DNA of 64,000 bases from an uncultured Treponema sp. (GTDB taxonomy: Bacteria; Spirochaetota; Spirochaetia; Treponematales; Treponemataceae). Shown here in pieces: positions 1-64,000 of this stretch. Below the pieces are notes generated by a model. That model was not told the origin of the DNA and ran no database searches. It worked only from the letters and a program-made list of their open reading frames with translations. How positions within the stretch are numbered: position 1 is the stretch's first letter; the number at the start of each line of letters is the position of its first letter. The translations under genes were made by a program, and so were the position numbers. The DNA is taken from assembly GCA_946411505.1 (NCBI GenBank), contig CAMKEG010000002.1, positions 348,852 to 412,851 on the forward strand, read 5' to 3'.

Positions 1-116
1 TTTGCGGGAGCCGTATTTGAATTGCGGCTCAAAACCAAATCCAAAAAACGCGAGACAAAATCAAATTCGCTTTCAGGAACCATGCGCAATTTTTTTTCTA
101 AAGTTGAGTACGGCAT
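1..116 (-). CDS. 5' part of a CDS truncated by the window edge (MPYSTLEKKLRMVPESEFDFVSRFLDLVLSRN...); possibly a small antitoxin-like protein
   Basis: Open frame on minus strand from ATG at 116 with SD GGAGGAAAA just upstream; the antitoxin resemblance is an impression only. Confidence 0.5.
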   Translation of the reverse strand, partial: MPYSTLEKKLRMVPESEFDFVSRFLDLVLSRNSNTAPA

Positions 117-173
117 AGTTTTCCTCCTTAAAGTTAATTATATCACAAACTTTTGATTTGGCAAAGTCTTGCA

Positions 174-247
174 TTACTCCAACCAATTCTCCACCTGCAG
201 GCCGCGATAACCATATTCGCGGATAGCTATTTTGTCAATCAAAAATG
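174..247 (-). pseudogene. Possible gene remnant (…PFLIDKIAIREYGYRGLQVENWLE*)
   Basis: Short protein-like 3' tail in frame to TAA, blocked upstream by an in-frame TAG and with no start. Confidence 0.25.
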
Positions 248-358
248 GCTATTTTAAAAAATCCGTCCTGTCCAAGCGTAACATTTTTTTCGTTCGTTTA
301 TTTTAAACTTGACTAATGACAGAGCGTGATTATATAATTGCGTTTTAAGGAGTTTATT

Positions 359-1075
359 ATGAAAAAAATTGCAGTTGTTGTTTTGGCGCTTGCCGTTCTT
401 TCTTCGACAAGCGTTTTTGCGGCCAAAAAAGGAAAAGAGGCCAAGCAAAAAATTGAAATCGTGGACCGCCCCGGCATCGCTCTCGGAACCGAGATTCCGG
501 ATTGGGTTGTTTCTGTGTTGGAAGGGGAGAACAAGAAAATCGCCAAGTCTTTGAAAATCGACCTCAAGGACTATCAAATTTTCGTATTCTCCAACCAGGG
601 CAAGGACTTGGAATTCTTAAAGACTTGGACGGACCAAGTTGACGTCCAGCGCCAGGTAGCCAACTCATTCTCCATCGCCGTAGGCCAGAGCGCCAACGCC
701 GTGTTCCAAGGAACAAGCGGAGACGAATCCAAGAAGAAGATGGCCATCGACCAAAGCGTAAAGGCTCTTTCCACGATGGAAATCAACGGCTTGCTCAAAG
801 AGTCCCAGTATTGGATTCAGTTCAGAAAGCCCAAGCAGGGAGTCAAGATTACAAAGAAGTCTCCCGAAAGCTCTTTTGACTACTACTACGAATACTATGT
901 CGTGTTCACGATGAACCGCGCCATTTACGAGTCCCAGCTCAACGCCGCCTTGAACGGAATCGAGGACAACGCTTCCGAAACCGTTTTGTTGAAAAAGGCC
1001 TTGAGCGAAAATCTCCGCGCGCCCTTGATTGACAAAGTCAAGGACGCGTCTGTCGAATACGATTTTGAAGAGTAG
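359..1075 (+). CDS. Exported hypothetical protein (signal peptide MKKIAVVVLALAVLSSTSVFA)
   Basis: Signal peptide, SD AAGGAG upstream of ATG 359; first gene of an exported-protein cluster. Confidence 0.85.
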   Translation: MKKIAVVVLALAVLSSTSVFAAKKGKEAKQKIEIVDRPGIALGTEIPDWVVSVLEGENKKIAKSLKIDLKDYQIFVFSNQGKDLEFLKTWTDQVDVQRQVANSFSIAVGQSANAVFQGTSGDESKKKMAIDQSVKALSTMEINGLLKESQYWIQFRKPKQGVKITKKSPESSFDYYYEYYVVFTMNRAIYESQLNAALNGIEDNASETVLLKKALSENLRAPLIDKVKDASVEYDFEE

Positions 1076-1089
1076 ACTGGAGCCGCCGA

Positions 1090-1689
1090 ATGAAAAAGAC
1101 ACTTTTAATCTTGACGGCGGCGCTCGCTTTGGCGGGCTCCGCTTTTGCCAAGGCCGTAAAGCGCGGCGGCAACGCGGACCTCACTCCCTACTTGAACGAC
1201 AACGATTGCCGCGCGATTTGCAAGGACATAGTTGACCAAGTCATAAAGAACCCCCGCGTCGCCAAGTTTGAGGAAAAAAACGGCCGCGCTCCGATTGTTA
1301 CGATTGGAAAAATCAAGGACCAGACCGGCGAATTCTTTGACACGCAAATCATCGCCAACAGCCTTAAGACCGCCGTTCTCAACAGCGGCGTCCTTGAGTT
1401 CATGGCCAACTACGACGTCCGCGACGACATGCGCGACGAAGTCATCGGCCAGCAGGACCACAGCGCCGAAGACAAGGCCAAGGAGCTTGACGAAGAGGAC
1501 GCCGCCGACTACATGCTCACCGGCTCCGTAAAGCTTATGGTTCAAAACAACGGCAAAAAGCAGGAAAGGACATACATCGTCAACATCGAGCTTGCGGATT
1601 TGCAGACGCACAGAACGGTCGCGATGTTCGAGCCTTCCGAAGCCACAAAGGACTATTTGAAAAAAACGGCAAGCGTAAAAAGCAAGTGA
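1090..1689 (+). CDS. LpoB-like (penicillin-binding protein activator family) exported protein
   Basis: Signal peptide; pattern VTIGKIKDQTGEFFDTQIIANSLKTAVLNSGVLEF...ADYMLTGSVKLMVQ typical of LpoB/COG3417-like proteins. Confidence 0.7.
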   Translation: MKKTLLILTAALALAGSAFAKAVKRGGNADLTPYLNDNDCRAICKDIVDQVIKNPRVAKFEEKNGRAPIVTIGKIKDQTGEFFDTQIIANSLKTAVLNSGVLEFMANYDVRDDMRDEVIGQQDHSAEDKAKELDEEDAADYMLTGSVKLMVQNNGKKQERTYIVNIELADLQTHRTVAMFEPSEATKDYLKKTASVKSK

Positions 1690-1706
1690 CTCTTTAAGGA
1701 ATGATT

Positions 1707-3191
1707 ATGAAAAAAAGAGCCGTCGCATGCGCGGCGCTTGCCGCCGCGCTTGTTTTCTTTTCGTCCTGCGTTTCCACAAACAAAACCGACGCGGCCGACA
1801 TCCAAGCCTCGTCGGAAAAGTCCTCCAAAAAGCAAAAGGCCAAGCCCGTAAAAAAAAGCAAGTTTGACCAAGACGCTTTTGACGAGGCTTACGCAAAAGG
1901 CGACTACGCCGTTTGCGCGGGAATGCTGTTGGGAAAAGGCGACAAAAAAAATCTTGTAAAAAATTCGCTTGACGCGGACATGTTGGTTTACTTCACGCAA
2001 AACTACACGACCGCCGGAAAGAGTTTTCTTGACACTTACGCGATGATGCAGCAAACCGTTTCCGAAATGACTGCCGGAAAAGGCTTGGCCGCGTCGCTCG
2101 GCGGAGAAAATTCCATCAAGTATTACGGCGCCGAATACGAGCGCTATTTGGCTTGGTCAATGCGGCTCGCCAGCGCTTTGGCCGCCAAGGAAAACGACGT
2201 CGCCAACGGAATCATGAAAGATTACGTCGGCACGTTCATGGACGAAATCCAAGCCTTGCGGGCCCAGAACGAGGAAATCGCGCGCGGCTCGGAGGAAAAG
2301 CTGGACAGCGACGAATTCAAGCGGGCCGCGGAGTCTTTGGAAAGCGCGGGCCTTGACTTGGGCGTTTCCGGCATGGTCAACGCAAAGCCGGCCGCCGCTT
2401 CCGCAAAGTATGAAAGCTCGCCTTTCTTCAATTATTTGGGAACCTTGGCCTACGCGGCCAACAAGGATTTTGACCACGCCCAGGAATTCGCGGCGCTTTA
2501 CAATGTCGACAAGTCGCTTGTGAATGACGCGGTAAAAGTTCCGGCGGGAAAAGGCCGGCTTGAAGTGGTCGCCTTTTCCGGAACCATAGGAAGGCGAAGC
2601 GACGCCAGCGAAGGAAAAACGCCCTCGTCATTTTCGCTTCCAATTTCCGGAGTCGGAATCGTCACCTTCCATACAAAAATCGCGTATCCGGTTTTCAAGG
2701 AGCAAAAGCATGCCATAGATTCCGTGCGCGTCACCCTTTCAAACGGCGAGTCCAAAAAGGCCGTCCTTGTGGAAGACTTTGACGAGGCCGTAAAAATCGA
2801 TGTCGCGCAAAAGGCCCGCGGAGCCTACAGCCGTTCCGTTTTCCGAAACGTCGTAAAAAATTCCGCCGCCGCCGCCAGCGTCATAGCGGCCGGAATCGCT
2901 GTCCGCCAGGCTTCCGACAACGCCATCGCGTCCACGCTGGCGCAAATCGTTTTTAGCCAAGCGGTCGCCGCGGCTTCCGAGGCCATTGTCAACCTTGAGC
3001 GGGCCGACGTCAGGCAGGGCGTTTACTTTCCCAACAAGGCCAGCGCGGCGGGCTTTTCCGTCGACCCTGGAATTTACGCCGTCACGCTTGAATACATGAG
3101 CGGGCCTAATGTCGTTGAGAAAAAGACAATAGAAAAAGTCGTCGTCGAAGGCGGCAAAGTCAACGTTGAGGTTTCTTTATGCGAAAAATGA
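1707..3191 (+). CDS. Lipoprotein, COG3014-like
   Basis: Lipobox-like FFSSC after hydrophobic leader; size and synteny with LpoB/LPP20-like genes. Confidence 0.65.
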   Translation: MKKRAVACAALAAALVFFSSCVSTNKTDAADIQASSEKSSKKQKAKPVKKSKFDQDAFDEAYAKGDYAVCAGMLLGKGDKKNLVKNSLDADMLVYFTQNYTTAGKSFLDTYAMMQQTVSEMTAGKGLAASLGGENSIKYYGAEYERYLAWSMRLASALAAKENDVANGIMKDYVGTFMDEIQALRAQNEEIARGSEEKLDSDEFKRAAESLESAGLDLGVSGMVNAKPAAASAKYESSPFFNYLGTLAYAANKDFDHAQEFAALYNVDKSLVNDAVKVPAGKGRLEVVAFSGTIGRRSDASEGKTPSSFSLPISGVGIVTFHTKIAYPVFKEQKHAIDSVRVTLSNGESKKAVLVEDFDEAVKIDVAQKARGAYSRSVFRNVVKNSAAAASVIAAGIAVRQASDNAIASTLAQIVFSQAVAAASEAIVNLERADVRQGVYFPNKASAAGFSVDPGIYAVTLEYMSGPNVVEKKTIEKVVVEGGKVNVEVSLCEK

Positions 3192-4258
3192 AAAACGTTT
3201 TAGCAAAGGCTGCCCTTTGCTCTTTTATTTTGCTGGCCGGCGGCCTGTCGTTCGCGGCCAAGGCTAAAAAGCCCGCAAAAGCCGCCGCTTCAAAAATGCC
3301 TGACTGGGTCAACCAGCCTTCTTTGGTATACCCCAACTCGGCTTACATAACTTATGTAGGTTCGGCGGCTGACAGGAACGCCAGCGAGGCAAGCGCGCTT
3401 CAAGGCTTGGCCGCGATTTTCGGCCAGTCCGTAAAGTCCGAGTCAAACGCCTCCAGCAGGATGGAACAAGCCAAGGCCAGCGGCTTGGTGGCCACGACAA
3501 GCGTCCAGGCTTTCAGCCAGGACGTCAAGCGTGTCGTTGACGTTGACTGCTTGGTCGGCGCGGAAATCAAGGAATATTGGCAGGACGAGAAAAGCGGAAC
3601 TTGGCATGCTTTGGCGCTTTTGGACAAGGCCAAGGCGGTTGACATCTATTCAGCAATGATAAAGAAAAACGCAGCCGCGATTCCTACAGTCCTAAAAGGG
3701 GCAGAGGGCGACAAGCTTTCGCTTGACGCCTTTGCCGCCTACGACTTTGCGGAGGACATCGCGATTGAAAACGAAGGCCACTTAAAAAAACTTTCGGTCA
3801 TCGACCCCGATTCCGTGGACGGACTAAAGTCATTCTGCCCCTCGTCAAAGGGCCTTCACGCAAAGAAGATGGAAATAGCCAAGCAAATTCCGATTTGCGT
3901 GCAAACCTTCAACGACGACCATGGCCGATGCAAGGAAGCCTTCAGCCAGGCGATTTCGGAAGCGGGCTTCCGTGGAACTACCGACGCCTCCGTCCGCTAC
4001 GTCTTGATAGCCAAGTTTGAGTTTGAGCGTTCCGACACCAAGGACAAAAAAACCGTCCGCTGCCGCTACAACTGCGAAAGCTACATCAACGACTCGTTGA
4101 CAAGCCATCAAATCGTTCCCTTCACCGTCACGGGCCGCGAAAGCCAGACCGACTACAACGAGGCGCGGATAAAGGCGGAAAAGGCGCTTGTGGCCAAAAT
4201 CAAGGCCGACTTTGGCAAGGCCTTCAACGATTACCTAAAAAATTTGGTCGCACAATGA
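3188..4258 (+). CDS. LPP20-family-like exported protein
   Basis: Signal peptide; KMPDWVNQPSLVYPNSAYITYVGSAADRNASEASALQGLAAIFG resembles LPP20/SilA-like repeats; overlaps the upstream gene. Confidence 0.65.
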   Translation: MKNVLAKAALCSFILLAGGLSFAAKAKKPAKAAASKMPDWVNQPSLVYPNSAYITYVGSAADRNASEASALQGLAAIFGQSVKSESNASSRMEQAKASGLVATTSVQAFSQDVKRVVDVDCLVGAEIKEYWQDEKSGTWHALALLDKAKAVDIYSAMIKKNAAAIPTVLKGAEGDKLSLDAFAAYDFAEDIAIENEGHLKKLSVIDPDSVDGLKSFCPSSKGLHAKKMEIAKQIPICVQTFNDDHGRCKEAFSQAISEAGFRGTTDASVRYVLIAKFEFERSDTKDKKTVRCRYNCESYINDSLTSHQIVPFTVTGRESQTDYNEARIKAEKALVAKIKADFGKAFNDYLKNLVAQ

Positions 4259-4647
4259 AAGGTCTTTTTACGCTCAAAGCGGCCCTTTGTCTTGCCGCCA
4301 TTCTTTTTTTCCGCTTCCAATTTGCCGCTCCGGCCTTTTCGGAGATTGTGGATTGGAAGGGAGTGGAGCATGGCCTTGAGGCGCGGCCCAAGTGGGTTTT
4401 CAAGTACATAAAGGGCGGCAACGAAAAGGCCGTCCGAAGCAGGTTTGGTGTCGCCGCAAATTCAAAAATCGTCTTGGGCGTAGGCCGCTCCCGGGATTTG
4501 GAAAAGGCCAGGACGGCCTCCCAATTGGAGGCCCAAAAAAAGGCCGCCAACATTTCCCCGAACCTTTTGTTTCTATATGAATACTGGGAAGAGGACGACG
4601 AAACTGGCTTTACGGTGTATTCCATTTATGAATGCAGGCGGCGCTAG
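4255..4647 (+). CDS. Small exported protein, LPP20-like
   Basis: ATGA overlap with upstream CDS; LGVGRSRDLEKARTASQLEAQKKAA motif. Confidence 0.6.
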   Translation: MKGLFTLKAALCLAAILFFRFQFAAPAFSEIVDWKGVEHGLEARPKWVFKYIKGGNEKAVRSRFGVAANSKIVLGVGRSRDLEKARTASQLEAQKKAANISPNLLFLYEYWEEDDETGFTVYSIYECRRR

Positions 4648-4723
4648 CGTTCGCTTCCCTACATTTGTATAGAAAAAAAGATTGAATTCAATTTAATTTT
4701 ATTCAATTTTTTATGAAAAACTA

Positions 4724-4752
4724 TTGCATTTTTTCACAATGCGCTTTATACT
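4724..4752 (+). promoter_or_regulatory. Putative sigma70 promoter of pflB
   Basis: TTGCAT - 17 nt - TATACT; perfect palindrome ATTGAATTCAAT at 4681-4692 just upstream. Confidence 0.6.
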
Positions 4753-4818
4753 TAAAATCAAGAGAATTGAAGAAGGACTGCATGTCGTTTCTTTCAAATA
4801 TTTTATGGAGGCATTTTT

Positions 4819-7155
4819 ATGAGAGAAGAGTGGAACGGTTTTAAAGCCGGCCGTCTTTGGCAGGACGAAGTCAACGTCCGCGAATTCATTCAGCTGAACT
4901 ACACTCCGTACGACGGAGACAGCAAGTTCCTTGCTGGTCCTACGGAAGCCACAAAGAAACTTTTTGACGAGTTTCAGCGCTTGCAAAAGGCCGAGCACAA
5001 CAAAAAGTCAGTCGGCCTTGACGGAAAGGAGCGCTCTGGCGTTCTTGACCTTGACACTGACATCGTTACTGGCATCACAAGCCACAAGCCCGGCTACATT
5101 TTCGCCGACGGCTCAAAGAAAGACTTGGAGCAGGTTGTAGGACTTCAGACAGACAAGCCGCTCAAGCGCGCTTTCATGCCTTTTGGCGGAATCCGCATGG
5201 CCGAGCAGTCTTGCGAAATGTACGGCTACAAGCCCAACGCCGAGTTGCACAAGATTTTCACTGAGTATCACAAGACTCACTCTGACGCGGTCTTCCAGGT
5301 ATACAGCCCCGAAATCCGCAAGGCCCGCTCAGCCCACATTTTGACCGGTTTGCCGGACACATACGGACGCGGACGCATCGTAGGCGACTACCGCCGCATC
5401 GCGCTTTACGGAATTGACTTCCTTATCCAGGAAAAGCAAAAGGACTTCGCCAACATCGGCGACGGAACGATGACCGACGACGTAATCCGCCTTCGCGAAG
5501 AAGTCGCCGAGCAAATCAAGGCCTTGGGCCAGATGAAGGAAATGGCCGCCATGTACGGTTTTGACATTTCAAAGCCCGCCAAGACAGCCAAGGAAGCCTT
5601 CCAGTGGCTCTACTTCGGCTACCTTGCCGCCATCAAGACTCAGAACGGCGCCGCCATGTCAGTTGGCCGCATCGCCACATTCCTTGACATCTACATCGAG
5701 CGCGACCTTAAGAACGGACTCATCACGGAAGAGCAGGCCCAGGAACTCGTCGACCACATCGTAATGAAGTTCCGCATGGTCCGCTTTGCCCGCATTGAGT
5801 CTTACAACCAGCTTTTCTCCGGCGACCCGATTTGGGCCACATTGGAAGTTGCCGGCCTTGGACAGGACGGCCGTCCAATGGTAACAAAGAACGACTACCG
5901 CTTCCTCCACACATTGGAGAACATGGGACCGTCGCCCGAGCCCAACATCACGGTTCTTTACTCAAAGCGCTTGCAGGAAAACTTCCGCAGATACGCGGCC
6001 AAGATTTCAATCGACACTTCTTCAATCCAGTACGAGAACGACGACATCATGCGCCCGATTTGGGGAGACGACTACTCAATCTGCTGCTGCGTTTCAGCCA
6101 CTCAGACAGGAAAGGAAATGCAGTTCTTCGGAGCTCGCGCCAACTTGGCCAAGGCCTTGCTTTATGCCATCAACGGCGGAAAGGACGAAGAGGCCGGCTT
6201 GACGCCCGGCGTTCAGGTTGGACCGGACATCGCTCCTATCACAAGCGAGTACTTGGACTACAACGAAGTCATGAAGAAGTACGACACGATGCTTGAATGG
6301 CTCGCCGGCTTGTACGTCAACACGCTCAACGCGATCCACTACATGCACGACAAATACTACTACGAAGCCGCCGAGTTGGCCCTTATCGACACCAACGTCC
6401 GCCGCACGTTCGCCACGGGAATCGCGGGCTTCAGCCACGTAGTCGACTCGCTCAGCGCCATCAAGTACGCCAAAGTCAAGGTTTTGCGCCGCGACATCGA
6501 CATCGTCGACAAGAAGGGAAAGAAGGTTTTCGCTCCCAACATGGCCTACGACTTCAAGGTGGAAGGCGACTTCCCCCGCTACGGCCAGGACGACGACCGC
6601 GCCGACGAAATCGCCAAGTGGCTCCTTAAGACTTTCATCGGAAAAATCAAGAAGCACCACACATACCGCAACGCCGAGCCGACAACTTCCATCCTTACAA
6701 TCACTTCAAACGTGGTTTACGGAAAGGCCACAGGCGCCTTGCCCAACGGCCGCCCCGCCCACGCTCCGTTCAGCCCTGGAGCCAACCCCTCTTACGGCGC
6801 GGAGACAAAGGGCTTGGTCAAGAGCTTGAACTCTGTCGCCAAGGTTCCCTACGAGTATTCTTTGGACGGAATCTCCAACACTCAGACAATCAATCCGAGC
6901 GCTTTGGGACATAGCGAAGACGAGCAGATTGACAACTTGGTCAACGTTATGGACGGCTACTTTGAGAAGGGAGCCCACCACCTTAACGTCAACGTCTTTG
7001 GCGTTGAAAAGCTTAAGGACTGCCAGGCTCACCCCGAAAAGCCCGAGTACGCCAACTTCACGGTTCGCGTTTCTGGCTACGCGGTTCGCTTCATCAACCT
7101 TACAAAGGAACAGCAGGACGACGTTATCGCCCGTACCTGCCACGCATCGATGTAA
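4819..7155 (+). CDS. pflB: Formate C-acetyltransferase (pyruvate formate-lyase)
   Basis: Active-site [23 protein letters not shown] and glycyl-radical RVSGYAVRF motif; pflA downstream. Confidence 0.97.
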
Positions 7156-7198
7156 ACATCGATGCGTAACGAGAATTCCCGCTTCGCGGTAATTCTCG
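7142..7198 (+). repeat. Post-CDS paired hairpin element (copy 1)
   Basis: ACGCATCGATG-taaa-CATCGATGCGT (stop codon in loop) followed by CGAGAATTcCCGC..GCGGtAATTCTCG. Confidence 0.7.
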
Positions 7199-7220
7199 CA
7201 ACTAAGGTTGTACAACTTGC

Positions 7221-7255
7221 AAAGCCGGCGGCGGTTTTCGTCGTCGGCTTTTTTT
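7221..7255 (+). terminator. Intrinsic terminator-like hairpin between pflB and pflA
   Basis: AAGCCGGCGGCGGTTTTCGTCGTCGGCTTTTTTT. Confidence 0.6.
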
Positions 7256-7279
7256 GACTACAAAGGATAAGGTGCGTTT

Positions 7280-8029
7280 ATGACTGACGGCTACATACAT
7301 TCAATAGAATCATTCGGCGCGGTGGACGGGCCGGGAATGCGCCACATCGTGTTCACCGCTGGCTGCCCTATGCGCTGCAAATTTTGCCACAACCCCGACA
7401 CTTGGAAAATGGACGAAGGCAAAAAAATGTCTCCGGCCGACCTTTTGCAGGACGCCATAAAGGACCGCGCCTACTGGGGAAAAAAGGGCGGAATCACGGT
7501 GTCCGGCGGCGAGCCCTTGATGCAGCTGGACTTTTTGCTTGACTTCTTTACGCTGGCCAAAAATGAGGGCGTCAACACTTGCATAGACACTTCCGGCGCG
7601 CCCTTCACAAAGCAAGGCGAATGGTTTGAAAAGTTTAAGAAACTTATGGATGTGACCGACCTTTTGCTGATGGACATAAAGCACATCGACCCGGAGGAAC
7701 ACAAGGAGCTTACGGGGCAGGACAACGCCAACATCGTCGAAATGTTCCGCTACCTTGACCAAATAAAAAAGCCCATTTGGATTCGCCATGTTTTGGTTCC
7801 CGGAATCAGCGACAAGGACGAATACTTGGAAAGGACGCGCGACTTTATCCGCTCGCTTCATAACGTTGAGCGCGTCGAAGTTCTTCCTTACCACACGCTT
7901 GGCGTGGCAAAGTACAAGGAGCTTGGCATTCCATACCGCTTGGAAGGAGTTCCTTCTCCTACGGCGGAACGGGTTCAAAACGCGCGCCGCATTTTGGAGT
8001 GCGACAACTATACGGCGTGGAAGGAATAG
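7280..8029 (+). CDS. pflA: Pyruvate formate-lyase-activating enzyme (radical SAM)
   Basis: CxxxCxxC motif CRMCKFCHNPDTW context (MRCKFCHNPD); adjacent to pflB. Confidence 0.95.
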   Translation: MTDGYIHSIESFGAVDGPGMRHIVFTAGCPMRCKFCHNPDTWKMDEGKKMSPADLLQDAIKDRAYWGKKGGITVSGGEPLMQLDFLLDFFTLAKNEGVNTCIDTSGAPFTKQGEWFEKFKKLMDVTDLLLMDIKHIDPEEHKELTGQDNANIVEMFRYLDQIKKPIWIRHVLVPGISDKDEYLERTRDFIRSLHNVERVEVLPYHTLGVAKYKELGIPYRLEGVPSPTAERVQNARRILECDNYTAWKE

Positions 8030-8079
8030 GCAAGCGCCGTCATTGACCAAGGGCCTTCCTTCCATTATAATATCGCGCG

Positions 8080-9762
8080 ATGGATTTGTTTTTTGGAGCG
8101 TCGGTTTCGCCCGGAATTGGGCGGGGCAACGCGTTTGTAATTCCCGACCAAGCTCAGCGCGTCATTCCTCAGATTCCGATAACGGCGGAACAAGTGGATT
8201 CCGAATGGTTGCGCTATGTCTACGCGCGCGACTCGGTTGCCGAGCAAATAAAAATTCAGCTGGAACAAATCCATGGCAACAAGGAAATTTTCGAGACCTA
8301 TTCGTTGATGCTGGCCGACCCGGTCTTTAATAAGGAAGTCGGCGACTGCATCGCCCAGCGCCTTTTTAACGTCGAGTTCATCCTTGACTTTAAGATGGAG
8401 GAATACGCCCAGCGCCTGCGCGACAGCGGAAACGATTACTTGGCCGACCGCGCGCAGGACATCATCGACATTTTTGGCCGCGTCCTAAACGAGCTTTTGA
8501 ACATCCATCCCTTTGACATGGAGCAAGTGCCCGAAGGCGTCGTCTTGATCGCGCAGTCGCTTAACGCCAGCGACGCGATGGTCATTTCAAAAAAACGCTT
8601 GTCGGGCTTGGCGCTCGTCGAGGGAGGCCTTTCCAGCCACGTGGCCATTTTGGCGCGCAGCTACGGCGTTCCCGCGGTATTCGCCCTTCCCAAAGAAATA
8701 AAGCAAATCCAAAACAGCGAGCGCATAATTCTTGACGCAAATTCCGCCGAGCTAATCGTTGACCCAGACGCGGGCACGGTCTTGGACTACCAAAAAAAAG
8801 TAGAGCAAATCGCCGAGCGCAAAAAGGCGCTTTTGCTTTTCCGCTCAAAGCCCGCCCAGACAAAAGACGGCGAGCGCTTCCATCTTTACGCCAACATCGG
8901 AACGGTGGAGGAAGCCAAAATCGCGCTTGAAGAAGGCGCGGAAGGCATCGGCCTTTTTAGGACGGAATTCCTTTTTATGAACGAGTTGAATTCCGGCGAG
9001 GGCGGCGTCCGCTCGGTAAGCGAGGAGACGCAGTTTGAGGCCTACAAGAAAGTTTTGCAAATTATGGGCGACCGGCCTGTCACAATCCGAACGCTTGACG
9101 CTGGCGGCGACAAACTTTTAAAGATGGTTGACGCTCCCGCCGAAACGGAGAAAAATCCTTTGATGGGCTTGCGCGCGATTCGCATGAGCTTGCAAACTCC
9201 GCAGCTTTTTAAGACGCAGCTTCGCGCGCTGTACCGCGCCAGCGTTTACGGAAATTTGCGCATAATGTTCCCGCTGATTACAAGCCAAGAGCAGGTTGAG
9301 CAGGCCCGCAATATCGCAAGCCAAGCGCGCGACGAGCTTTTGGACGAAGGGGTAAAAGTCAAGGACGTTCCGATTGGCATTATGGTTGAGACCGCCGCCG
9401 CCGGAATCATCGCCGACTGTCTGGCCACGGTCTCGGACTTCTTTTCAATCGGAACCAACGACTTGACGCAATACACTTTGTGCGTTGACCGCGAAAACAT
9501 AAACGTGGCCGATTGCTATGACGAATTTCATTTGGCGGTTTTGCGCTTGATTCAGAATACAATCAAGGCGGCGGACGGGGCTGGCATACCGGTTTCGGTT
9601 TGCGGCGAGATGGCTAGCCGGATTGACAGCGCGATGATGCTGGCTGGAATGGGAATCCGAAACCTTAGCATGGGGCCTTCGCAAATTTCTTTGGTGAAGG
9701 AAAAACTTTCTACAATAACAGTAAAAGAATTGGAAGCGATTTCAGATGGAAAACGAAGATAA
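8080..9762 (+). CDS. ptsI: Phosphoenolpyruvate-protein phosphotransferase (PTS enzyme I)
   Basis: GGLSSHVAILARSYGVPAV phospho-His region; GIGLFRTEFLFM; SIGTNDLTQYTL. Confidence 0.95.
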   Translation: MDLFFGASVSPGIGRGNAFVIPDQAQRVIPQIPITAEQVDSEWLRYVYARDSVAEQIKIQLEQIHGNKEIFETYSLMLADPVFNKEVGDCIAQRLFNVEFILDFKMEEYAQRLRDSGNDYLADRAQDIIDIFGRVLNELLNIHPFDMEQVPEGVVLIAQSLNASDAMVISKKRLSGLALVEGGLSSHVAILARSYGVPAVFALPKEIKQIQNSERIILDANSAELIVDPDAGTVLDYQKKVEQIAERKKALLLFRSKPAQTKDGERFHLYANIGTVEEAKIALEEGAEGIGLFRTEFLFMNELNSGEGGVRSVSEETQFEAYKKVLQIMGDRPVTIRTLDAGGDKLLKMVDAPAETEKNPLMGLRAIRMSLQTPQLFKTQLRALYRASVYGNLRIMFPLITSQEQVEQARNIASQARDELLDEGVKVKDVPIGIMVETAAAGIIADCLATVSDFFSIGTNDLTQYTLCVDRENINVADCYDEFHLAVLRLIQNTIKAADGAGIPVSVCGEMASRIDSAMMLAGMGIRNLSMGPSQISLVKEKLSTITVKELEAISDGKRR

Positions 9763-11200
9763 TATTTTGCAAGGCGCGGAAGCGGGCGCGGACTTTTCGC
9801 AAGCCCAAGAAGCCGGCCCCGAATACGACCCAAAAAAAACATACGTCAATTTGCCGCTGGTGGTTTTGGCCGGCCGCCCAAACGTCGGAAAGTCAACGCT
9901 CTTCAACCGCTTTATGAAAAAACGAATCGCGATTGTGGACCCTACGCCCGGCGTGACCCGCGACCCGGTTGAGGCCACGGCCTTTATCGCCGGAAAGCCC
10001 GTTCACCTTATGGACACCGGCGGCTACAAGCTTACGCGCGACGTCGGCACGATGGAAGCGGTGATGGACGACTTGGTTGTCGAAAAGACGATTCAAATGA
10101 TAAAGAAGGCCGACCTTATTTTGCTTTTGCTTGAGGCCGGCGAAATCACTCCCGAAGACGAAGAGTTTGTCCAACAACTGCGCCCTTACTGGAACAAGGT
10201 GATCGCCGCCGTAAACAAGACCGAAGGCGGCCGCGGCGAAAGCGTCGCTTGGAACTACTTGCAGTTTGGCTTTAAGGAACTGCTTTTTATCAGCGCCGAG
10301 CACGGCGACAACATCACGGAGCTTTCCGAGAAAATCGCGGGCCGCCTGGATTTTTCAAACGTCAAGGAAGGGCAGGAGGAAGAGCCGCCGGTCCGCATCG
10401 CGATTTTGGGAAAGCCCAACACCGGTAAGTCAACGCTTTCAAACCGCCTTACTCACAGCGAGGCTTCCATCGTAAGCGACTACGCCGGAACGACGCGCGA
10501 TGTTGTCGAAGGAAGTTTCCGTTACAACGGTCGCGACTGCCTTTTGCTGGACACGGCGGGAATCAGGCGCAAAAGCAAGGTGAAGGAAAACGTTGAGTAT
10601 TATTCGGTCAACCGCGCGATAAAAACTTTGGACGAGTGCGATGTGGTGATTTTGATGATTGACGCGCAAGAAGGCCTTGCCGAGCAAGACAAAAAAATTT
10701 GCGCGCTTGCCTACGAGCGCGGACGCCCGATAATCTTTGCCCTCAACAAGTGGGACACGCAGGAAAAGGGAAGGACGCCGGCGCGCAAGGCCGAGGAAAA
10801 CATTCGCATAATGTTCGGTCAAATGAATTGGGCGCCCATCGTTGAAATTTCCGCGCTGCAAGGCGACGGAATGAAAAAATTGATGGACACCGCGCTTGAG
10901 CTTTACGGCCAAGTGACTCGCAAGGTGGAGACCGCCGCGCTAAACGCCGCGCTAAAAGATTGGCTCATCAAGTATCCGCCGCCGGCCTCAAAGACAATGC
11001 ATTTTAAAATCCGCTACATGACGCAAACAAGCGTCAATCCCGTAAGCTTTGTGATATTCGCGACGCGGCCTGACACCGTTCCGCTTACGTACATAACCTT
11101 CTTAAAGAACCGCATTCGCGAAGACTTGGGCTTTGACAAAATCCCTGTCCAGCTGGAACTTAAGGCCAGCCGCCAAAAGTGGGAAGACCGGGAGCGCTGA
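9746..11200 (+). CDS. der: Ribosome-associated GTPase Der (EngA)
   Basis: Two G domains: GRPNVGKSTLFNR and GKPNTGKSTLSNR; KH-like C-terminus. Confidence 0.96.
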   Translation: MENEDNILQGAEAGADFSQAQEAGPEYDPKKTYVNLPLVVLAGRPNVGKSTLFNRFMKKRIAIVDPTPGVTRDPVEATAFIAGKPVHLMDTGGYKLTRDVGTMEAVMDDLVVEKTIQMIKKADLILLLLEAGEITPEDEEFVQQLRPYWNKVIAAVNKTEGGRGESVAWNYLQFGFKELLFISAEHGDNITELSEKIAGRLDFSNVKEGQEEEPPVRIAILGKPNTGKSTLSNRLTHSEASIVSDYAGTTRDVVEGSFRYNGRDCLLLDTAGIRRKSKVKENVEYYSVNRAIKTLDECDVVILMIDAQEGLAEQDKKICALAYERGRPIIFALNKWDTQEKGRTPARKAEENIRIMFGQMNWAPIVEISALQGDGMKKLMDTALELYGQVTRKVETAALNAALKDWLIKYPPPASKTMHFKIRYMTQTSVNPVSFVIFATRPDTVPLTYITFLKNRIREDLGFDKIPVQLELKASRQKWEDRER

Positions 11201-11514
11201 TGTACACGATTGGCCAAGTGGAAGAAATCACGGGCGTAAAGCAGCACGTCTTGCGCTATTGGGAAGAAGTGATTCCGGGCTTCGCTCCAAAAAAAGATTT
11301 GGGCGGCCGCCGTCTCTACAGCCAAAAGGACATGGAAATCGTCTTGCGTATGAAGCATTTGATTTACCAAAAAAAATTCACAATCGAAGGCGCGCGCGAT
11401 CAAATCATAAGCGAGTCTTGCGCTTTTGAAAAATCCGCCGACTTGCTTGGCCAATTGCGGGCGGCGCGGCGCGAATTGACCGAAGCGTTTTTCGCGCTTA
11501 GAAAATTTAGATAA
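11200..11514 (+). CDS. MerR-family HTH regulator
   Basis: MYTIGQVEEITGVKQHVLRYWEE; TGATG overlap with der; ORF track start 11179 is upstream of the likely ATG. Confidence 0.85.
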   Translation: MYTIGQVEEITGVKQHVLRYWEEVIPGFAPKKDLGGRRLYSQKDMEIVLRMKHLIYQKKFTIEGARDQIISESCAFEKSADLLGQLRAARRELTEAFFALRKFR

Positions 11515-11530
11515 AAAATTAAGGTGAGCC

Positions 11531-12844
11531 ATGCCGACAAAAATAATTCAAAGACTTTTTGACCCCAAAAAAATTCCTGCCGACGCGCAAAAAATTTTGG
11601 ACTCCTTTGACCAAATCGCGCAGTCCGCGATGCCGGCCAACTCCAAGCAGCTTGTGGCGCTTCCAAAACAAATCCGCGAGCTTAGCCACCAAATGACCGA
11701 CGATCGGGCCGCGCGCCGCCTGGGCTACATGAACGAAAAAACTTTTTTGGCCTCCTATGTCCGCTACTTTATGTGGTGGAACCTTGTCCGCCTTACGCGC
11801 CTCTTCGCCAACCTTGACTTTGATTTTTTGAGCGACGGCGGCGTTTGCCTTGACATCGGGAGCGGGCCTTTGACTTTGCCTTGCGCGCTGTGGCTTTCGC
11901 GCCCCGACTTGCGGAAAAAAAAACTTGTCTGGTATGTGATGGACATTTCGCAGCTGGCGCTTTCTTTGGGCGAGGAAATCTTTTTGTCCGTCGCGGCGGC
12001 CACAGGCGGCGAGCCGTGGAAAATCGTCCGCGTCAAGGGGCCGCTCGGAACGCCGGTCAAGCAAAAGGCCAACTTTGTGACTTGCGCCAACATGTTCAAC
12101 GAGCTTTTGCAAAGCCGAGGAGGCGAGCCGCCTGACTTTTTGGCCAAGAAATATTCGCAGGCGCTTTTTAACTATTTGGATTTTTCCGAACAAGCCTCGC
12201 CCGCGATTTTTTTGGCCGAGCCCGGAACTCCTGGGTCGGGGCGTTTTTGTTCACTGATGCGCGACGCCTTTGTCAGGCGCGGTTTGTTGGCTTTGGCTCC
12301 TTGCCCGCATCTAGGAAACTGTCCGATGGACGGCCGAAAATCAGGCAAAGGCGGCGCCACGGGCAAGTGGTGCAACTTTGCCTTTGACACCGACGACGCC
12401 CCCAAAAAACTTTTGGCGCTTTCGGCCAAGGCCGGAATCCCCAAAGAGCGCGCCGTCATTTCGTTTGTCCTGGCCGGCGCCGCCCAAAAATCTTTGGCAA
12501 GCCCAAAAAGCGGCGGCCTTTCCAGCCAGGAAAAAGTCGCCTCAACTGAGATTGTTGGAAAGCCCAAGACTTGCGGCGGCCTTATGCGGATCGCGTCCGA
12601 CATTATCCGCCTGCCGCCAGAGCGCGAAGGACAAAAGCCGCGCGTTGGCCACTACGCATGCTCCGAGCAAGGCTTGGTTCTTGCAATTTCAAAAGGCGGC
12701 AAGCGGGTTTACTCCGGCGACCTTCTTGAATTGGAAACAGAAAGTTTCGCAAGCCCCAAAAGCGGCCGCCGCGATTTTGGCCAGGAACGCGATTCCCGCC
12801 CGCGGCGCGACGCAAAGACTGGCGCCTTGATTGTGGAGATTTAG
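11531..12844 (+). CDS. Rsm22-like small ribosomal subunit methyltransferase-family protein
   Basis: SAM-binding CLDIGSGPLTLPCAL; Cys motif CPHLGNCPM...WCNF. Confidence 0.75.
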   Translation: MPTKIIQRLFDPKKIPADAQKILDSFDQIAQSAMPANSKQLVALPKQIRELSHQMTDDRAARRLGYMNEKTFLASYVRYFMWWNLVRLTRLFANLDFDFLSDGGVCLDIGSGPLTLPCALWLSRPDLRKKKLVWYVMDISQLALSLGEEIFLSVAAATGGEPWKIVRVKGPLGTPVKQKANFVTCANMFNELLQSRGGEPPDFLAKKYSQALFNYLDFSEQASPAIFLAEPGTPGSGRFCSLMRDAFVRRGLLALAPCPHLGNCPMDGRKSGKGGATGKWCNFAFDTDDAPKKLLALSAKAGIPKERAVISFVLAGAAQKSLASPKSGGLSSQEKVASTEIVGKPKTCGGLMRIASDIIRLPPEREGQKPRVGHYACSEQGLVLAISKGGKRVYSGDLLELETESFASPKSGRRDFGQERDSRPRRDAKTGALIVEI

Positions 12845-12873
12845 CGCGCGTTTTGCGCCATTGTCGTTGTCCT

Positions 12874-14226
12874 TTATTCCGCGAACTTGTAGCCGTTGCG
12901 GCCGGCGCGCTTGATTTCGTAAAGGGCTGCGTCTGCCTTTTCGATTAGGCTTTCGTTCCAGCCGCTTTTGCTGATTGCGATTCCGCAGCTAAGAGTTGTG
13001 CGCGGAATGTCGTTCTGGCATTTTTCTTCAAGCTTTTTAAATAGCGTTTCTATTTTTGCGGAAATCACGCGCTTTGTTTTTTGCAAGTTGTCGTCGCACT
13101 TTGAAAGCACTACGGCAAATTCGTCTCCGCCAAGGCGGGCTGCGTAATCAGTTGAGCGGAAGCTTGATTCCAAAATTTGAGCCACAGTCTTCAGTACTTT
13201 GTCGCCGACAGTGTGGCCGTACTCGTCGTTTATTTCTTTAAATTTGTCAACGTCAAGCATGATAAAAGCCACGCTTTCGTTGGATTCTTTAAGCGCCTTT
13301 AGAATCGCCTTGAACGCTGTTCTGTTTATAAGGCCGGTCAATTCATCGTGTTCCGCTTGTCGGCGCAAATAGTTTTCGTTTTTCGTCGCGATCTCGAACA
13401 TTTCGTTGTAAGTTTCCCTTAACAGCTCCAATTCGGTTGTTCGAGTCGCTTGCAGCTTTTGCTTGTTTTTGATGTTGTCGATAAAGCCGTAAAGCGATTT
13501 TATAACAAAGAATATTATGATTAGGAAAAAGGCCAAAGAAAAGACAACGATTAAAATTATTTCGAAAAAAGTTCTGGTAAGGGTCGCCTCAAGGTTTTCG
13601 GCGTTGTTCCTGTTAAGCACGCTGGCGTGGTTAAAGATTTCTTCAACCGCGTTGGCCCTGTAGTTTGAAATGGCGTTTTTCATCGAAAAGTATTTGTCCG
13701 AAAACAAAATGAGCCAAGCGGTCGCCATTTTTGTGTTAAAGTCTAGGGCCTTTTCTTGGTCGGAAAGCTGGGCGTTTTCCACCGCGGCCGGAACCTTGTA
13801 TGAAGGGGTTTTGTCGTAGCCCTTTGCAAGGACGACAAGTTTCATCGCCTTGTATTCAAGCTCTTCAAGCTTTTTAGACTCGTTCATCGCTTGTTCAATG
13901 TAGCTGGCGGTTTTTTCTATCGCTCCTGCGGCCTTGATTTCTTCAAGGGCTTTTTCGCGCCTTTTTGTTTCGTCTATTTCGGTAAAATAATTCTCAAGAT
14001 GGCTCCAGTCGCCTGTGATGGTAAAAAGCCTGGATTCGTTGGTCAAATAGTCCGAGGCTTCCTGCAAGCTCACCGCGGCCTGGGCGATTTTCTGCGACTG
14101 CATCGTGTTTTTGGCAAAATTTTGGAATAGGAGCGGAACCTTTATTACGCTGACGATTAGAACGGCGCTCAGGGCTAGAATCAAAGCGAGAAAAAGGAAG
14201 CTGATTTTTTTTAGATTCACTTTCAT
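12874..14226 (-). CDS. Membrane-anchored diguanylate cyclase (GGDEF)
   Basis: Two TM segments; DELTGLINR, GGDEF and an RxxD I-site (RSTDYAARLGGDEF). Confidence 0.92.
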   Translation of the reverse strand: MKVNLKKISFLFLALILALSAVLIVSVIKVPLLFQNFAKNTMQSQKIAQAAVSLQEASDYLTNESRLFTITGDWSHLENYFTEIDETKRREKALEEIKAAGAIEKTASYIEQAMNESKKLEELEYKAMKLVVLAKGYDKTPSYKVPAAVENAQLSDQEKALDFNTKMATAWLILFSDKYFSMKNAISNYRANAVEEIFNHASVLNRNNAENLEATLTRTFFEIILIVVFSLAFFLIIIFFVIKSLYGFIDNIKNKQKLQATRTTELELLRETYNEMFEIATKNENYLRRQAEHDELTGLINRTAFKAILKALKESNESVAFIMLDVDKFKEINDEYGHTVGDKVLKTVAQILESSFRSTDYAARLGGDEFAVVLSKCDDNLQKTKRVISAKIETLFKKLEEKCQNDIPRTTLSCGIAISKSGWNESLIEKADAALYEIKRAGRNGYKFAE

Positions 14227-14347
14227 TTCTTGGCTTGCCTTTCTTCTATAATAACAAGTTTTTCAACTTTGCGCAATAAAAAAGGCTGGGCAAAAAACAA
14301 AGCTTTTTTTGTCTAGAAAGCGCCGTCCGCTTTCCCGCGGTTTGCCG

Positions 14348-14962
14348 CTATATCTCTTCCTCCAACACTTTTTTTGCCCATGAGCGCTTGCCGCATTCCG
14401 GGCATTTTAGCCAGCGCGTCGTGTTCATGTGTGGGGCAAGCAAAACCGCTCGGTATGTCGGAACAAACTTGCGGCCGCACTTCTTGCACTTGTAATGGCC
14501 CGCGTCAACTTCAAGCTTGAGCGCGAAGAACAAGGCGGCCAACATGACGACGGAGGCCGCCGCGACTATAGCCGTCAAAAGCGGGCCTTCCTTTAACGTT
14601 CGGGCGGCCAACAATACTATTCCGACATAAAGCGCCATGGTCGCGGCCGACGACACATACATATTTAAAATCATCGTTTTGTTCTTGGTCTCTTCGCGCC
14701 GCGCAAGCTCTACCAAAAGCGCTTCCGTCTTTTTGTCCATGTCTTTCATTTCAATTTTCTCCCCGCTCAAAAGCTCTCCGGCGCTGATTTTTAGGACGCC
14801 GCACAAGTCCAGCATTTTGCCCGCGTCAGGCAGGCAGTTCCCGTTCTCCCACTTGGAAATCGCCCTGTCGCTTATGCCAAGCTTTTCGGCTAGTTCCGAC
14901 TGGGTTAGCTTTCGCTCCTTTCTGCAAGTTGCAATGAACTTTCCGATTTTTATTAAATCCAT
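14348..14962 (-). CDS. XRE-family HTH protein with TM segments and C-terminal zinc ribbon
   Basis: N-terminal HTH TQSELAEKLGISDRAISKWENG; two TM helices; CKKCGRKF...CPECGKRSW. Confidence 0.85.
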   Translation of the reverse strand: MDLIKIGKFIATCRKERKLTQSELAEKLGISDRAISKWENGNCLPDAGKMLDLCGVLKISAGELLSGEKIEMKDMDKKTEALLVELARREETKNKTMILNMYVSSAATMALYVGIVLLAARTLKEGPLLTAIVAAASVVMLAALFFALKLEVDAGHYKCKKCGRKFVPTYRAVLLAPHMNTTRWLKCPECGKRSWAKKVLEEEI

Positions 14963-15139
14963 AGGAAATCCTCCTGTAAAGATGCCTGCTACTATAGCGC
15001 GTCCTGGGCTGTTTTAACATGAACCGTTGGTTGAGTTTGGAAAACGCGGCTAAAGTTTATGGAATCCTCCGCCTTTGGTCAATCCGCCCGCGGCCCCTTT
15101 CCGCCTGTGGAAAATTCCGCAAAAATTCCTTGAATTCCC

Positions 15140-15168
15140 TTGACACAATTTCAAAATTTCAATAAACT
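15140..15168 (+). promoter_or_regulatory. Putative sigma70 promoter for tRNA-Thr/rpmG
   Basis: TTGACA - 17 nt - TAAACT. Confidence 0.65.
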
Positions 15169-15192
15169 CTCTAAACTATCATTGCGATAATT

Positions 15193-15265
15193 GCCCTTGT
15201 AGCTCAGCCGGTAGAGCGCAGCCATGGTAAGGCTGAGGTCTGCGGTTCGATTCCGCACGGGGGCT
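15193..15265 (+). tRNA. tRNA-Thr (anticodon GGT)
   Basis: Cloverleaf: GCCCTTG acceptor, CAGCC-ATGGTAA-GGCTG anticodon arm, TTCGATT T-loop; CCA not encoded. Confidence 0.95.
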
Positions 15266-15293
15266 TTAACAGACTTTTGAATAGGAGAAATAT

Positions 15294-15470
15294 ATGGGTA
15301 GCAAGAAGAAAGGCGCGGTAGAAATCATCGCTTTGCAGTGCTCAGAGTGCAAGCGCAAGAATTACACAACGACAAAGAACCGCAAGAACATTCAGGGAAA
15401 GCTTGAGCTCAAGAAGTATTGTCCCTTCGAACGCAAGCACACCTTGCACAAAGAAACAAAAGTCAAATAA
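15294..15470 (+). CDS. rpmG: 50S ribosomal protein L33
   Basis: 58-aa ORF missing from supplied track: [64 protein letters not shown]; between tRNA-Thr and tRNA-Trp. Confidence 0.96.
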
Positions 15471-15570
15471 AAACTTTGTTTTTTGTTAGTTAATTAAGCC
15501 CAGAAGTTTCGGCTTTTGGGTTGTTATAGCCTAAAATGGCCGGCGGCAATCGGCGGACTTTTTAGGCCAT

Positions 15571-15643
15571 AGGGCGGTAGTTCAGTTGGTAGAGCACCGG
15601 TCTCCAAAACCGGCTGTCGCGGGTTCAAGTCCTGCCCGCCCTG
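15571..15643 (+). tRNA. tRNA-Trp (anticodon CCA)
   Basis: AGGGCGG/CCGCCCT acceptor; CCGGT-CTCCAAA-ACCGG anticodon arm; TTCAAGT T-loop. Confidence 0.95.
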
Positions 15644-15753
15644 TTATCCGTGCGGAAGGTTCAATGCCCTAAAAGGGGATTGAACCTGACTGCAATACCT
15701 TTAGAGGACGCTGCGCTTGACGCAGCGACATTTTTTCAGTTATTGAGGAAAGT

Positions 15754-15936
15754 ATGGCAAAAGCAGTTAATTTCTTTAAGGAGTGCGCGCGCGAGCTTAA
15801 GCTTGTTGTCTGGCCCACCAGAGAGCAGGTTTGGTCAAGAGTTCAGGTTGTCGTCGTCTCCACAATTATTGTTTCTGTTGTCCTTGGCGCGCTTGACTTG
15901 GGATTCACCGCGCTCTTCCGTCTCTTGATGAAATAA
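15754..15936 (+). CDS. secE: Preprotein translocase subunit SecE
   Basis: 60-aa single-TM protein FFKECARELKLVVWPTREQVW; before nusG. Confidence 0.95.
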   Translation: MAKAVNFFKECARELKLVVWPTREQVWSRVQVVVVSTIIVSVVLGALDLGFTALFRLLMK

Positions 15937-15945
15937 GGAACAAAG

Positions 15946-16506
15946 ATGGCAAACGAGTGGTACATTGTTCAGACCTATACAGGTTATGAAGGAAAAGTCA
16001 GCCGCGTCATTCAGCAAAAGCTTGACAACGGCGACCTCAGTTCAGACATTGTAAAGAGCATAAAAGTTCCCGAAGAGGAAGTTGTTGAGATTAAGGACGG
16101 AAAAAAGAAAGTCCGCAAAAACAAGCTTCTCGCCGGCTACATTATGGCCGAACTCGATTTGCCTGATTTGGGCTGGAAAGACACTTTCAACCAAATTCGC
16201 CACATTCAAGGCGTTTCGGGCTTTGTGGGAACCGCTTCAAACGAGCGCCCGCGTCCTATCAGCGCCGACGAGGCAAAAAATATTTTGATGCGTTCCGGCG
16301 AAATCAAAGGCGAAAAGCTTGTCCGCATCAAGCAAACATACGCCATCGGCGACACTGTCAAGATTACTGAAGGTCCCTTCAAGGACTTCAGCGGAACTGT
16401 CGACGCGATTGACGAAGAAAAAGAGAAGCTTACGGTCAACGTTCAGATTTTTGGCCGCGCCACCCCTGTAGAGTTGAACATGACTCAGGTGGAAAAAGCG
16501 ATTTAG
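15946..16506 (+). CDS. nusG: Transcription termination/antitermination protein NusG
   Basis: WYIVQTYTGYEGKV; GPFKDFSGTVDAIDEEKEKLTVNVQIFGRATPVEL KOW. Confidence 0.97.
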   Translation: MANEWYIVQTYTGYEGKVSRVIQQKLDNGDLSSDIVKSIKVPEEEVVEIKDGKKKVRKNKLLAGYIMAELDLPDLGWKDTFNQIRHIQGVSGFVGTASNERPRPISADEAKNILMRSGEIKGEKLVRIKQTYAIGDTVKITEGPFKDFSGTVDAIDEEKEKLTVNVQIFGRATPVELNMTQVEKAI

Positions 16507-16634
16507 GGCCTAAAAAGCCCGCAGGAAGGCCGGCCGCTATTTCCGGCTTTCTTTTGACACGCCAATTTTTGGGAGGAACGCTCGTCCGTTGGACTTCTAC
16601 GTTCCGCTAACACCAATATTAGGAGATACACAAA

Positions 16635-17066
16635 ATGGCAAAGAAAGAAGTAACCGCTGTCATCAAACTTCAGTGCCCCGCTGGCGCTGCGACACCGGCC
16701 CCGCCGATTGGACCCGCCTTGGGCCCTCATGGTGTAAGCGCTCCGAAATTTGTGCAGGAATTCAACGACAGAACCAAGAAAATGGAAAAGGGACTCATCA
16801 TCCCGGTCGTTCTTACTGTTTACAAAGACAAGTCTTACACATTCATCCTTAAGACCCCTCCAGCCGCCGTTCTTATCAAGAAGGCCCTCAAGTTGGAAAA
16901 GGGTTCTGCGAATCCGCTCCGCGACAAGGTAGGAAAGCTTACCAAGGCGCAGCTTGAAGAAATCGCAAAGACAAAGATGCCCGACATCAACGCGAACGAC
17001 CTTGAGGCCGCGAAGAAAATCGTAGCCGGAACCGCTCGCAGCATGGGCGTTGAGGTGGAGGCCTAA
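16635..17066 (+). CDS. rplK: 50S ribosomal protein L11
   Basis: [21 protein letters not shown]. Confidence 0.97.
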
Positions 17067-17747
17067 ATGAAACACGGAAAGAATTACCGCGCGGCCGCGG
17101 CCAAATACGATCTTACAAAAAAATACGACATTCCCACAGCCGTTAAAATGGTTCAGGACATGAAGTTCGCCAAGTTCGACGAAACAGTGGAAGCCCACGT
17201 CAACCTTAAGTTGGGCAAAAACGCCACTGTCCGCGACACTTTGGTCTTCCCCAACCAGTTTAAGGGCGAGAAGAAAGTTTTGGTATTCTGTAAGGAAGAC
17301 CGCGTTCAGGAAGCCTTGAACGCTGGAGCCGCTTTCGCCGGTTCAACTGAGTACATCGACAAGGTAAAGGGCGGCTGGCTTGACTTTGACATCGCCGTCG
17401 CCACTCCCGACATGATGAAAGACGTCGGCCGCTTGGGTATGGTTTTGGGCCGCAAAGGCTTGATGCCCAACCCCAAGACAGGAACCGTAACAAACGACAT
17501 CGCCGCCGCCATTGGCGAGCTTAAGAAGGGTCGCACGGAATACCGCGCCGACAAGACAGGCATTGTTCACATCGCCGTAGGCAAAGTTTCTATGGACGCT
17601 GAAAAGATTGCCCAGAACGTTGAGGCTTTGGTCGCTGAAATCCAGCGCAAAAAGCCGTCTGACGCTTCGGTGGATTACATCCGCACAATTTCAATCAGCT
17701 CTTCTATGGGCCCTGGCGTTTGGATTAAAAGCAAGGACGAGGAGTAG
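17067..17747 (+). CDS. rplA: 50S ribosomal protein L1
   Basis: ATPDMMKDVGRLGMVLGRKGLMPNPKTGTV. Confidence 0.97.
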   Translation: MKHGKNYRAAAAKYDLTKKYDIPTAVKMVQDMKFAKFDETVEAHVNLKLGKNATVRDTLVFPNQFKGEKKVLVFCKEDRVQEALNAGAAFAGSTEYIDKVKGGWLDFDIAVATPDMMKDVGRLGMVLGRKGLMPNPKTGTVTNDIAAAIGELKKGRTEYRADKTGIVHIAVGKVSMDAEKIAQNVEALVAEIQRKKPSDASVDYIRTISISSSMGPGVWIKSKDEE

Positions 17748-17750
17748 AAA

Positions 17751-18338
17751 ATGGCAGTTCGCGCAAAGACAATTCAGCCGGCTAAAACAGCCGCCATCGA
17801 AGCCGCCAAGAAAACTCTCGGCGAATACAACGACTTCATTTTCGCGGATTATCGCGGCTTGACTGTTGAGCAAATCACAGCCTTGCGCGGAAAGCTTCGC
17901 GAGAAGAATTCCGCGATTAAGGTAATCAAGAACAACTTTGCCCGCATCGCGTTTGAAGGCTTGGACGTAAAGGATGTTGCCGAATACCTCACAGGACCCA
18001 CCGCCATCGCGATGGCCAAAGAGGATTCAAACGAGACCGCCAAGGTTTTGTTCGACTTCGCTAAGGAAGCCCCCGCTCTTAAGGTGAAGGGCGCCTATGT
18101 CAACAAAGAGATTTACGACACTGCCAAAATCGAGGCCTATTCTAAGGTTCCCGGAAAGAAGCAGCTTATCGCCATGCTTATGTCTGCCATCAACGGCCCG
18201 GCCCAAAAGCTCGCCGCCACATTGCAGGCCTATGTTGACAAAAAATCTAAGGAAGGCGACGCGGCCCCCGCTGCCGCCGCCGCTCCTGCCGCTGAGGCTC
18301 CCGCAGCTGCCGCTGCCGAAGCTCCCGCGGCGAACTAA
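17751..18338 (+). CDS. rplJ: 50S ribosomal protein L10 with Ala/Pro/Glu-rich tail
   Basis: L10 core; C-terminus APAAAAAPAAEAPAAAAAEAPAAN. Confidence 0.96.
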   Translation: MAVRAKTIQPAKTAAIEAAKKTLGEYNDFIFADYRGLTVEQITALRGKLREKNSAIKVIKNNFARIAFEGLDVKDVAEYLTGPTAIAMAKEDSNETAKVLFDFAKEAPALKVKGAYVNKEIYDTAKIEAYSKVPGKKQLIAMLMSAINGPAQKLAATLQAYVDKKSKEGDAAPAAAAAPAAEAPAAAAAEAPAAN

Positions 18339-18499
18339 CGCATTTTTAGAACCGCGCTTGGCGGTTTCTTAAAAATTCCGCAGTCAGGCTTCATCAGCTG
18401 TCGACTGTCTGCGGATAAAAGTTCAAGGGCCTTTCTTGGAAGGGCTCTTGGCCGCGGCGGATTTCCGCAGCGAATATCAAACATTATGGAGAAGACAAT

Positions 18500-18883
18500 A
18501 TGGCAGCTTTGACAAATGATCAGATTTTGGACGCGATCGCGTCTATGAGCGTTCTGGAAGCCTCAGAACTCGTAAAGGCTATGGAAGAGAAGTTCGGCGT
18601 AACAGCCGCTGTAGCCGTAGCCGCCGGTCCCGCCGCTGGTGGAGCCGCCGCCGCCGCTGATGACGAGCAGACAGAATTCGCTGTTAGCTTGGATTCATTC
18701 GACGCCGCCAAGAAGATTGGCGTTATCAAGGCCGTTAAGGCTCTTACAAACCTCGGACTTGGCGAAGCCAAGGCTTTGGTTGAAGGCGCCCCGAAGGTCC
18801 TCAAAGAGGGCTTGAGCAAGGCCGATGCCGACAAGTGGATTGCCGACATCACAGCCGCCGGCGGAAAGGCCAGCAAGAAATAA
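18500..18883 (+). CDS. rplL: 50S ribosomal protein L7/L12
   Basis: [46 protein letters not shown]. Confidence 0.97.
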
Positions 18884-18947
18884 TCGCTTCGCGATTCTTT
18901 CTTGCTAACGAGAATTTGAAAGCCGCAACGCGTCTTCCAAATTCTCG
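18872..18947 (+). repeat. Post-CDS paired hairpin element (copy 2)
   Basis: AGCAAGAAA..AATCGC-TTC-GCGATT..TTTCTTGCT spanning the rplL stop, then CGAGAATTT...AAATTCTCG. Confidence 0.7.
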
Positions 18948-18958
18948 CAAGTTTTCAA

Positions 18959-18987
18959 CTCCCGCGCTTTTTCGCGGGAGCGTTTTT
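18959..18987 (+). terminator. Intrinsic terminator after rplL
   Basis: CTCCCGCG-ctttt-tCGCGGGAG followed by CGTTTTTG. Confidence 0.7.
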
Positions 18988-19089
18988 GTTCTTTAAAAAG
19001 TAACCGCATTTCGGACGGACTTTTTTTGTGCTGAACGGAGTTTCTGTTTGTAGCAAAAGAAGACGGCCATTCAACAACGGGGGACCTTA

Positions 19090-22000
19090 ATGTTCGCAAA
19101 AAGCCGGACAATCAACCGTCAGTACTATGGAAAGGACATCAAGTCTTCAATGGATGTCCCAAATCTTATCGACATTCAAACAGCGTCGTATGAATATTTC
19201 CTTCAGAGAAAAAATTTGGAAGAGGGCAAGCCGCTTGAAAGGCAAGGTTTGCAGGAAGCTTTTTTAAGCGCCTTCCCTATTGAAAGCCCCAACGGCGACA
19301 TGACGCTTGACTATGAATTCTATCAATTGGATTTTGAAGGAATAAAATTTTCGGAGTTGGAGTGCAAGCAAAAAGGCCTCACTTACGCCGTTCCTTTGAA
19401 GGCGCGCATTGACCTTAACTTTAAGGAAACCGGCGCCATTCTCCAAAAAGACATATATATGGGCGACATTCCGCTTATGACCGACCGCGGAACTTTCGTC
19501 ATCAACGGCGCCGAGCGCGTTGTTGTTTCGCAAATCCACCGTTCGCCCGGCGTAATTTTCAACCACGACAAGGGCGTGTGGGGAAGCCGCATCATTCCTT
19601 ACCGCGGCTCTTGGCTTGAGTTTGAAATCGACCAAAAGAAAGAGTTGATTTACGCAAAAATCGACCGCAAGAAGAAAATTTTGGGAACAATTTTCCTTCG
19701 CGCCTTGGGCTTTGAAAACCGCGAGGAAATCATCAAGGTTTTCTACCAGACGGAAACAGTTTCTGTAAAGAACAGCAACTCCGCGCGCGAGGCGATTGTC
19801 GGCAAAGTTCTTTCAAAGGCCATTTACATAAAGGACGCGGATTCCGGCGAGGAGAAAAAGCTTTTCAAGGCCGCCACCCGCTTGCATCCGCACGACATCG
19901 ACGACTTGATTGCCAACGGCGTCAAGGAAATCGAAGTCATTAAATTTGACACCCGCAAGGATCCCGAGAACAAGGACGAAAAGAACCTTTCCCTTGACAG
20001 CGACATCATCATCAACTGCTTTGAGCGCGAGGAAATCAAGTTTGCCAAAGAGGGAACGGAAGTTGACGAGCCCACAAAAGAGGACGCCTTGAGCAATGTC
20101 TACAGCGTCCTTATGCCTGGCGAGCCGATTACCGTCGAGAACGCGGAAAAGGACTTGAACTCCATGTTCTTCTCTGACCGCCGCTACGACTTGGGCCGCG
20201 TCGGACGCTACAAGCTCAACAAGAAATTTGACTACAATCCTCCGTTGGAAGACCATACTTTGGTAAGGGACGACATCACAAACACGATGAAGTTCTTGAT
20301 TAAAGTTTACACCGGCGAAGAGGTTCGCGACGACATCGACCACTTGGGCAACCGCCGCATCCGTTCCGTGGGCGAATTGATGACAAACCAAATCAAGACC
20401 GCCTTTGCCCGAATGGAGCGCATCGCCAAAGAGCGCATGGGCCTCAAAGAGAACGACACGATTAAGCCGCAAGACTTGATTTCTTCAAAGCCGATTATCG
20501 CGGCCATAAAAGAATTCTTCGGCTCGTCTCAGTTGTCGCAATTCATGGACCAAATCAACCCCTTGGCCGAACTTACCCACAAGCGCCGCTTGAACGCCTT
20601 GGGACCGGGAGGACTTTCCCGCGACCGCGCCGGCTTCGAAGTCCGCGACGTTCACTATTCGCACTACGGACGCATGTGTCCTATCGAAACTCCTGAAGGA
20701 CCCAACATCGGCTTGATTGTTTCGTTGGCCATTTACACTCGCGTCAACGACTACGGCTTCCTTGAGGCTCCCTATCGCAAAATCGAAAAGGGCAAGGCCA
20801 CCAACAAGGTCGAGTACCTTTCGGCCATGGACGAGGACAAGTACTACATCGGCCAGGTTAGCGAAGGCATGAAGAGCGACGGCTCTTTCGCCACCGACAT
20901 GATTTCTTGCCGCCACCGCGGCGACTATACGACTCGCGCTCCCAAGGACGTTCAGTACATGGACGTTTCTCCGCGCCAGGTAATTTCCGTTTCGGCGGCG
21001 CTCATTCCTTTCTTGGAGCACGACGACGCCAACCGCGCCTTGATGGGCTGCAACATGCAGCGCCAGGCAGTTCCGCTTTTGTTCCCGGAGCCTCCGCACG
21101 TCGGAACCGGAATGGAAAAGAAGTGCGCCTACGACTCCGGCGTTTTGGTAAAGGCCAAGCGCGCCGGCGAAGTTGTCAAAGTAACAAGCGAATGCGTGAC
21201 TGTCAAGCCGGAAGGCGGAAAGCGCGGCGAGCTTGACGAGTACGTTTTGCTTAAGTACCAGCGCACAAACAACGACACATGCAACCACCAGCGTCCGACT
21301 GTGGAAGTGGGCGAAAAGGTCGTCGAAGGCTCTGTCCTTGCCGACGGTCCCGCCACGTTCAACGGCGAGTTGGCTCTTGGCCGCAACATTCTCGTCGGCT
21401 TCGTTCCGTGGAACGGATACAACTACGAGGACGCCGTTCTCATCAGCAAGCGCGTCGTAAAGGAAGACATGTACACTTCCATCCACATCAAGGAATTCTC
21501 AACTGAAATCCGCGAGACAAAGCTTGGTCCCGAAAAGATTACCCGCGACGTTCCCAACACCGCCGAAAAGAATCTTGACAACCTTGACGCGGAAGGAATC
21601 ATCCGCGTCGGCGCCAAGGTAAAGAGCGGCGACATCTTGGTTGGAAAAGTCACTCCCAAGAGCGAAGCGGAAACAACTCCCGAATTTAAATTGCTCAACT
21701 CAATCTTTGGCGAAAAGGCCAAGGAAGTTCGCGACACTTCTTTGCGCGTTCCGCACGGAATCGAGGGCGTCGTAATCGACATTCAGCGCTTGAAGAGAAG
21801 CGAAGGCGACGACTTGAACCCGGGCGTTGACCAGGTTGTAAAGGTAATGATAGCCAACAAGAGAAAGCTCCGCGAGGGCGACAAGATGGCCGGACGCCAC
21901 GGAAACAAGGGTGTCGTTTCGCGCATTTTGCCCGAAGAGGACATGCCTTACTTGGAGGACGGAACTCCGCTTGACGTTTGCTTGAACCCCTTGGGCGTTC

Positions 22001-22638
22001 CTTCGCGAATGAACATCGGACAGATTATGGAATCAGAGCTTGGAATCGCGGGCAAGTACCTCAACCAGTTCTTCGAGTCGCCTGTATTCCAGTCTCCCAG
22101 CCAGGAGCAAATCGCCAAGAAATTGGAAGAAGCCGGCCTTTCAAAAGACTGCAAGCAAATCGTCCGCGACGGCCGCACTGGCGAGCCTTTCGTAAACCCG
22201 ATTTTTGTAGGCGTCATCTACTATATGAAGTTGCACCACTTGGTTGACGACAAGATGCACGCCCGCTCGACAGGACCTTACTCTTTGGTCACGCAGCAGC
22301 CTTTGGGAGGAAAAGCCCAGTTCGGCGGCCAGCGCCTTGGAGAAATGGAAGTTTGGGCTCTCGAAGCCTATGGCGCGGCCAACACCTTGCAGGAAATGAT
22401 GACAATCAAGTCCGACGACATGAACGGCCGCTCAAAGGTTTACGAGTCCATCGTAAAGGGCGAGCCTTCAACTCCCGCCGGAGTTCCGGAATCATTCAAC
22501 GTTTTGGTTCAGGAATTGCGCGGTTTGGCTCTTGACTTCACGATTTATGACGCCAAGGGAAAGCAAATCGCCCTTACCGAACGCGACCAAGAATTGATTG
22601 ACAAAGCCTCCAGCGGTTTTGACAAGGAGAATGAATAA
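19090..22638 (+). CDS. rpoB: DNA-directed RNA polymerase subunit beta
   Basis: Hallmark regions [55 protein letters not shown]. Confidence 0.98.
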
Positions 22639-25600
22639 TGCGCGATATCGAAGATTTTGACAGTATTAAAATAAAATTGGCCAGCCCGGACACAATCCGC
22701 GCTTGGTCTTACGGCGAAGTCAAAAAGCCGGAAACAATCAACTACCGCACCTTGCGTCCTGAGCGCGACGGCCTTTTCTGCGAGCGCATTTTCGGCACCA
22801 CCAAGGAATGGGAATGCTATTGCGGAAAATTCAAGTCCATCCGCTACAAGGGCGTCATTTGCGACCGCTGCGGCGTCGAAGTGACCCACTTCAAGGTTCG
22901 CCGCGAGCGCACCGGCCACATCGAGCTTGCCGCGCCGGTAAGCCACATTTGGTACTACCGCTCGGTTCCCAGCCGCATGGGCTTGCTTCTTGACTTGCAA
23001 GTGGCTTCGCTCCGTTCCGTCTTGTATTACGAAAAGTACATCGTAATCGACCCGGGCGAGACTGACCTTAAGAAGATGCAGCTTTTGAGCGAAGACGAAT
23101 ACCGCGAGGCGCAGGAGCGCTACGGACAGGCCTTTACCGCCGGCATGGGAGCGGAAGCCATAAAGACTTTACTTGAGGGCTTGGACCTTGACGCCTTGGC
23201 CGCGGAACTTCGCGCCAAGATGATTGAAAAGGGCGCCAAGAGCGACAAGCGCCTTCTCAAGCGCATTGAAATCGTCGAGAACTTCCGCTCTTCAGGAAAC
23301 AAGGCCTCTTGGATGATTTTGGACGTCGTTCCCGTTATGCCGCCGGAGCTTAGGCCCATGGTTCAGCTTGACGGAGGAAGATTCGCCACGTCTGACCTCA
23401 ACGACTTGTACCGCCGCGTAATCAACCGCAACAACCGCCTCAAGAGATTGCTCGCCCTCAACGCGCCTGACATCATCATCCGCAACGAAAAGCGAATGTT
23501 GCAGGAAGCCGTCGACTCCTTGTTCGACAACTCAAAGAGAAAGCGCATCGTAAAGGGCGCCTCAAACAGGCCGCTCAAGTCAATCAGCGACATGATAAAA
23601 GGAAAGCAGGGCCGCTTCCGCCAAAACCTTTTGGGAAAGCGCGTCGACTATTCCGGACGCTCGGTAATCGTCGTCGGCCCTGAGCTTAAGCTTTGGCAGT
23701 GCGGCCTTCCGACAAAGATGGCGCTTGAATTGTTCAAGCCCTTCATCATGAAAAAATTGATGGACAAAGGCGTCGCCTTCAACCTTAAGAAGGCCAAGCT
23801 CTATGTTGAGCAGGAGGCTCCGGAAGTTTTCGCCGTTTTGGACGAAGTCGTCAGCGAGCACCCCGTAATGCTCAACCGCGCGCCTACTTTGCACCGCTTG
23901 GGAATCCAAGCCTTCGAGCCGGTTTTGGTTGAAGGAAAGGCGCTCAGGCTGCACCCGCTCGCCTGCAAAGCCTTCAACGCCGACTTTGACGGAGACCAGA
24001 TGGCCATCCACGTTCCGCTCACGCAGGCCGCGCAAATGGAGTGCTGGACATTGATGCTCAGCGCCCGCAACTTGCTTGACCCTGCCAACGGCGGAACAAT
24101 CGTATATCCGTCCCAGGACATGGTTTTGGGAATCTACTATATGACTTCCGTCAAGCCCCACGCCAAGGGCGAAGGCAAGCGCTTCTCGTCTTCGGACGAA
24201 GTTCGCATGGCCGCCGAGTGCGGAAACATCGAATGGCAGGCCAAAATCAAGGTTCCCGCTCCCAAGGATTCTTTCAAAGAGGGAGAATTCAAGAAGGGCG
24301 ACTTGATTGAGACTACAGCCGGAACTTTGGCCTTCAATGAGGCCATGCCCGACGAAGTCAACTATGTCAACGAACAGTACGGCGACAAAAAGCTCAAGAG
24401 CATGATTGAGAAAGTCTACCACGACAAGGGCTCTTGGCTCACAATCCAAATGCTCGACGCCATCAAGGCTGTCGGCTACAAGAACGCGACATTCTACGGA
24501 GCCACCCTTTCTATGGACGACATCCTCGTTCCCAAAGAAAAGAAGGAAATGGTTGACAAGGCCAACAAGGAAGTAGAAGAAATCGTCCGCCAGTACTCGG
24601 TCGGCACCATAACCGACGACGAGCGCTACAACAAGGTAACCGACATTTGGCAGCGCACAAACGAAAAGCTAACTGACGTCATGTACGAGCAGTTGGAAAA
24701 AGACAAGGACGGATTCAACACGATTTACATGATGGCCAAATCGGGCGCCCGCGGTTCCAAAAAGCAGATTTCTCAGTTGGCCGCGATGCGCGGTTTGATG
24801 GCCAAGCCTAACGGAGACATCATCGAATTGCCTGTCCGCTCAAACTTCTACGAAGGACTTTCGGTTATCGAATACTTCATCTCAACAAACGGCGCCCGCA
24901 AAGGTTTGTCGGACACCGCCCTTAAGACGGCCGACGCCGGTTACATGACCCGCCGTTTGGTTGACGTTGCCCAGGACGTTGTCATCAACGAAGAGGACTG
25001 CGGCACAATCAACGGAACGGATTACGCGGCAATCAAAGACGGCGACGAAATCATCGAGCATTTGGCCGACCGCATTGAAGGCCACTTCACGATTGAGCGC
25101 GTTGTCCACCCGATTACCGGCGAAGTTTTGTGCGACGTAAACTCTTACATCGACGAAAACTTGGCCAAGAAAATTGAGGAGGCCGGCGTCGAGAAAGTCA
25201 AGCTCCGCACCGTTCTTACTTGCGAAGCCAAGCACGGCGTTTGCGTAAAGTGCTACGGCAAGAACTTGGCCCGCAACAAGGTTGTCGAAATCGGCGAAGC
25301 GGTCGGAATAGTGGCCGCCCAGTCAATCGGACAGCCTGGAACCCAGCTTACCCTGCGAACCTTCCACGCCGGCGGCGCCGCGTCCAAGGTAACCCAGGAC
25401 AACAACATTGTCCTTAAGTTCCCGGCAATCATCGAGAGCGTGGACGGAACCAGCGTCAATATTGATGAAGGCCAGTTGTTCACCCGCAAGGGAAGCATGA
25501 TTCTTACCCGCGTGATTGACAGCGTCGACTCAAAGGACGCCAAGTTCGCCGTAAAGGACGGAGACCGCGTTCTTAAGGGAACTGTTTTGGCGACATCCAA

Positions 25601-26915
25601 CGGAACCGAAATCAAGGCCAAGGAAAACGGCATCATCATCATAAAGGACAAAGTCCTGTATCTTACGGGAACTGACCAAAAGATGGAAATCGCCAACGGC
25701 TCAATTCTTAAGATTAAGGAAGGCCAGGTTGTCGAGGCCAACGCGGTCATCGGAACCTTGCTTGACGCATACTCTGAGCCGATTATCGCGGAAGACGACG
25801 GTTACGTGCACTTTGAGGACATTGACGACTCTACAGTTGAAGAGAACGTTGACGAGCAGTCCGGCGTTAAGGAGCGCGTAATCAGCGACTTGCACCTTGA
25901 CGTCAAGCAGCCGCGCATCCACATTACTGACGAAGACGGAAACGAGTTCGGAAGCTACTACTTGCCGGCCGACGCCATTCTTAGCGTTGAGGACAAGCAG
26001 AAGATTAAGGCGGGCGACGTTTTGGCCAAGTTGCCTAAAGCGGCGCAAAAGTCAAACGACATCACCGGCGGTCTTCCGCGCGTGTCTGAATTGTTTGAGG
26101 CTCGCAAGTCTGTCAGCCCAAGCGTTTTGTCCGGAATTTCAGGAACCGTAAAATTCAAGGACTTGAAGAAGGGCAAGCGCGTTATCGCCGTTGAAGACAA
26201 GTATGGCCACGTGTTTGAGCACTTGGTTCCGATTTCAAAGCGAATGCTTGTTCGCGACGGAGACAAGGTTGAGGCCGGCGAGCCGCTTTGCGACGGACAG
26301 CCCAGCCCCCACGAAATTCTCGCGATTTTGGGCGAAAACGCCTTGCAGAATTACTTGATGGACGAAATCCAGCAGGTTTACCGCGCCCAGGGCGTAAGCA
26401 TCAACGACAAGCACATCGGAATCATCGTGCGCCAAATGTTGCGCAAGGTTGAAATTGTCGCTGTCGGCGACACCCGCTTTATCTTCGGACAGCAGGTTGA
26501 CAAATACCGCTTCCGCGAAGAGAACGCGCGCGTAATAGCCGAAGGCGGACAGCCTGCGATTGGCCGCCCGATGTTCCAGGGCATCACCAAGGCTTCGCTC
26601 AACGTTGACTCTTTCATTTCCGCGGCTTCGTTCCAGGAAACAACGCGCGTTCTTACAAACGCCGCCATTTCCGGTTCGGTCGACGCGCTTCGCGGCGTAA
26701 AGGAAAACGTAGCGATTGGCCACATGATTCCGGCCGGAACTGGCATCAGGAATTACAAGGCCGTCAAGGTCTACGACTCAAGCGACCAGGACTTGGACAT
26801 CCAGATGAACGAAATCATCGAGAAGCGCAGAATTGAGAAGGAGCTTGCCGAAGCGGAGGCCGAAAGGGAGAAGGAAGCCGCCACAGCCAGCTTTGACAGC
26901 GAGGACCAGGATTGA
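22638..26915 (+). CDS. rpoC: DNA-directed RNA polymerase subunit beta'
   Basis: [15 protein letters not shown] catalytic motif; TAATG overlap with rpoB. Confidence 0.98.
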
Positions 26916-26918
26916 GTC

Positions 26919-26988
26919 GTTCATAAGGCTTGGCGCCTTATGAACTTAACGAGAATCAACCGCCGCAGTCCGCGTCGGTTGATTCTCG
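26919..26988 (+). repeat. Post-CDS paired hairpin element (copy 3)
   Basis: GTTCATAAGG...CCTTATGAAC then CGAGAATCAACCG...CGGTTGATTCTCG (13-bp perfect stem). Confidence 0.75.
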
Positions 26989-27134
26989 AAAACTCGCGGC
27001 ATTTGAATCAGCCGCCGCAGTCCGCGTCGACCGATTCTCGAAAACTGGTCGCGGCCCATGCAGCGTCCGAAAGGACGCGGTTAAACCGCCCGAAACAACC
27101 GTTATGGTCGTGAAGCAAAAAAACGGGCGGATAC

Positions 27135-27163
27135 TTGACATAACTATCTTGTTTTGTTAAAGT
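27135..27163 (+). promoter_or_regulatory. Putative promoter for rpsL-rpsG
   Basis: TTGACA - 17 nt - TAAAGT. Confidence 0.6.
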
Positions 27164-27232
27164 AGCCGTTACCGCTGTAAATGAATTTAACCGGGGGTGC
27201 TGCCCGGCAATTTATAAAGGAGACATTTTTAG

Positions 27233-27607
27233 ATGCCTACAATTAACCAATTGATTAAGAAGGGACGCAAAACCGCTGCCAACAGGACCAAATCCCCCGC
27301 GCTTGAGTCTTGTCCGCAGAAACGCGGCGTTTGCACGCGCGTTATGACGGTAACTCCCAAAAAACCGAATTCGGCTCTCCGCAAGGTAGCCCGTGTCCGC
27401 TTGAGCAACGGAATTGAAGTTACGGCTTACATTCCTGGAATTGGACACAACTTGCAGGAGCACTCAGTAGTATTGATCCGCGGCGGCCGCGTTAAGGACC
27501 TTCCTGGCGTTCGCTATCACATTATTCGCGGAACAAAAGACACCCTTGGCGTTGACGGACGCAAGCGCGGCCGCTCAAAGTACGGCGCCAAAAGGCCTAA
27601 GGCATAA
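27233..27607 (+). CDS. rpsL: 30S ribosomal protein S12
   Basis: [29 protein letters not shown]. Confidence 0.97.
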
Positions 27608-27619
27608 TGGAGGAATAAG

Positions 27620-28090
27620 ATGGGAAGACATAAGAAATCTGTCAACCGCCCCGTTGCGCCGGATTCACGATACAACAGCCAAGTTGTTTCAAAATTCGTT
27701 ACCCGCATGATGTTGGACGGAAAAAAGGACATCTGCACACGCATCGTTTACGAAGCGATGGACAAGCTTAAGGCCAAGACCGAAAAGGACCCCTTGGAAG
27801 TGTTCCTCAAGGCTCTTGACAACGTTAAGCCCCAAGTTGAAGTCAAGTCTCGCCGTGTAGGCGGAGCGACATACCAGGTTCCGGTTGAAATCCGCGACAC
27901 CCGCAAAGAAGCCCTCGCCATGAGATGGATCATCGACGCAGCCCGCAACCGCAATGGTCACGGAATGGCCGACACTCTCAGCGCCGAACTTTTGGACGCC
28001 TTCAACAACACTGGTTCAGCTTACAAGAAAAAAGAAGACACCCACAAGATGGCCGAAGCCAACAAGGCTTTCGCCCACTATCGTTGGTAG
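27620..28090 (+). CDS. rpsG: 30S ribosomal protein S7
   Basis: S7 core [39 protein letters not shown]. Confidence 0.97.
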
Positions 28091-28095
28091 TCGTC

Positions 28096-28152
28096 GTTCG
28101 GGAAGCCTTCGGCTTTCCGAACTTAGCGAGTTTTGGCAAAAGCCAAAACTCG
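28096..28152 (+). repeat. Post-CDS paired hairpin element (copy 4)
   Basis: GTTCGGGAAGCC-ttc-GGCTTTCCGAAC then CGAGTTTTGGC...GCCAAAACTCG. Confidence 0.75.
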
Positions 28153-28160
28153 ATTCCTTA

Positions 28161-28186
28161 AAGCCGCCCTTCGGGGCGGTTTTTTT
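28161..28186 (+). terminator. Intrinsic terminator after rpsG
   Basis: AAGCCGCCC-TTCG-GGGCGGTTTTTTT. Confidence 0.85.
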
Positions 28187-28695
28187 ATGCCTAAAAATAT
28201 TTCAAAAAAACTTGCGTTTCCTATTGACCAAACTGCCAAAATTCTATATATTTCTCAAACCTATCTTTGGTTCTTTGAGAGTCAGGCGGAATTTACAATT
28301 CCGGCGGAACCGTAAAGTTAGCGGCAAAACGCTTTCAGGTTTCGCGGTTCTTGGGTGGAATGCCTTGTTGTTAACAGGGCAATAGAACTTCCATACGGGG
28401 ATTTCTGCGGCGGCTTTTCTTTCAGGAAGGCGGCCCGCGGCTCAGAGCGCCAAACCGGTTGCCAGCGACGGCAATGAACAGGTGGTGTCGGCCATAAATG
28501 TTCCGAAATTATGGAGCGTTATGTTAGAGATTATTTCTTTTACCGTCATTAACGTTCACCAAACAGTCGCATAAAAAAGATGTGTATGCGAATCCGAGTT
28601 CTTTCTTTGAAAGCGCGAGGGTTCTGGTTTAAAGCGCAGCACATAAAACATTTTTTAAGATGTCGGCAAAAAGGTTTGCCGGCAAGGAGAAAAAC

Positions 28696-29880
28696 ATGGC
28701 AAAGGAGAAGTTCGAAAGAACCAAACCTCACATGAACGTTGGTACTATTGGTCACGTAGACCATGGTAAGACTACATTGTCAGCGGCTATCACAACGTAC
28801 TGCGCTAAAAAGTACGGTGACCACGCCCTCAAGTATGATGAAATCGACAACGCTCCGGAAGAGAAAGAGCGCGGTATTACAATCAATACCCGCCACCTTG
28901 AGTATCAGTCAGACAAGCGCCACTACGCTCACATCGACTGCCCGGGCCACGCCGACTACATCAAGAACATGATTACTGGAGCCGCTCAGATGGACGGCGC
29001 CATCCTCGTAGTCGCCGGCACAGACGGCGTTATGCCCCAGACAAAGGAGCACCTTTTGCTCGCCCGTCAGGTAGGCGTACCCAAGATCATCGTATTCTTG
29101 AACAAGGCTGACATCGCCGATCCCGACATGCTCGAGCTCTGCGTTGCCGACGTTCAGGAAACTCTCGTAAAGTACGGATTCTCTGAAGACACTCCGATTA
29201 TCACTGGTTCAGCTTTCAAGGCCTTGAACGAGTCTGAGAACCCCGAGAACACAAAGTGCATCGAAGAATTGCTCACAGCCATGGACACATGGTTCGACGA
29301 CCCCGTCCGCGACGAGGCCAAGCCCTTCTTGATGCCGATTGAGGACATCTTCACAATCTCTGGACGCGGAACTGTAGTTACAGGACGCGTTGAGCGCGGC
29401 GTAGTAAACATGAACGACGCCGTTCAGATTGTTGGAATCCGCCCCACACAGGACACAACTGTTACCGGAATCGAAATGTTCCAGAAGACTTTGGACCAGG
29501 GCATTCCTGGCGACAACGTTGGTATTCTTCTCCGCGGCGTTGAAAAGAAAGACGTCGTTCGCGGACAGGTTTTGGCCAAGCCCGGCTCAATCCACCCGCA
29601 CACAAAGTTCGAGGCCCAGATTTACGTTTTGACAGCCGAAGAAGGCGGACGCGCAAAGCCGTTCTTCTCTGGATACCGCCCGCAGTTCTACTTCCGCACA
29701 ACGGACATCACTGGAACTGTAGAGTTGGGAGCCGGCGTTGAGATGGTTAACCCGGGCGACAACACAAAGATTACAGGTGAATTGATTCACCCGATCGCCA
29801 TGGACGAAGGACTTAAGCTTGCTATCCGCGAAGGCGGACGCACAATCGCTTCTGGCCAGGTTACAAAGATCATCGAGTAG
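28696..29880 (+). CDS. tuf: Elongation factor Tu
   Basis: [54 protein letters not shown]; start 28696 rather than track start 28660. Confidence 0.98.
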
Positions 29881-29937
29881 TTTAATTTCCAAGGCGGGGC
29901 CTTTTGGCTCCGCTTTGGTTGGTTTTTTGGAGGAATC

Positions 29938-30246
29938 ATGGCTAATGGCAAAATTCGTGTCCGACTTCGCGCCTTTGACGTTGAGTTGATTGACCAGAGC
30001 GCTAAAGCCATCGTGCAAACAGTTCAGAAAGCTGGGGCCAAGGTCGCAGGACCCGTTCCGCTTCCTACAAGAATCAATAAGTTTACCGTGCTTCGTTCAC
30101 CTCACGTAAACAAGAAGTCACGCGAGCAGTTTGAAATGCGCACGCACAAACGCCTTATTGACATTTTGAATCCTTCTTCAGATGTGATGGATTCTTTGAT
30201 GAAACTTGAACTGCCAGCCGGTGTAGATGTAGAAATTAAACAGTAA
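29938..30246 (+). CDS. rpsJ: 30S ribosomal protein S10
   Basis: [22 protein letters not shown]. Confidence 0.97.
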
Positions 30247-30333
30247 GCGTTGAAGGCTAAAGCCGACAGCGCTTGCTGCAATTAAAAGGCACGGTCCCGT
30301 GGATCCGGGATGGCGACCTATAGGAGATTTCAG

Positions 30334-30954
30334 ATGAAAGGTCTGATAGCAAAAAAAGTGGGCATGACCCAGGTATTCGACGAAAGCGGCAATCTGACGC
30401 CAGTAACCGTGATCCGCGTTGAGCCTAACACAGTCGTTGCCACAAAGAAAAAGGAAAACTGCGGATATGACGCCGTTGTTCTTGGCCTTGACGATTTGAA
30501 GCCGTCAAAGGTGAACAAGGCTTATGCCGGACAGTTTACGGAAAACGTTACTCCCAAAAGAACATTGAAAGAGTTCCGCGATTTTGAAGGCGAAGTTAAG
30601 ATTGGCGACCAAATCGGCGTCGAGCTTTTTGAACAGACTCGCTTTCTTGACGTTACAGCCACTTCCAAAGGAAAGGGCTTCCAGGGCGTAATGAAGCGAT
30701 GGGGCTTCCACGGAGGACGCGCCACTCACGGTTCAAAATTTCACAGAGAGCCGGGTGGAACAGGCGAGTGTACAACTCCTGGCCACAGCTTCAAGAACAT
30801 CAAGTTGCCTGGACGCATGGGCACGGAGCGCGTTACGGTACAGAACCTTAAGATCGTTAAAATCGATCCTGAATTGAAGGTTATCATGGTTCGCGGGGCT
30901 GTCCCCGGGAATAAGAACTGCACGCTGATCGTCAAGTCCGCGGTTAAGAAATAA
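30334..30954 (+). CDS. rplC: 50S ribosomal protein L3
   Basis: MKGLIAKKVGMTQVFDESG; internal start relative to ORF track (30310). Confidence 0.96.
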   Translation: MKGLIAKKVGMTQVFDESGNLTPVTVIRVEPNTVVATKKKENCGYDAVVLGLDDLKPSKVNKAYAGQFTENVTPKRTLKEFRDFEGEVKIGDQIGVELFEQTRFLDVTATSKGKGFQGVMKRWGFHGGRATHGSKFHREPGGTGECTTPGHSFKNIKLPGRMGTERVTVQNLKIVKIDPELKVIMVRGAVPGNKNCTLIVKSAVKK

Positions 30955-30971
30955 GGCGGAGGAAAAGATTT

Positions 30972-31610
30972 ATGGAAAAGAAAGTCTATTCAACCGATGG
31001 AAAAGAGCTGCGCACGATTTCACTTGACGACAAAGTATTCGGCCTGCCGGTAAATGAAGACGTCATTTACTACGCCATCACAAACGAATTAGCAAACAAG
31101 CGTGTTGGAACGGCTTGCACCAAGACCCGCGCCGAAGTGCACGGATCAAACAAAAAGCCGTATAAGCAGAAGGGAACAGGAAACGCCCGCCGCGGTGACA
31201 AGAAGTCTCCGATTACGGTTGGCGGAGGAACTATCTTTGGACCCAAGCCCAGAGATTACAGCTACTCTCTTCCCAAAAAGGAAAAGCGCCTTGCGATGAA
31301 GTCCATCTTGAGCCTTCAGGCCCAGAGCGACAGACTTACTGTCGTTGAGGATTTCACTGTAGAAAGCGGAAAGACTAAAGACTTGGTCAAGATTCTTGAC
31401 AACTTTGCCAAGGACGAGCGCACGGTCATCATCCTTAAGGACGACGACGCCAAGATCAAGCAGGCTGGACGCAATCTTTACAACGTTCATTTCCTTTCAT
31501 ACAACCGCCTCAGAGCGCACGATTTGTTCTACGGCCGCAAGGTAATCTTGCTTGAAAGCGCCGCCAAGAATCTTAGCGACTTTTTCGCGGACAAAAAGGA
31601 GGCTGAATAA
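30972..31610 (+). CDS. rplD: 50S ribosomal protein L4
   Basis: KKPYKQKGTGNARRGDKKSPITVGGGTIFGPKPRDY. Confidence 0.96.
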   Translation: MEKKVYSTDGKELRTISLDDKVFGLPVNEDVIYYAITNELANKRVGTACTKTRAEVHGSNKKPYKQKGTGNARRGDKKSPITVGGGTIFGPKPRDYSYSLPKKEKRLAMKSILSLQAQSDRLTVVEDFTVESGKTKDLVKILDNFAKDERTVIILKDDDAKIKQAGRNLYNVHFLSYNRLRAHDLFYGRKVILLESAAKNLSDFFADKKEAE

Positions 31611-31612
31611 TT

Positions 31613-31891
31613 ATGGAATTCACAGACATTCTTATTGAGCCGGTAGTTACTGAAAAGGCCAACGCCCTTCGCGAAGAGAACAAGTATGTTTTCATCGTTC
31701 GCCCGGACGCTAGCAAGATTCAGATTAAGGAAGCCGTAAGAAAGCTTTTCAACGTAAAAGTTATTTCTTGCACGACTATCAATGTAGCCGGAAAGGTAAA
31801 GCGCCTTCGCGGAAGCAAGGGCATGACTTCAAGCTATAAGAAGGCCATTGTGCGCGTAGCCGATGGCGAAACAATTAAGTTGTTCGAATAG
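31613..31891 (+). CDS. rplW: 50S ribosomal protein L23
   Basis: PVVTEKANALREENKYVFIV. Confidence 0.95.
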   Translation: MEFTDILIEPVVTEKANALREENKYVFIVRPDASKIQIKEAVRKLFNVKVISCTTINVAGKVKRLRGSKGMTSSYKKAIVRVADGETIKLFE

Positions 31892-31919
31892 AGCAATATA
31901 GATAACTAAGGGGAATCAG

Positions 31920-32744
31920 ATGGCTCTTAAAGTATTTAAGCCAATTACACCTGGTACTCGCGGACGTGTTGACCTCCGCAGGGACGACCTGACAGCCGAC
32001 AAACCCGAAAAGAAATTGACGTCAGGCAAGACTGCCCGCGGCGGACGCGGCGCTGGCGGACGCATTTCAGTGCGCCACCAGGGCGGCGGTCACAAGCAGA
32101 AGTACCGCATAATTGATTTCAAGCGAAACAAGCACGGAATCCCGGGAACTGTTCATTCAATTGAATATGATCCCAACCGCAGCGCCAATATCGCTTTGAT
32201 TTATTACGCCGACGGAGACAAGCGCTATATCATCGCGCCTAAAGATCTCAAAGTTGGCATGAAGGTCATGGCCGGCGAAAATGTCGCGCCAACAGTTGGA
32301 AACGCTTTGCCTCTCGCGGCAATTCCGGTAGGTTTCACCGTTCACAACATTGAGTTGAACTTGGGACGCGGCGGACAGCTTGCCCGCTCAGCCGGAGCCA
32401 GCGCTCAAATCGCGGCCAAAGAGGGCGACTATGTAATCATTCGCCTTCCTTCAAGCGAATTGCGCCGCGTACACGCCAAATGCTATGCGACAATCGGCGT
32501 TGTAGGCAATGAAGACCACATGAACGTTCAGCTTGGAAAAGCCGGACACCGTCGCTGGATGGGCGTTCGTCCTACCGTTCGCGGTATGGCGATGAACCCG
32601 GTTGACCACCCGCTTGGTGGTGGTGAAGGCGCCGGCAAAGGACGCAATCCGGTTACTCCGTGGGGCCAGCCTTGCAAGGGTTACAAAACTCGCAACAAGC
32701 GCAAGCCATCGAGCAAATTCATTATTTCACGTCGCAAGAAATAG
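31920..32744 (+). CDS. rplB: 50S ribosomal protein L2
   Basis: [23 protein letters not shown]. Confidence 0.98.
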
Positions 32745-32758
32745 GCTAGGAGTTAACT

Positions 32759-33070
32759 GTGTCAAGATCTGTTAAAAAAGGGCCTTTTGTTGAAAAATCG
32801 CTCTACAAGAAGATTGTTGAAATGAATAAGGCTGGAGCCGGCGAAAAGAAGATGGTTAAGACATATTCACGCTGCTCTACGATTATTCCTGAAATGGTTG
32901 GAAACACTATTTCTGTTCATAACGGTAAGTCATGGATTCCGGTTTATATCACGGAAAACCTCGTTGGCCACAAGCTCGGAGAATTTGCCCCGACTCGTGT
33001 CTTCCGCGGACATGGCGGAACTGATAAAACAGCCGCTAAGGCTCCTGCCGCGGCTAGCGCGGCTAAATAA
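32759..33070 (+). CDS. rpsS: 30S ribosomal protein S19 (GTG start, Ala-rich tail)
   Basis: [33 protein letters not shown]-like tail. Confidence 0.96.
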
Positions 33071-33081
33071 AGGTGGATATT

Positions 33082-33438
33082 ATGGCAGAGAAAAAAGGCT
33101 ATGTAGCCACTACAAAATTCCTTATTGCGTCTCCTACAAAGGTTCGCCCCGTAGCTCACGCAATTTCCAGAATGCCTTGTTCAAAAGCCGTGGCTGTTCT
33201 TGAGAACATGCCGCAGAAGGGCGCCAAGCTTATCGGCAAGACTTTGAAGTCTGCCATGGCCAACGCTCTTGTCGCTAACGACAAGTTGGATGAAGATATG
33301 CTCTATGTAAAAGAGATTCGCGTAGACGAGGGTCCCAGACTCAAGAGAATTTGGTGCCGAGCTCGCGGTCGAGCCGATCAGTTGCTCAAACGCATGTGTC
33401 ATATTACCGTCACAGTTGCTGAAAAGGCGGGGGAATAA
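33082..33438 (+). CDS. rplV: 50S ribosomal protein L22
   Basis: L22 core; ATG 33082 preferred over upstream GTG 33073. Confidence 0.94.
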   Translation: MAEKKGYVATTKFLIASPTKVRPVAHAISRMPCSKAVAVLENMPQKGAKLIGKTLKSAMANALVANDKLDEDMLYVKEIRVDEGPRLKRIWCRARGRADQLLKRMCHITVTVAEKAGE

Positions 33439-33441
33439 AAA

Positions 33442-34200
33442 GTGGGTCAGAAAGTTAATCCGATTGGTTTGCGCTTGGGCGTAAACAAAACATGGCAATC
33501 CCGCTGGTATGCGGATCCTCGCGAGTACGCAGACTTGGTTTTGGAAGATTTCAAAATCAGAAAGTTGGTTTCTAGTCTTCCTGAATGCAAGGGCGCGGAT
33601 ATCGCCGAAATAGAAATTGTTCGCCACCCGCAGCGTGTTACAATTGTAATCCACACTGCTCATCCTGGTGTCATCATCGGAATGAAGGGCGCTACAATCG
33701 AAAAAATCAGCGCTGACATTCAAAAGCAGCTTACAAAGAAAGTTCAAATCAAGATTAAGGAAATTAAACGCGGCGATTTGAACGCTTCTTTGATTGCCCA
33801 GAATATCGGCCGCCAGCTTATGGGACGCGGCTCGTTCCGCAAAGCCCTTAAGCAGTCAGCTTCCAACGCGATGCGCGCCGGAGCCCAGGGAATCAAGATT
33901 CGCTTGGCTGGACGCTTGGGCGGAGCTGAAATGAAAAGGACAGAGGAACACAAGGAAGGACGCGTTCCTCTTCACACTCTTCGCGCTGACATTGACTACG
34001 GCACGTTCGAAGCCCTTACGACTTACGGCAAGATTGGCGTAAAGGTTTGGGTTTACAACGGCATGAATTACGGTCACGAGCAGAACGAAGACGCAGGTCA
34101 GATGGTAAGAAAGCCAAGACGCGACCGTCCTCAGCGTTCTTCTGATAAGTCTGAGTCTGAAAAGCAGACAAAAGATACTGTCGCAAAGGCAAGGAGTTAA
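33442..34200 (+). CDS. rpsC: 30S ribosomal protein S3 (GTG start)
   Basis: [19 protein letters not shown] domain [13 protein letters not shown]. Confidence 0.97.
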
Positions 34201-34202
34201 GG

Positions 34203-34622
34203 ATGCCACTAGCGCCAAAAAGAGTAATGCACCGCAAGGTGCAGCGCGGAAAGCAGCATGGTTTTGCTACCCGCGACAACCACATTGACTTTGGCGACAT
34301 CGCTTTGGTCGCTATGGAACCGGCTTGGCTCAACGCTCGCGTTATCGAAGCCTGCCGTGTTGCCATCAGCCGAAAGCTTGATCGCAAAGGCAATATTTGG
34401 ATTCGTGTATTCCCGGATAAGCCGATTTCTAAGAAGCCGGCGGAAGTTCGTATGGGTAAGGGTAAGGGCGCCCCTGAGTTTTGGGCCGCCAACCTTAAGC
34501 CCGGAATGATTTTGTTTGAAATCGGCGGCGTGGACATTAAGTTGGCCGAACAAGCCTTGCGCTTGGCCAGCGCCAAGTTGCCGGTTTTGACAAAAATCGC
34601 TTTTAAGCCCACACACGCGTAA
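34203..34622 (+). CDS. rplP: 50S ribosomal protein L16
   Basis: PLAPKRVMHRKVQRGKQHG. Confidence 0.96.
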   Translation: MPLAPKRVMHRKVQRGKQHGFATRDNHIDFGDIALVAMEPAWLNARVIEACRVAISRKLDRKGNIWIRVFPDKPISKKPAEVRMGKGKGAPEFWAANLKPGMILFEIGGVDIKLAEQALRLASAKLPVLTKIAFKPTHA

Positions 34623-34634
34623 TGGAGGAATAAG

Positions 34635-34868
34635 ATGGCTGATTCAAAGAAAAAGAACAACGACAAAGAACTGTCTTATGCCGAATTGGTTGCGCGCCGC
34701 GATGAGCTTAAGCAGAAGTACATGGAATTGAGATTCAAGATGATTGTTTCTCATGTAGACAATCCGATGGAAAAACGCAACATGCGCCGAGAAATCGCCC
34801 GCTTGAACACGTTCATCACCCAGAAGGCCGCCGCCCAGAAAGCGGAGTCTTCTGAAGGCAAAAAGTAG
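34635..34868 (+). CDS. rpmC: 50S ribosomal protein L29
   Basis: Position and L29-like ELVARRDELKQKYMELRFKM...RREIARLNTFI. Confidence 0.93.
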   Translation: MADSKKKNNDKELSYAELVARRDELKQKYMELRFKMIVSHVDNPMEKRNMRREIARLNTFITQKAAAQKAESSEGKK

Positions 34869-34878
34869 GAGTTGACCC

Positions 34879-35151
34879 ATGGCAGAAGAAAAGAAAGCTG
34901 TAAAAAGCGCCAAGCGCTCTTATGTAGGACTTGTTACTAGCGACAAGATGGACAAAACCATCGTCGTGACAATCACTACAAAGCGCATGGATCCTCTTTA
35001 CAAGAAATATGTCACAAGAAGCAAGAAGTGCAAGGCGCACGACGAGAAGAATGACGCCCACATCGGCGACACAGTCAAAATCGTTGAGTGCCGCCCATTG
35101 AGCAAAGACAAGCGCTGGCGCTTGGAATCAATCGTTGAACGAGCGAAGTAA
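34879..35151 (+). CDS. rpsQ: 30S ribosomal protein S17
   Basis: [16 protein letters not shown]...[18 protein letters not shown]. Confidence 0.95.
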
Positions 35152-35163
35152 GGAGTTAAGATT

Positions 35164-35532
35164 ATGATTCAGATGCAGTCATGCATGACAGTAGCCGACA
35201 ACTCCGGCGCCAAGATTGCCCAGTGCATCAAGGTGCTCGGCGGAACTCACCGCCGCTATGCTGGTATCGGCGACATCGTAGTGGTGGCCATTAAAGAAGC
35301 CATTCCTACGTCGACAATCAAGAAGGGCGCCATTAAGAAGGCGGTTATCGTCCGCCAGGCCAAGGAATACCGCCGTCCCGACGGAACATACATCCGTTTT
35401 GACGACAACGCCTGCGTAATCGTGGACGATTCCAAGAACCCTGTCGGAAAGCGCATTTTTGGACCTGTTGCCCGCGAACTTCGTGAAAAAGATTACATGA
35501 AGATTATTTCGTTGGCTCCGGAAGTATTGTAA
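35164..35532 (+). CDS. rplN: 50S ribosomal protein L14
   Basis: [27 protein letters not shown]. Confidence 0.97.
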
Positions 35533-35543
35533 GGAGTGTAGGT

Positions 35544-35861
35544 ATGGTTAAGAAGTTCAAGATTCACAAAGACGATACAGTACAGGTCCTTGCAGGAAAA
35601 GACAAGGGCAAGCAAGGAAAAGTTGTCCGCGTCATCACCAAAAAAGACGCTGTAATCGTTTCTGGCGTTAATTTTGTGAAGAAGGCTATGAAGAGACGCA
35701 GCCAACAGGATGCCGGCGGCATCGCTGAGGTTGAGGCGCCGATTCATATTTCAAATGTGGGCATCGTTTGCCCAAAATGCAAACGTCCTGTAAAAATTGG
35801 TTATAAGCTTGACGGAGACAAGAAAATTCGTGTCTGCCGCAAATGTGGAGAAGCGCTATAA
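35544..35861 (+). CDS. rplX: 50S ribosomal protein L24 with C-terminal zinc-ribbon
   Basis: [26 protein letters not shown]...CRKCGEAL. Confidence 0.95.
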
Positions 35862-36412
35862 TGGCAAATTACGTACCCCGGCTTAAGAAAGTCTATAAAG
35901 ACACTATCGCTCCCGAACTCTTCAAGGAGTTGGGATATACATCACCTATGCAGATTCCCGCAATCAAAAAGATTGTGGTGAGCATGGGCGTTGGCGAAGC
36001 TCTCGGAAATAAGAAACTTCTTGACGCCGCAGTTGCTGACTTGACTCAAATCACAGGTCAGAAAGCGGTCAAGACAAAGGCAAAGAAATCGATTGCCAAC
36101 TTCAAACTTCGTGAGGGCGCAGAAATTGGCGCTATGGTGACATTGCGCGGATCAATTATGTACGAATTTTTGGACCGCTTGATCAATGTCGCCCTTCCGC
36201 GCGTTAAGGACTTCCGCGGCATCAAGGCGACTGGCTTTGACGGTCACGGAAATTTCTCTCTTGGAATTACGGAGCAGATTATTTTCCCCGAAATCGACTT
36301 TGACAAAATCACTAAGATTGCGGGTATGAATATCACTATCGTAACAAGCGCAAGAACTGACAGCGAGGCCCGCGCTTTGCTCAACAAGTTCAATATGCCC
36401 TTTAGAAAGTAA
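35861..36412 (+). CDS. rplE: 50S ribosomal protein L5
   Basis: [26 protein letters not shown] overlap with rplX. Confidence 0.96.
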
Positions 36413-36423
36413 ACGAGGAAGTC

Positions 36424-36609
36424 ATGGCTAAAAAATCGATGATTATCAAAGCAAAGCGCGCTCCCAAGTACTCGACTCGTCAGTACAACAGGTGCCAGCT
36501 CTGCGGACGCCCCAGAGGATATCTCCGCAAGTTCAAGATGTGCCGTCTTTGCTTCCGCAAGTATGCTAGTGAAGGTTTGTTACCCGGCGTAACAAAGTCA
36601 AGTTGGTAG
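36424..36609 (+). CDS. rpsN: 30S ribosomal protein S14 (zinc-binding type)
   Basis: [38 protein letters not shown]. Confidence 0.97.
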
Positions 36610-36625
36610 TGGTAGGAGAAGTAAT

Positions 36626-37024
36626 ATGAGCGCATCAGATCCAGTAGCAGATATGCTTACAAAAATCCGCAATGCGGTGATGGCCCGCCACGAGAAAGTG
36701 GATATCCCGGCGTCAAAGTTGAAGTTGGAAATTGTTAAAATCCTCAAGACTGAAGGATACATCAAAAACTTCAAGAAAGTTCAGGAAGAAGGAAAGAACA
36801 CAATCCGCATCTTCCTCAAGTATGATGACAAGAATGAACCGGTTATCCACGGAATTGAAAAGATTTCAACTCCTGGCCGCCGAGTTTATTCAGGTTATAA
36901 AGATCTGCCCCGTGTCAAGAACGGATACGGTTCAGTAATCGTTTCGACATCCGCTGGCGTTACAACTGGAAAGAAGGCGTCAGAGAAGATGGTCGGCGGC
37001 GAATTGGTCTGCAAAGTTTGGTAA
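36626..37024 (+). CDS. rpsH: 30S ribosomal protein S8
   Basis: [19 protein letters not shown]. Confidence 0.97.
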
Positions 37025-37037
37025 TAGGAGGAAGAAG

Positions 37038-37577
37038 ATGTCTAAGATTGGAAAGCTTCCTGTTGCCGTTCCCGCCGGTGTTACGGTTACAGTAAAGGAC
37101 AACGAGATTTCTGTTAAGGGAGCCAAGGGCGAGCTTAAGCAGAAGTTCAGCAAGAATGTTGAAGTTGCCTTTGAGAACAATGAGATTACAGTAAAGACGC
37201 TTAACTCAAGCCGCCAGGCCAACGCCGACCACGGTTTGTACCGCGCCCTTATCAACGACATGGTCAAGGGCGTAACAACAGGCTTTACAAAGTCTCTCAT
37301 TATCAACGGAGTAGGTTTCCGAGCCGAAGTAAAAGGCAAGGAACTCGTGATGAACTTGGGCTATTCAAACGATTTCATCGCTGTTATCCCTGAAGGTCTT
37401 GCGGTTGCCGCTGACCCGTCTGGAAAGATTGACGTTTCAGGAATCAACAAGCAGCAAATCGGCGAATTCTGCGCCCAGCTCCGCAAGTTGCGCCTTCCCG
37501 AGCCTTACAAAGGAAAGGGAATCCGCTATTCAACTGAAGTTATTAGACGCAAAGTCGGTAAGACTGGCGTTAAATAA
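37038..37577 (+). CDS. rplF: 50S ribosomal protein L6
   Basis: [28 protein letters not shown]. Confidence 0.97.
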
Positions 37578-37588
37578 GGGCGGACGAT

Positions 37589-37951
37589 ATGATTAGAAAA
37601 CTTAACGACAAAGATAGAAAGCGCCTTCACAGAAAGGTTCACATTCGCAAGACTGTTTACGGAACGGCCGAACGCCCCCGCATGACAGTGACTCGCAGCA
37701 ACAAGAACCTTTATGTTCAGGTAATCAATGACGACGAAGGCAAGACCCTCGCCGCCATTTCGACGATGGAAAAAGATTTTGCGAGCGTCAAGCCGACGGT
37801 TGAAGGCGCCACAAAACTTGGCGAAGCTTTTGGCCAGCGCCTTAAGGAAAAGAACATCACCACTGTGGTTTTTGACCGCAACGGTTATCTTTACCACGGC
37901 GTTGTGAAGGCTCTTGCTGACGGCACTCGCAGCGCGGGTATTATATTCTAG
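37589..37951 (+). CDS. rplR: 50S ribosomal protein L18
   Basis: [26 protein letters not shown]...[17 protein letters not shown]. Confidence 0.96.
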
Positions 37952-37959
37952 GAGATACT

Positions 37960-38475
37960 ATGGAACGCCAGAATAAATTTGACAAAGAGCCTAAAGAAAA
38001 AGAGTTCGTTGAAAAGCTCGTCACTCTTAACAGAACTTCTAAGACTGTAAAGGGCGGCCGCCGAATGTCTTTCGCGGCGCTCAGCGTTGTAGGTGACCAG
38101 AAGGGTCGCGTAGGATTTGGATTTGGAAAGGCCAACGACGTTACTGAGGCTATCAAAAAGAGCCTTGATCGCGCCAAGAGAAATCTTGTGACTCTTCCAA
38201 TCAAGAAGGGAACTGTTCCTCACGACGTTATCGGCAAATACAAGAGCTCTGAAGTTCTTTTGCGCCCGGCCTCAGCTGGTACTGGAATCATCGCCGGCGG
38301 CCCTGTTCGCGCCATTATGGACGCGGCTGGTGTCACCGACATCATTTCCAAGTCGCTTGGCTCAAGCGCTTCGGTAAACGTAGTTCGCGCCACTTTTGAC
38401 GCCATCGAGAACATGCTTGACGCGGCTACTGTGGCCAAAAACAGAGGCAAAACTCTGAGCGAGATGTGGGGTTAA
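37960..38475 (+). CDS. rpsE: 30S ribosomal protein S5
   Basis: [35 protein letters not shown]. Confidence 0.97.
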
Positions 38476-38477
38476 TC

Positions 38478-38660
38478 ATGGCAAAACTTAAGATTACACT
38501 TGTAAAAAGCGTTATCGGACAAAAGCCCGCCAAGCGCGCCACTGTCCGCAGTTTGGGATTAAAGAAAATTAGTTCCTCTGTCGTGCAGGAAGACATTCCT
38601 TCCGTACGCGGAGCGGTGGCCTCTGTGGCTCACCTTGTAAAAGTTGAGGAGATCCAATAA
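38478..38660 (+). CDS. rpmD: 50S ribosomal protein L30
   Basis: [30 protein letters not shown]. Confidence 0.95.
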
Positions 38661-39154
38661 TGGCAGATTACAATCCAGTATTGACAGCGCCCAAAGGCGC
38701 TAACAAAAAGCGCAAGATTGTCGGACGCGGCTCCTCATCAGGCCTCGGAACGACAGCCGGAAAGGGAAACAAGGGCGCCCAGTCGCGCAGCGGCTCTCCG
38801 CTCCCTTATGTTGGCTTTGAAGGCGGCCAGATGCCCCTTTATCGCCGCATTGCCCAGCGCGGTTTCTCTAACTATCCGTTCAAGGCGGAATTTGATGTCG
38901 TGAATCTTGCCGACATCGAAGCCAAGTACGCCGACGGCGAGACTGTAAGCAAAGAGACTCTTGTAGCCAAAAAGCTCATCAAGGCCAATAAGTCAAAGAA
39001 GCTCTTGATAAAGCTTTTGGGCAACGGCAACATCACAAAGAAAGTGACTGTTTCCGTTGACAAAGTTTCAAAGTCTGCCAAAGAGAAGGTTGAAAAAGCC
39101 GGCGGCTCAGTCGTTGAGGTCAAGAAGGCTGAAAAAACAGAAAAAAAAGACTAA
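38660..39154 (+). CDS. rplO: 50S ribosomal protein L15
   Basis: GRGSSSGLGTTAGKGNKGAQSRSG. Confidence 0.96.
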   Translation: MADYNPVLTAPKGANKKRKIVGRGSSSGLGTTAGKGNKGAQSRSGSPLPYVGFEGGQMPLYRRIAQRGFSNYPFKAEFDVVNLADIEAKYADGETVSKETLVAKKLIKANKSKKLLIKLLGNGNITKKVTVSVDKVSKSAKEKVEKAGGSVVEVKKAEKTEKKD

Positions 39155-39164
39155 GGCGGAATAA

Positions 39165-40490
39165 ATGAATTCTATTGCGAATATGTTTAAAGTAAAAGAG
39201 CTCCGCGCCCGCCTTTTCTTTACAATAGTTGTATTGGCGGTCTACAGACTCGGATGCGTTCTTACAATTCCGGGCGTGGACGCAGCAGCTTTGTTTGAAT
39301 ACTTTAACAACCTTGCCGCCCAGAACAACAACGCTTTTGCCAGTTATATGGACTTCTTTGTCGGCGGCGCGTTCTCAAACTTCTCTGTGTTCATGTTGGG
39401 CGTAATGCCCTACATCTCGACTCAGATTATCATGCAGCTCCTTCTTATCATTTTCCCCTCTATGAAAAGAGCGGTTATGGAAGAGGGCGGCCAGCAGAGA
39501 ATGCAGATGTGGACAAGAACCGGAACGATTCTTGTCTGCGTAATCCAGTCGTTCGCGGTGACAATCTACGCCAAGAACATCGGAGTGATTTCGTTAAACA
39601 ACGAGATTGCTTTCAAGCTTCTTGCGATTCTTACCGTAACGACAGGTTCGATGGTTACAGTTTGGCTTGGCGACCAAATTACGGCTCGCGGTCTCGGAAA
39701 CGGCATTTCAATCATGATTTTTGCCGGAATCGTGGCCAGAATGCCCAGCGCGGTCGCCGAACTTGTTGAACAGGTCAGAAACGGCCAGTTGAACATTGTT
39801 TTTGTAATCGTCGCCCTTGTAGTTTTTGTCGGCATCATCGCCCTTGTCGTGTTCGAAGAATCCGGCGAGCGCAAGATTCCGGTCAACTACGCCAAGCGCG
39901 TGGTTGGCAGAAAAATGTACGGCGGACAGAATACATACATTCCCTTTAAGGTGAATCCGTCAAATGTCATTCCTTTGATTTTTGCTTCATCGTTTTTGAC
40001 GCTTCCCTTGCAGCTTGTTTCTTCTATCGCTAGCAACTCAGGCGCTGCAAGATGGGTTCAAAAATTGGCTGTAATTTTGAACCCGACGGGTGTGTGGTAT
40101 AACGTATTGTTGGTTGTCCTTATCATTTTCTTTGCATACTTCTACACTCAGGTAACCCTGAACCCCACTGAAATAGCAAAGCAGATTCGGGAAAACGGCG
40201 GCTCCATTCCCGGAGTAAGGACAGACAAGACGGAAGAGCACTTGCAAAAGATACTCAACCGTTTGATTTTGCCTGGCGCTTTGTTCCTTGCGGTGATAGC
40301 GATATTGCCGACAATCATCCAGCTGGTCTTTAAGTTCCCGCAGTCCGTGGCTATGTTGATGGGCGGAACTTCCTTGATCATTATGGTTGGAGTTGATTTG
40401 GACACAATGAGCCAGATTGAAGCCCTTTTGAGAATGCATCATATGGATGGATTTATGAAGAAGGGTCGGGTCCGATCAAGAAATCTGTAG
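39165..40490 (+). CDS. secY: Preprotein translocase subunit SecY
   Basis: Ten-TM topology; GNGISIMIFAGI; PGVRTDKTEEHLQKILNR. Confidence 0.97.
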   Translation: MNSIANMFKVKELRARLFFTIVVLAVYRLGCVLTIPGVDAAALFEYFNNLAAQNNNAFASYMDFFVGGAFSNFSVFMLGVMPYISTQIIMQLLLIIFPSMKRAVMEEGGQQRMQMWTRTGTILVCVIQSFAVTIYAKNIGVISLNNEIAFKLLAILTVTTGSMVTVWLGDQITARGLGNGISIMIFAGIVARMPSAVAELVEQVRNGQLNIVFVIVALVVFVGIIALVVFEESGERKIPVNYAKRVVGRKMYGGQNTYIPFKVNPSNVIPLIFASSFLTLPLQLVSSIASNSGAARWVQKLAVILNPTGVWYNVLLVVLIIFFAYFYTQVTLNPTEIAKQIRENGGSIPGVRTDKTEEHLQKILNRLILPGALFLAVIAILPTIIQLVFKFPQSVAMLMGGTSLIIMVGVDLDTMSQIEALLRMHHMDGFMKKGRVRSRNL

Positions 40491-40613
40491 GTTTTTTTGA
40501 GAAAGGCTCTAGACTAAAATTGACGAAATGTGTTATACTCGTGTTTCCCGATTGTAATTCATTGCGAATTGCCATAATCGGGAAATATCTATCACATTTC
40601 CAGGGGGACTTTT

Positions 40614-40727
40614 ATGAAAGTACGAACCAGCGTAAAGCCTATCTGCGACAAGTGTAAGGTTATCAAAAGAAACGGCATTGTCCGCATCATTTGCGTAAAT
40701 CCTAAGCACAAGCAGAGACAGGGTTGA
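40614..40727 (+). CDS. rpmJ: 50S ribosomal protein L36
   Basis: 37-aa ORF missing from track: [37 protein letters not shown]. Confidence 0.97.
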
Positions 40728-40737
40728 GGAGTAACAG

Positions 40738-41106
40738 ATGGCTCGAATTGCGGGAGTTGACCTCCCAAATAAACAGGTTAAAATCGCGTTGACTTATGTT
40801 TACGGCATAGGTCGTTCAGCGGCTCGCACAATCTGCAAAAAAGCGGAGATTAAGGAAGAGACGCTGATTAATGATTTGTCTCAGGACGAGTTGACAAAAC
40901 TCCGTGAAATCATCGACAAAGAGTATAAAGTTGAGGGTCGTCTCCGCTCGGAAATCGGCCTTAACATCAAGCGCCTTATCGATATCGGATCTTACCGTGG
41001 CCAGCGCCACCGCAAAGGACTTCCAGTTCGCGGCCAGCGAACTCGTACAAATTCAAGAACTCGCAAGGGTAAGAAGAAGACTGTTGCGAACAAGAAGAAA
41101 GCGTAA
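40738..41106 (+). CDS. rpsM: 30S ribosomal protein S13
   Basis: [27 protein letters not shown]. Confidence 0.97.
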
Positions 41107-41122
41107 GGCGGAGGTAAACTAA

Positions 41123-41503
41123 TTGGCTACTGTTAAAAAAAGAAAGGAAAAGAAGAGCGTTTACGAAGGAAACGTTTACATTCAGGCGTCTTTCAACAAT
41201 ACAATTGTCACAGTTACTGACTTGAACGGAAACGCGCTTTCTTGGGCTTCGAGCGGCGGTCTTGGATTCCGCGGCGCGAAGAAATCTACTCCTTTTGCGG
41301 CTCAGACTGTCGCTGAAACAGCTGTTCAAAAGGCTGTAAGCTACGGTTTGCGCGAAGTTCACGTGTTCGTCAAGGGACCGGGAATGGGTCGCGAGAACGC
41401 TGTCCGCGCTATTGGAAATCAGGGACTTAAGGTTAAGTCTATCTCTGATGTTACCCCGATTCCGCACAACGGATGCCGCCCGCGCAAGACGCGCTCGATG
41501 TAA
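41123..41503 (+). CDS. rpsK: 30S ribosomal protein S11 (TTG start)
   Basis: S11 core; [18 protein letters not shown]; start codon reads TTG. Confidence 0.95.
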
Positions 41504-41517
41504 TCAAGGAGTAAAAA

Positions 41518-42111
41518 ATGGGTAAGAGCACAACACCTATACTTAAACGCTGCAAGAAGTTGGGATTGAACCCGCTTGTTTTGGGCTACGGCAAGGTAAG
41601 CAAAAGAAATCAAAAAGAAACTCGCCGCAAGCGCTCAGAATATGGCCTTCAGCTTGACGAAAAGCAGAAGCTCCGCTTTATTTACGGAGTGCTTGAGAAG
41701 CAGTTTAGGCTTTACTACGAAATGGCTGTTAGAAAGCCTGGCATTACTGGCGAAATCATGCTCCAGTTGCTTGAGTCTCGCTTGGACAATGTTGTATACC
41801 GCCTTGGCTTTGCCAAGACTCGCAGCGAAGCTAGACAGCTTGTAAACCACGGACACATCACCGTGAACGGCAAGAAAGTTGACATTCCGTCATACTTGAT
41901 TAAGGCCGGCGATGTGGTTTCATTCAAAGAGAAGGACAAGTCATCTTCAAGCATCAAGAAATTGGTTGCCAGAATCGAAGAGCGCAAAGTTCCTGCTTGG
42001 CTTGAATCAGACAAGGATAATTTATCGGGAAAGGTTACTACTCTGCCGTCTCGCAGCGACATCGACTACGATGTCAAAGAGCAGCTCGTGGTTGAATATT
42101 ATTCTAAATAA
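41518..42111 (+). CDS. rpsD: 30S ribosomal protein S4
   Basis: LESRLDNVVYRLGFAKTRSEARQLVNHGHITVNG. Confidence 0.97.
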   Translation: MGKSTTPILKRCKKLGLNPLVLGYGKVSKRNQKETRRKRSEYGLQLDEKQKLRFIYGVLEKQFRLYYEMAVRKPGITGEIMLQLLESRLDNVVYRLGFAKTRSEARQLVNHGHITVNGKKVDIPSYLIKAGDVVSFKEKDKSSSSIKKLVARIEERKVPAWLESDKDNLSGKVTTLPSRSDIDYDVKEQLVVEYYSK

Positions 42112-42124
42112 GTAAGGAGTTCAA

Positions 42125-43183
42125 ATGGCTCGCAAAAATCTGCTTAAAGGTTTTCAGAGACCTAAGGGCGTAAAGTTTGAGGATCAAGGATCTTCTCAGC
42201 CGAACTGTGGAAAGTTCTATGCCTATCCGTTTGAACCCGGATTCGGCACGACAGTAGGAAATACCCTGCGCCGTGTTTTGTTGTCTTCGATTCAGGGATA
42301 CGCGATTACTTCTATCAGAATTACTTCTTATGACTCTGACAATGTTCCTCACGTGATTTCAAGCGAGTTTGAGGCTATCCCCAACGTGTCCGAGGACACA
42401 TTGGAAATCTTGAACAGCTTGAAGCAAGTACGTCTTCGCCTTGCCGGAGACAGTGAGCAGGACACGATTCTTTATGAATTTAAAGGTCCTGGAAAAGTTA
42501 CGAGCAACGACCTTGAAAAAGAAGGACAGCTTGAAGTGATGTCAAAGGACATGCTCTTGTTCACTATGATGGACGGAGCTAAGGTTGACATCGAAATCCA
42601 AGTTGACTTGGGACGCGGTTACGTTCCTGCGGAAACGAACGACAAATACATTGAAGTTGTCGGCACGATTCCGATGGACGCGATTTTCAGCCCGGTTAAA
42701 AAGGTTAAATATTCAATTGAGCCGTGTCGCGTCGGACAGAGAAACGACTATGACAAGCTTTGCCTTGAAATTTGGACTGACGGATCGATTGAGCCGGCCG
42801 ACGCCTTGAGCGAAGCCGCCAAAATCGCCAAAGAGCATTTTTCAGTATTCATCAATTTTGACGACAGCGATTCTTCTAACGATGACGATATGGGCGAAGA
42901 GGATGAGCACATCCGCGCCTTGTTGAGCACTCCGGTTGAAGAACTTGAGTTGTCGGTTCGCTCTTCAAACTGCTTGAAGAACGCCAACATCCGCACAATC
43001 GGCGAATTGACAAAGAAGACTGAAGATGACATTGCCAAAACTAGAAACTTTGGCAAAAAGAGTCTTACAGAAATCAAAGAAAAGTTGCTTGAATGGAACT
43101 TGACTTTGGGTATGACGGACTACAGCTATCTTAAGGATGCTGTTAATTTAACTAAGAAAAAGGAAGAATCAGATGAATCATAG
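42125..43183 (+). CDS. rpoA: DNA-directed RNA polymerase subunit alpha
   Basis: [26 protein letters not shown]; alpha-[24 protein letters not shown]. Confidence 0.98.
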
Positions 43184-43634
43184 AACTGGTTTTAACGCGC
43201 TGAGCCGCACGACAGCGCATCGCCGCGCCATGTTGCGCAATATGGTTACTTCTCTTTTTAGATTTGAGCGCATTACAACTACAAAGGCTAAGGCAAAGGA
43301 AGCGCGCAGAAAGGCTGAAAAGCTCTTGACTCGCGCCAAGGTTGACAGCGTTCACAATCGCCGCGAAGTAGCAAAGTATATCGCTGACGAAAAGATTTTG
43401 AACAAGCTTTTCACTGAGATTGCTCCCCGCATGAAGGACAGAAACGGCGGATACACCCGCATCCTTAAGTTGGGCTTCCGTGAGGGCGACGCGGCCGATG
43501 TAGTTCTCCTTGAATTGGTTGATTACAATCTTGACAAGGTTGAAGAGAAAAAGGCCGAAGCAAAGGCAAAGAAAGACGCTAAAAAGGCGGATAAAAAAGA
43601 GCCCGCTAAAAAAGAAGCGAAGGAGAGCAAATAA
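43173..43634 (+). CDS. rplQ: 50S ribosomal protein L17
   Basis: [27 protein letters not shown]; Lys-rich tail; overlaps rpoA. Confidence 0.96.
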
Positions 43635-43873
43635 TGTCTAAAGCGCATCGTGGAACTGGACTTCGCAAGACCGTGAATCACGGCCGCGGTTTGTGTCCGA
43701 TTTGCAAGAACCCCAACATCAAGGTTGTATACGAGTATGACCTTGACGGCAAAAAGGTGATGATTTGCAAATTCTGCAAAGCCCACCTTAAGAACAAGGC
43801 TCGCCTTGAAAAGCCGGCCGCCGCTCCCGCGGCTGCTGAAGCTCCTGCCGAAGCGGCTTCCGCCGAGGCTTAA
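43634..43873 (+). CDS. Small basic zinc-ribbon protein with Ala/Pro/Glu-rich tail, last gene of the alpha operon
   Basis: CPICK...CKFCK; TAATG overlap with rplQ. Confidence 0.85.
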   Translation: MSKAHRGTGLRKTVNHGRGLCPICKNPNIKVVYEYDLDGKKVMICKFCKAHLKNKARLEKPAAAPAAAEAPAEAASAEA

Positions 43874-43875
43874 CT

Positions 43876-43928
43876 TTAAGGAGCCCAAGGCTCTTTAGGC
43901 TTGACGAGTTTTTCATGACAAAAACTCG
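43876..43928 (+). repeat. Post-CDS paired hairpin element (copy 5)
   Basis: AAGGAGCC-caa-GGCTCTTT then CGAGTTTTT...AAAAACTCG. Confidence 0.65.
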
Positions 43929-43938
43929 CTTGGCCGAT

Positions 43939-43972
43939 AAAAAACCGCGCGATGTACGCGCGGTTTTTTTTT
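43939..43972 (+). terminator. Intrinsic terminator of the alpha operon
   Basis: AAAAAACCGCGCG-atgta-CGCGCGGTTTTTTTTT. Confidence 0.9.
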
Positions 43973-44037
43973 GCGTTGAAGAGGACTTTTGTCTTTTGTA
44001 TTACTTAAAAAATTAAGTTTTTTTAAAGAAAATCCTA

Positions 44038-44066
44038 TTGACAAAAGGCGTTCAATTCAGCAGAAT
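44038..44066 (+). promoter_or_regulatory. Putative livK promoter
   Basis: TTGACA - 17 nt - CAGAAT. Confidence 0.5.
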
Positions 44067-44124
44067 TGTTCCCAAAAGATGCCGGGATGGACCTGGCGTT
44101 AAAACAAAAAGAAAGGAGATTGAC

Positions 44125-45261
44125 ATGAAAAAGATTGCATTGGCAGCTTTGACAGCGGCCGCGCTTTTTGCCTTGGCTTCATGCGGCAAAAAGGAATCGG
44201 ACAGCATCACAATCGGCGGAATTTTTCCGTTGAGCGGAAACGTAAGCGTTTACGGCGTTGAGTGCAAGAACGGCATTGACTTGGCCATTGAGGAAATCAA
44301 CGCGGCCGGCGGAATTAACGGAAAGAAAGTCGTTTTGGTCAGCGAAGACGACGAGGGTAATCCCGACAAGACAGTCAACGCTTTCCAGAAGTTGACTACA
44401 AAAGACGGAGTTAAGATTGTAATCGGCTCCCTCACTTCCGGTTGCACAAAGGCCGTTACAAGCCGCGCCCAGGCCCAGAAAATCGTTCAGATCGCGCCTG
44501 CCGCCACCGCTCCGGACATCACGGACGCCGGCGACTTTATTTTCCGCGCTTGCTTCATCGACCCCTTCCAGGGAACTGTTGGCGGAAAGTTTGCCGTTGA
44601 AAACCTTGGCACCAAGAACGCCGCGATTTTGTATGACATCGGAAACGACTACTCAGTCGGCTTGACAGAAAACTTTGAGAAGACATTCGTTGCCCTTGGC
44701 GGAACGATTGTCGCCAAAGAGTCTTACGCCACAAACGACAAGGACTTCAACGCCCAGTTGACAAAAATCAAGACAGCCAACCCGGACGTTCTTTACCTTC
44801 CTGACTACTACAACGTGGTAAGCTTGATCGCCAAGCAGGCTCGCGCGCAGGGCATCAACGTGGCTTTTGTTGGCGCCGACGGATGGGACGGATTGACAAG
44901 CAACGCCGGCGACGAGGTTTTGAACGGATTCTATTCAAACCACTACGCGGTTGACTCGACAAGCCCGGCCGTCCAGAAGTACGTCGCCGCCTTCCGCGCC
45001 AAGTACAACAAGGACCCCAACGCTTTTGCCGCTCTTGGATACGATTCAGTTTACCTTTTGAAGGACGCCATCGTTAAGGCCGGAAGCGCCGACGCGACAG
45101 CCGTAAAGAACGCCTTGGCCTCAATTCAGGGCGAATACGTTACAGGAAACCTTTCGTTTGACGCCAAGCGCAACCCGATCAAAGCCGCGGTTATGCTTGA
45201 GCTTGTAAAGGGCGACGACGGAAAGTTGGCCGCTGTTTACAAGACGACGGTTCAACCTTAG
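44125..45261 (+). CDS. livK: Branched-chain amino acid ABC transporter substrate-binding lipoprotein
   Basis: Lipobox LASC; IGGIFPLSGNVSVYGVECKNGIDLAIEEINAAGGINGKK; livHMGF downstream. Confidence 0.93.
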   Translation: MKKIALAALTAAALFALASCGKKESDSITIGGIFPLSGNVSVYGVECKNGIDLAIEEINAAGGINGKKVVLVSEDDEGNPDKTVNAFQKLTTKDGVKIVIGSLTSGCTKAVTSRAQAQKIVQIAPAATAPDITDAGDFIFRACFIDPFQGTVGGKFAVENLGTKNAAILYDIGNDYSVGLTENFEKTFVALGGTIVAKESYATNDKDFNAQLTKIKTANPDVLYLPDYYNVVSLIAKQARAQGINVAFVGADGWDGLTSNAGDEVLNGFYSNHYAVDSTSPAVQKYVAAFRAKYNKDPNAFAALGYDSVYLLKDAIVKAGSADATAVKNALASIQGEYVTGNLSFDAKRNPIKAAVMLELVKGDDGKLAAVYKTTVQP

Positions 45262-45275
45262 TATAAAACAAATCT

Positions 45276-45403
45276 ATAAGGCGGGTCCCAGCGACGAAAA
45301 AAAAAGTCGGAGCCTCCCGTCCATCGCTTGCGGCTTGCTGCCTCATGGCCAAGCCGCTTCGCTGACGGGTCCTTCCGCCTTTTTTTTTCTGCGTCCCGCC
45401 TTA
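45276..45403. repeat. Inverted-repeat-bounded, hairpin-rich segment between livK and livH
   Basis: ATAAGGCGGG ... CCCGCCTTAT ends; internal CCCGTC..CGC..GCGGCTTG / CAAGCCGC..CGC..GACGGG stem. Confidence 0.6.
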
Positions 45404-45673
45404 TTGCTCGTCTTATTCCAGCGGTGATGGCTTGAATAAAAACGTAAAATGCTTTAATATATTTTAGCGCAATGAGGCGCTTGTTCCGCTGGTCGGGGCA
45501 GGCGCTTTTTTTTGCTATAGGAGAAATAAGCAAAAAGCCGTCTATTACAGCCGGACTTTTTGCTTGCCGAGTTTCCAAAGGAAACTCGTATATTTGACTG
45601 TTCGCTCTCGCGAACGCTAAAAAAACAATTCGGAAATTGACATTTCCTCTTTGTTTTTTTATAGGAGAAAAAA

Positions 45674-46573
45674 GTGGACGGCGGTTCTTTGTTTTTGCAG
45701 CAATTCATCAACGGACTTTCGCTTGGAAGCATTTACGCGCTAATCGCGCTGGGCTATACGATGGTCTACGGAATTGTCACGCTGATTAACTTCGCGCACG
45801 GCGACATCATGATGATGGGCGCGTACGCGGGCTATTTTGTTTTGGTGGCTTTAGGAGCGACAAGCGGCGGATTTGCGGCGGCGCTTTTGGTGGCGATGGT
45901 ATTCTGCGGCTTTTTGGGAGTGGCGATTGAGCGTTTGGCTTACAGGCCCTTGCGAAACGCGCCGCGCCTTAACTCCTTGATTACAGCGATTGCAGTTGAA
46001 TTGATTTTGCAGAACATGATGCGCGTCCTTCCCTTTGCCGGCCCGGACCCCAAGCAGTTTCCGGCGCTCAACGTTCCGGCGATTGTGATTGGGCCTGTGT
46101 CGATTCCGGGAATAAAGGCCTTGGTGATTATAGCGAGCGTTTTGTTGATGCTGGCGCTTCACGTTTTGGTGAACTACACGCGGACAGGAAAGGCGATGCG
46201 CTCTGTAAGCTACGACATGCAGGCTTCAAGCTTGATGGGAATAAACGTAAACAAGACAATCGCCGTGACGTTCGCGATTGGTTCCGTCTTGGCCGGAGCG
46301 GGCGGCGTTTTGTACGCCAGCGCCTATCCGCAAGTGGACCCATTGATGGGATACATGCCGGGCCTTAAGGCTTTTGTCGCCGCCGTTCTTGGCGGAATAG
46401 GCTCGATTCCCGGAGCGATGATTGGCGGAGTGATTTTGGGCATCGCCGAGACGATGACAAAGGGCTACGGCCCAAGCCAGTACGCCGACGCGATAAGCTT
46501 TGGCATTTTGATTTTGATTTTGTTGGTTAAGCCCACGGGCCTTTTGGGAAAGAAGAGGGTTATCAAGGTTTGA
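45674..46573 (+). CDS. livH: Branched-chain amino acid ABC transporter permease (GTG start)
   Basis: LIALGYTMVYGIVTLINFAHGDIMMMGAY. Confidence 0.95.
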   Translation: MDGGSLFLQQFINGLSLGSIYALIALGYTMVYGIVTLINFAHGDIMMMGAYAGYFVLVALGATSGGFAAALLVAMVFCGFLGVAIERLAYRPLRNAPRLNSLITAIAVELILQNMMRVLPFAGPDPKQFPALNVPAIVIGPVSIPGIKALVIIASVLLMLALHVLVNYTRTGKAMRSVSYDMQASSLMGINVNKTIAVTFAIGSVLAGAGGVLYASAYPQVDPLMGYMPGLKAFVAAVLGGIGSIPGAMIGGVILGIAETMTKGYGPSQYADAISFGILILILLVKPTGLLGKKRVIKV

Positions 46574-46575
46574 TT

Positions 46576-47574
46576 ATGACAAAGAACGTTAGAAACACAA
46601 TTATATTGTTCGCGGTGGGAATCATCGCGACGGCGCTTCCGGCGGCCTTGATCGCGGCCGGCGCGATTGACGCTTACACGGCGCAGATTTTTTCTTTGGC
46701 CGGAATCAACGCGATAATGGCTTTGAGCGTCAACATCATTTGCGGAATCACGGGCCAGCTTTCTTTGGGACAGGCGGGCTTTATGGCGATTGGCGGATAC
46801 TCGACGATTTTGCTTTGCACAAACGCGCATATCCCGCTTCCGCTTGCGATTCTTTTGGCCGCCGCGATTACGGCCTTCTTTGGATTTTTGATCGGCTTTC
46901 CGACGCTGCGTTTGGAAGGCGACTACTTGGCAATCGTCACGCTTGCCTTTGGAGAAATCATCCGCGTCTTTTTGGTCAACTTGAAGCAGTGGACCGGCGG
47001 CCCCAACGGAATTCAGTTCAACACGATTATGGTCTTTAACGCGGCGATCGCTTTTGCGGTTGTGACCGGAACGCTTGTAGTTTTAATCGCCTTGATTCAA
47101 AACTTCATACGCTCGTCATACGGCCGCGCGATTCTTGCCGTGCGCGAAGACGAAATCGCCGCCAACTCAAGCGGCATCGGTGTTTTCCGCTACAAGATGA
47201 TAGGCTTTGTGATGGCAAGCTTTGTGGCCGGAATTGGCGGCGCGCTTTACGTTTGCCTTATCGGCTTCATCAAGCCCGACCAGGCCGGCTTTACAAAAAG
47301 CATCGATTACTTGATTTTCGTCGTTTTGGGCGGAATGGGTTCCACCACCGGAAGCGTTTTGGCTTCTTACGTTTTGACTTACTTGCAGGAATTCCTGCGT
47401 TTCTTGCAAAACTACCGCTTGCTTTTCTATCCGGTCGTTTTGATTTTGGTGATGATATTCAGGCCGCAAGGCTTGCTTGGAACAAAAGAGGCGTCGTTTG
47501 TGAAAGCCTTTGACGCGGCGCGAAAGTTCCTCCAGAAAAAAACAAAGAAAAACAAGGGCGCGGAGGCAAAGTGA
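46576..47574 (+). CDS. livM: Branched-chain amino acid ABC transporter permease
   Basis: GQLSLGQAGFMAIGGY; GGMGSTTGSVLASYVL. Confidence 0.95.
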   Translation: MTKNVRNTIILFAVGIIATALPAALIAAGAIDAYTAQIFSLAGINAIMALSVNIICGITGQLSLGQAGFMAIGGYSTILLCTNAHIPLPLAILLAAAITAFFGFLIGFPTLRLEGDYLAIVTLAFGEIIRVFLVNLKQWTGGPNGIQFNTIMVFNAAIAFAVVTGTLVVLIALIQNFIRSSYGRAILAVREDEIAANSSGIGVFRYKMIGFVMASFVAGIGGALYVCLIGFIKPDQAGFTKSIDYLIFVVLGGMGSTTGSVLASYVLTYLQEFLRFLQNYRLLFYPVVLILVMIFRPQGLLGTKEASFVKAFDAARKFLQKKTKKNKGAEAK

Positions 47575-48377
47575 TGGCGGACGAAAAGAAAATGGTTTTG
47601 CAGGCTTCCGGCGTTTCTATCGTTTTTGGAGGCCTTAGGGCGGTGAGCGACTTTGACTGCGCGCTTTACGAAGGCGAGCTTGTCGGCTTGATTGGCCCTA
47701 ACGGCGCGGGAAAGACGACGGTGTTCAACATGCTGAGCGGAGTGTATACGCCCACCGAAGGCCAGATAAATTACTGGGACAGGCGCGGAAAGGCCCGCGT
47801 GATAAACAAGTTCAATCCGGCGGAACACTGCCGACTGGGAATCGCGCGCACGTTCCAAAACATTCGCTTGTTCGGAAACTTGACTGTCGAGGACAACGTG
47901 AAGGTTGCCTTGCACAATTTGCGCTCGTCAAATCCGGTTGACGCGCTTTTAAGGACGAGCCGCTTTAGAAACGACGAAAAGCAAATGGAAGAAAAAGCCG
48001 ACCTCTTGCTTTCTTTGTTCAAGATTGACTCAAAGAAAAAAGAGCTTGCCAAGAACCTTCCCTACGGTGAGCAGCGCAAATTGGAAATCGCGCGCGCGTT
48101 GGCCAGCGAGCCCAAAATTCTTTTGCTTGACGAGCCTGCCGCCGGCATGAACGGCCAGGAAACCGAAGACCTTATGAACATGATCGCCTTTATCAGGGAA
48201 AAGTTCAACTTGACGATTCTTTTGATTGAGCACGACATGAGGTTGGTCATGGGAATCTGCGAGCGCATTATGGTTTTGGATTACGGCCGCATAATCGCGC
48301 AAGGAACGCCGGACCAAATCAAGACTAATCCTCAGGTAATTAAGGCTTACCTTGGACAGGAGGCTTTGAATGCTTAA
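47574..48377 (+). CDS. livG: Branched-chain amino acid ABC transporter ATP-binding protein
   Basis: GPNGAGKTT Walker A; LLLDEPAAGMN. Confidence 0.95.
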   Translation: MADEKKMVLQASGVSIVFGGLRAVSDFDCALYEGELVGLIGPNGAGKTTVFNMLSGVYTPTEGQINYWDRRGKARVINKFNPAEHCRLGIARTFQNIRLFGNLTVEDNVKVALHNLRSSNPVDALLRTSRFRNDEKQMEEKADLLLSLFKIDSKKKELAKNLPYGEQRKLEIARALASEPKILLLDEPAAGMNGQETEDLMNMIAFIREKFNLTILLIEHDMRLVMGICERIMVLDYGRIIAQGTPDQIKTNPQVIKAYLGQEALNA

Positions 48378-49074
48378 AGTGCAAAAACTGTCAGTCAGCT
48401 ACGGCGCGATAAACGCCTTGCGCGAAATCAGCTTTAACGTTGAGCGGGGCGAAATAATTTCTTTGATTGGCTCTAACGGCGCCGGAAAGACGACGACGCT
48501 TCACGCCGTGTCGAACATCATCAAAAAGCGTGGTGGCAAGATTGAGTTTGAGGGCGAGGACATCACAAATTTGGCGCCTGACCAAATAGTCCGCCGCCGC
48601 TTGATTCAAGTGCCGGAAGGAAGGCGCATTTTCTTGAACCTTAGCGTCCGCGACAACTTGGAAATGGGCGCCTTTACGAGAGGCGACAAGGCCGGAATCA
48701 AGGCCGACATGGAAAAGGTCTTTGAATTGTTCCCCCGCCTTAAAGAGCGAATCACGCAGATTAGCGGAACCTTGAGCGGCGGCGAGCTTCAAATGCTTGC
48801 GATGGGCCGCGGCTTGATGGCCCAGCCCAAATTGCTTTTGCTTGACGAGCCCAGCATGGGCTTGGCTCCGATTTTGGTCGACGAGATTTTTGAGATTATC
48901 CAAAAAATCAACAAGGCCGGAACGACGATTTTGCTGGTTGAGCAAAACGCCTTTAAGGCGCTTTCCATCAGCAACCGCGCCTACGTTTTGGAAACAGGCT
49001 CAATCACCAAGGACGGCGACGCCAAGGAATTGGCCAAGGATCCGGCGGTCAAGGAAGCCTATCTGGGCGGTTAA
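48370..49074 (+). CDS. livF: Branched-chain amino acid ABC transporter ATP-binding protein
   Basis: GSNGAGKTT; LSGGELQMLAMGRGLM; LLLDEPSMGLAP. Confidence 0.95.
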   Translation: MLKVQKLSVSYGAINALREISFNVERGEIISLIGSNGAGKTTTLHAVSNIIKKRGGKIEFEGEDITNLAPDQIVRRRLIQVPEGRRIFLNLSVRDNLEMGAFTRGDKAGIKADMEKVFELFPRLKERITQISGTLSGGELQMLAMGRGLMAQPKLLLLDEPSMGLAPILVDEIFEIIQKINKAGTTILLVEQNAFKALSISNRAYVLETGSITKDGDAKELAKDPAVKEAYLGG

Positions 49075-49205
49075 GCGGCGAAAATAAACGGACGCAAGAC
49101 CAAGAACGAATTTCGCCGCATGAGTCGCAACGCTGCGCTTGCGGCTTGGTTGTTAAAATTTGCGCAAACGCAAAAGTCGTGGTATAATTTTAGCGGAGGT
49201 TTTGA
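49075..49205 (+). repeat. Intergenic GCGGCG..CGCCGC element, diverged copy upstream of the CBS gene
   Basis: GCGGCGAAA...TTTCGCCGC starting immediately after the livF stop; then ATGAGTCGCAAC as in copies at 56.2/59.9 kb. Confidence 0.5.
49160..49188 (+). promoter_or_regulatory. Putative promoter of the CBS-domain gene
   Basis: TTGCGC - 17 nt - TATAAT. Confidence 0.5.
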
Positions 49206-49283
49206 CAAAAACGCGAGGAAGCGGCGCAAAGCAGACGCAACCGCGACCGGGAGTTTTTATTCTAAAACTACGGAGGTTATGAT

Positions 49284-49925
49284 ATGATAGTCAAAGACGT
49301 GATGAAAAAATCGGTTATTACGGTGGAGCCGGAGACAACCGTTACAGAAGCCAAAGAATTGATGAACAAAAACAATATCTCAAAGCTGCCGGTCGTGAAG
49401 GGCGGAAAGCTTGTGGGAATCATTACAAAGAACGACTTGTTGCAAGCCGGCCCCAGCCTGGCCACGACGCTTGACATGTACGAAATAAGCTATTTGCTTT
49501 CAAAGTTGAACGTAAAGAAAATAATGACCACAAAGGTCTTCAGCGTTTCTCCCGACGACGTGGTGGAGGAAGCCGCCCGCGTTATGGTTGAAAAGCAAGT
49601 CGGCTGCTTGCCGGTCGTAAAGGGCAGCGCGCTTGTCGGAATCATTACCGAAAGCGACTTGTTCTTTATGTTCGCCGAAATGTTCGGCGTGACGCAAAAG
49701 GGCGTGCGCGCGGTCGTGTATCCCAACGACACTCCGGGCGAAATGGCCAAGATTTCGCAAAAGATTGCCGAAGCGGGCGGCAACATCGTTTCTCTTGTAA
49801 CAACCGCTCCCAGCGACAAGAAAAAAAGGCCGCTTACGCTCAAGGTTACCGGCGTCCCGCTGGCGAAAGTGAAAAAGATTTTCGCCGACCTAAAGTGCCC
49901 GGTGGAAGACATCAGGAACGTGTAA
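49284..49925 (+). CDS. Tandem CBS-domain protein with ACT-like C-terminus (AcuB-like)
   Basis: Two CBS repeats (MKKSVITVEPETTVTEAKELM...; MTTKVFSVSPDDVVEEAARVM...) and AKISQKIAEAGGNIVSLV. Confidence 0.88.
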   Translation: MIVKDVMKKSVITVEPETTVTEAKELMNKNNISKLPVVKGGKLVGIITKNDLLQAGPSLATTLDMYEISYLLSKLNVKKIMTTKVFSVSPDDVVEEAARVMVEKQVGCLPVVKGSALVGIITESDLFFMFAEMFGVTQKGVRAVVYPNDTPGEMAKISQKIAEAGGNIVSLVTTAPSDKKKRPLTLKVTGVPLAKVKKIFADLKCPVEDIRNV

Positions 49926-50008
49926 TAGGAACGGTCAAGGCACGCTGCGCTCAAGGCCTTGACTCGTTCCTTTTGAGGCGCGATTAAAATTATCGCGCCT
50001 CAATAAAA
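49924..50008. repeat. 85-bp double-hairpin intergenic repeat, copy 1
   Basis: 75/85 identical by manual alignment to 63811-63895; stem GAGGCGCGAT..ATCGCGCCTC. Confidence 0.8.
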
Positions 50009-50035
50009 GCCCGCCGTTTTTGGCGGGCGTTTTTA
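50009..50035 (+). terminator. Intrinsic terminator after the CBS gene
   Basis: GCCCGCC-gtttt-tGGCGGGCGTTTTT. Confidence 0.8.
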
Positions 50036-50083
50036 TTAAATTCGTCGCATTGCCATAAATCTTTTTTTGCGCTATATTCTATA

Positions 50084-51550
50084 TTGATGCAGTTTTCGGA
50101 AGACTTGGCGGTGGACGACTTTTTGAGGTCGCGAAAAACTCCATTTACTCTCAAAGACTTTACCCGCGAAATGAGCCGAAAGGGCTTTAGTTTGACGCAG
50201 CGGGAGGGTGAGGACTATCTTGCCGATAGCCCCTATGTCTCTTGGATTGAGGACGGAAAATTCATCACTCGGGCGGCCGCCTTTACCGGGCGCTTCTTTT
50301 CGTTCACCCTGACTCCTGAAGAATTTAAAAACAAGATGTTCGTTCCCGGAAGCCGCTTTATGCCTTTTGTGGACGAGATGCAAAATCCCGCCAGCTGGAC
50401 TTACATTTTTGACGGCAAGTCCGTTCCGCATAAAGTGGGAACTTTTAGAAAGGAGACGGCGCTCGACTTGAACGTTCTTTACGGCGAGGAGTACGAGGTT
50501 CAATACATAGCGGCGGATCCTGCGATGGTGAGCTATGACTTGGCCTCCACGGATTTTGAATTGCCTTCCGACGTAAAAATAACTGGCTGCGACTTGAGCC
50601 AGTTCATCGACTCGGGCGACCTAAAGGTTGGGGACAGAATTGTTTGCCGGGTTTTGGATTGGGACAAGGGTCGGATTGAATTTTTTCCGCAAGTGAGGCG
50701 GCGCGACGCGGAAAGCGGAATCGTTCAGCTGGATGACTCCGACCACGAGCGCCTTCTTTGGGGCGAGCGTTTTGAAAAGGCCTTGATTAAGATTTTGGAA
50801 CGCGAAGGCCCTTGCGCCACGATTGAGGAACAGCTCGCCTTTGCCTTTTACGAAGACATCGACGCCTTGTGCTCGTTCAACTGCGACTCAGTCGAAAATT
50901 ATTTGCGGCATTCAAAAAAAATTGATTTGGAGTTGTATGGGGTTGAAACCCGGCTTTGGTACAAGGGCCAGGACGTTCCCGCAGTCGGCAAGTGGAACAG
51001 AAACGACATGAAAAAAGATCCTGGCGAGCTTGCAAATTTGAAGTTCAAGATTCCGGAGTACATTCTTGACAATTTTTTGCGCGACTTTGAATTTAACAAA
51101 CGAAAGGACTTGAACCTTGTGGTCTCCGCGCTCTTTCCCCAAAATTTTTCCCTTACGCCTGACGAAAAACGTTATGTTTTGTTGCATATCGCAAAGCGAC
51201 ATGCTATAATTTCAAAGCAGTACAATTATTTCGCCGATTTTCCTGTCGGGGAAATTCGCGCCGCCGCGCTCGACCTTTATAGGCGCGTTTGTTCGTTGGT
51301 TTACGATGTCGAGGCGTCCACCGCCAATTTTGACAAGTTTCCGCAAAACGAGCTTGTGATTTTGTCGCAGCTTTTTGGGCACATCAACAGAATTCTTGAG
51401 TCGATTGACAACAATCCGGACGCGGCGGTTGAGGACCAAGGAACTTTGAGCCTTTCGCTTGAGGGAATGGAATATAATTTTGAGGACATCGAGGGCGCCT
51501 TGCGCGACGCCGTCGAGTCGGAAAAAAGGAACAACTTTACAATCGTTTAA
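50084..51550 (+). CDS. Hypothetical cytoplasmic protein (488 aa)
   Basis: Long coding frame in an operon-like arrangement with a ptsN-like gene; no recognised domain. Confidence 0.85.
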   Translation: MMQFSEDLAVDDFLRSRKTPFTLKDFTREMSRKGFSLTQREGEDYLADSPYVSWIEDGKFITRAAAFTGRFFSFTLTPEEFKNKMFVPGSRFMPFVDEMQNPASWTYIFDGKSVPHKVGTFRKETALDLNVLYGEEYEVQYIAADPAMVSYDLASTDFELPSDVKITGCDLSQFIDSGDLKVGDRIVCRVLDWDKGRIEFFPQVRRRDAESGIVQLDDSDHERLLWGERFEKALIKILEREGPCATIEEQLAFAFYEDIDALCSFNCDSVENYLRHSKKIDLELYGVETRLWYKGQDVPAVGKWNRNDMKKDPGELANLKFKIPEYILDNFLRDFEFNKRKDLNLVVSALFPQNFSLTPDEKRYVLLHIAKRHAIISKQYNYFADFPVGEIRAAALDLYRRVCSLVYDVEASTANFDKFPQNELVILSQLFGHINRILESIDNNPDAAVEDQGTLSLSLEGMEYNFEDIEGALRDAVESEKRNNFTIV

Positions 51551-51571
51551 AAATGTTGGAGATAAAAAGTT

Positions 51572-52033
51572 ATGGAAGAGAATATTAAAGTAGGGGATTT
51601 GATTTTACGAGGAGGAGTCATAAACAACATTGACGCTAACACGCCTTTTGAAGTTTACGAACAAATCAAGACAAAAATCAAATTGCCAAAGTCGGTTACA
51701 CCTGATATTTTGCAAGAAGGCCTTAGCGCGAGGGAAAGAGTTTTGAGCACCGCGGTAGGACGAGGAATCGCCCTGCCGCATTGTCGTGACATTCTCTTGA
51801 GCGGCGGCGACGAACAGCAAATTACAGTTGTGTATTTAAAAGAGCCGATTGATATGAACGCGCCTGACGGCAGAAAAGTGGACACAATGTTTGTTTTGCT
51901 TACGAGCAATTCACAAAGCCACTTGCAGGTTCTTTCACGGTTGGCTGGTCTTATAAAGGACGATTCCTTTGTGGAATTGTTAAGAAGTCGCGCTTCGGCG
52001 GAAGAACTTGCCGATGCAGCCAACAAAATCTAA
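51572..52033 (+). CDS. ptsN: PTS EIIA (PtsN-like) protein
   Basis: LSARERVLSTAVGRGIALPHCRD; C-terminal EIIA fold. Confidence 0.85.
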   Translation: MEENIKVGDLILRGGVINNIDANTPFEVYEQIKTKIKLPKSVTPDILQEGLSARERVLSTAVGRGIALPHCRDILLSGGDEQQITVVYLKEPIDMNAPDGRKVDTMFVLLTSNSQSHLQVLSRLAGLIKDDSFVELLRSRASAEELADAANKI

Positions 52034-52043
52034 GGAGTAGATT

Positions 52044-54014
52044 ATGAACGAAAAGGGAATTGCCGCCGCGGCTTTGTCCGTGCGCGCTCTTTCGATGGAC
52101 GCCATTCAAAAGGCTAACTCAGGACATCCGGGACTTCCGTTGGGAGCCGCCGAATTGGCCGCCGTTCTCTACGGAGAAATTTTAAAGCACAATCCGGCCG
52201 ACTCAAAGTGGCTTGACCGCGACCGCTTTGTTCTTTCCGCCGGCCACGGTTCGATGTTCTTGTATTCAATCTTGCACTTGGCCGGTTACAAGGTAAGCCT
52301 TAAGGACATCAAGAATTTCCGCCAAGTCGGATCAAAGTGCCCGGGACACCCGGAGTACGGCCAGACTGACGGCGTTGAAAACACCAGCGGCCCGCTTGGA
52401 CAGGGCGTGGCCATGTCAGTCGGAATGGCTGTGGCGGAATCAATGCTCGCCGCGCGCTTCAACACAAAGGCGCATAAAATCGTCGACCACTACACATACG
52501 CTTTGGTCGGCGAAGGCTGTTTGGAAGAAGGCGTTTCAAGCGAGGCCTGCAGCTTGGCCGGCCATCTTAAGCTTGGAAAGCTCATTGTGTTCTACGACCA
52601 GAACAAAATCAGCATTGACGGAAACACCGACATCGCGTTTGACGAAAACATCGGCAAGCGCTACGAGGCCTACGGCTGGCAGGTTCTCAAAGGCAGCATG
52701 TACGACGTTAAGAAAATCGTCGAGCTTGTCGCCGAAGCCAAAAAATGCAAGGACAAGCCTACGCTCATCATGCTTAAGAGCGTTATCGGAAAGGGCGCTC
52801 CCAAGGCTGGAACGGCCGACGTTCACGGCGCTCCTCTTGGAAAGGACGGAATCATCGCCGCGCGCAAAAAGCTTGGCATTCCCGTTGACCAGGACTTTTA
52901 CGTTGACCCCGAGGCCGTCAAGTACTTTGAGTCAAAGAAAGACGCTTGGGCCAAAAAAGAGGAAGACTGGAAAAAAGAATTCGCCGCTTGGGCAAAAGAG
53001 AATCCCGAGCTTAAAAAATTGTGGGACGCTTTCCAGGCAGGAAAGCCCACTGGCAAGGCGGCCGCTCCCAAGTACAAGGTGGGCGACAGCGAAGCCACTC
53101 GCGCTTCAAGCGGAAAGATGATTAATGTCATCGCCGACCGCTACTTGAACTTTGTTGGCGGAAGCGCCGACTTGATGGGCCCCAACAAGACCGCCATCAA
53201 GCATGACGACGGAACTTACAGCTACGAAAACCAAAAGGGCCGCACAATCGAATTCGGAATCCGCGAATTTGGCATGAGCGCGGTTTGCGCCGGAATCAAC
53301 TTGCACGGCGGACTCCGCCCCTTCTGCGCGACATTCTTCGTTTTCAGCGACTACCTGCGCCCCAACTTGCGCATCCAGGCCTTGATGGGCTTGAACACGA
53401 TTTACGTTTTGACCCACGACTCAATCTATGTTGGCGAGGACGGACCGACCCACCAGCCTATCGAAACTTTGGCTTCTTTGCGCGCGATTCCCAACGTTCA
53501 CGTTTTGCGCCCGGGCGACGCCGAGGAAACTTGCGCGGCTTGGGAAATCGCGATGGCTTCAAAAGACCATCCGGTTTGCTTGGCGCTCACACGCCAAAAC
53601 CTTACGGTTTACGAAAAGGCCGACAAGAACTGGAAGAAGTCTCTTAAGAACGGCGCCTATGTCGTTCAGGAAGGAGCGGCGACGCCCGACATCACGGTTT
53701 TGGCAACAGGAAGCGAAGTGAACATGGCTCTTGCCGCGTCCAAGTTGGTCAGCGGAAAGAAGGTTCGCGTTGTTTCTGTAATGGACAAGACAGCCTTTGA
53801 CGCCTTGAAAGCGGAAGAGAAGGCCAAGCTTATCGGCGGCGCCAAGCGCGTTGTCGTTGCCGAAGCCGGCGTAAGCCAGGGCTGGGAAGGATACGCCACA
53901 AGCGCGGACGATTTGTTCACAATCAACCGCTTTGGCGAGTCAGGCCCGGCCAACAAGGTCGCCGAGCATTTGGGCTTTACGGCCGAAAAATTGGCCGCCG
54001 TGTTGGCTAAGTAA
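52044..54014 (+). CDS. tkt: Transketolase
   Basis: NSGHPGLPLGAAELA; GHPEYGQTDGVENTSGPLGQG; VGEDGPTHQPIE. Confidence 0.96.
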   Translation: MNEKGIAAAALSVRALSMDAIQKANSGHPGLPLGAAELAAVLYGEILKHNPADSKWLDRDRFVLSAGHGSMFLYSILHLAGYKVSLKDIKNFRQVGSKCPGHPEYGQTDGVENTSGPLGQGVAMSVGMAVAESMLAARFNTKAHKIVDHYTYALVGEGCLEEGVSSEACSLAGHLKLGKLIVFYDQNKISIDGNTDIAFDENIGKRYEAYGWQVLKGSMYDVKKIVELVAEAKKCKDKPTLIMLKSVIGKGAPKAGTADVHGAPLGKDGIIAARKKLGIPVDQDFYVDPEAVKYFESKKDAWAKKEEDWKKEFAAWAKENPELKKLWDAFQAGKPTGKAAAPKYKVGDSEATRASSGKMINVIADRYLNFVGGSADLMGPNKTAIKHDDGTYSYENQKGRTIEFGIREFGMSAVCAGINLHGGLRPFCATFFVFSDYLRPNLRIQALMGLNTIYVLTHDSIYVGEDGPTHQPIETLASLRAIPNVHVLRPGDAEETCAAWEIAMASKDHPVCLALTRQNLTVYEKADKNWKKSLKNGAYVVQEGAATPDITVLATGSEVNMALAASKLVSGKKVRVVSVMDKTAFDALKAEEKAKLIGGAKRVVVAEAGVSQGWEGYATSADDLFTINRFGESGPANKVAEHLGFTAEKLAAVLAK

Positions 54015-54019
54015 AAGAT

Positions 54020-54050
54020 TGCCCGATCAAGTCGGGCAATGACATGTGAT
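54020..54050. repeat. REP-like palindrome
   Basis: ATTGCCCGA-tcaag-TCGGGCAAT. Confidence 0.55.
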
Positions 54051-54078
54051 AAAAAGGCGTTGCAAGCCTAAAGACGAA

Positions 54079-54112
54079 CGGCCCGCGGTTTTTCAACCGC
54101 GGGCCGCTTTTT
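54079..54112. terminator. Probable bidirectional terminator between tkt and the XRE gene
   Basis: CGGCCCGCGGTT-tttc-AACCGCGGGCCG with T/A tracts. Confidence 0.75.
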
Positions 54113-54389
54113 ACATAAAACGCTTAATTAACTCCAAAACAGTCTTTTTGGCGCTTTCTTTGTCTGAGGCTTGCGTTGTCGGAAAAATCGACGCCGGCTC
54201 TATTTTTAGCGCGTCGCAGAGTTTTAGAATTGTGCTTAAAGACGGAACTCGCTTTCCTGTTTCTATATAGGTTATCATGTTCTGCGACACGTCGGAGACG
54301 TAGGAAAGTTCTAGTTGGGAGAGCTTTTTGCTCTTTCTTTCCTCGCGCAAGCGGTCGCAAATATATTGTTCCTGCTCTTTTACAGTCAT
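54111..54389 (-). CDS. XRE-family HTH regulator
   Basis: LREERKSKKLSQLELSYVSDVSQNMITYIETGKRVPSLSTILKLCDAL; start placed at internal Met. Confidence 0.85.
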   Translation of the reverse strand: MTVKEQEQYICDRLREERKSKKLSQLELSYVSDVSQNMITYIETGKRVPSLSTILKLCDALKIEPASIFPTTQASDKESAKKTVLELIKRFM

Positions 54390-54446
54390 ATAGTGATTTT
54401 TTACTAAAAATTGTGAATTTTCAAATAAATACTGTGGGTAAAATGC

Positions 54447-54475
54447 TTGAAAATAATAAATATTGTGCGTATAAT
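54447..54475 (+). promoter_or_regulatory. Strong promoter for the outer-membrane-like gene
   Basis: TTGAAA - 17 nt - TATAAT. Confidence 0.7.
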
Positions 54476-54511
54476 AGAATTTCGCTAATAAAGCCATTGG
54501 AGGTTGCGTTT

Positions 54512-55177
54512 ATGTCTTTATTCAAAAAGTCATTTTTATTTTTGTTTTTCATAACTTTCTATGTTTTTGCGGCAAGCGCGAAGGATTCTGCAGGAATCAC
54601 GATTCAGGTTGGCGCGATAGGCTCCGAACAAACTTCTTACAGTTATTCAACGCTTTCTGGCGGAACTATTTCAATGCCGTATACAAAAACTACATTTAAT
54701 CCTGATTTTTATTTTGGAATAGGCATTCCTGTTTGTGACATAGGTGAGATTTGCTTTTTTGGATTTGATTTTGGATATAACTGCTCTTTGAAATATTCAT
54801 ACAGTTCGTTTTCAACTTTACAATCAAAATCATCTGCTTTCTCGCATAAAATTTCTTTTATGCCGGAATTCACGTTTGTAAAATCAAATTTTCGTTTTTT
54901 TGTCGGAACCGGTTTTGCTTTTGGATTTGAGCCTTATCAATATGAAGGCTCGTCTTTGGGCGTGAAGACGATAAACGAGTCTAATACTTTTAAAATTTTT
55001 TGGACATTTGAAACGGGCGTCAAATATAAGTTTGGAAAGCATCTTTTTGCTGTCGCGGACATAACTTTTTTTGCCGCTGCATTTGAAGCGTATAATGACG
55101 ATGATTTCAAGTCGCGAACTAGCGGCGGTTCTACGATGGAGTTTCTTCCAAAAATTGGTTTGGAAGTTCAATTTTAA
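54512..55177 (+). CDS. Exported beta-barrel-like outer membrane protein
   Basis: Signal peptide MSLFKKSFLFLFFITFYVFAASA; alternating aromatic strands; ends with F (LEVQF); ORF track start 54176 is unlikely. Confidence 0.7.
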   Translation: MSLFKKSFLFLFFITFYVFAASAKDSAGITIQVGAIGSEQTSYSYSTLSGGTISMPYTKTTFNPDFYFGIGIPVCDIGEICFFGFDFGYNCSLKYSYSSFSTLQSKSSAFSHKISFMPEFTFVKSNFRFFVGTGFAFGFEPYQYEGSSLGVKTINESNTFKIFWTFETGVKYKFGKHLFAVADITFFAAAFEAYNDDDFKSRTSGGSTMEFLPKIGLEVQF

Positions 55178-55180
55178 AAG

Positions 55181-56176
55181 CTAGTTTTTCCTTCCTGCCG
55201 TTTCCCGCCCTTCACTTTTTCGTTTTGCCCAAATTCCCGCTCCCGCAATAATTCCGGCTCCAGCCAAAACCATAAGAAAACACAAAATCTGCCCCGTCGA
55301 AATGTTTAGCAACGAAGTGTTTTGGCTGATTGAGGCGGAAGGGTCGCTTGCGATTCTAAAGCCCAAATCGCTGTCGGGCATTCTAAAGTATTCCAAGAAA
55401 AAGCGGAAGAAGCCGTAGCCTGCCAAGTACATTCCGCTTAAAAATCCGTCAAAAGGCTTTTTCTTTCTAAGCGCCCACAAAATCAAAAAGAGCACGATTC
55501 CTTCAAAAAAAGCTTCGTACAATTGGCTCGGGTGGCGGGGCAAATTTACCAAGGCGCCTTTGCCGACTTCCATTCCCACTGAAGCGGCAAAATCTTTTAC
55601 CCAGTCTATTGATGTTGAAAAGCGCTCGGCGTCCGGGAAAACCATTCCCCAGGGCATTTTTGTGATGCGTCCGTAAAGCTCGCCGTTCAAGAAATTTCCG
55701 ACACGGCCAAATGTGTAGCCAATCGGTATCGCGGTACACATCGCGTCGGTCCACTGCAAGTATGGGCGTTTGTGGATTTTGCACCAAACCCACATGCCGA
55801 GCGTTCCGCCAATGGCGCCGCCGTGGTAGGACATTCCTTGCAGGCCCGTCCATCGTCCGCTTTCGTCAAAGGGCCAAAAAATCAGCCAAGGCTTTGTCAA
55901 ATATTTTCCGCTTGTGTCGTAGATGAGCGTTGAAAAAACGCGGGCGCCAACCAGCAAAAAAACAATTCCCATCGCGATAAAACTGACGACGTCGTCTTCG
56001 CTTGTCTTTAGGCCGCTTGTTTCCAAGGCGCCTTCCTTGAATTGTTTTTTAAGCGCCATGTAGGCGAATCCAAAGGCGAAGACATACATCAAGCCGTACC
56101 AACGCAAAAGCCCAAGCATGGGAACGCTGGGAAAAAGTTCCGGGTGAATCCAGGACGGATAGTTTATGTAAAGCAT
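55181..56176 (-). CDS. lgt: Phosphatidylglycerol-prolipoprotein diacylglyceryl transferase
   Basis: SYHGGAIGG; RVGNFLNGELYGR. Confidence 0.95.
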   Translation of the reverse strand: MLYINYPSWIHPELFPSVPMLGLLRWYGLMYVFAFGFAYMALKKQFKEGALETSGLKTSEDDVVSFIAMGIVFLLVGARVFSTLIYDTSGKYLTKPWLIFWPFDESGRWTGLQGMSYHGGAIGGTLGMWVWCKIHKRPYLQWTDAMCTAIPIGYTFGRVGNFLNGELYGRITKMPWGMVFPDAERFSTSIDWVKDFAASVGMEVGKGALVNLPRHPSQLYEAFFEGIVLFLILWALRKKKPFDGFLSGMYLAGYGFFRFFLEYFRMPDSDLGFRIASDPSASISQNTSLLNISTGQILCFLMVLAGAGIIAGAGIWAKRKSEGRETAGRKN

Positions 56177-56183
56177 TTTTATC

Positions 56184-56290
56184 TCCTCCAAATAAAATAC
56201 CGCTGTCCACGCGAGCTTGGTTGCGAGCGCGGATGTTGCGGCTTATGCGGCGTCGTCCGCTTTTTTGCTTGCAAACGCGCGCGTCGCCGC
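56184..56290 (-). repeat. Intergenic two-hairpin element (copy C), upstream of lgt
   Basis: Minus strand: GCGGCG...CGCCGCATAAGCCGCAACATCCGCG...CGTGGACAGCGGTATTTTATTTGGAGGAG. Confidence 0.75.
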
Positions 56291-57438
56291 TAAACTTTAT
56301 ATCCTTGCTGGGCCGCTTTGACCAGCTTTGATTTTAGCAACGTGTTTTCCTTGCGGACTTGCGTAAGCTCGTAGGAAAGAGTTTTGATTGTCTCGACCAG
56401 CTCGCCTTCGGTAAGGGCGCCGCTTCCGAGCAAGTCGCGAAGGCCCGCCATCTTGGCCTCGTAGTCTTCCTCCGCCTCTTCGGTGGCCACGTCAAACGAA
56501 TTGTTGACGTTGTCGGCCGGCGGCTCAAACTCGGCGCCAAAGGCCAAGGTTTCGCTTGAAAGAATTTTTTCGGCGATGCGATAGATGGCCTGCGACAAAA
56601 TGTTTTGCGGCTTGTAAATTATGATTGGAAGCCGCGAGGCAAGCGCCTTGTCTTCAAGCGAGTCGCGGTAAAGGACTCCCAAGTGCTCAAGGTCGATTCC
56701 TAAGTATTCCTTGCACGAGCGGCGGATGCGCAGCGCCTTGTCCGCGTCCTTGGGGTCGTCAATCATGTTCATCACAAGGCGCGGGCGGAAAATTTTAAGG
56801 TTCCGCATGACCGCTTCGGAATTCTTTGGGTCGACTTTCACGAGTTCCTGCATCATTTGCGGAATGTATAATTTTTGCATCGCGCTTGAGCTTTTCTTTA
56901 GTTCGCGGAACCACTTGGCCGCTTCGCTCGACGTTTTAAAAGTTGAGTTCATCAAGCGGAACACAGCGTTCTTTAAGAACAAGTAGGCGTTGAGCGTGGC
57001 CGTGACCGCCGGAGCGGAAACGACGATTCCCTGCGGAGAGAGCAGGAACAAGTCCAAAATTATTTGGTGGGTTCCCGCTCCCAAGTCTATGATTAAATAA
57101 TCGCAGTCGATGTTCTTGAAATTTTTTATTATCTTGGAACGTTGCGGGGCCTTGAGCGCGGTGAGGCCCGGAATCTCCGAGTCGCCCGCGATAAAGCTTA
57201 GGTTTTCGTATTCGGTGGGCTGAATGATGTCGGCGAAGTTTCCGTTTCCCAAAAGCCAAGTGCCCAAGCCGTGTTTTGGCGAAGGCTGGCCCAATACAAG
57301 GTGAAGGTTCGACGCGCCCAAGTCAAGGTCGGCCAGCACTACGCGCTTTCCGGCTTGTCCAAGGGCGATGGCCAAGTTTGCGGACAAAAGGCTTTTTCCA
57401 ACGCCGCCCTTTCCGCTGGCAACAGGAATGATTTGCAT
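56290..57438 (-). CDS. MinD/FlhG-like P-loop ATPase with C-terminal acidic/coiled-coil tail
   Basis: PVASGKGGVGKSLLSANLAIALG deviant Walker A; VLADLDLGASNLHLVLG. Confidence 0.88.
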   Translation of the reverse strand: MQIIPVASGKGGVGKSLLSANLAIALGQAGKRVVLADLDLGASNLHLVLGQPSPKHGLGTWLLGNGNFADIIQPTEYENLSFIAGDSEIPGLTALKAPQRSKIIKNFKNIDCDYLIIDLGAGTHQIILDLFLLSPQGIVVSAPAVTATLNAYLFLKNAVFRLMNSTFKTSSEAAKWFRELKKSSSAMQKLYIPQMMQELVKVDPKNSEAVMRNLKIFRPRLVMNMIDDPKDADKALRIRRSCKEYLGIDLEHLGVLYRDSLEDKALASRLPIIIYKPQNILSQAIYRIAEKILSSETLAFGAEFEPPADNVNNSFDVATEEAEEDYEAKMAGLRDLLGSGALTEGELVETIKTLSYELTQVRKENTLLKSKLVKAAQQGYKV

Positions 57439-57569
57439 TTTTTTATTCTACTATAAAATTGAAAAATAGTAAAGAAAGCGGAGCCGCGCGGCCGGGGCAG
57501 CCGTCAGTCGGGCTTTCGCCTCTTCGCCGCTCTTGAAAATTCCGCGCTTTAAGCGTATAATGAAATACT

Positions 57570-59075
57570 ATGAATTTGCATTCGTCTAAGTTGAGAATTT
57601 TCCGCGCGGCGGCTTTCGCGCTGTGCTTTTTTGTTTCGGGCTTTTTTGTTTCAAAATGTTTTGCGGAGAGCGGACAAAAGAATTCCGCCGCCGATTCCAG
57701 CGAATACATTCGGACAATAGCGCAAATCTTCTATACATTGCAAAGCCGTTTTGTGGAAGAGGTTGACCCGGAAGTTTTGTACAAGGGCGCGCTTGACGGA
57801 ATGATGAAATCCCTCAACGACCCTTACACCGTCTACCTTGACTCAAAGGACATGCGAAGCCTCAACGACACGACCGAGGGCGCCTTTTACGGCGTGGGCC
57901 TTTCGATTTCAAAGAGGAACGAATCCAGCGCCGACAACCCGGCTTACGTAGACGTCATTTCTCCGATAGAAGGAACGCCCGGCTACAAGGCGGGAATCCA
58001 GGCCGGCGACAAATTGATAGAAATCAACGGCGAGCCTACGCCCGAAATGTCCATGGAAACCGTCCTTTCAAAATTGCGCGGACCAAAAGGCGAGGGCGTA
58101 GAAGTCACGGTTTTGCGCGGAAAGAGCGTCACATTTAAAAGAACTTTGATTCGCGACTTGATAGAGGTTCCGACAGTTGAGTTTGGAACGCTTCAAGGCA
58201 AAAAAAATCTTTACGGCTACATGAAGCTAATTCAATTCACCCCGGACACGGTTCCGCGCGTCCATGAAGCGATTGATTCATTTAAAGAAAAAAAATGCTC
58301 AGGGCTAATCATAGACTTGCGAAACAATCCGGGCGGACTTTTGGACAGCGCCGCCAAAATCGGAGACTTCTTCATTGACGAAGGCCCGATTGTAAGCACA
58401 AAAAGCCGCTTGGCTTACGAGTCGCGCTCAATCAACGCCAGCGCCGACAACACGATTGTAAAAGATTTGCCGATTGTCGTTTTGATAAACAAGGGCTCCG
58501 CCTCCGCGTCGGAAATTTTGAGCGGCGCGCTTAAAGACAACCACTTGGCCTATTTGGTCGGCGAGCGCACTTACGGCAAGGGCAGCGTTCAGCAAGTCAT
58601 GACGCTTAAGCATGACGACGGAATCAAGGTGACGATGGCGCGCTACTACACGCCCAGCGACACCAACATCGACAAAATCGGAATTCCGCCGGACAAGGAA
58701 ATTACCCTCAGCCCTGAATACACGGAAGAGCAGACAAAGGCCTTCTTAAAGCTTTCCGAAGACGAGACGATTAGAAAATATGTCGAAGGCCATCCTGACA
58801 TGACGGAAGCCGACATTGCCGAGTACGCGAAAGTTTTGCAAAAGGACTATGACTTGGATTTGCGCCTGCTTCGCCGCTTGGTTAGAATTGAGGTTGGCCG
58901 CACAAAAGACCCTCGCCTTTACGACTTGGATTTTGACGTCCAGCTTGTCGAAGCGATGAACGTTCTTGACCAAGGAAATTTCAAGGACTTGGTGAAGGGC
59001 ACAAAAACTTTGAAAGAGTTGCAGGAAGAGGCCGAAGCCAAGGCCGAACAAGGCGATTCTGAAGCCAAGAAATAA
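57570..59075 (+). CDS. ctpA: Carboxyl-terminal processing protease (S41, PDZ)
   Basis: Signal peptide; PDZ GYKAGIQAGDKLIEINGEP; INKGSASASEILSGAL Ser/Lys catalytic region. Confidence 0.93.
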   Translation: MNLHSSKLRIFRAAAFALCFFVSGFFVSKCFAESGQKNSAADSSEYIRTIAQIFYTLQSRFVEEVDPEVLYKGALDGMMKSLNDPYTVYLDSKDMRSLNDTTEGAFYGVGLSISKRNESSADNPAYVDVISPIEGTPGYKAGIQAGDKLIEINGEPTPEMSMETVLSKLRGPKGEGVEVTVLRGKSVTFKRTLIRDLIEVPTVEFGTLQGKKNLYGYMKLIQFTPDTVPRVHEAIDSFKEKKCSGLIIDLRNNPGGLLDSAAKIGDFFIDEGPIVSTKSRLAYESRSINASADNTIVKDLPIVVLINKGSASASEILSGALKDNHLAYLVGERTYGKGSVQQVMTLKHDDGIKVTMARYYTPSDTNIDKIGIPPDKEITLSPEYTEEQTKAFLKLSEDETIRKYVEGHPDMTEADIAEYAKVLQKDYDLDLRLLRRLVRIEVGRTKDPRLYDLDFDVQLVEAMNVLDQGNFKDLVKGTKTLKELQEEAEAKAEQGDSEAKK

Positions 59076-59914
59076 TGAGACAATTTGTTTCCGCCGTCGC
59101 GCCAAATTCAAAAGGCCTCTTGGAAATCACGGGGAAGGATTTTCATTACCTTAGAAAAGTTTTGCGCTTGTCGCCCGGAGACATGATTAGCCTTTCGCTT
59201 CCCGGCGGCGTTTTGCAGGACGCCACCATTTGCAAGATTGACGACGGCGCAAAAAAAATTGAGCTGCAAATTTGCGATTCGCAAGGCCTAAACCGCGACG
59301 GACAAGATTGCCCGCAAGGCCAGGAAGCCGCCGCGCGGACCCGGCTTGTTCTTTTGCAGTTCATTCCAAAGCCGCAAAAGATGGAGTTGATTGTCCGCCA
59401 GGCTGTCGAATGCGGCGTGGCCGCGATTGTTCCCGTAATCGGAGAATACACGCAAGCAGGTTTTGACAAAGCCTTGCAAAAGCCCGGCCGTTTTGAAAAA
59501 ATAATTCGCGAGGCGCGCCAGCAAAGCGGCTCGCAAGTTGAGACGCAAGTTTTTCCGCCTTGCAAGTTGCCGGCCGCGCTTGGCTTGATTGACAAAAATG
59601 AGCCGGCCGCCTTGAGGCTTTTTTTGTATGAAAGAACGGAAGGAACGCTTCCGCTTTCCGCCGCGCTTTTTGGACAAGAACAAGACTGCTCTAAAGCCCA
59701 GGAAGCCGCCGCCGCAAGTTTTGGCCTTGCAAAAAGCCGCGCTCCAAAATCTTGCGTTTACGCTGTTGGCTGCGAAGGCGGAATAAGTCCCGCCGAATGC
59801 GAGCTTCTTTTGTCGCGCGGCTTTAAGGCCGCGCACTTTAACACGAATATATTGCGCTGCGAGACCGCGTCGCTTTACGCGGCGGCGGCAATCCAAAGCG
59901 CTTTGGACAACTAG
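59075..59914 (+). CDS. rsmE: 16S rRNA (uracil1498-N3)-methyltransferase
   Basis: FHYLRKVLRLSPGDMISL; KPQKMELIVRQAVECGVAAIVPV; VGCEGGISPAECELLLSRGF..NILRCETASLYA. Confidence 0.92.
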   Translation: MRQFVSAVAPNSKGLLEITGKDFHYLRKVLRLSPGDMISLSLPGGVLQDATICKIDDGAKKIELQICDSQGLNRDGQDCPQGQEAAARTRLVLLQFIPKPQKMELIVRQAVECGVAAIVPVIGEYTQAGFDKALQKPGRFEKIIREARQQSGSQVETQVFPPCKLPAALGLIDKNEPAALRLFLYERTEGTLPLSAALFGQEQDCSKAQEAAAASFGLAKSRAPKSCVYAVGCEGGISPAECELLLSRGFKAAHFNTNILRCETASLYAAAAIQSALDN

Positions 59915-59918
59915 GGTA

Positions 59919-60131
59919 GGAGGACTAGCGGCGATAAAATCGGAGGCACGCCAAAGATTGAACGACGCCGCATGAGCGACAACATCCGCGCTCGCGACCA
60001 AACTCGCGCGGACAGTCGTATTATATGGAGGACTAGCGGCGATAAAATCGGAGGCAATCCAAAGATTGAAAGACGCCGCATAAACGGCAACAAACGCGCG
60101 CGCGAGGCTTGCGCGTTCAGCCGTAATATAT
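59919..60131 (+). repeat. Tandem two-hairpin element (copies A and B, 108 and 105 bp) upstream of the WecG-like gene
   Basis: GGAGGACTAGCGGCGATAAAATCGGAGGCA..CCAAAGATTGAA.GACGCCGCAT repeated; GGAGGACT occurs at 59919, 60027 and 60132. Confidence 0.9.
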
Positions 60132-60142
60132 GGAGGACTAAA

Positions 60143-60880
60143 ATGGCTATCGAAAGAATTGACATAGCGGGAGTTGGCGTCGACATTTGCCGGCCTGAAA
60201 ACCTTGAGAGCGAAATTTTGGAATTGCTAGCGAAGCCCGGCACAAAACAAATTGTGTTCCTTTCCATTTGGGGGCTCTTGAAGGCTCGCGGAAAAAACAC
60301 TTTCGCCGAATGCGTAAAAAACGCCGACCTTGTCCTTCCGATTTCAAAAAGCATTTTAAAGGCCGCGGCCTTCTTGAAGCGCGAAGTTCCTAACCGCTAC
60401 AATCCGTTCAACGGCCTTATAGACATTCTTTCGATTTTGGATTCCCATTACAGAAGCTTTTACATTTTAGGCGGAAAGAAAAAGTCTCTCCAAAAGTCCG
60501 TCGGCAACGTTATGAAGACTTTTCCAAATTTGCGAATCGTCGGCCGTTATGTCGGCTACTATCCCAAAACTCAAGAGGACGACATAATTCAAGCGATATA
60601 CAAAGCCTCGCCGTCTTTGGTGTTGCTCAGCGAAGGAATCAAGGAAAAAGACTGCTGGCCTTACAACCGCCGAAACCGCTTTTCCTCAAGCGTTTTCATT
60701 TATTACCGAGACGCAATCGGAATTTTCAGCGACCAAGTTCATCGTGTCAGCGAAGCCACCTTCAACGCCGGGCGTGAAATTTGGAGCGAAATTTTACGAA
60801 ATCCGATAAAAATTTTCTTGCTTTTTCCGTATTTATACTTTAAAATATTACTTGTCTGGTACAGAATTTTTAAAAAGTAA
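60143..60880 (+). CDS. WecG/TagA/CpsF-like protein (possibly catalytically degenerate)
   Basis: Family-like pattern ...YRSFYILGGKKKSLQKSVGNVMKTFPNLRIVGRYVGYYP; start 60143 follows GGAGG SD. Confidence 0.75.
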   Translation: MAIERIDIAGVGVDICRPENLESEILELLAKPGTKQIVFLSIWGLLKARGKNTFAECVKNADLVLPISKSILKAAAFLKREVPNRYNPFNGLIDILSILDSHYRSFYILGGKKKSLQKSVGNVMKTFPNLRIVGRYVGYYPKTQEDDIIQAIYKASPSLVLLSEGIKEKDCWPYNRRNRFSSSVFIYYRDAIGIFSDQVHRVSEATFNAGREIWSEILRNPIKIFLLFPYLYFKILLVWYRIFKK

Positions 60881-60886
60881 TTTTTT

Positions 60887-62044
60887 ATGAATTCAAAAGT
60901 TAACAATGTCTCAATTGCCTTGGTGTCGTCCAACAACGATGTCGCGCTTTTTCTTAAAGGCGTGTTGTCCGATGAGTTTGGTTTGGAGCTTTTTTCAGGC
61001 TTTCAAATCGCGCGGCTGCTGGAGCGGTCAAATGACTTTGATTGCGTCTTTGTGGACATGCAGGCTGTCTTTTGCGAAAAAGACGAAGGCCAGTGGAAAA
61101 ATGTTTTTCAAATTTTCAAGGAAAGAATTTTCATCCTGACTGAACGGCCGGATGGCGGAGGAAAATCTTTCGGGGCGCCTAAAGTCATTTCGTATCCGTT
61201 CAACAAAAATGACATCGCCGCGCTTTTCGGAAAGAAAGGCGAGCCGCCGCCATCTCAAAAGGCCAGGAAAAAGGAAGCCGATTTATTTAAAATGGTGCCG
61301 GAGTTTTCCCGCCTGCTTGGTTCCTGCGAAAGGCTGAACGACACAAAGCGAAAAATAATGATGGTCGCCGACATCGACACGCCGTTGGTCTTTTTGGGGG
61401 AAAGCGGAACTGGAAAAAGCATGGCCGCGAAAATTGTCCACGACATTTCGCGAAGGCGGGACAAGCCGTTTGTAATCGCAAATATGGCCAACGGAAACAA
61501 GGAGCTATTTGAAAGCATTTTGTTCGGAAATGTTCGCGGCGCGTTCACAGACGCCAAGAACCGCGACGGGCTTTTCAAAAAGGCTGACGGCGGAACTCTT
61601 TTCATGGACGAAATCGCGGAGCTGTCGCTTGATTGCCAGGCGAAGCTTTTGCGGGTCATAGAAACTGGTCTCTTCAGGCCGGTCGGCTGCGACGAAGAAT
61701 TTCAGAGCGACGTCCGCCTAATCTTTGCCACCAACGCCGACCTGCGCTCTATGGTGGAAAAGAATCTGTTTCGCGAGGACCTGTATTGGAGAATCGTGGA
61801 CTTCCCGATTGTCGTCCCCTCGTTGCGCGAGCGCCGCGACGACTTTCCGCTTTTGGTCGAAAACGAGCTTATGGAGATAAAAAGAAAATGGGCGATGTCG
61901 TTTTCAATAACGCAGGCGGCGGTGGACAAAATTACCGAATGCGACTGGCCTGGAAATTACAGGCAGTTTAAATCGTGCTTGCGAAGGGCCGCCATTCTTT
62001 CCCGCGACACGGGCGTTATAGACGCGGACGCGATTAGTTTTTAG
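60887..62044 (+). CDS. Response-regulator-like protein with sigma54-activator-type AAA+ domain, lacking a C-terminal HTH
   Basis: GESGTGKS Walker A, GGTLFMDEI Walker B, RGAFTDA in place of GAFTGA; ends shortly after the AAA+ lid. Confidence 0.88.
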   Translation: MNSKVNNVSIALVSSNNDVALFLKGVLSDEFGLELFSGFQIARLLERSNDFDCVFVDMQAVFCEKDEGQWKNVFQIFKERIFILTERPDGGGKSFGAPKVISYPFNKNDIAALFGKKGEPPPSQKARKKEADLFKMVPEFSRLLGSCERLNDTKRKIMMVADIDTPLVFLGESGTGKSMAAKIVHDISRRRDKPFVIANMANGNKELFESILFGNVRGAFTDAKNRDGLFKKADGGTLFMDEIAELSLDCQAKLLRVIETGLFRPVGCDEEFQSDVRLIFATNADLRSMVEKNLFREDLYWRIVDFPIVVPSLRERRDDFPLLVENELMEIKRKWAMSFSITQAAVDKITECDWPGNYRQFKSCLRRAAILSRDTGVIDADAISF

Positions 62045-62759
62045 CGCCGGCGTTTCTGGAGGCGAGGCCCGCTATCTTTGTGAACGTTTTTTCTATGTAT
62101 TTGGCTTCGCTTTCCGAAAGGCTCGCGCGAGCCAAAATTCCGCGCCAAAAATTTTCCATGTCCGGCCTTCCGGCGATTTTAAAGAAGCCGACGCGCTGCA
62201 AATTGTCCGCGATGCAATTTACGGTTTTTCCAAGCCGGTCAAGGTCTATTTTTGTGTAGCCCTTGAGGTTTGGATCCTGCGCGCGAAAAAAATGGTAACA
62301 AATGATTTGAACCGCGTGCGACAAATTGAGCGACATGAAATTTGGGTCGGACGGAATCGTGACCGCGACGGAACAAGACTCGACCTCCTCGTCGGTGAGG
62401 CCTGTCCGTTCATTTCCAAAAACGACGGCGATTTTTCCGTCGGACTCCTTCACGAATGAACAAAATTCCTCCGGCAAAAAGAGCTTTCCCTTGCGCTTTT
62501 TGCCCCGGCGCCTTGTCGTTCCCGCGCTGATTATGCAGTCGGCGGTGGCTTCTTGAATTGTGTCGAAAAATTCCGCCCTTTCCCAAATGTCGGCCGCGTG
62601 AATTGCCAAAATCCTTACGCGCTCTTCGTCAAAATCCTCTCGTTTTCCCACAATCCGCAAGCGCGAGACGCCGTTATTGGCCATCGCCCTGCAAGCGGCG
62701 CCAACGTTTCTGCTTTCCTCTGGCCTGCAAAGGACGACATAAAGTTTGCTCAAATCCAT
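62034..62759 (-). CDS. SpoU/TrmH-family (TrmJ-like) RNA methyltransferase
   Basis: VVLCRPEESRNVGAACRAMANNG; VFGNERTGLTDEEV; IPSDPNFMSLNLSHAVQIICYH. Confidence 0.9.
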   Translation of the reverse strand: MDLSKLYVVLCRPEESRNVGAACRAMANNGVSRLRIVGKREDFDEERVRILAIHAADIWERAEFFDTIQEATADCIISAGTTRRRGKKRKGKLFLPEEFCSFVKESDGKIAVVFGNERTGLTDEEVESCSVAVTIPSDPNFMSLNLSHAVQIICYHFFRAQDPNLKGYTKIDLDRLGKTVNCIADNLQRVGFFKIAGRPDMENFWRGILARASLSESEAKYIEKTFTKIAGLASRNAGAKN

Positions 62760-62894
62760 CGTTCTTCCATTATAGAAGAAAAAAGAAAATGATTCAACAA
62801 CGGAAAACGCCCTTTTTAGGGCTCAAAAAGGCAAAAGCCTAATAAAAACGCGTAAAAATGCCGAAAAAATATATGGAAAAATCAAATATAAAAT

Positions 62895-62923
62895 TTGACA
62901 TTTTAGAAATTATTTGATAGAAT
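62895..62923 (+). promoter_or_regulatory. Putative promoter of the STAS gene
   Basis: TTGACA - 17 nt - TAGAAT. Confidence 0.7.
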
Positions 62924-62949
62924 AAAGAAATAAAGTTGAGGGAGACCTT

Positions 62950-63501
62950 ATGGTAAACAATAACACTCTCGTTCCTGGTTTTAACGATGAGAAAGACGAC
63001 AGCTTAAAAATCACATTGTCCAAAATTGAGGACGTTCCAAATTGCGTTTCAATCATTTTGAACGGTTACGTGGACACGTACAACTCAAGTTTTTTCCAAA
63101 AACGGATTAACAAGGTCGTTGAGGCCGGTTTTGTGAATTTGATTTTCAACTGCTCGGCGCTCAACTATGTTTCTTCAACTGGCATCGGTTCGTTCACGGC
63201 GTTCCTTAAGCTGGTAAAGCCAAAGGGCGGCGACATCGTTCTTTTGGAAATTCAGCCCAAAGTTTTTGAAGTTTTCCAGTTGCTGGGTTTCTCGCAATTC
63301 TTCAACATAAAAAATTCAACCGAAGAGGCCGTCTCATTTTTCAAAAGCGGCTCTACGCAAACCAATTCGCTTTTCCCCAAGGTTTTCGCCTGCCCCGTTT
63401 GCCAAAGAAAGCTCAAGGCCACTCGCGCCGGTCGATTCCGCTGTTCGGAATGCAAGTCGATACTTGCCATCGACGGTCAAGGCCAGGTCTTCCTGGGCTA
63501 A
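62950..63501 (+). CDS. STAS-domain (anti-sigma factor antagonist-like) protein with C-terminal zinc ribbon
   Basis: LIFNCSALNYVSSTGIGSFTAFLKLV; CPVCQRKL...CSECKS. Confidence 0.85.
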   Translation: MVNNNTLVPGFNDEKDDSLKITLSKIEDVPNCVSIILNGYVDTYNSSFFQKRINKVVEAGFVNLIFNCSALNYVSSTGIGSFTAFLKLVKPKGGDIVLLEIQPKVFEVFQLLGFSQFFNIKNSTEEAVSFFKSGSTQTNSLFPKVFACPVCQRKLKATRAGRFRCSECKSILAIDGQGQVFLG

Positions 63502-63526
63502 GCGCAAGCCCTCTCTTTTTTTTTTG

Positions 63527-63563
63527 CTGAACGAACGCCGCGACAGTCCGCGGCGTTTTTTTT
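63527..63563 (+). terminator. Intrinsic terminator after the STAS gene
   Basis: ACGCCGCG-acagtc-CGCGGCGTTTTTTTT. Confidence 0.85.
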
Positions 63564-63810
63564 ATGCGCGAGTCGTAAGGCGGCGGTTCGCGTTTTTCCT
63601 TCCGGCGCCGGCGCGTACGGGCCACCCGTCTTGCGCGGTTCCCTTGCGGTCAGCCCTCGCTCGCGCTCGGGCCGCTCCGCGCCGCTCCCGCTTTCAAAGA
63701 AAGCGGGGCCTCTCAAGGTGTCGCAGTCGGGCTGCGCCCTCCGCCCGGCTCCAGCCGGGCGCGGCGCGTAAGGTTCCCGCCATAAAATCCCCGCGAAAAA
63801 AAACAAAAAA

Positions 63811-63895
63811 AATAGGAACGGTCAAGGCGCGCCGCGCTTAAAGCCTTGACTCGTTCCTTTTGCGGCGCGAACAAAATCGTCGCGCCGCAATAAAA
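63811..63895. repeat. 85-bp double-hairpin intergenic repeat, copy 2
   Basis: Homologous to 49924-50008; stem GCGGCGCGA..TCGCGCCGC. Confidence 0.8.
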
Positions 63896-63932
63896 AAAAG
63901 CAAAAAAAAATCAAAAAAAAGCGGGAATTCGC

Positions 63933-63961
63933 TTGACAGTTTTTGCAAAAAGCGCTACATT
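63933..63961 (+). promoter_or_regulatory. Putative promoter reading out of the window
   Basis: TTGACA - 17 nt - TACATT. Confidence 0.55.
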
Positions 63962-64000
63962 CCCTTTTACCGCCTTTGAACGGGGCGGAGCTCTTTGGAA

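What the first reader, a model, noticed from the sequence alone, without database searches (positions are those of the whole stretch)
59919..60142. Covarying two-hairpin element immediately upstream of a Shine-Dalgarno, tandemly duplicated before the WecG-like gene
Copies A and B (108 and 105 bp) each contain hairpin 1 GCGGCG..CGCCGC (A 59928-59971, B 60036-60079) and a nested hairpin 2 (A 59977-60018, B 60085-60123). Hairpin 2 has an outer 4-bp stem, an invariant internal loop AACA/CA and an inner stem. A third copy lies on the minus strand before lgt (C, 56200-56241). Outer stems are CGAC/GTCG (A), CGGC/GCCG (B) and CCGC/GCGG (C). Inner stems are TCCGCG/CGCGGA (A), AACGCGC/GCGCGTT (B) and TCCGCG/CGTGGA (C). 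Several differences are compensatory (A-T to G-C, G-C to C-G), which suggests selection on RNA or cruciform structure. Each ends about 8-10 nt before GGAGG. It could be a translational control element, a ligand-binding leader or a structured mobile repeat.
Basis: seen in the sequence. Interest (0 to 1): 0.75.

Follow-up and report, generated by a model that had tools for sequence, protein, structure and literature searches.

The report
Mobile two-hairpin repeat between operon genes
A roughly 100-letter repeat that folds into two hairpins has spread to dozens of places in the genomes of rumen Treponema bacteria, always reading in the same direction as its neighbour genes and often inserted between a gene's ribosome-binding site and its start codon in a way that leaves a ribosome-binding site in place.

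Summary
The host genome holds 54 full copies plus weaker or composite ones. Seven other Treponema assemblies, mostly from the rumen, carry 10-60 matches each; the other same-genus genomes scanned have none, bar one borderline hit. Over 152 copies, 17 base pairs stay paired in all but 5 of 2,584 cells; one pair is G-C in 76 copies, C-G in 75, never broken. It is not a riboswitch leader: it precedes unrelated genes and is mobile. At the wecG site one relative is empty (TAGGAGGACTAAAAATG), one has a single copy, and this genome has two, each bounded by GGAGGACTA. It lies in sense with both neighbours in 100 cases, antisense to both in none. A Shine-Dalgarno on its left sits 2 nt plus TA before the element; one on its right lies 4-5 nt after it, with the start codon usually 14-19 nt after. 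The closest known kind is the mycobacterial MIRU. Not identified: the mobilising enzyme, and whether selection or template switching maintains the stems.

The parts
59919..59927 (+). Left Shine-Dalgarno core GGAGGACTA, the host's original ribosome-binding site for wecG
   Evidence: Sequence; the empty orthologous site in G063 reads TAGGGTA-GGAGGACTA-AAAATGGC
59926..60021 (+). Copy A of the element (begins at the TA of the core)
   Evidence: R1 match, 97.1 bits
59928..59971 (+). Hairpin 1 of copy A, GCGGCG..CGCCGC
59977..60018 (+). Hairpin 2 of copy A, outer stem CGAC/GTCG, internal loop AACA/CA, inner stem TCCGCGC/GCGCGGA
60027..60035 (+). Second GGAGGACTA core, between A and B
   Evidence: period 108 nt from the left core
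60034..60126 (+). Copy B of the element, with different hairpin 2 stems (CGGC/GCCG, AACGCGC/GCGCGTT)
   Evidence: R1 match, 87.9 bits
60132..60140 (+). Third GGAGGACTA core, the working Shine-Dalgarno of wecG (ATG at 60143)
60143..60880 (+). Downstream gene, WecG/TagA/CpsF glycosyltransferase
   Evidence: Pfam PF03808, 2.4e-28
59075..59914 (+). Upstream gene, RNA methyltransferase (RsmE-like)
   Evidence: Pfam PF04452, 2.7e-35
56197..56292 (-). Copy C of the element, before lgt; its first TAG is the stop codon of the upstream ParA-like gene
   Evidence: R1 match, 94.6 bits; stop at element position 1-3
56185..56189 (-). Shine-Dalgarno GGAGG of lgt, just after copy C
49073..49176 (+). Divergent fourth copy: hairpin 1 kept, second half replaced by GTCGCAACGCTGCGCTTGCGG
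   Evidence: R1 match, 38.7 bits, E 5.8e-9

Best explanation
The element is a small non-autonomous mobile repeat of rumen Treponema, adapted to life between genes of an operon. In about a third of the sites with a downstream gene it has inserted into the spacer between a Shine-Dalgarno and its start codon, at GGAGG-N2-TA. The result is SD - element - SD - start codon, so the gene keeps a ribosome-binding site at the usual distance. At other sites it lies at the 3' end of the upstream gene, whose reading frame is often closed by the element's own first three letters, TAG. Because it is tolerated in one orientation only, all surviving copies read with the genes. The two hairpins are kept intact in each copy. 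Shown here: copy number, mobility, sense orientation, register to the Shine-Dalgarno, structure maintenance. Inferred: that it is mainly selfish or neutral, that insertion is nearly silent for translation, and that the hairpins are what an unidentified enzyme recognises.
For: Copies: 54 full ones in the host, 10-60 matches in each of six other Treponema/Spirochaetaceae assemblies, 43 in G035; of the other same-genus genomes scanned all but one had none, and that one had a single borderline match (E 0.009). Mobility: at the wecG site G063 is empty with the bare TAGGAGGACTA-AAAATG, G065 has one copy, G000 has two, G035 has one with a nested insert; more G035 sites lacking the element; 105 distinct sites among 152 copies, 74 of them in one genome only, though sampling of six genomes was partial. 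Orientation: 100 copies in sense with both neighbours, 0 antisense to both; in G000 alone 34 to 0. Register: exact GGAGG on the left at -7 or -6 in 17 copies and almost nowhere else; on the right at +4 or +5 in 46; start codons mostly 14-19 nt after the element. Stop codons: 38 of 130 upstream genes end exactly on the element's TAG, 28 more end inside it. Structure: 5 broken of 2,584 cells over 17 pairs; at orthologous sites 25 two-sided changes, 0 one-sided, 3 broken; stem divergence 3.6% against 10.0% unpaired.
Against: No mobilising enzyme was found: RAYT/IS200-type transposase (PF01797) is absent from all eight carriers, reverse transcriptase is present only in G000, and IS630-type DDE_3 has only two matches, both below its cut-off. 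There is no consistent target-site duplication outside the Shine-Dalgarno class. Copies without a downstream gene lack a Shine-Dalgarno at the right end (5 of 34, as background), so the Shine-Dalgarno is not a fixed part of the element. Some element-free sites in G035 are deletion remnants, so absence is not always ancestral. Most genomes are metagenome assemblies.
Confidence: 0.83

Rival explanations
1. A host-beneficial intercistronic RNA module. The hairpin that follows the stop codon directly insulates the two reading frames, as described for ribosome termination structures, or protects the mRNA from decay, and is kept by selection at each site.
For: Hairpin 1 begins right at the TAG that ends 38 of 130 upstream genes; stems evolve about three times more slowly than loops at orthologous sites; a termination-structure role is described for bacteria in PMC7518266.
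Against: Sister species lack the element before the same genes, including essential ones; no shared function of the genes; patchy presence.
Confidence: 0.3
2. The covariation does not reflect selection. It comes from template switching in replication, which copies one hairpin arm onto the other, or from gene conversion between copies, which moves whole hairpins.
For: G-U pairs are almost absent (5 of 2,736 cells), and several neighbouring pairs change together at one site (CGC to TTT with full compensation), as expected of template switching (PMC8794818). At the C2:244344 site hairpin 1 is identical in two genomes while hairpin 2 is replaced.
Against: Neither process alone explains why unpaired loop motifs such as AACA/CA and GCAAGCC are also conserved, or why neighbouring stem pairs differ so much in variability.
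Confidence: 0.35
3. A cis-regulatory leader: a ligand- or protein-binding RNA that controls the downstream genes as a regulon.
For: Fixed distance to the start codon, strong structure, sense orientation.
Against: Unrelated downstream genes, copies after which no sense gene follows (34 of 152), rapid gain and loss of sites, Shine-Dalgarno left accessible, no Rfam match.
Confidence: 0.05
4. A conventional MITE or REP element mobilised by a known insertion-sequence family.
For: TA at the left border in most copies and often at the right.
Against: No terminal inverted repeats in the sequence; no PF01797 in any carrier, no DDE_3 above cut-off. Other transposase families were not searched.
Confidence: 0.15

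Closest known systems
MIRU, mycobacterial interspersed repetitive units (Supply et al. 1997, as described in PMC12548453)
   Same: Short, apparently mobile, dispersed intergenic repeat that inserts at gene starts in a way that spares expression of the gene. Same orientation as operon genes and tandem arrays in MIRU are from my own knowledge.
   Different: MIRU carries a small ORF coupled to the gene at -4 nt. This element has no conserved ORF, starts with a stop codon, sits between two Shine-Dalgarno sequences, and has two covarying hairpins.
ERIC, RUP, BOX and Correia elements
   Same: About 100-bp intergenic repeats with RNA secondary structure, confined to a few related species, in tens to over 100 copies (PMC2229807, PMC3049150).
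   Different: Several of these have terminal inverted repeats and a candidate helper insertion sequence. Pneumococcal repeats are enriched between convergent genes; this one is mostly inside co-directional operons in one orientation.
REP/BIME elements with RAYT transposases
   Same: Hairpin-forming extragenic repeats in many copies.
   Different: Longer, no GTAG or CGTC tag, no RAYT in any carrier genome.
Ribosome termination structure (PMC7518266)
   Same: A stable hairpin immediately after a stop codon in an operon.
   Different: That is a functional class without common sequence; this is one mobile sequence family.

Membership tests
MIRU | Short intergenic repeat in operons, same direction as neighbours | tested here: met
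   ~97 nt; 100 sense copies to 0 antisense
MIRU | Internal ORF coupled at -4 nt to the downstream gene | tested here: not met
   Start codons lie mostly 14-19 nt after the element end; no conserved start codon in the alignment
REP/RAYT | RAYT tyrosine transposase in the genome | tested here: not met
   PF01797 absent from all eight carriers
RUP-like MITE of IS630 | Terminal inverted repeats and an IS630-type transposase | tested here: not met
   Consensus ends TAGCGGC and GCSGTA are not inverted repeats; DDE_3 only below cut-off, in two of eight carriers
RUP-like MITE of IS630 | TA target site | tested here: inconclusive
   TA at the left border in most copies; TA duplication plausible at some sites, not consistent
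Riboswitch or ligand-binding leader | Upstream of functionally related genes and conserved at orthologous genes | tested here: not met
   Unrelated genes, absent at orthologous sites
Any Rfam family | Match at or above the gathering score | tested here: not met
Ribosome termination structure | Stable hairpin directly after a stop codon | tested here: met
   38 of 130 upstream ORFs end on the element's TAG; mean fold energy -37.3 against -22.3 kcal/mol shuffled
Ribosome termination structure | Controls re-initiation | not testable with these tools
   Needs reporter assays
Integron attC site | RYYYAAC ... GTTRRRY boxes at cassette ends | tested here: not met
   No conserved GTTRRRY in the 48-copy consensus; copies are dispersed, not in a cassette array. 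Integron integrase not searched.

The most novel reading that the evidence does not exclude
A mobile element whose integration core is the ribosome-binding site itself. A hairpin-bearing intermediate (circular DNA, single-stranded DNA or RNA) joins at GGAGG-N2-TA, so that every such insertion duplicates the Shine-Dalgarno and is translationally silent. It would be driven by an enzyme that recognises the two hairpins and is not of the RAYT, IS630 or reverse-transcriptase families.
Probability: 0.3. Interest if true: 0.8.

Novelty: new variant of a known kind. Interest (0 to 1): 0.62.

Why it matters
It shows how a selfish repeat can invade the tight spaces of bacterial operons, even ahead of essential genes such as fusA, ligA and cmk: by reading only with the genes, ending the upstream frame with its own stop codon and leaving a Shine-Dalgarno on the far side. 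It also provides a natural data set of over a hundred paralogous hairpins with near-perfect pairing and almost no G-U pairs. That makes the open question of whether stem compensation comes from selection or from template switching directly testable. Finally, its mobilising enzyme is unidentified.

Tried and rejected
1) I first took the 3' Shine-Dalgarno as a fixed part of the element (a portable ribosome-binding site). Copies without a downstream gene have it no more often than background (5 of 34), so I dropped that as a general claim. 2) RAYT/REP: no PF01797 in carriers. 3) Retro-mobilisation: a reverse transcriptase is in G000 only. 4) IS630 MITE: only two sub-threshold DDE_3 matches. 5) A clean general target-site duplication: seen around the Shine-Dalgarno, not elsewhere. 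6) Shine-Dalgarno sequestration: not predicted. 7) An ORF-length method of calling gene direction gave false antisense calls; replaced by codon-usage scoring. 8) A first scan by regular expression missed most copies; replaced by model coordinates. 9) The relatives search suggested only one other strong carrier; a pattern scan of named genomes showed more.

Full report
What was claimed.

What is there. All three are real. A covariance model places A at 59926-60021, B at 60034-60126 and C at 56292-56197 on the minus strand. A and B repeat with a 108-nt period that includes the sequence GGAGGACTA, which occurs three times: before A, between A and B, and after B. C has hairpin 1 as well as hairpin 2. 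A fourth, divergent copy lies at 49073-49176. There is no Rfam match.

Copy number and spread. A core pattern gives 51 places in the host genome with up to 3 mismatches, and none for the reversed control. The model finds 54 full copies and 39 weaker, truncated or composite ones, 93 in all. Among the other same-genus genomes scanned, one (G035) has 43 matches, one has a single borderline match (E 0.009), and the rest have none; none of 24 same-order genomes has any (that scan used stricter filters). A pattern scan of named species genomes hit Treponema and Spirochaetaceae assemblies, several of them labelled as rumen or reticulum; six of these genomes hold 10, 13, 19, 34, 54 and 60 matches. One of the named records, RUG13809, has a contig of the same length as G035's contig 52, so G035 is probably that assembly.

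Structure. Hairpin 1 is a 5-bp stem round a loop of roughly 36 nt with a conserved GCAAGCC-AAAA motif. Hairpin 2 has a 4-bp outer stem, the asymmetric internal loop AACA/CA, and an inner stem. On 48 copies, 98.6% of cells are paired and 9 of 18 pairs change on both sides; 0 of 500 shuffles reach this, and slid partners do not. On 73 copies from six other genomes the result repeats (this alignment was fitted to the model). Over all 152 copies, leaving out the marginal innermost pair, 5 of 2,584 cells are broken. One pair is G-C in 76 copies, C-G in 75 and A-T in one. G-U pairs number 5 of 2,736 over all 18 pairs. Between orthologous copies, stems changed 25 times on both sides (cells, not independent events), never on one side with the pair kept, and 3 times broken. 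Unpaired positions differ at 10.0%, stem positions at 3.6%. Part of the constancy of the 5' arm comes from the search pattern; the 3' arm was not selected.

Mobility. Flanks of G000 and G035 copies are about 90% identical, yet only 11 of 53 G000 copies lie at a site that also holds a copy in G035 (G035 is fragmented). G035 often lacks the element where G000 has it; several other sites are deletion remnants. The clearest case is the window's own site: G063 reads ...ACAACTAGGGTA-GGAGGACTA-AAAATGGCT, with no element. G065 has one copy between two GGAGGACTA. G000 has two copies between three. G035 has one copy with a nested ~57-nt insert. G064 has a truncated B-like piece followed by an A-like copy with the insert. 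At the lgt site, G065, G035 and G060 have no element and the genes overlap at ATGA; G063 and G064 carry what look like remnants. Among 152 copies there are 105 distinct sites, 74 seen in one genome only (six genomes were sampled only in part).

Orientation and register. Gene direction was called by codon usage. Both neighbours are in sense in 100 copies and antisense in none; in G000 alone 34 to 0. Copies at shared sites are not independent, but the G000 count is. Of 130 upstream genes in sense, 38 end on the element's own TAG and 28 more within the element. Where a downstream gene follows in sense, a Shine-Dalgarno-like motif lies just after the element in 80% (controls 7-12%) and just before it in 36% (controls 5-12%). 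Exact GGAGG on the left lies at -7 or -6 in 17 copies and almost nowhere else in 40 nt; on the right at +4 or +5 in 46 copies. Start codons fall mostly 14-19 nt after the element. Where no sense gene follows, the Shine-Dalgarno rate is background (5 of 34), so the motif is not a fixed part of the element. This leaves two readings of the doubled core: a target-site duplication of about 9-11 nt, or integration at a shared core.

What it is not. The downstream genes include glgA, fliW, thyX, mtnN, ligA, trpA, cmk, panC and fusA, besides lgt and wecG, so this is no regulon. The Shine-Dalgarno is predicted to be more accessible with the element than with a shuffled one (0.60 against 0.45). RAYT, reverse transcriptase and IS630-type enzymes do not co-occur with the element; the assemblies are incomplete, so absence is not proof.

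Comparison with the known. The nearest description is of the mycobacterial MIRU, which inserts at start codons with little effect on the gene (PMC12548453). The way of life is similar, but the MIRU's defining coupled ORF is absent here. ERIC, RUP and BOX are similar in size and copy number (PMC2229807, PMC3049150); the pneumococcal ones favour convergent gene pairs, unlike this one. I found no paper that describes this family; the library holds open-access papers only.

Open points. Whether the stems are held by selection or by template switching and gene conversion is undecided. The scarcity of G-U pairs and the changes of several neighbouring pairs at once fit template switching (PMC8794818). 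The conserved loops and the very uneven variability of neighbouring pairs speak for an added constraint.

Noticed in passing
L096, L098, L102, L103, L142, L143, L331 (nested); L015:1636, L048:173, L136, L159 (outside): A second dispersed hairpin repeat of about 57-70 nt (ACGG..CCGTTTTGC..TTATTTACTTGC-stem-GGGCAAT) is inserted inside copies of the element, at GCAT/AAGC, CATT/CGCGC or in the hairpin 2 loop, and also occurs alone. At the wecG copy G065 lacks it and G035 and G064 have it.
   Followed up: partly
window 49073-49176; L097, L101: A sub-family keeps hairpin 1 but has another second half (GTCGCAACGCTGCGCTTGCGG); in L097 it is in tandem with a ~77-nt period.
   Followed up: no
L164 (G000:C3:218459 region): Where G035 has the element, G000 has an ATTCATAATTATGAAT tandem repeat in the same intergenic gap.
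   Followed up: no
L318 (G000:C1:456625-457173): A lone reverse transcriptase gene (PF00078) in the host genome, absent from the seven other carriers; its type was not determined.
   Followed up: no
L008, L014, L271, L310, L311: Tandem arrays of two or more copies with 108-114 nt period at several sites, differing in copy number between genomes.
   Followed up: partly
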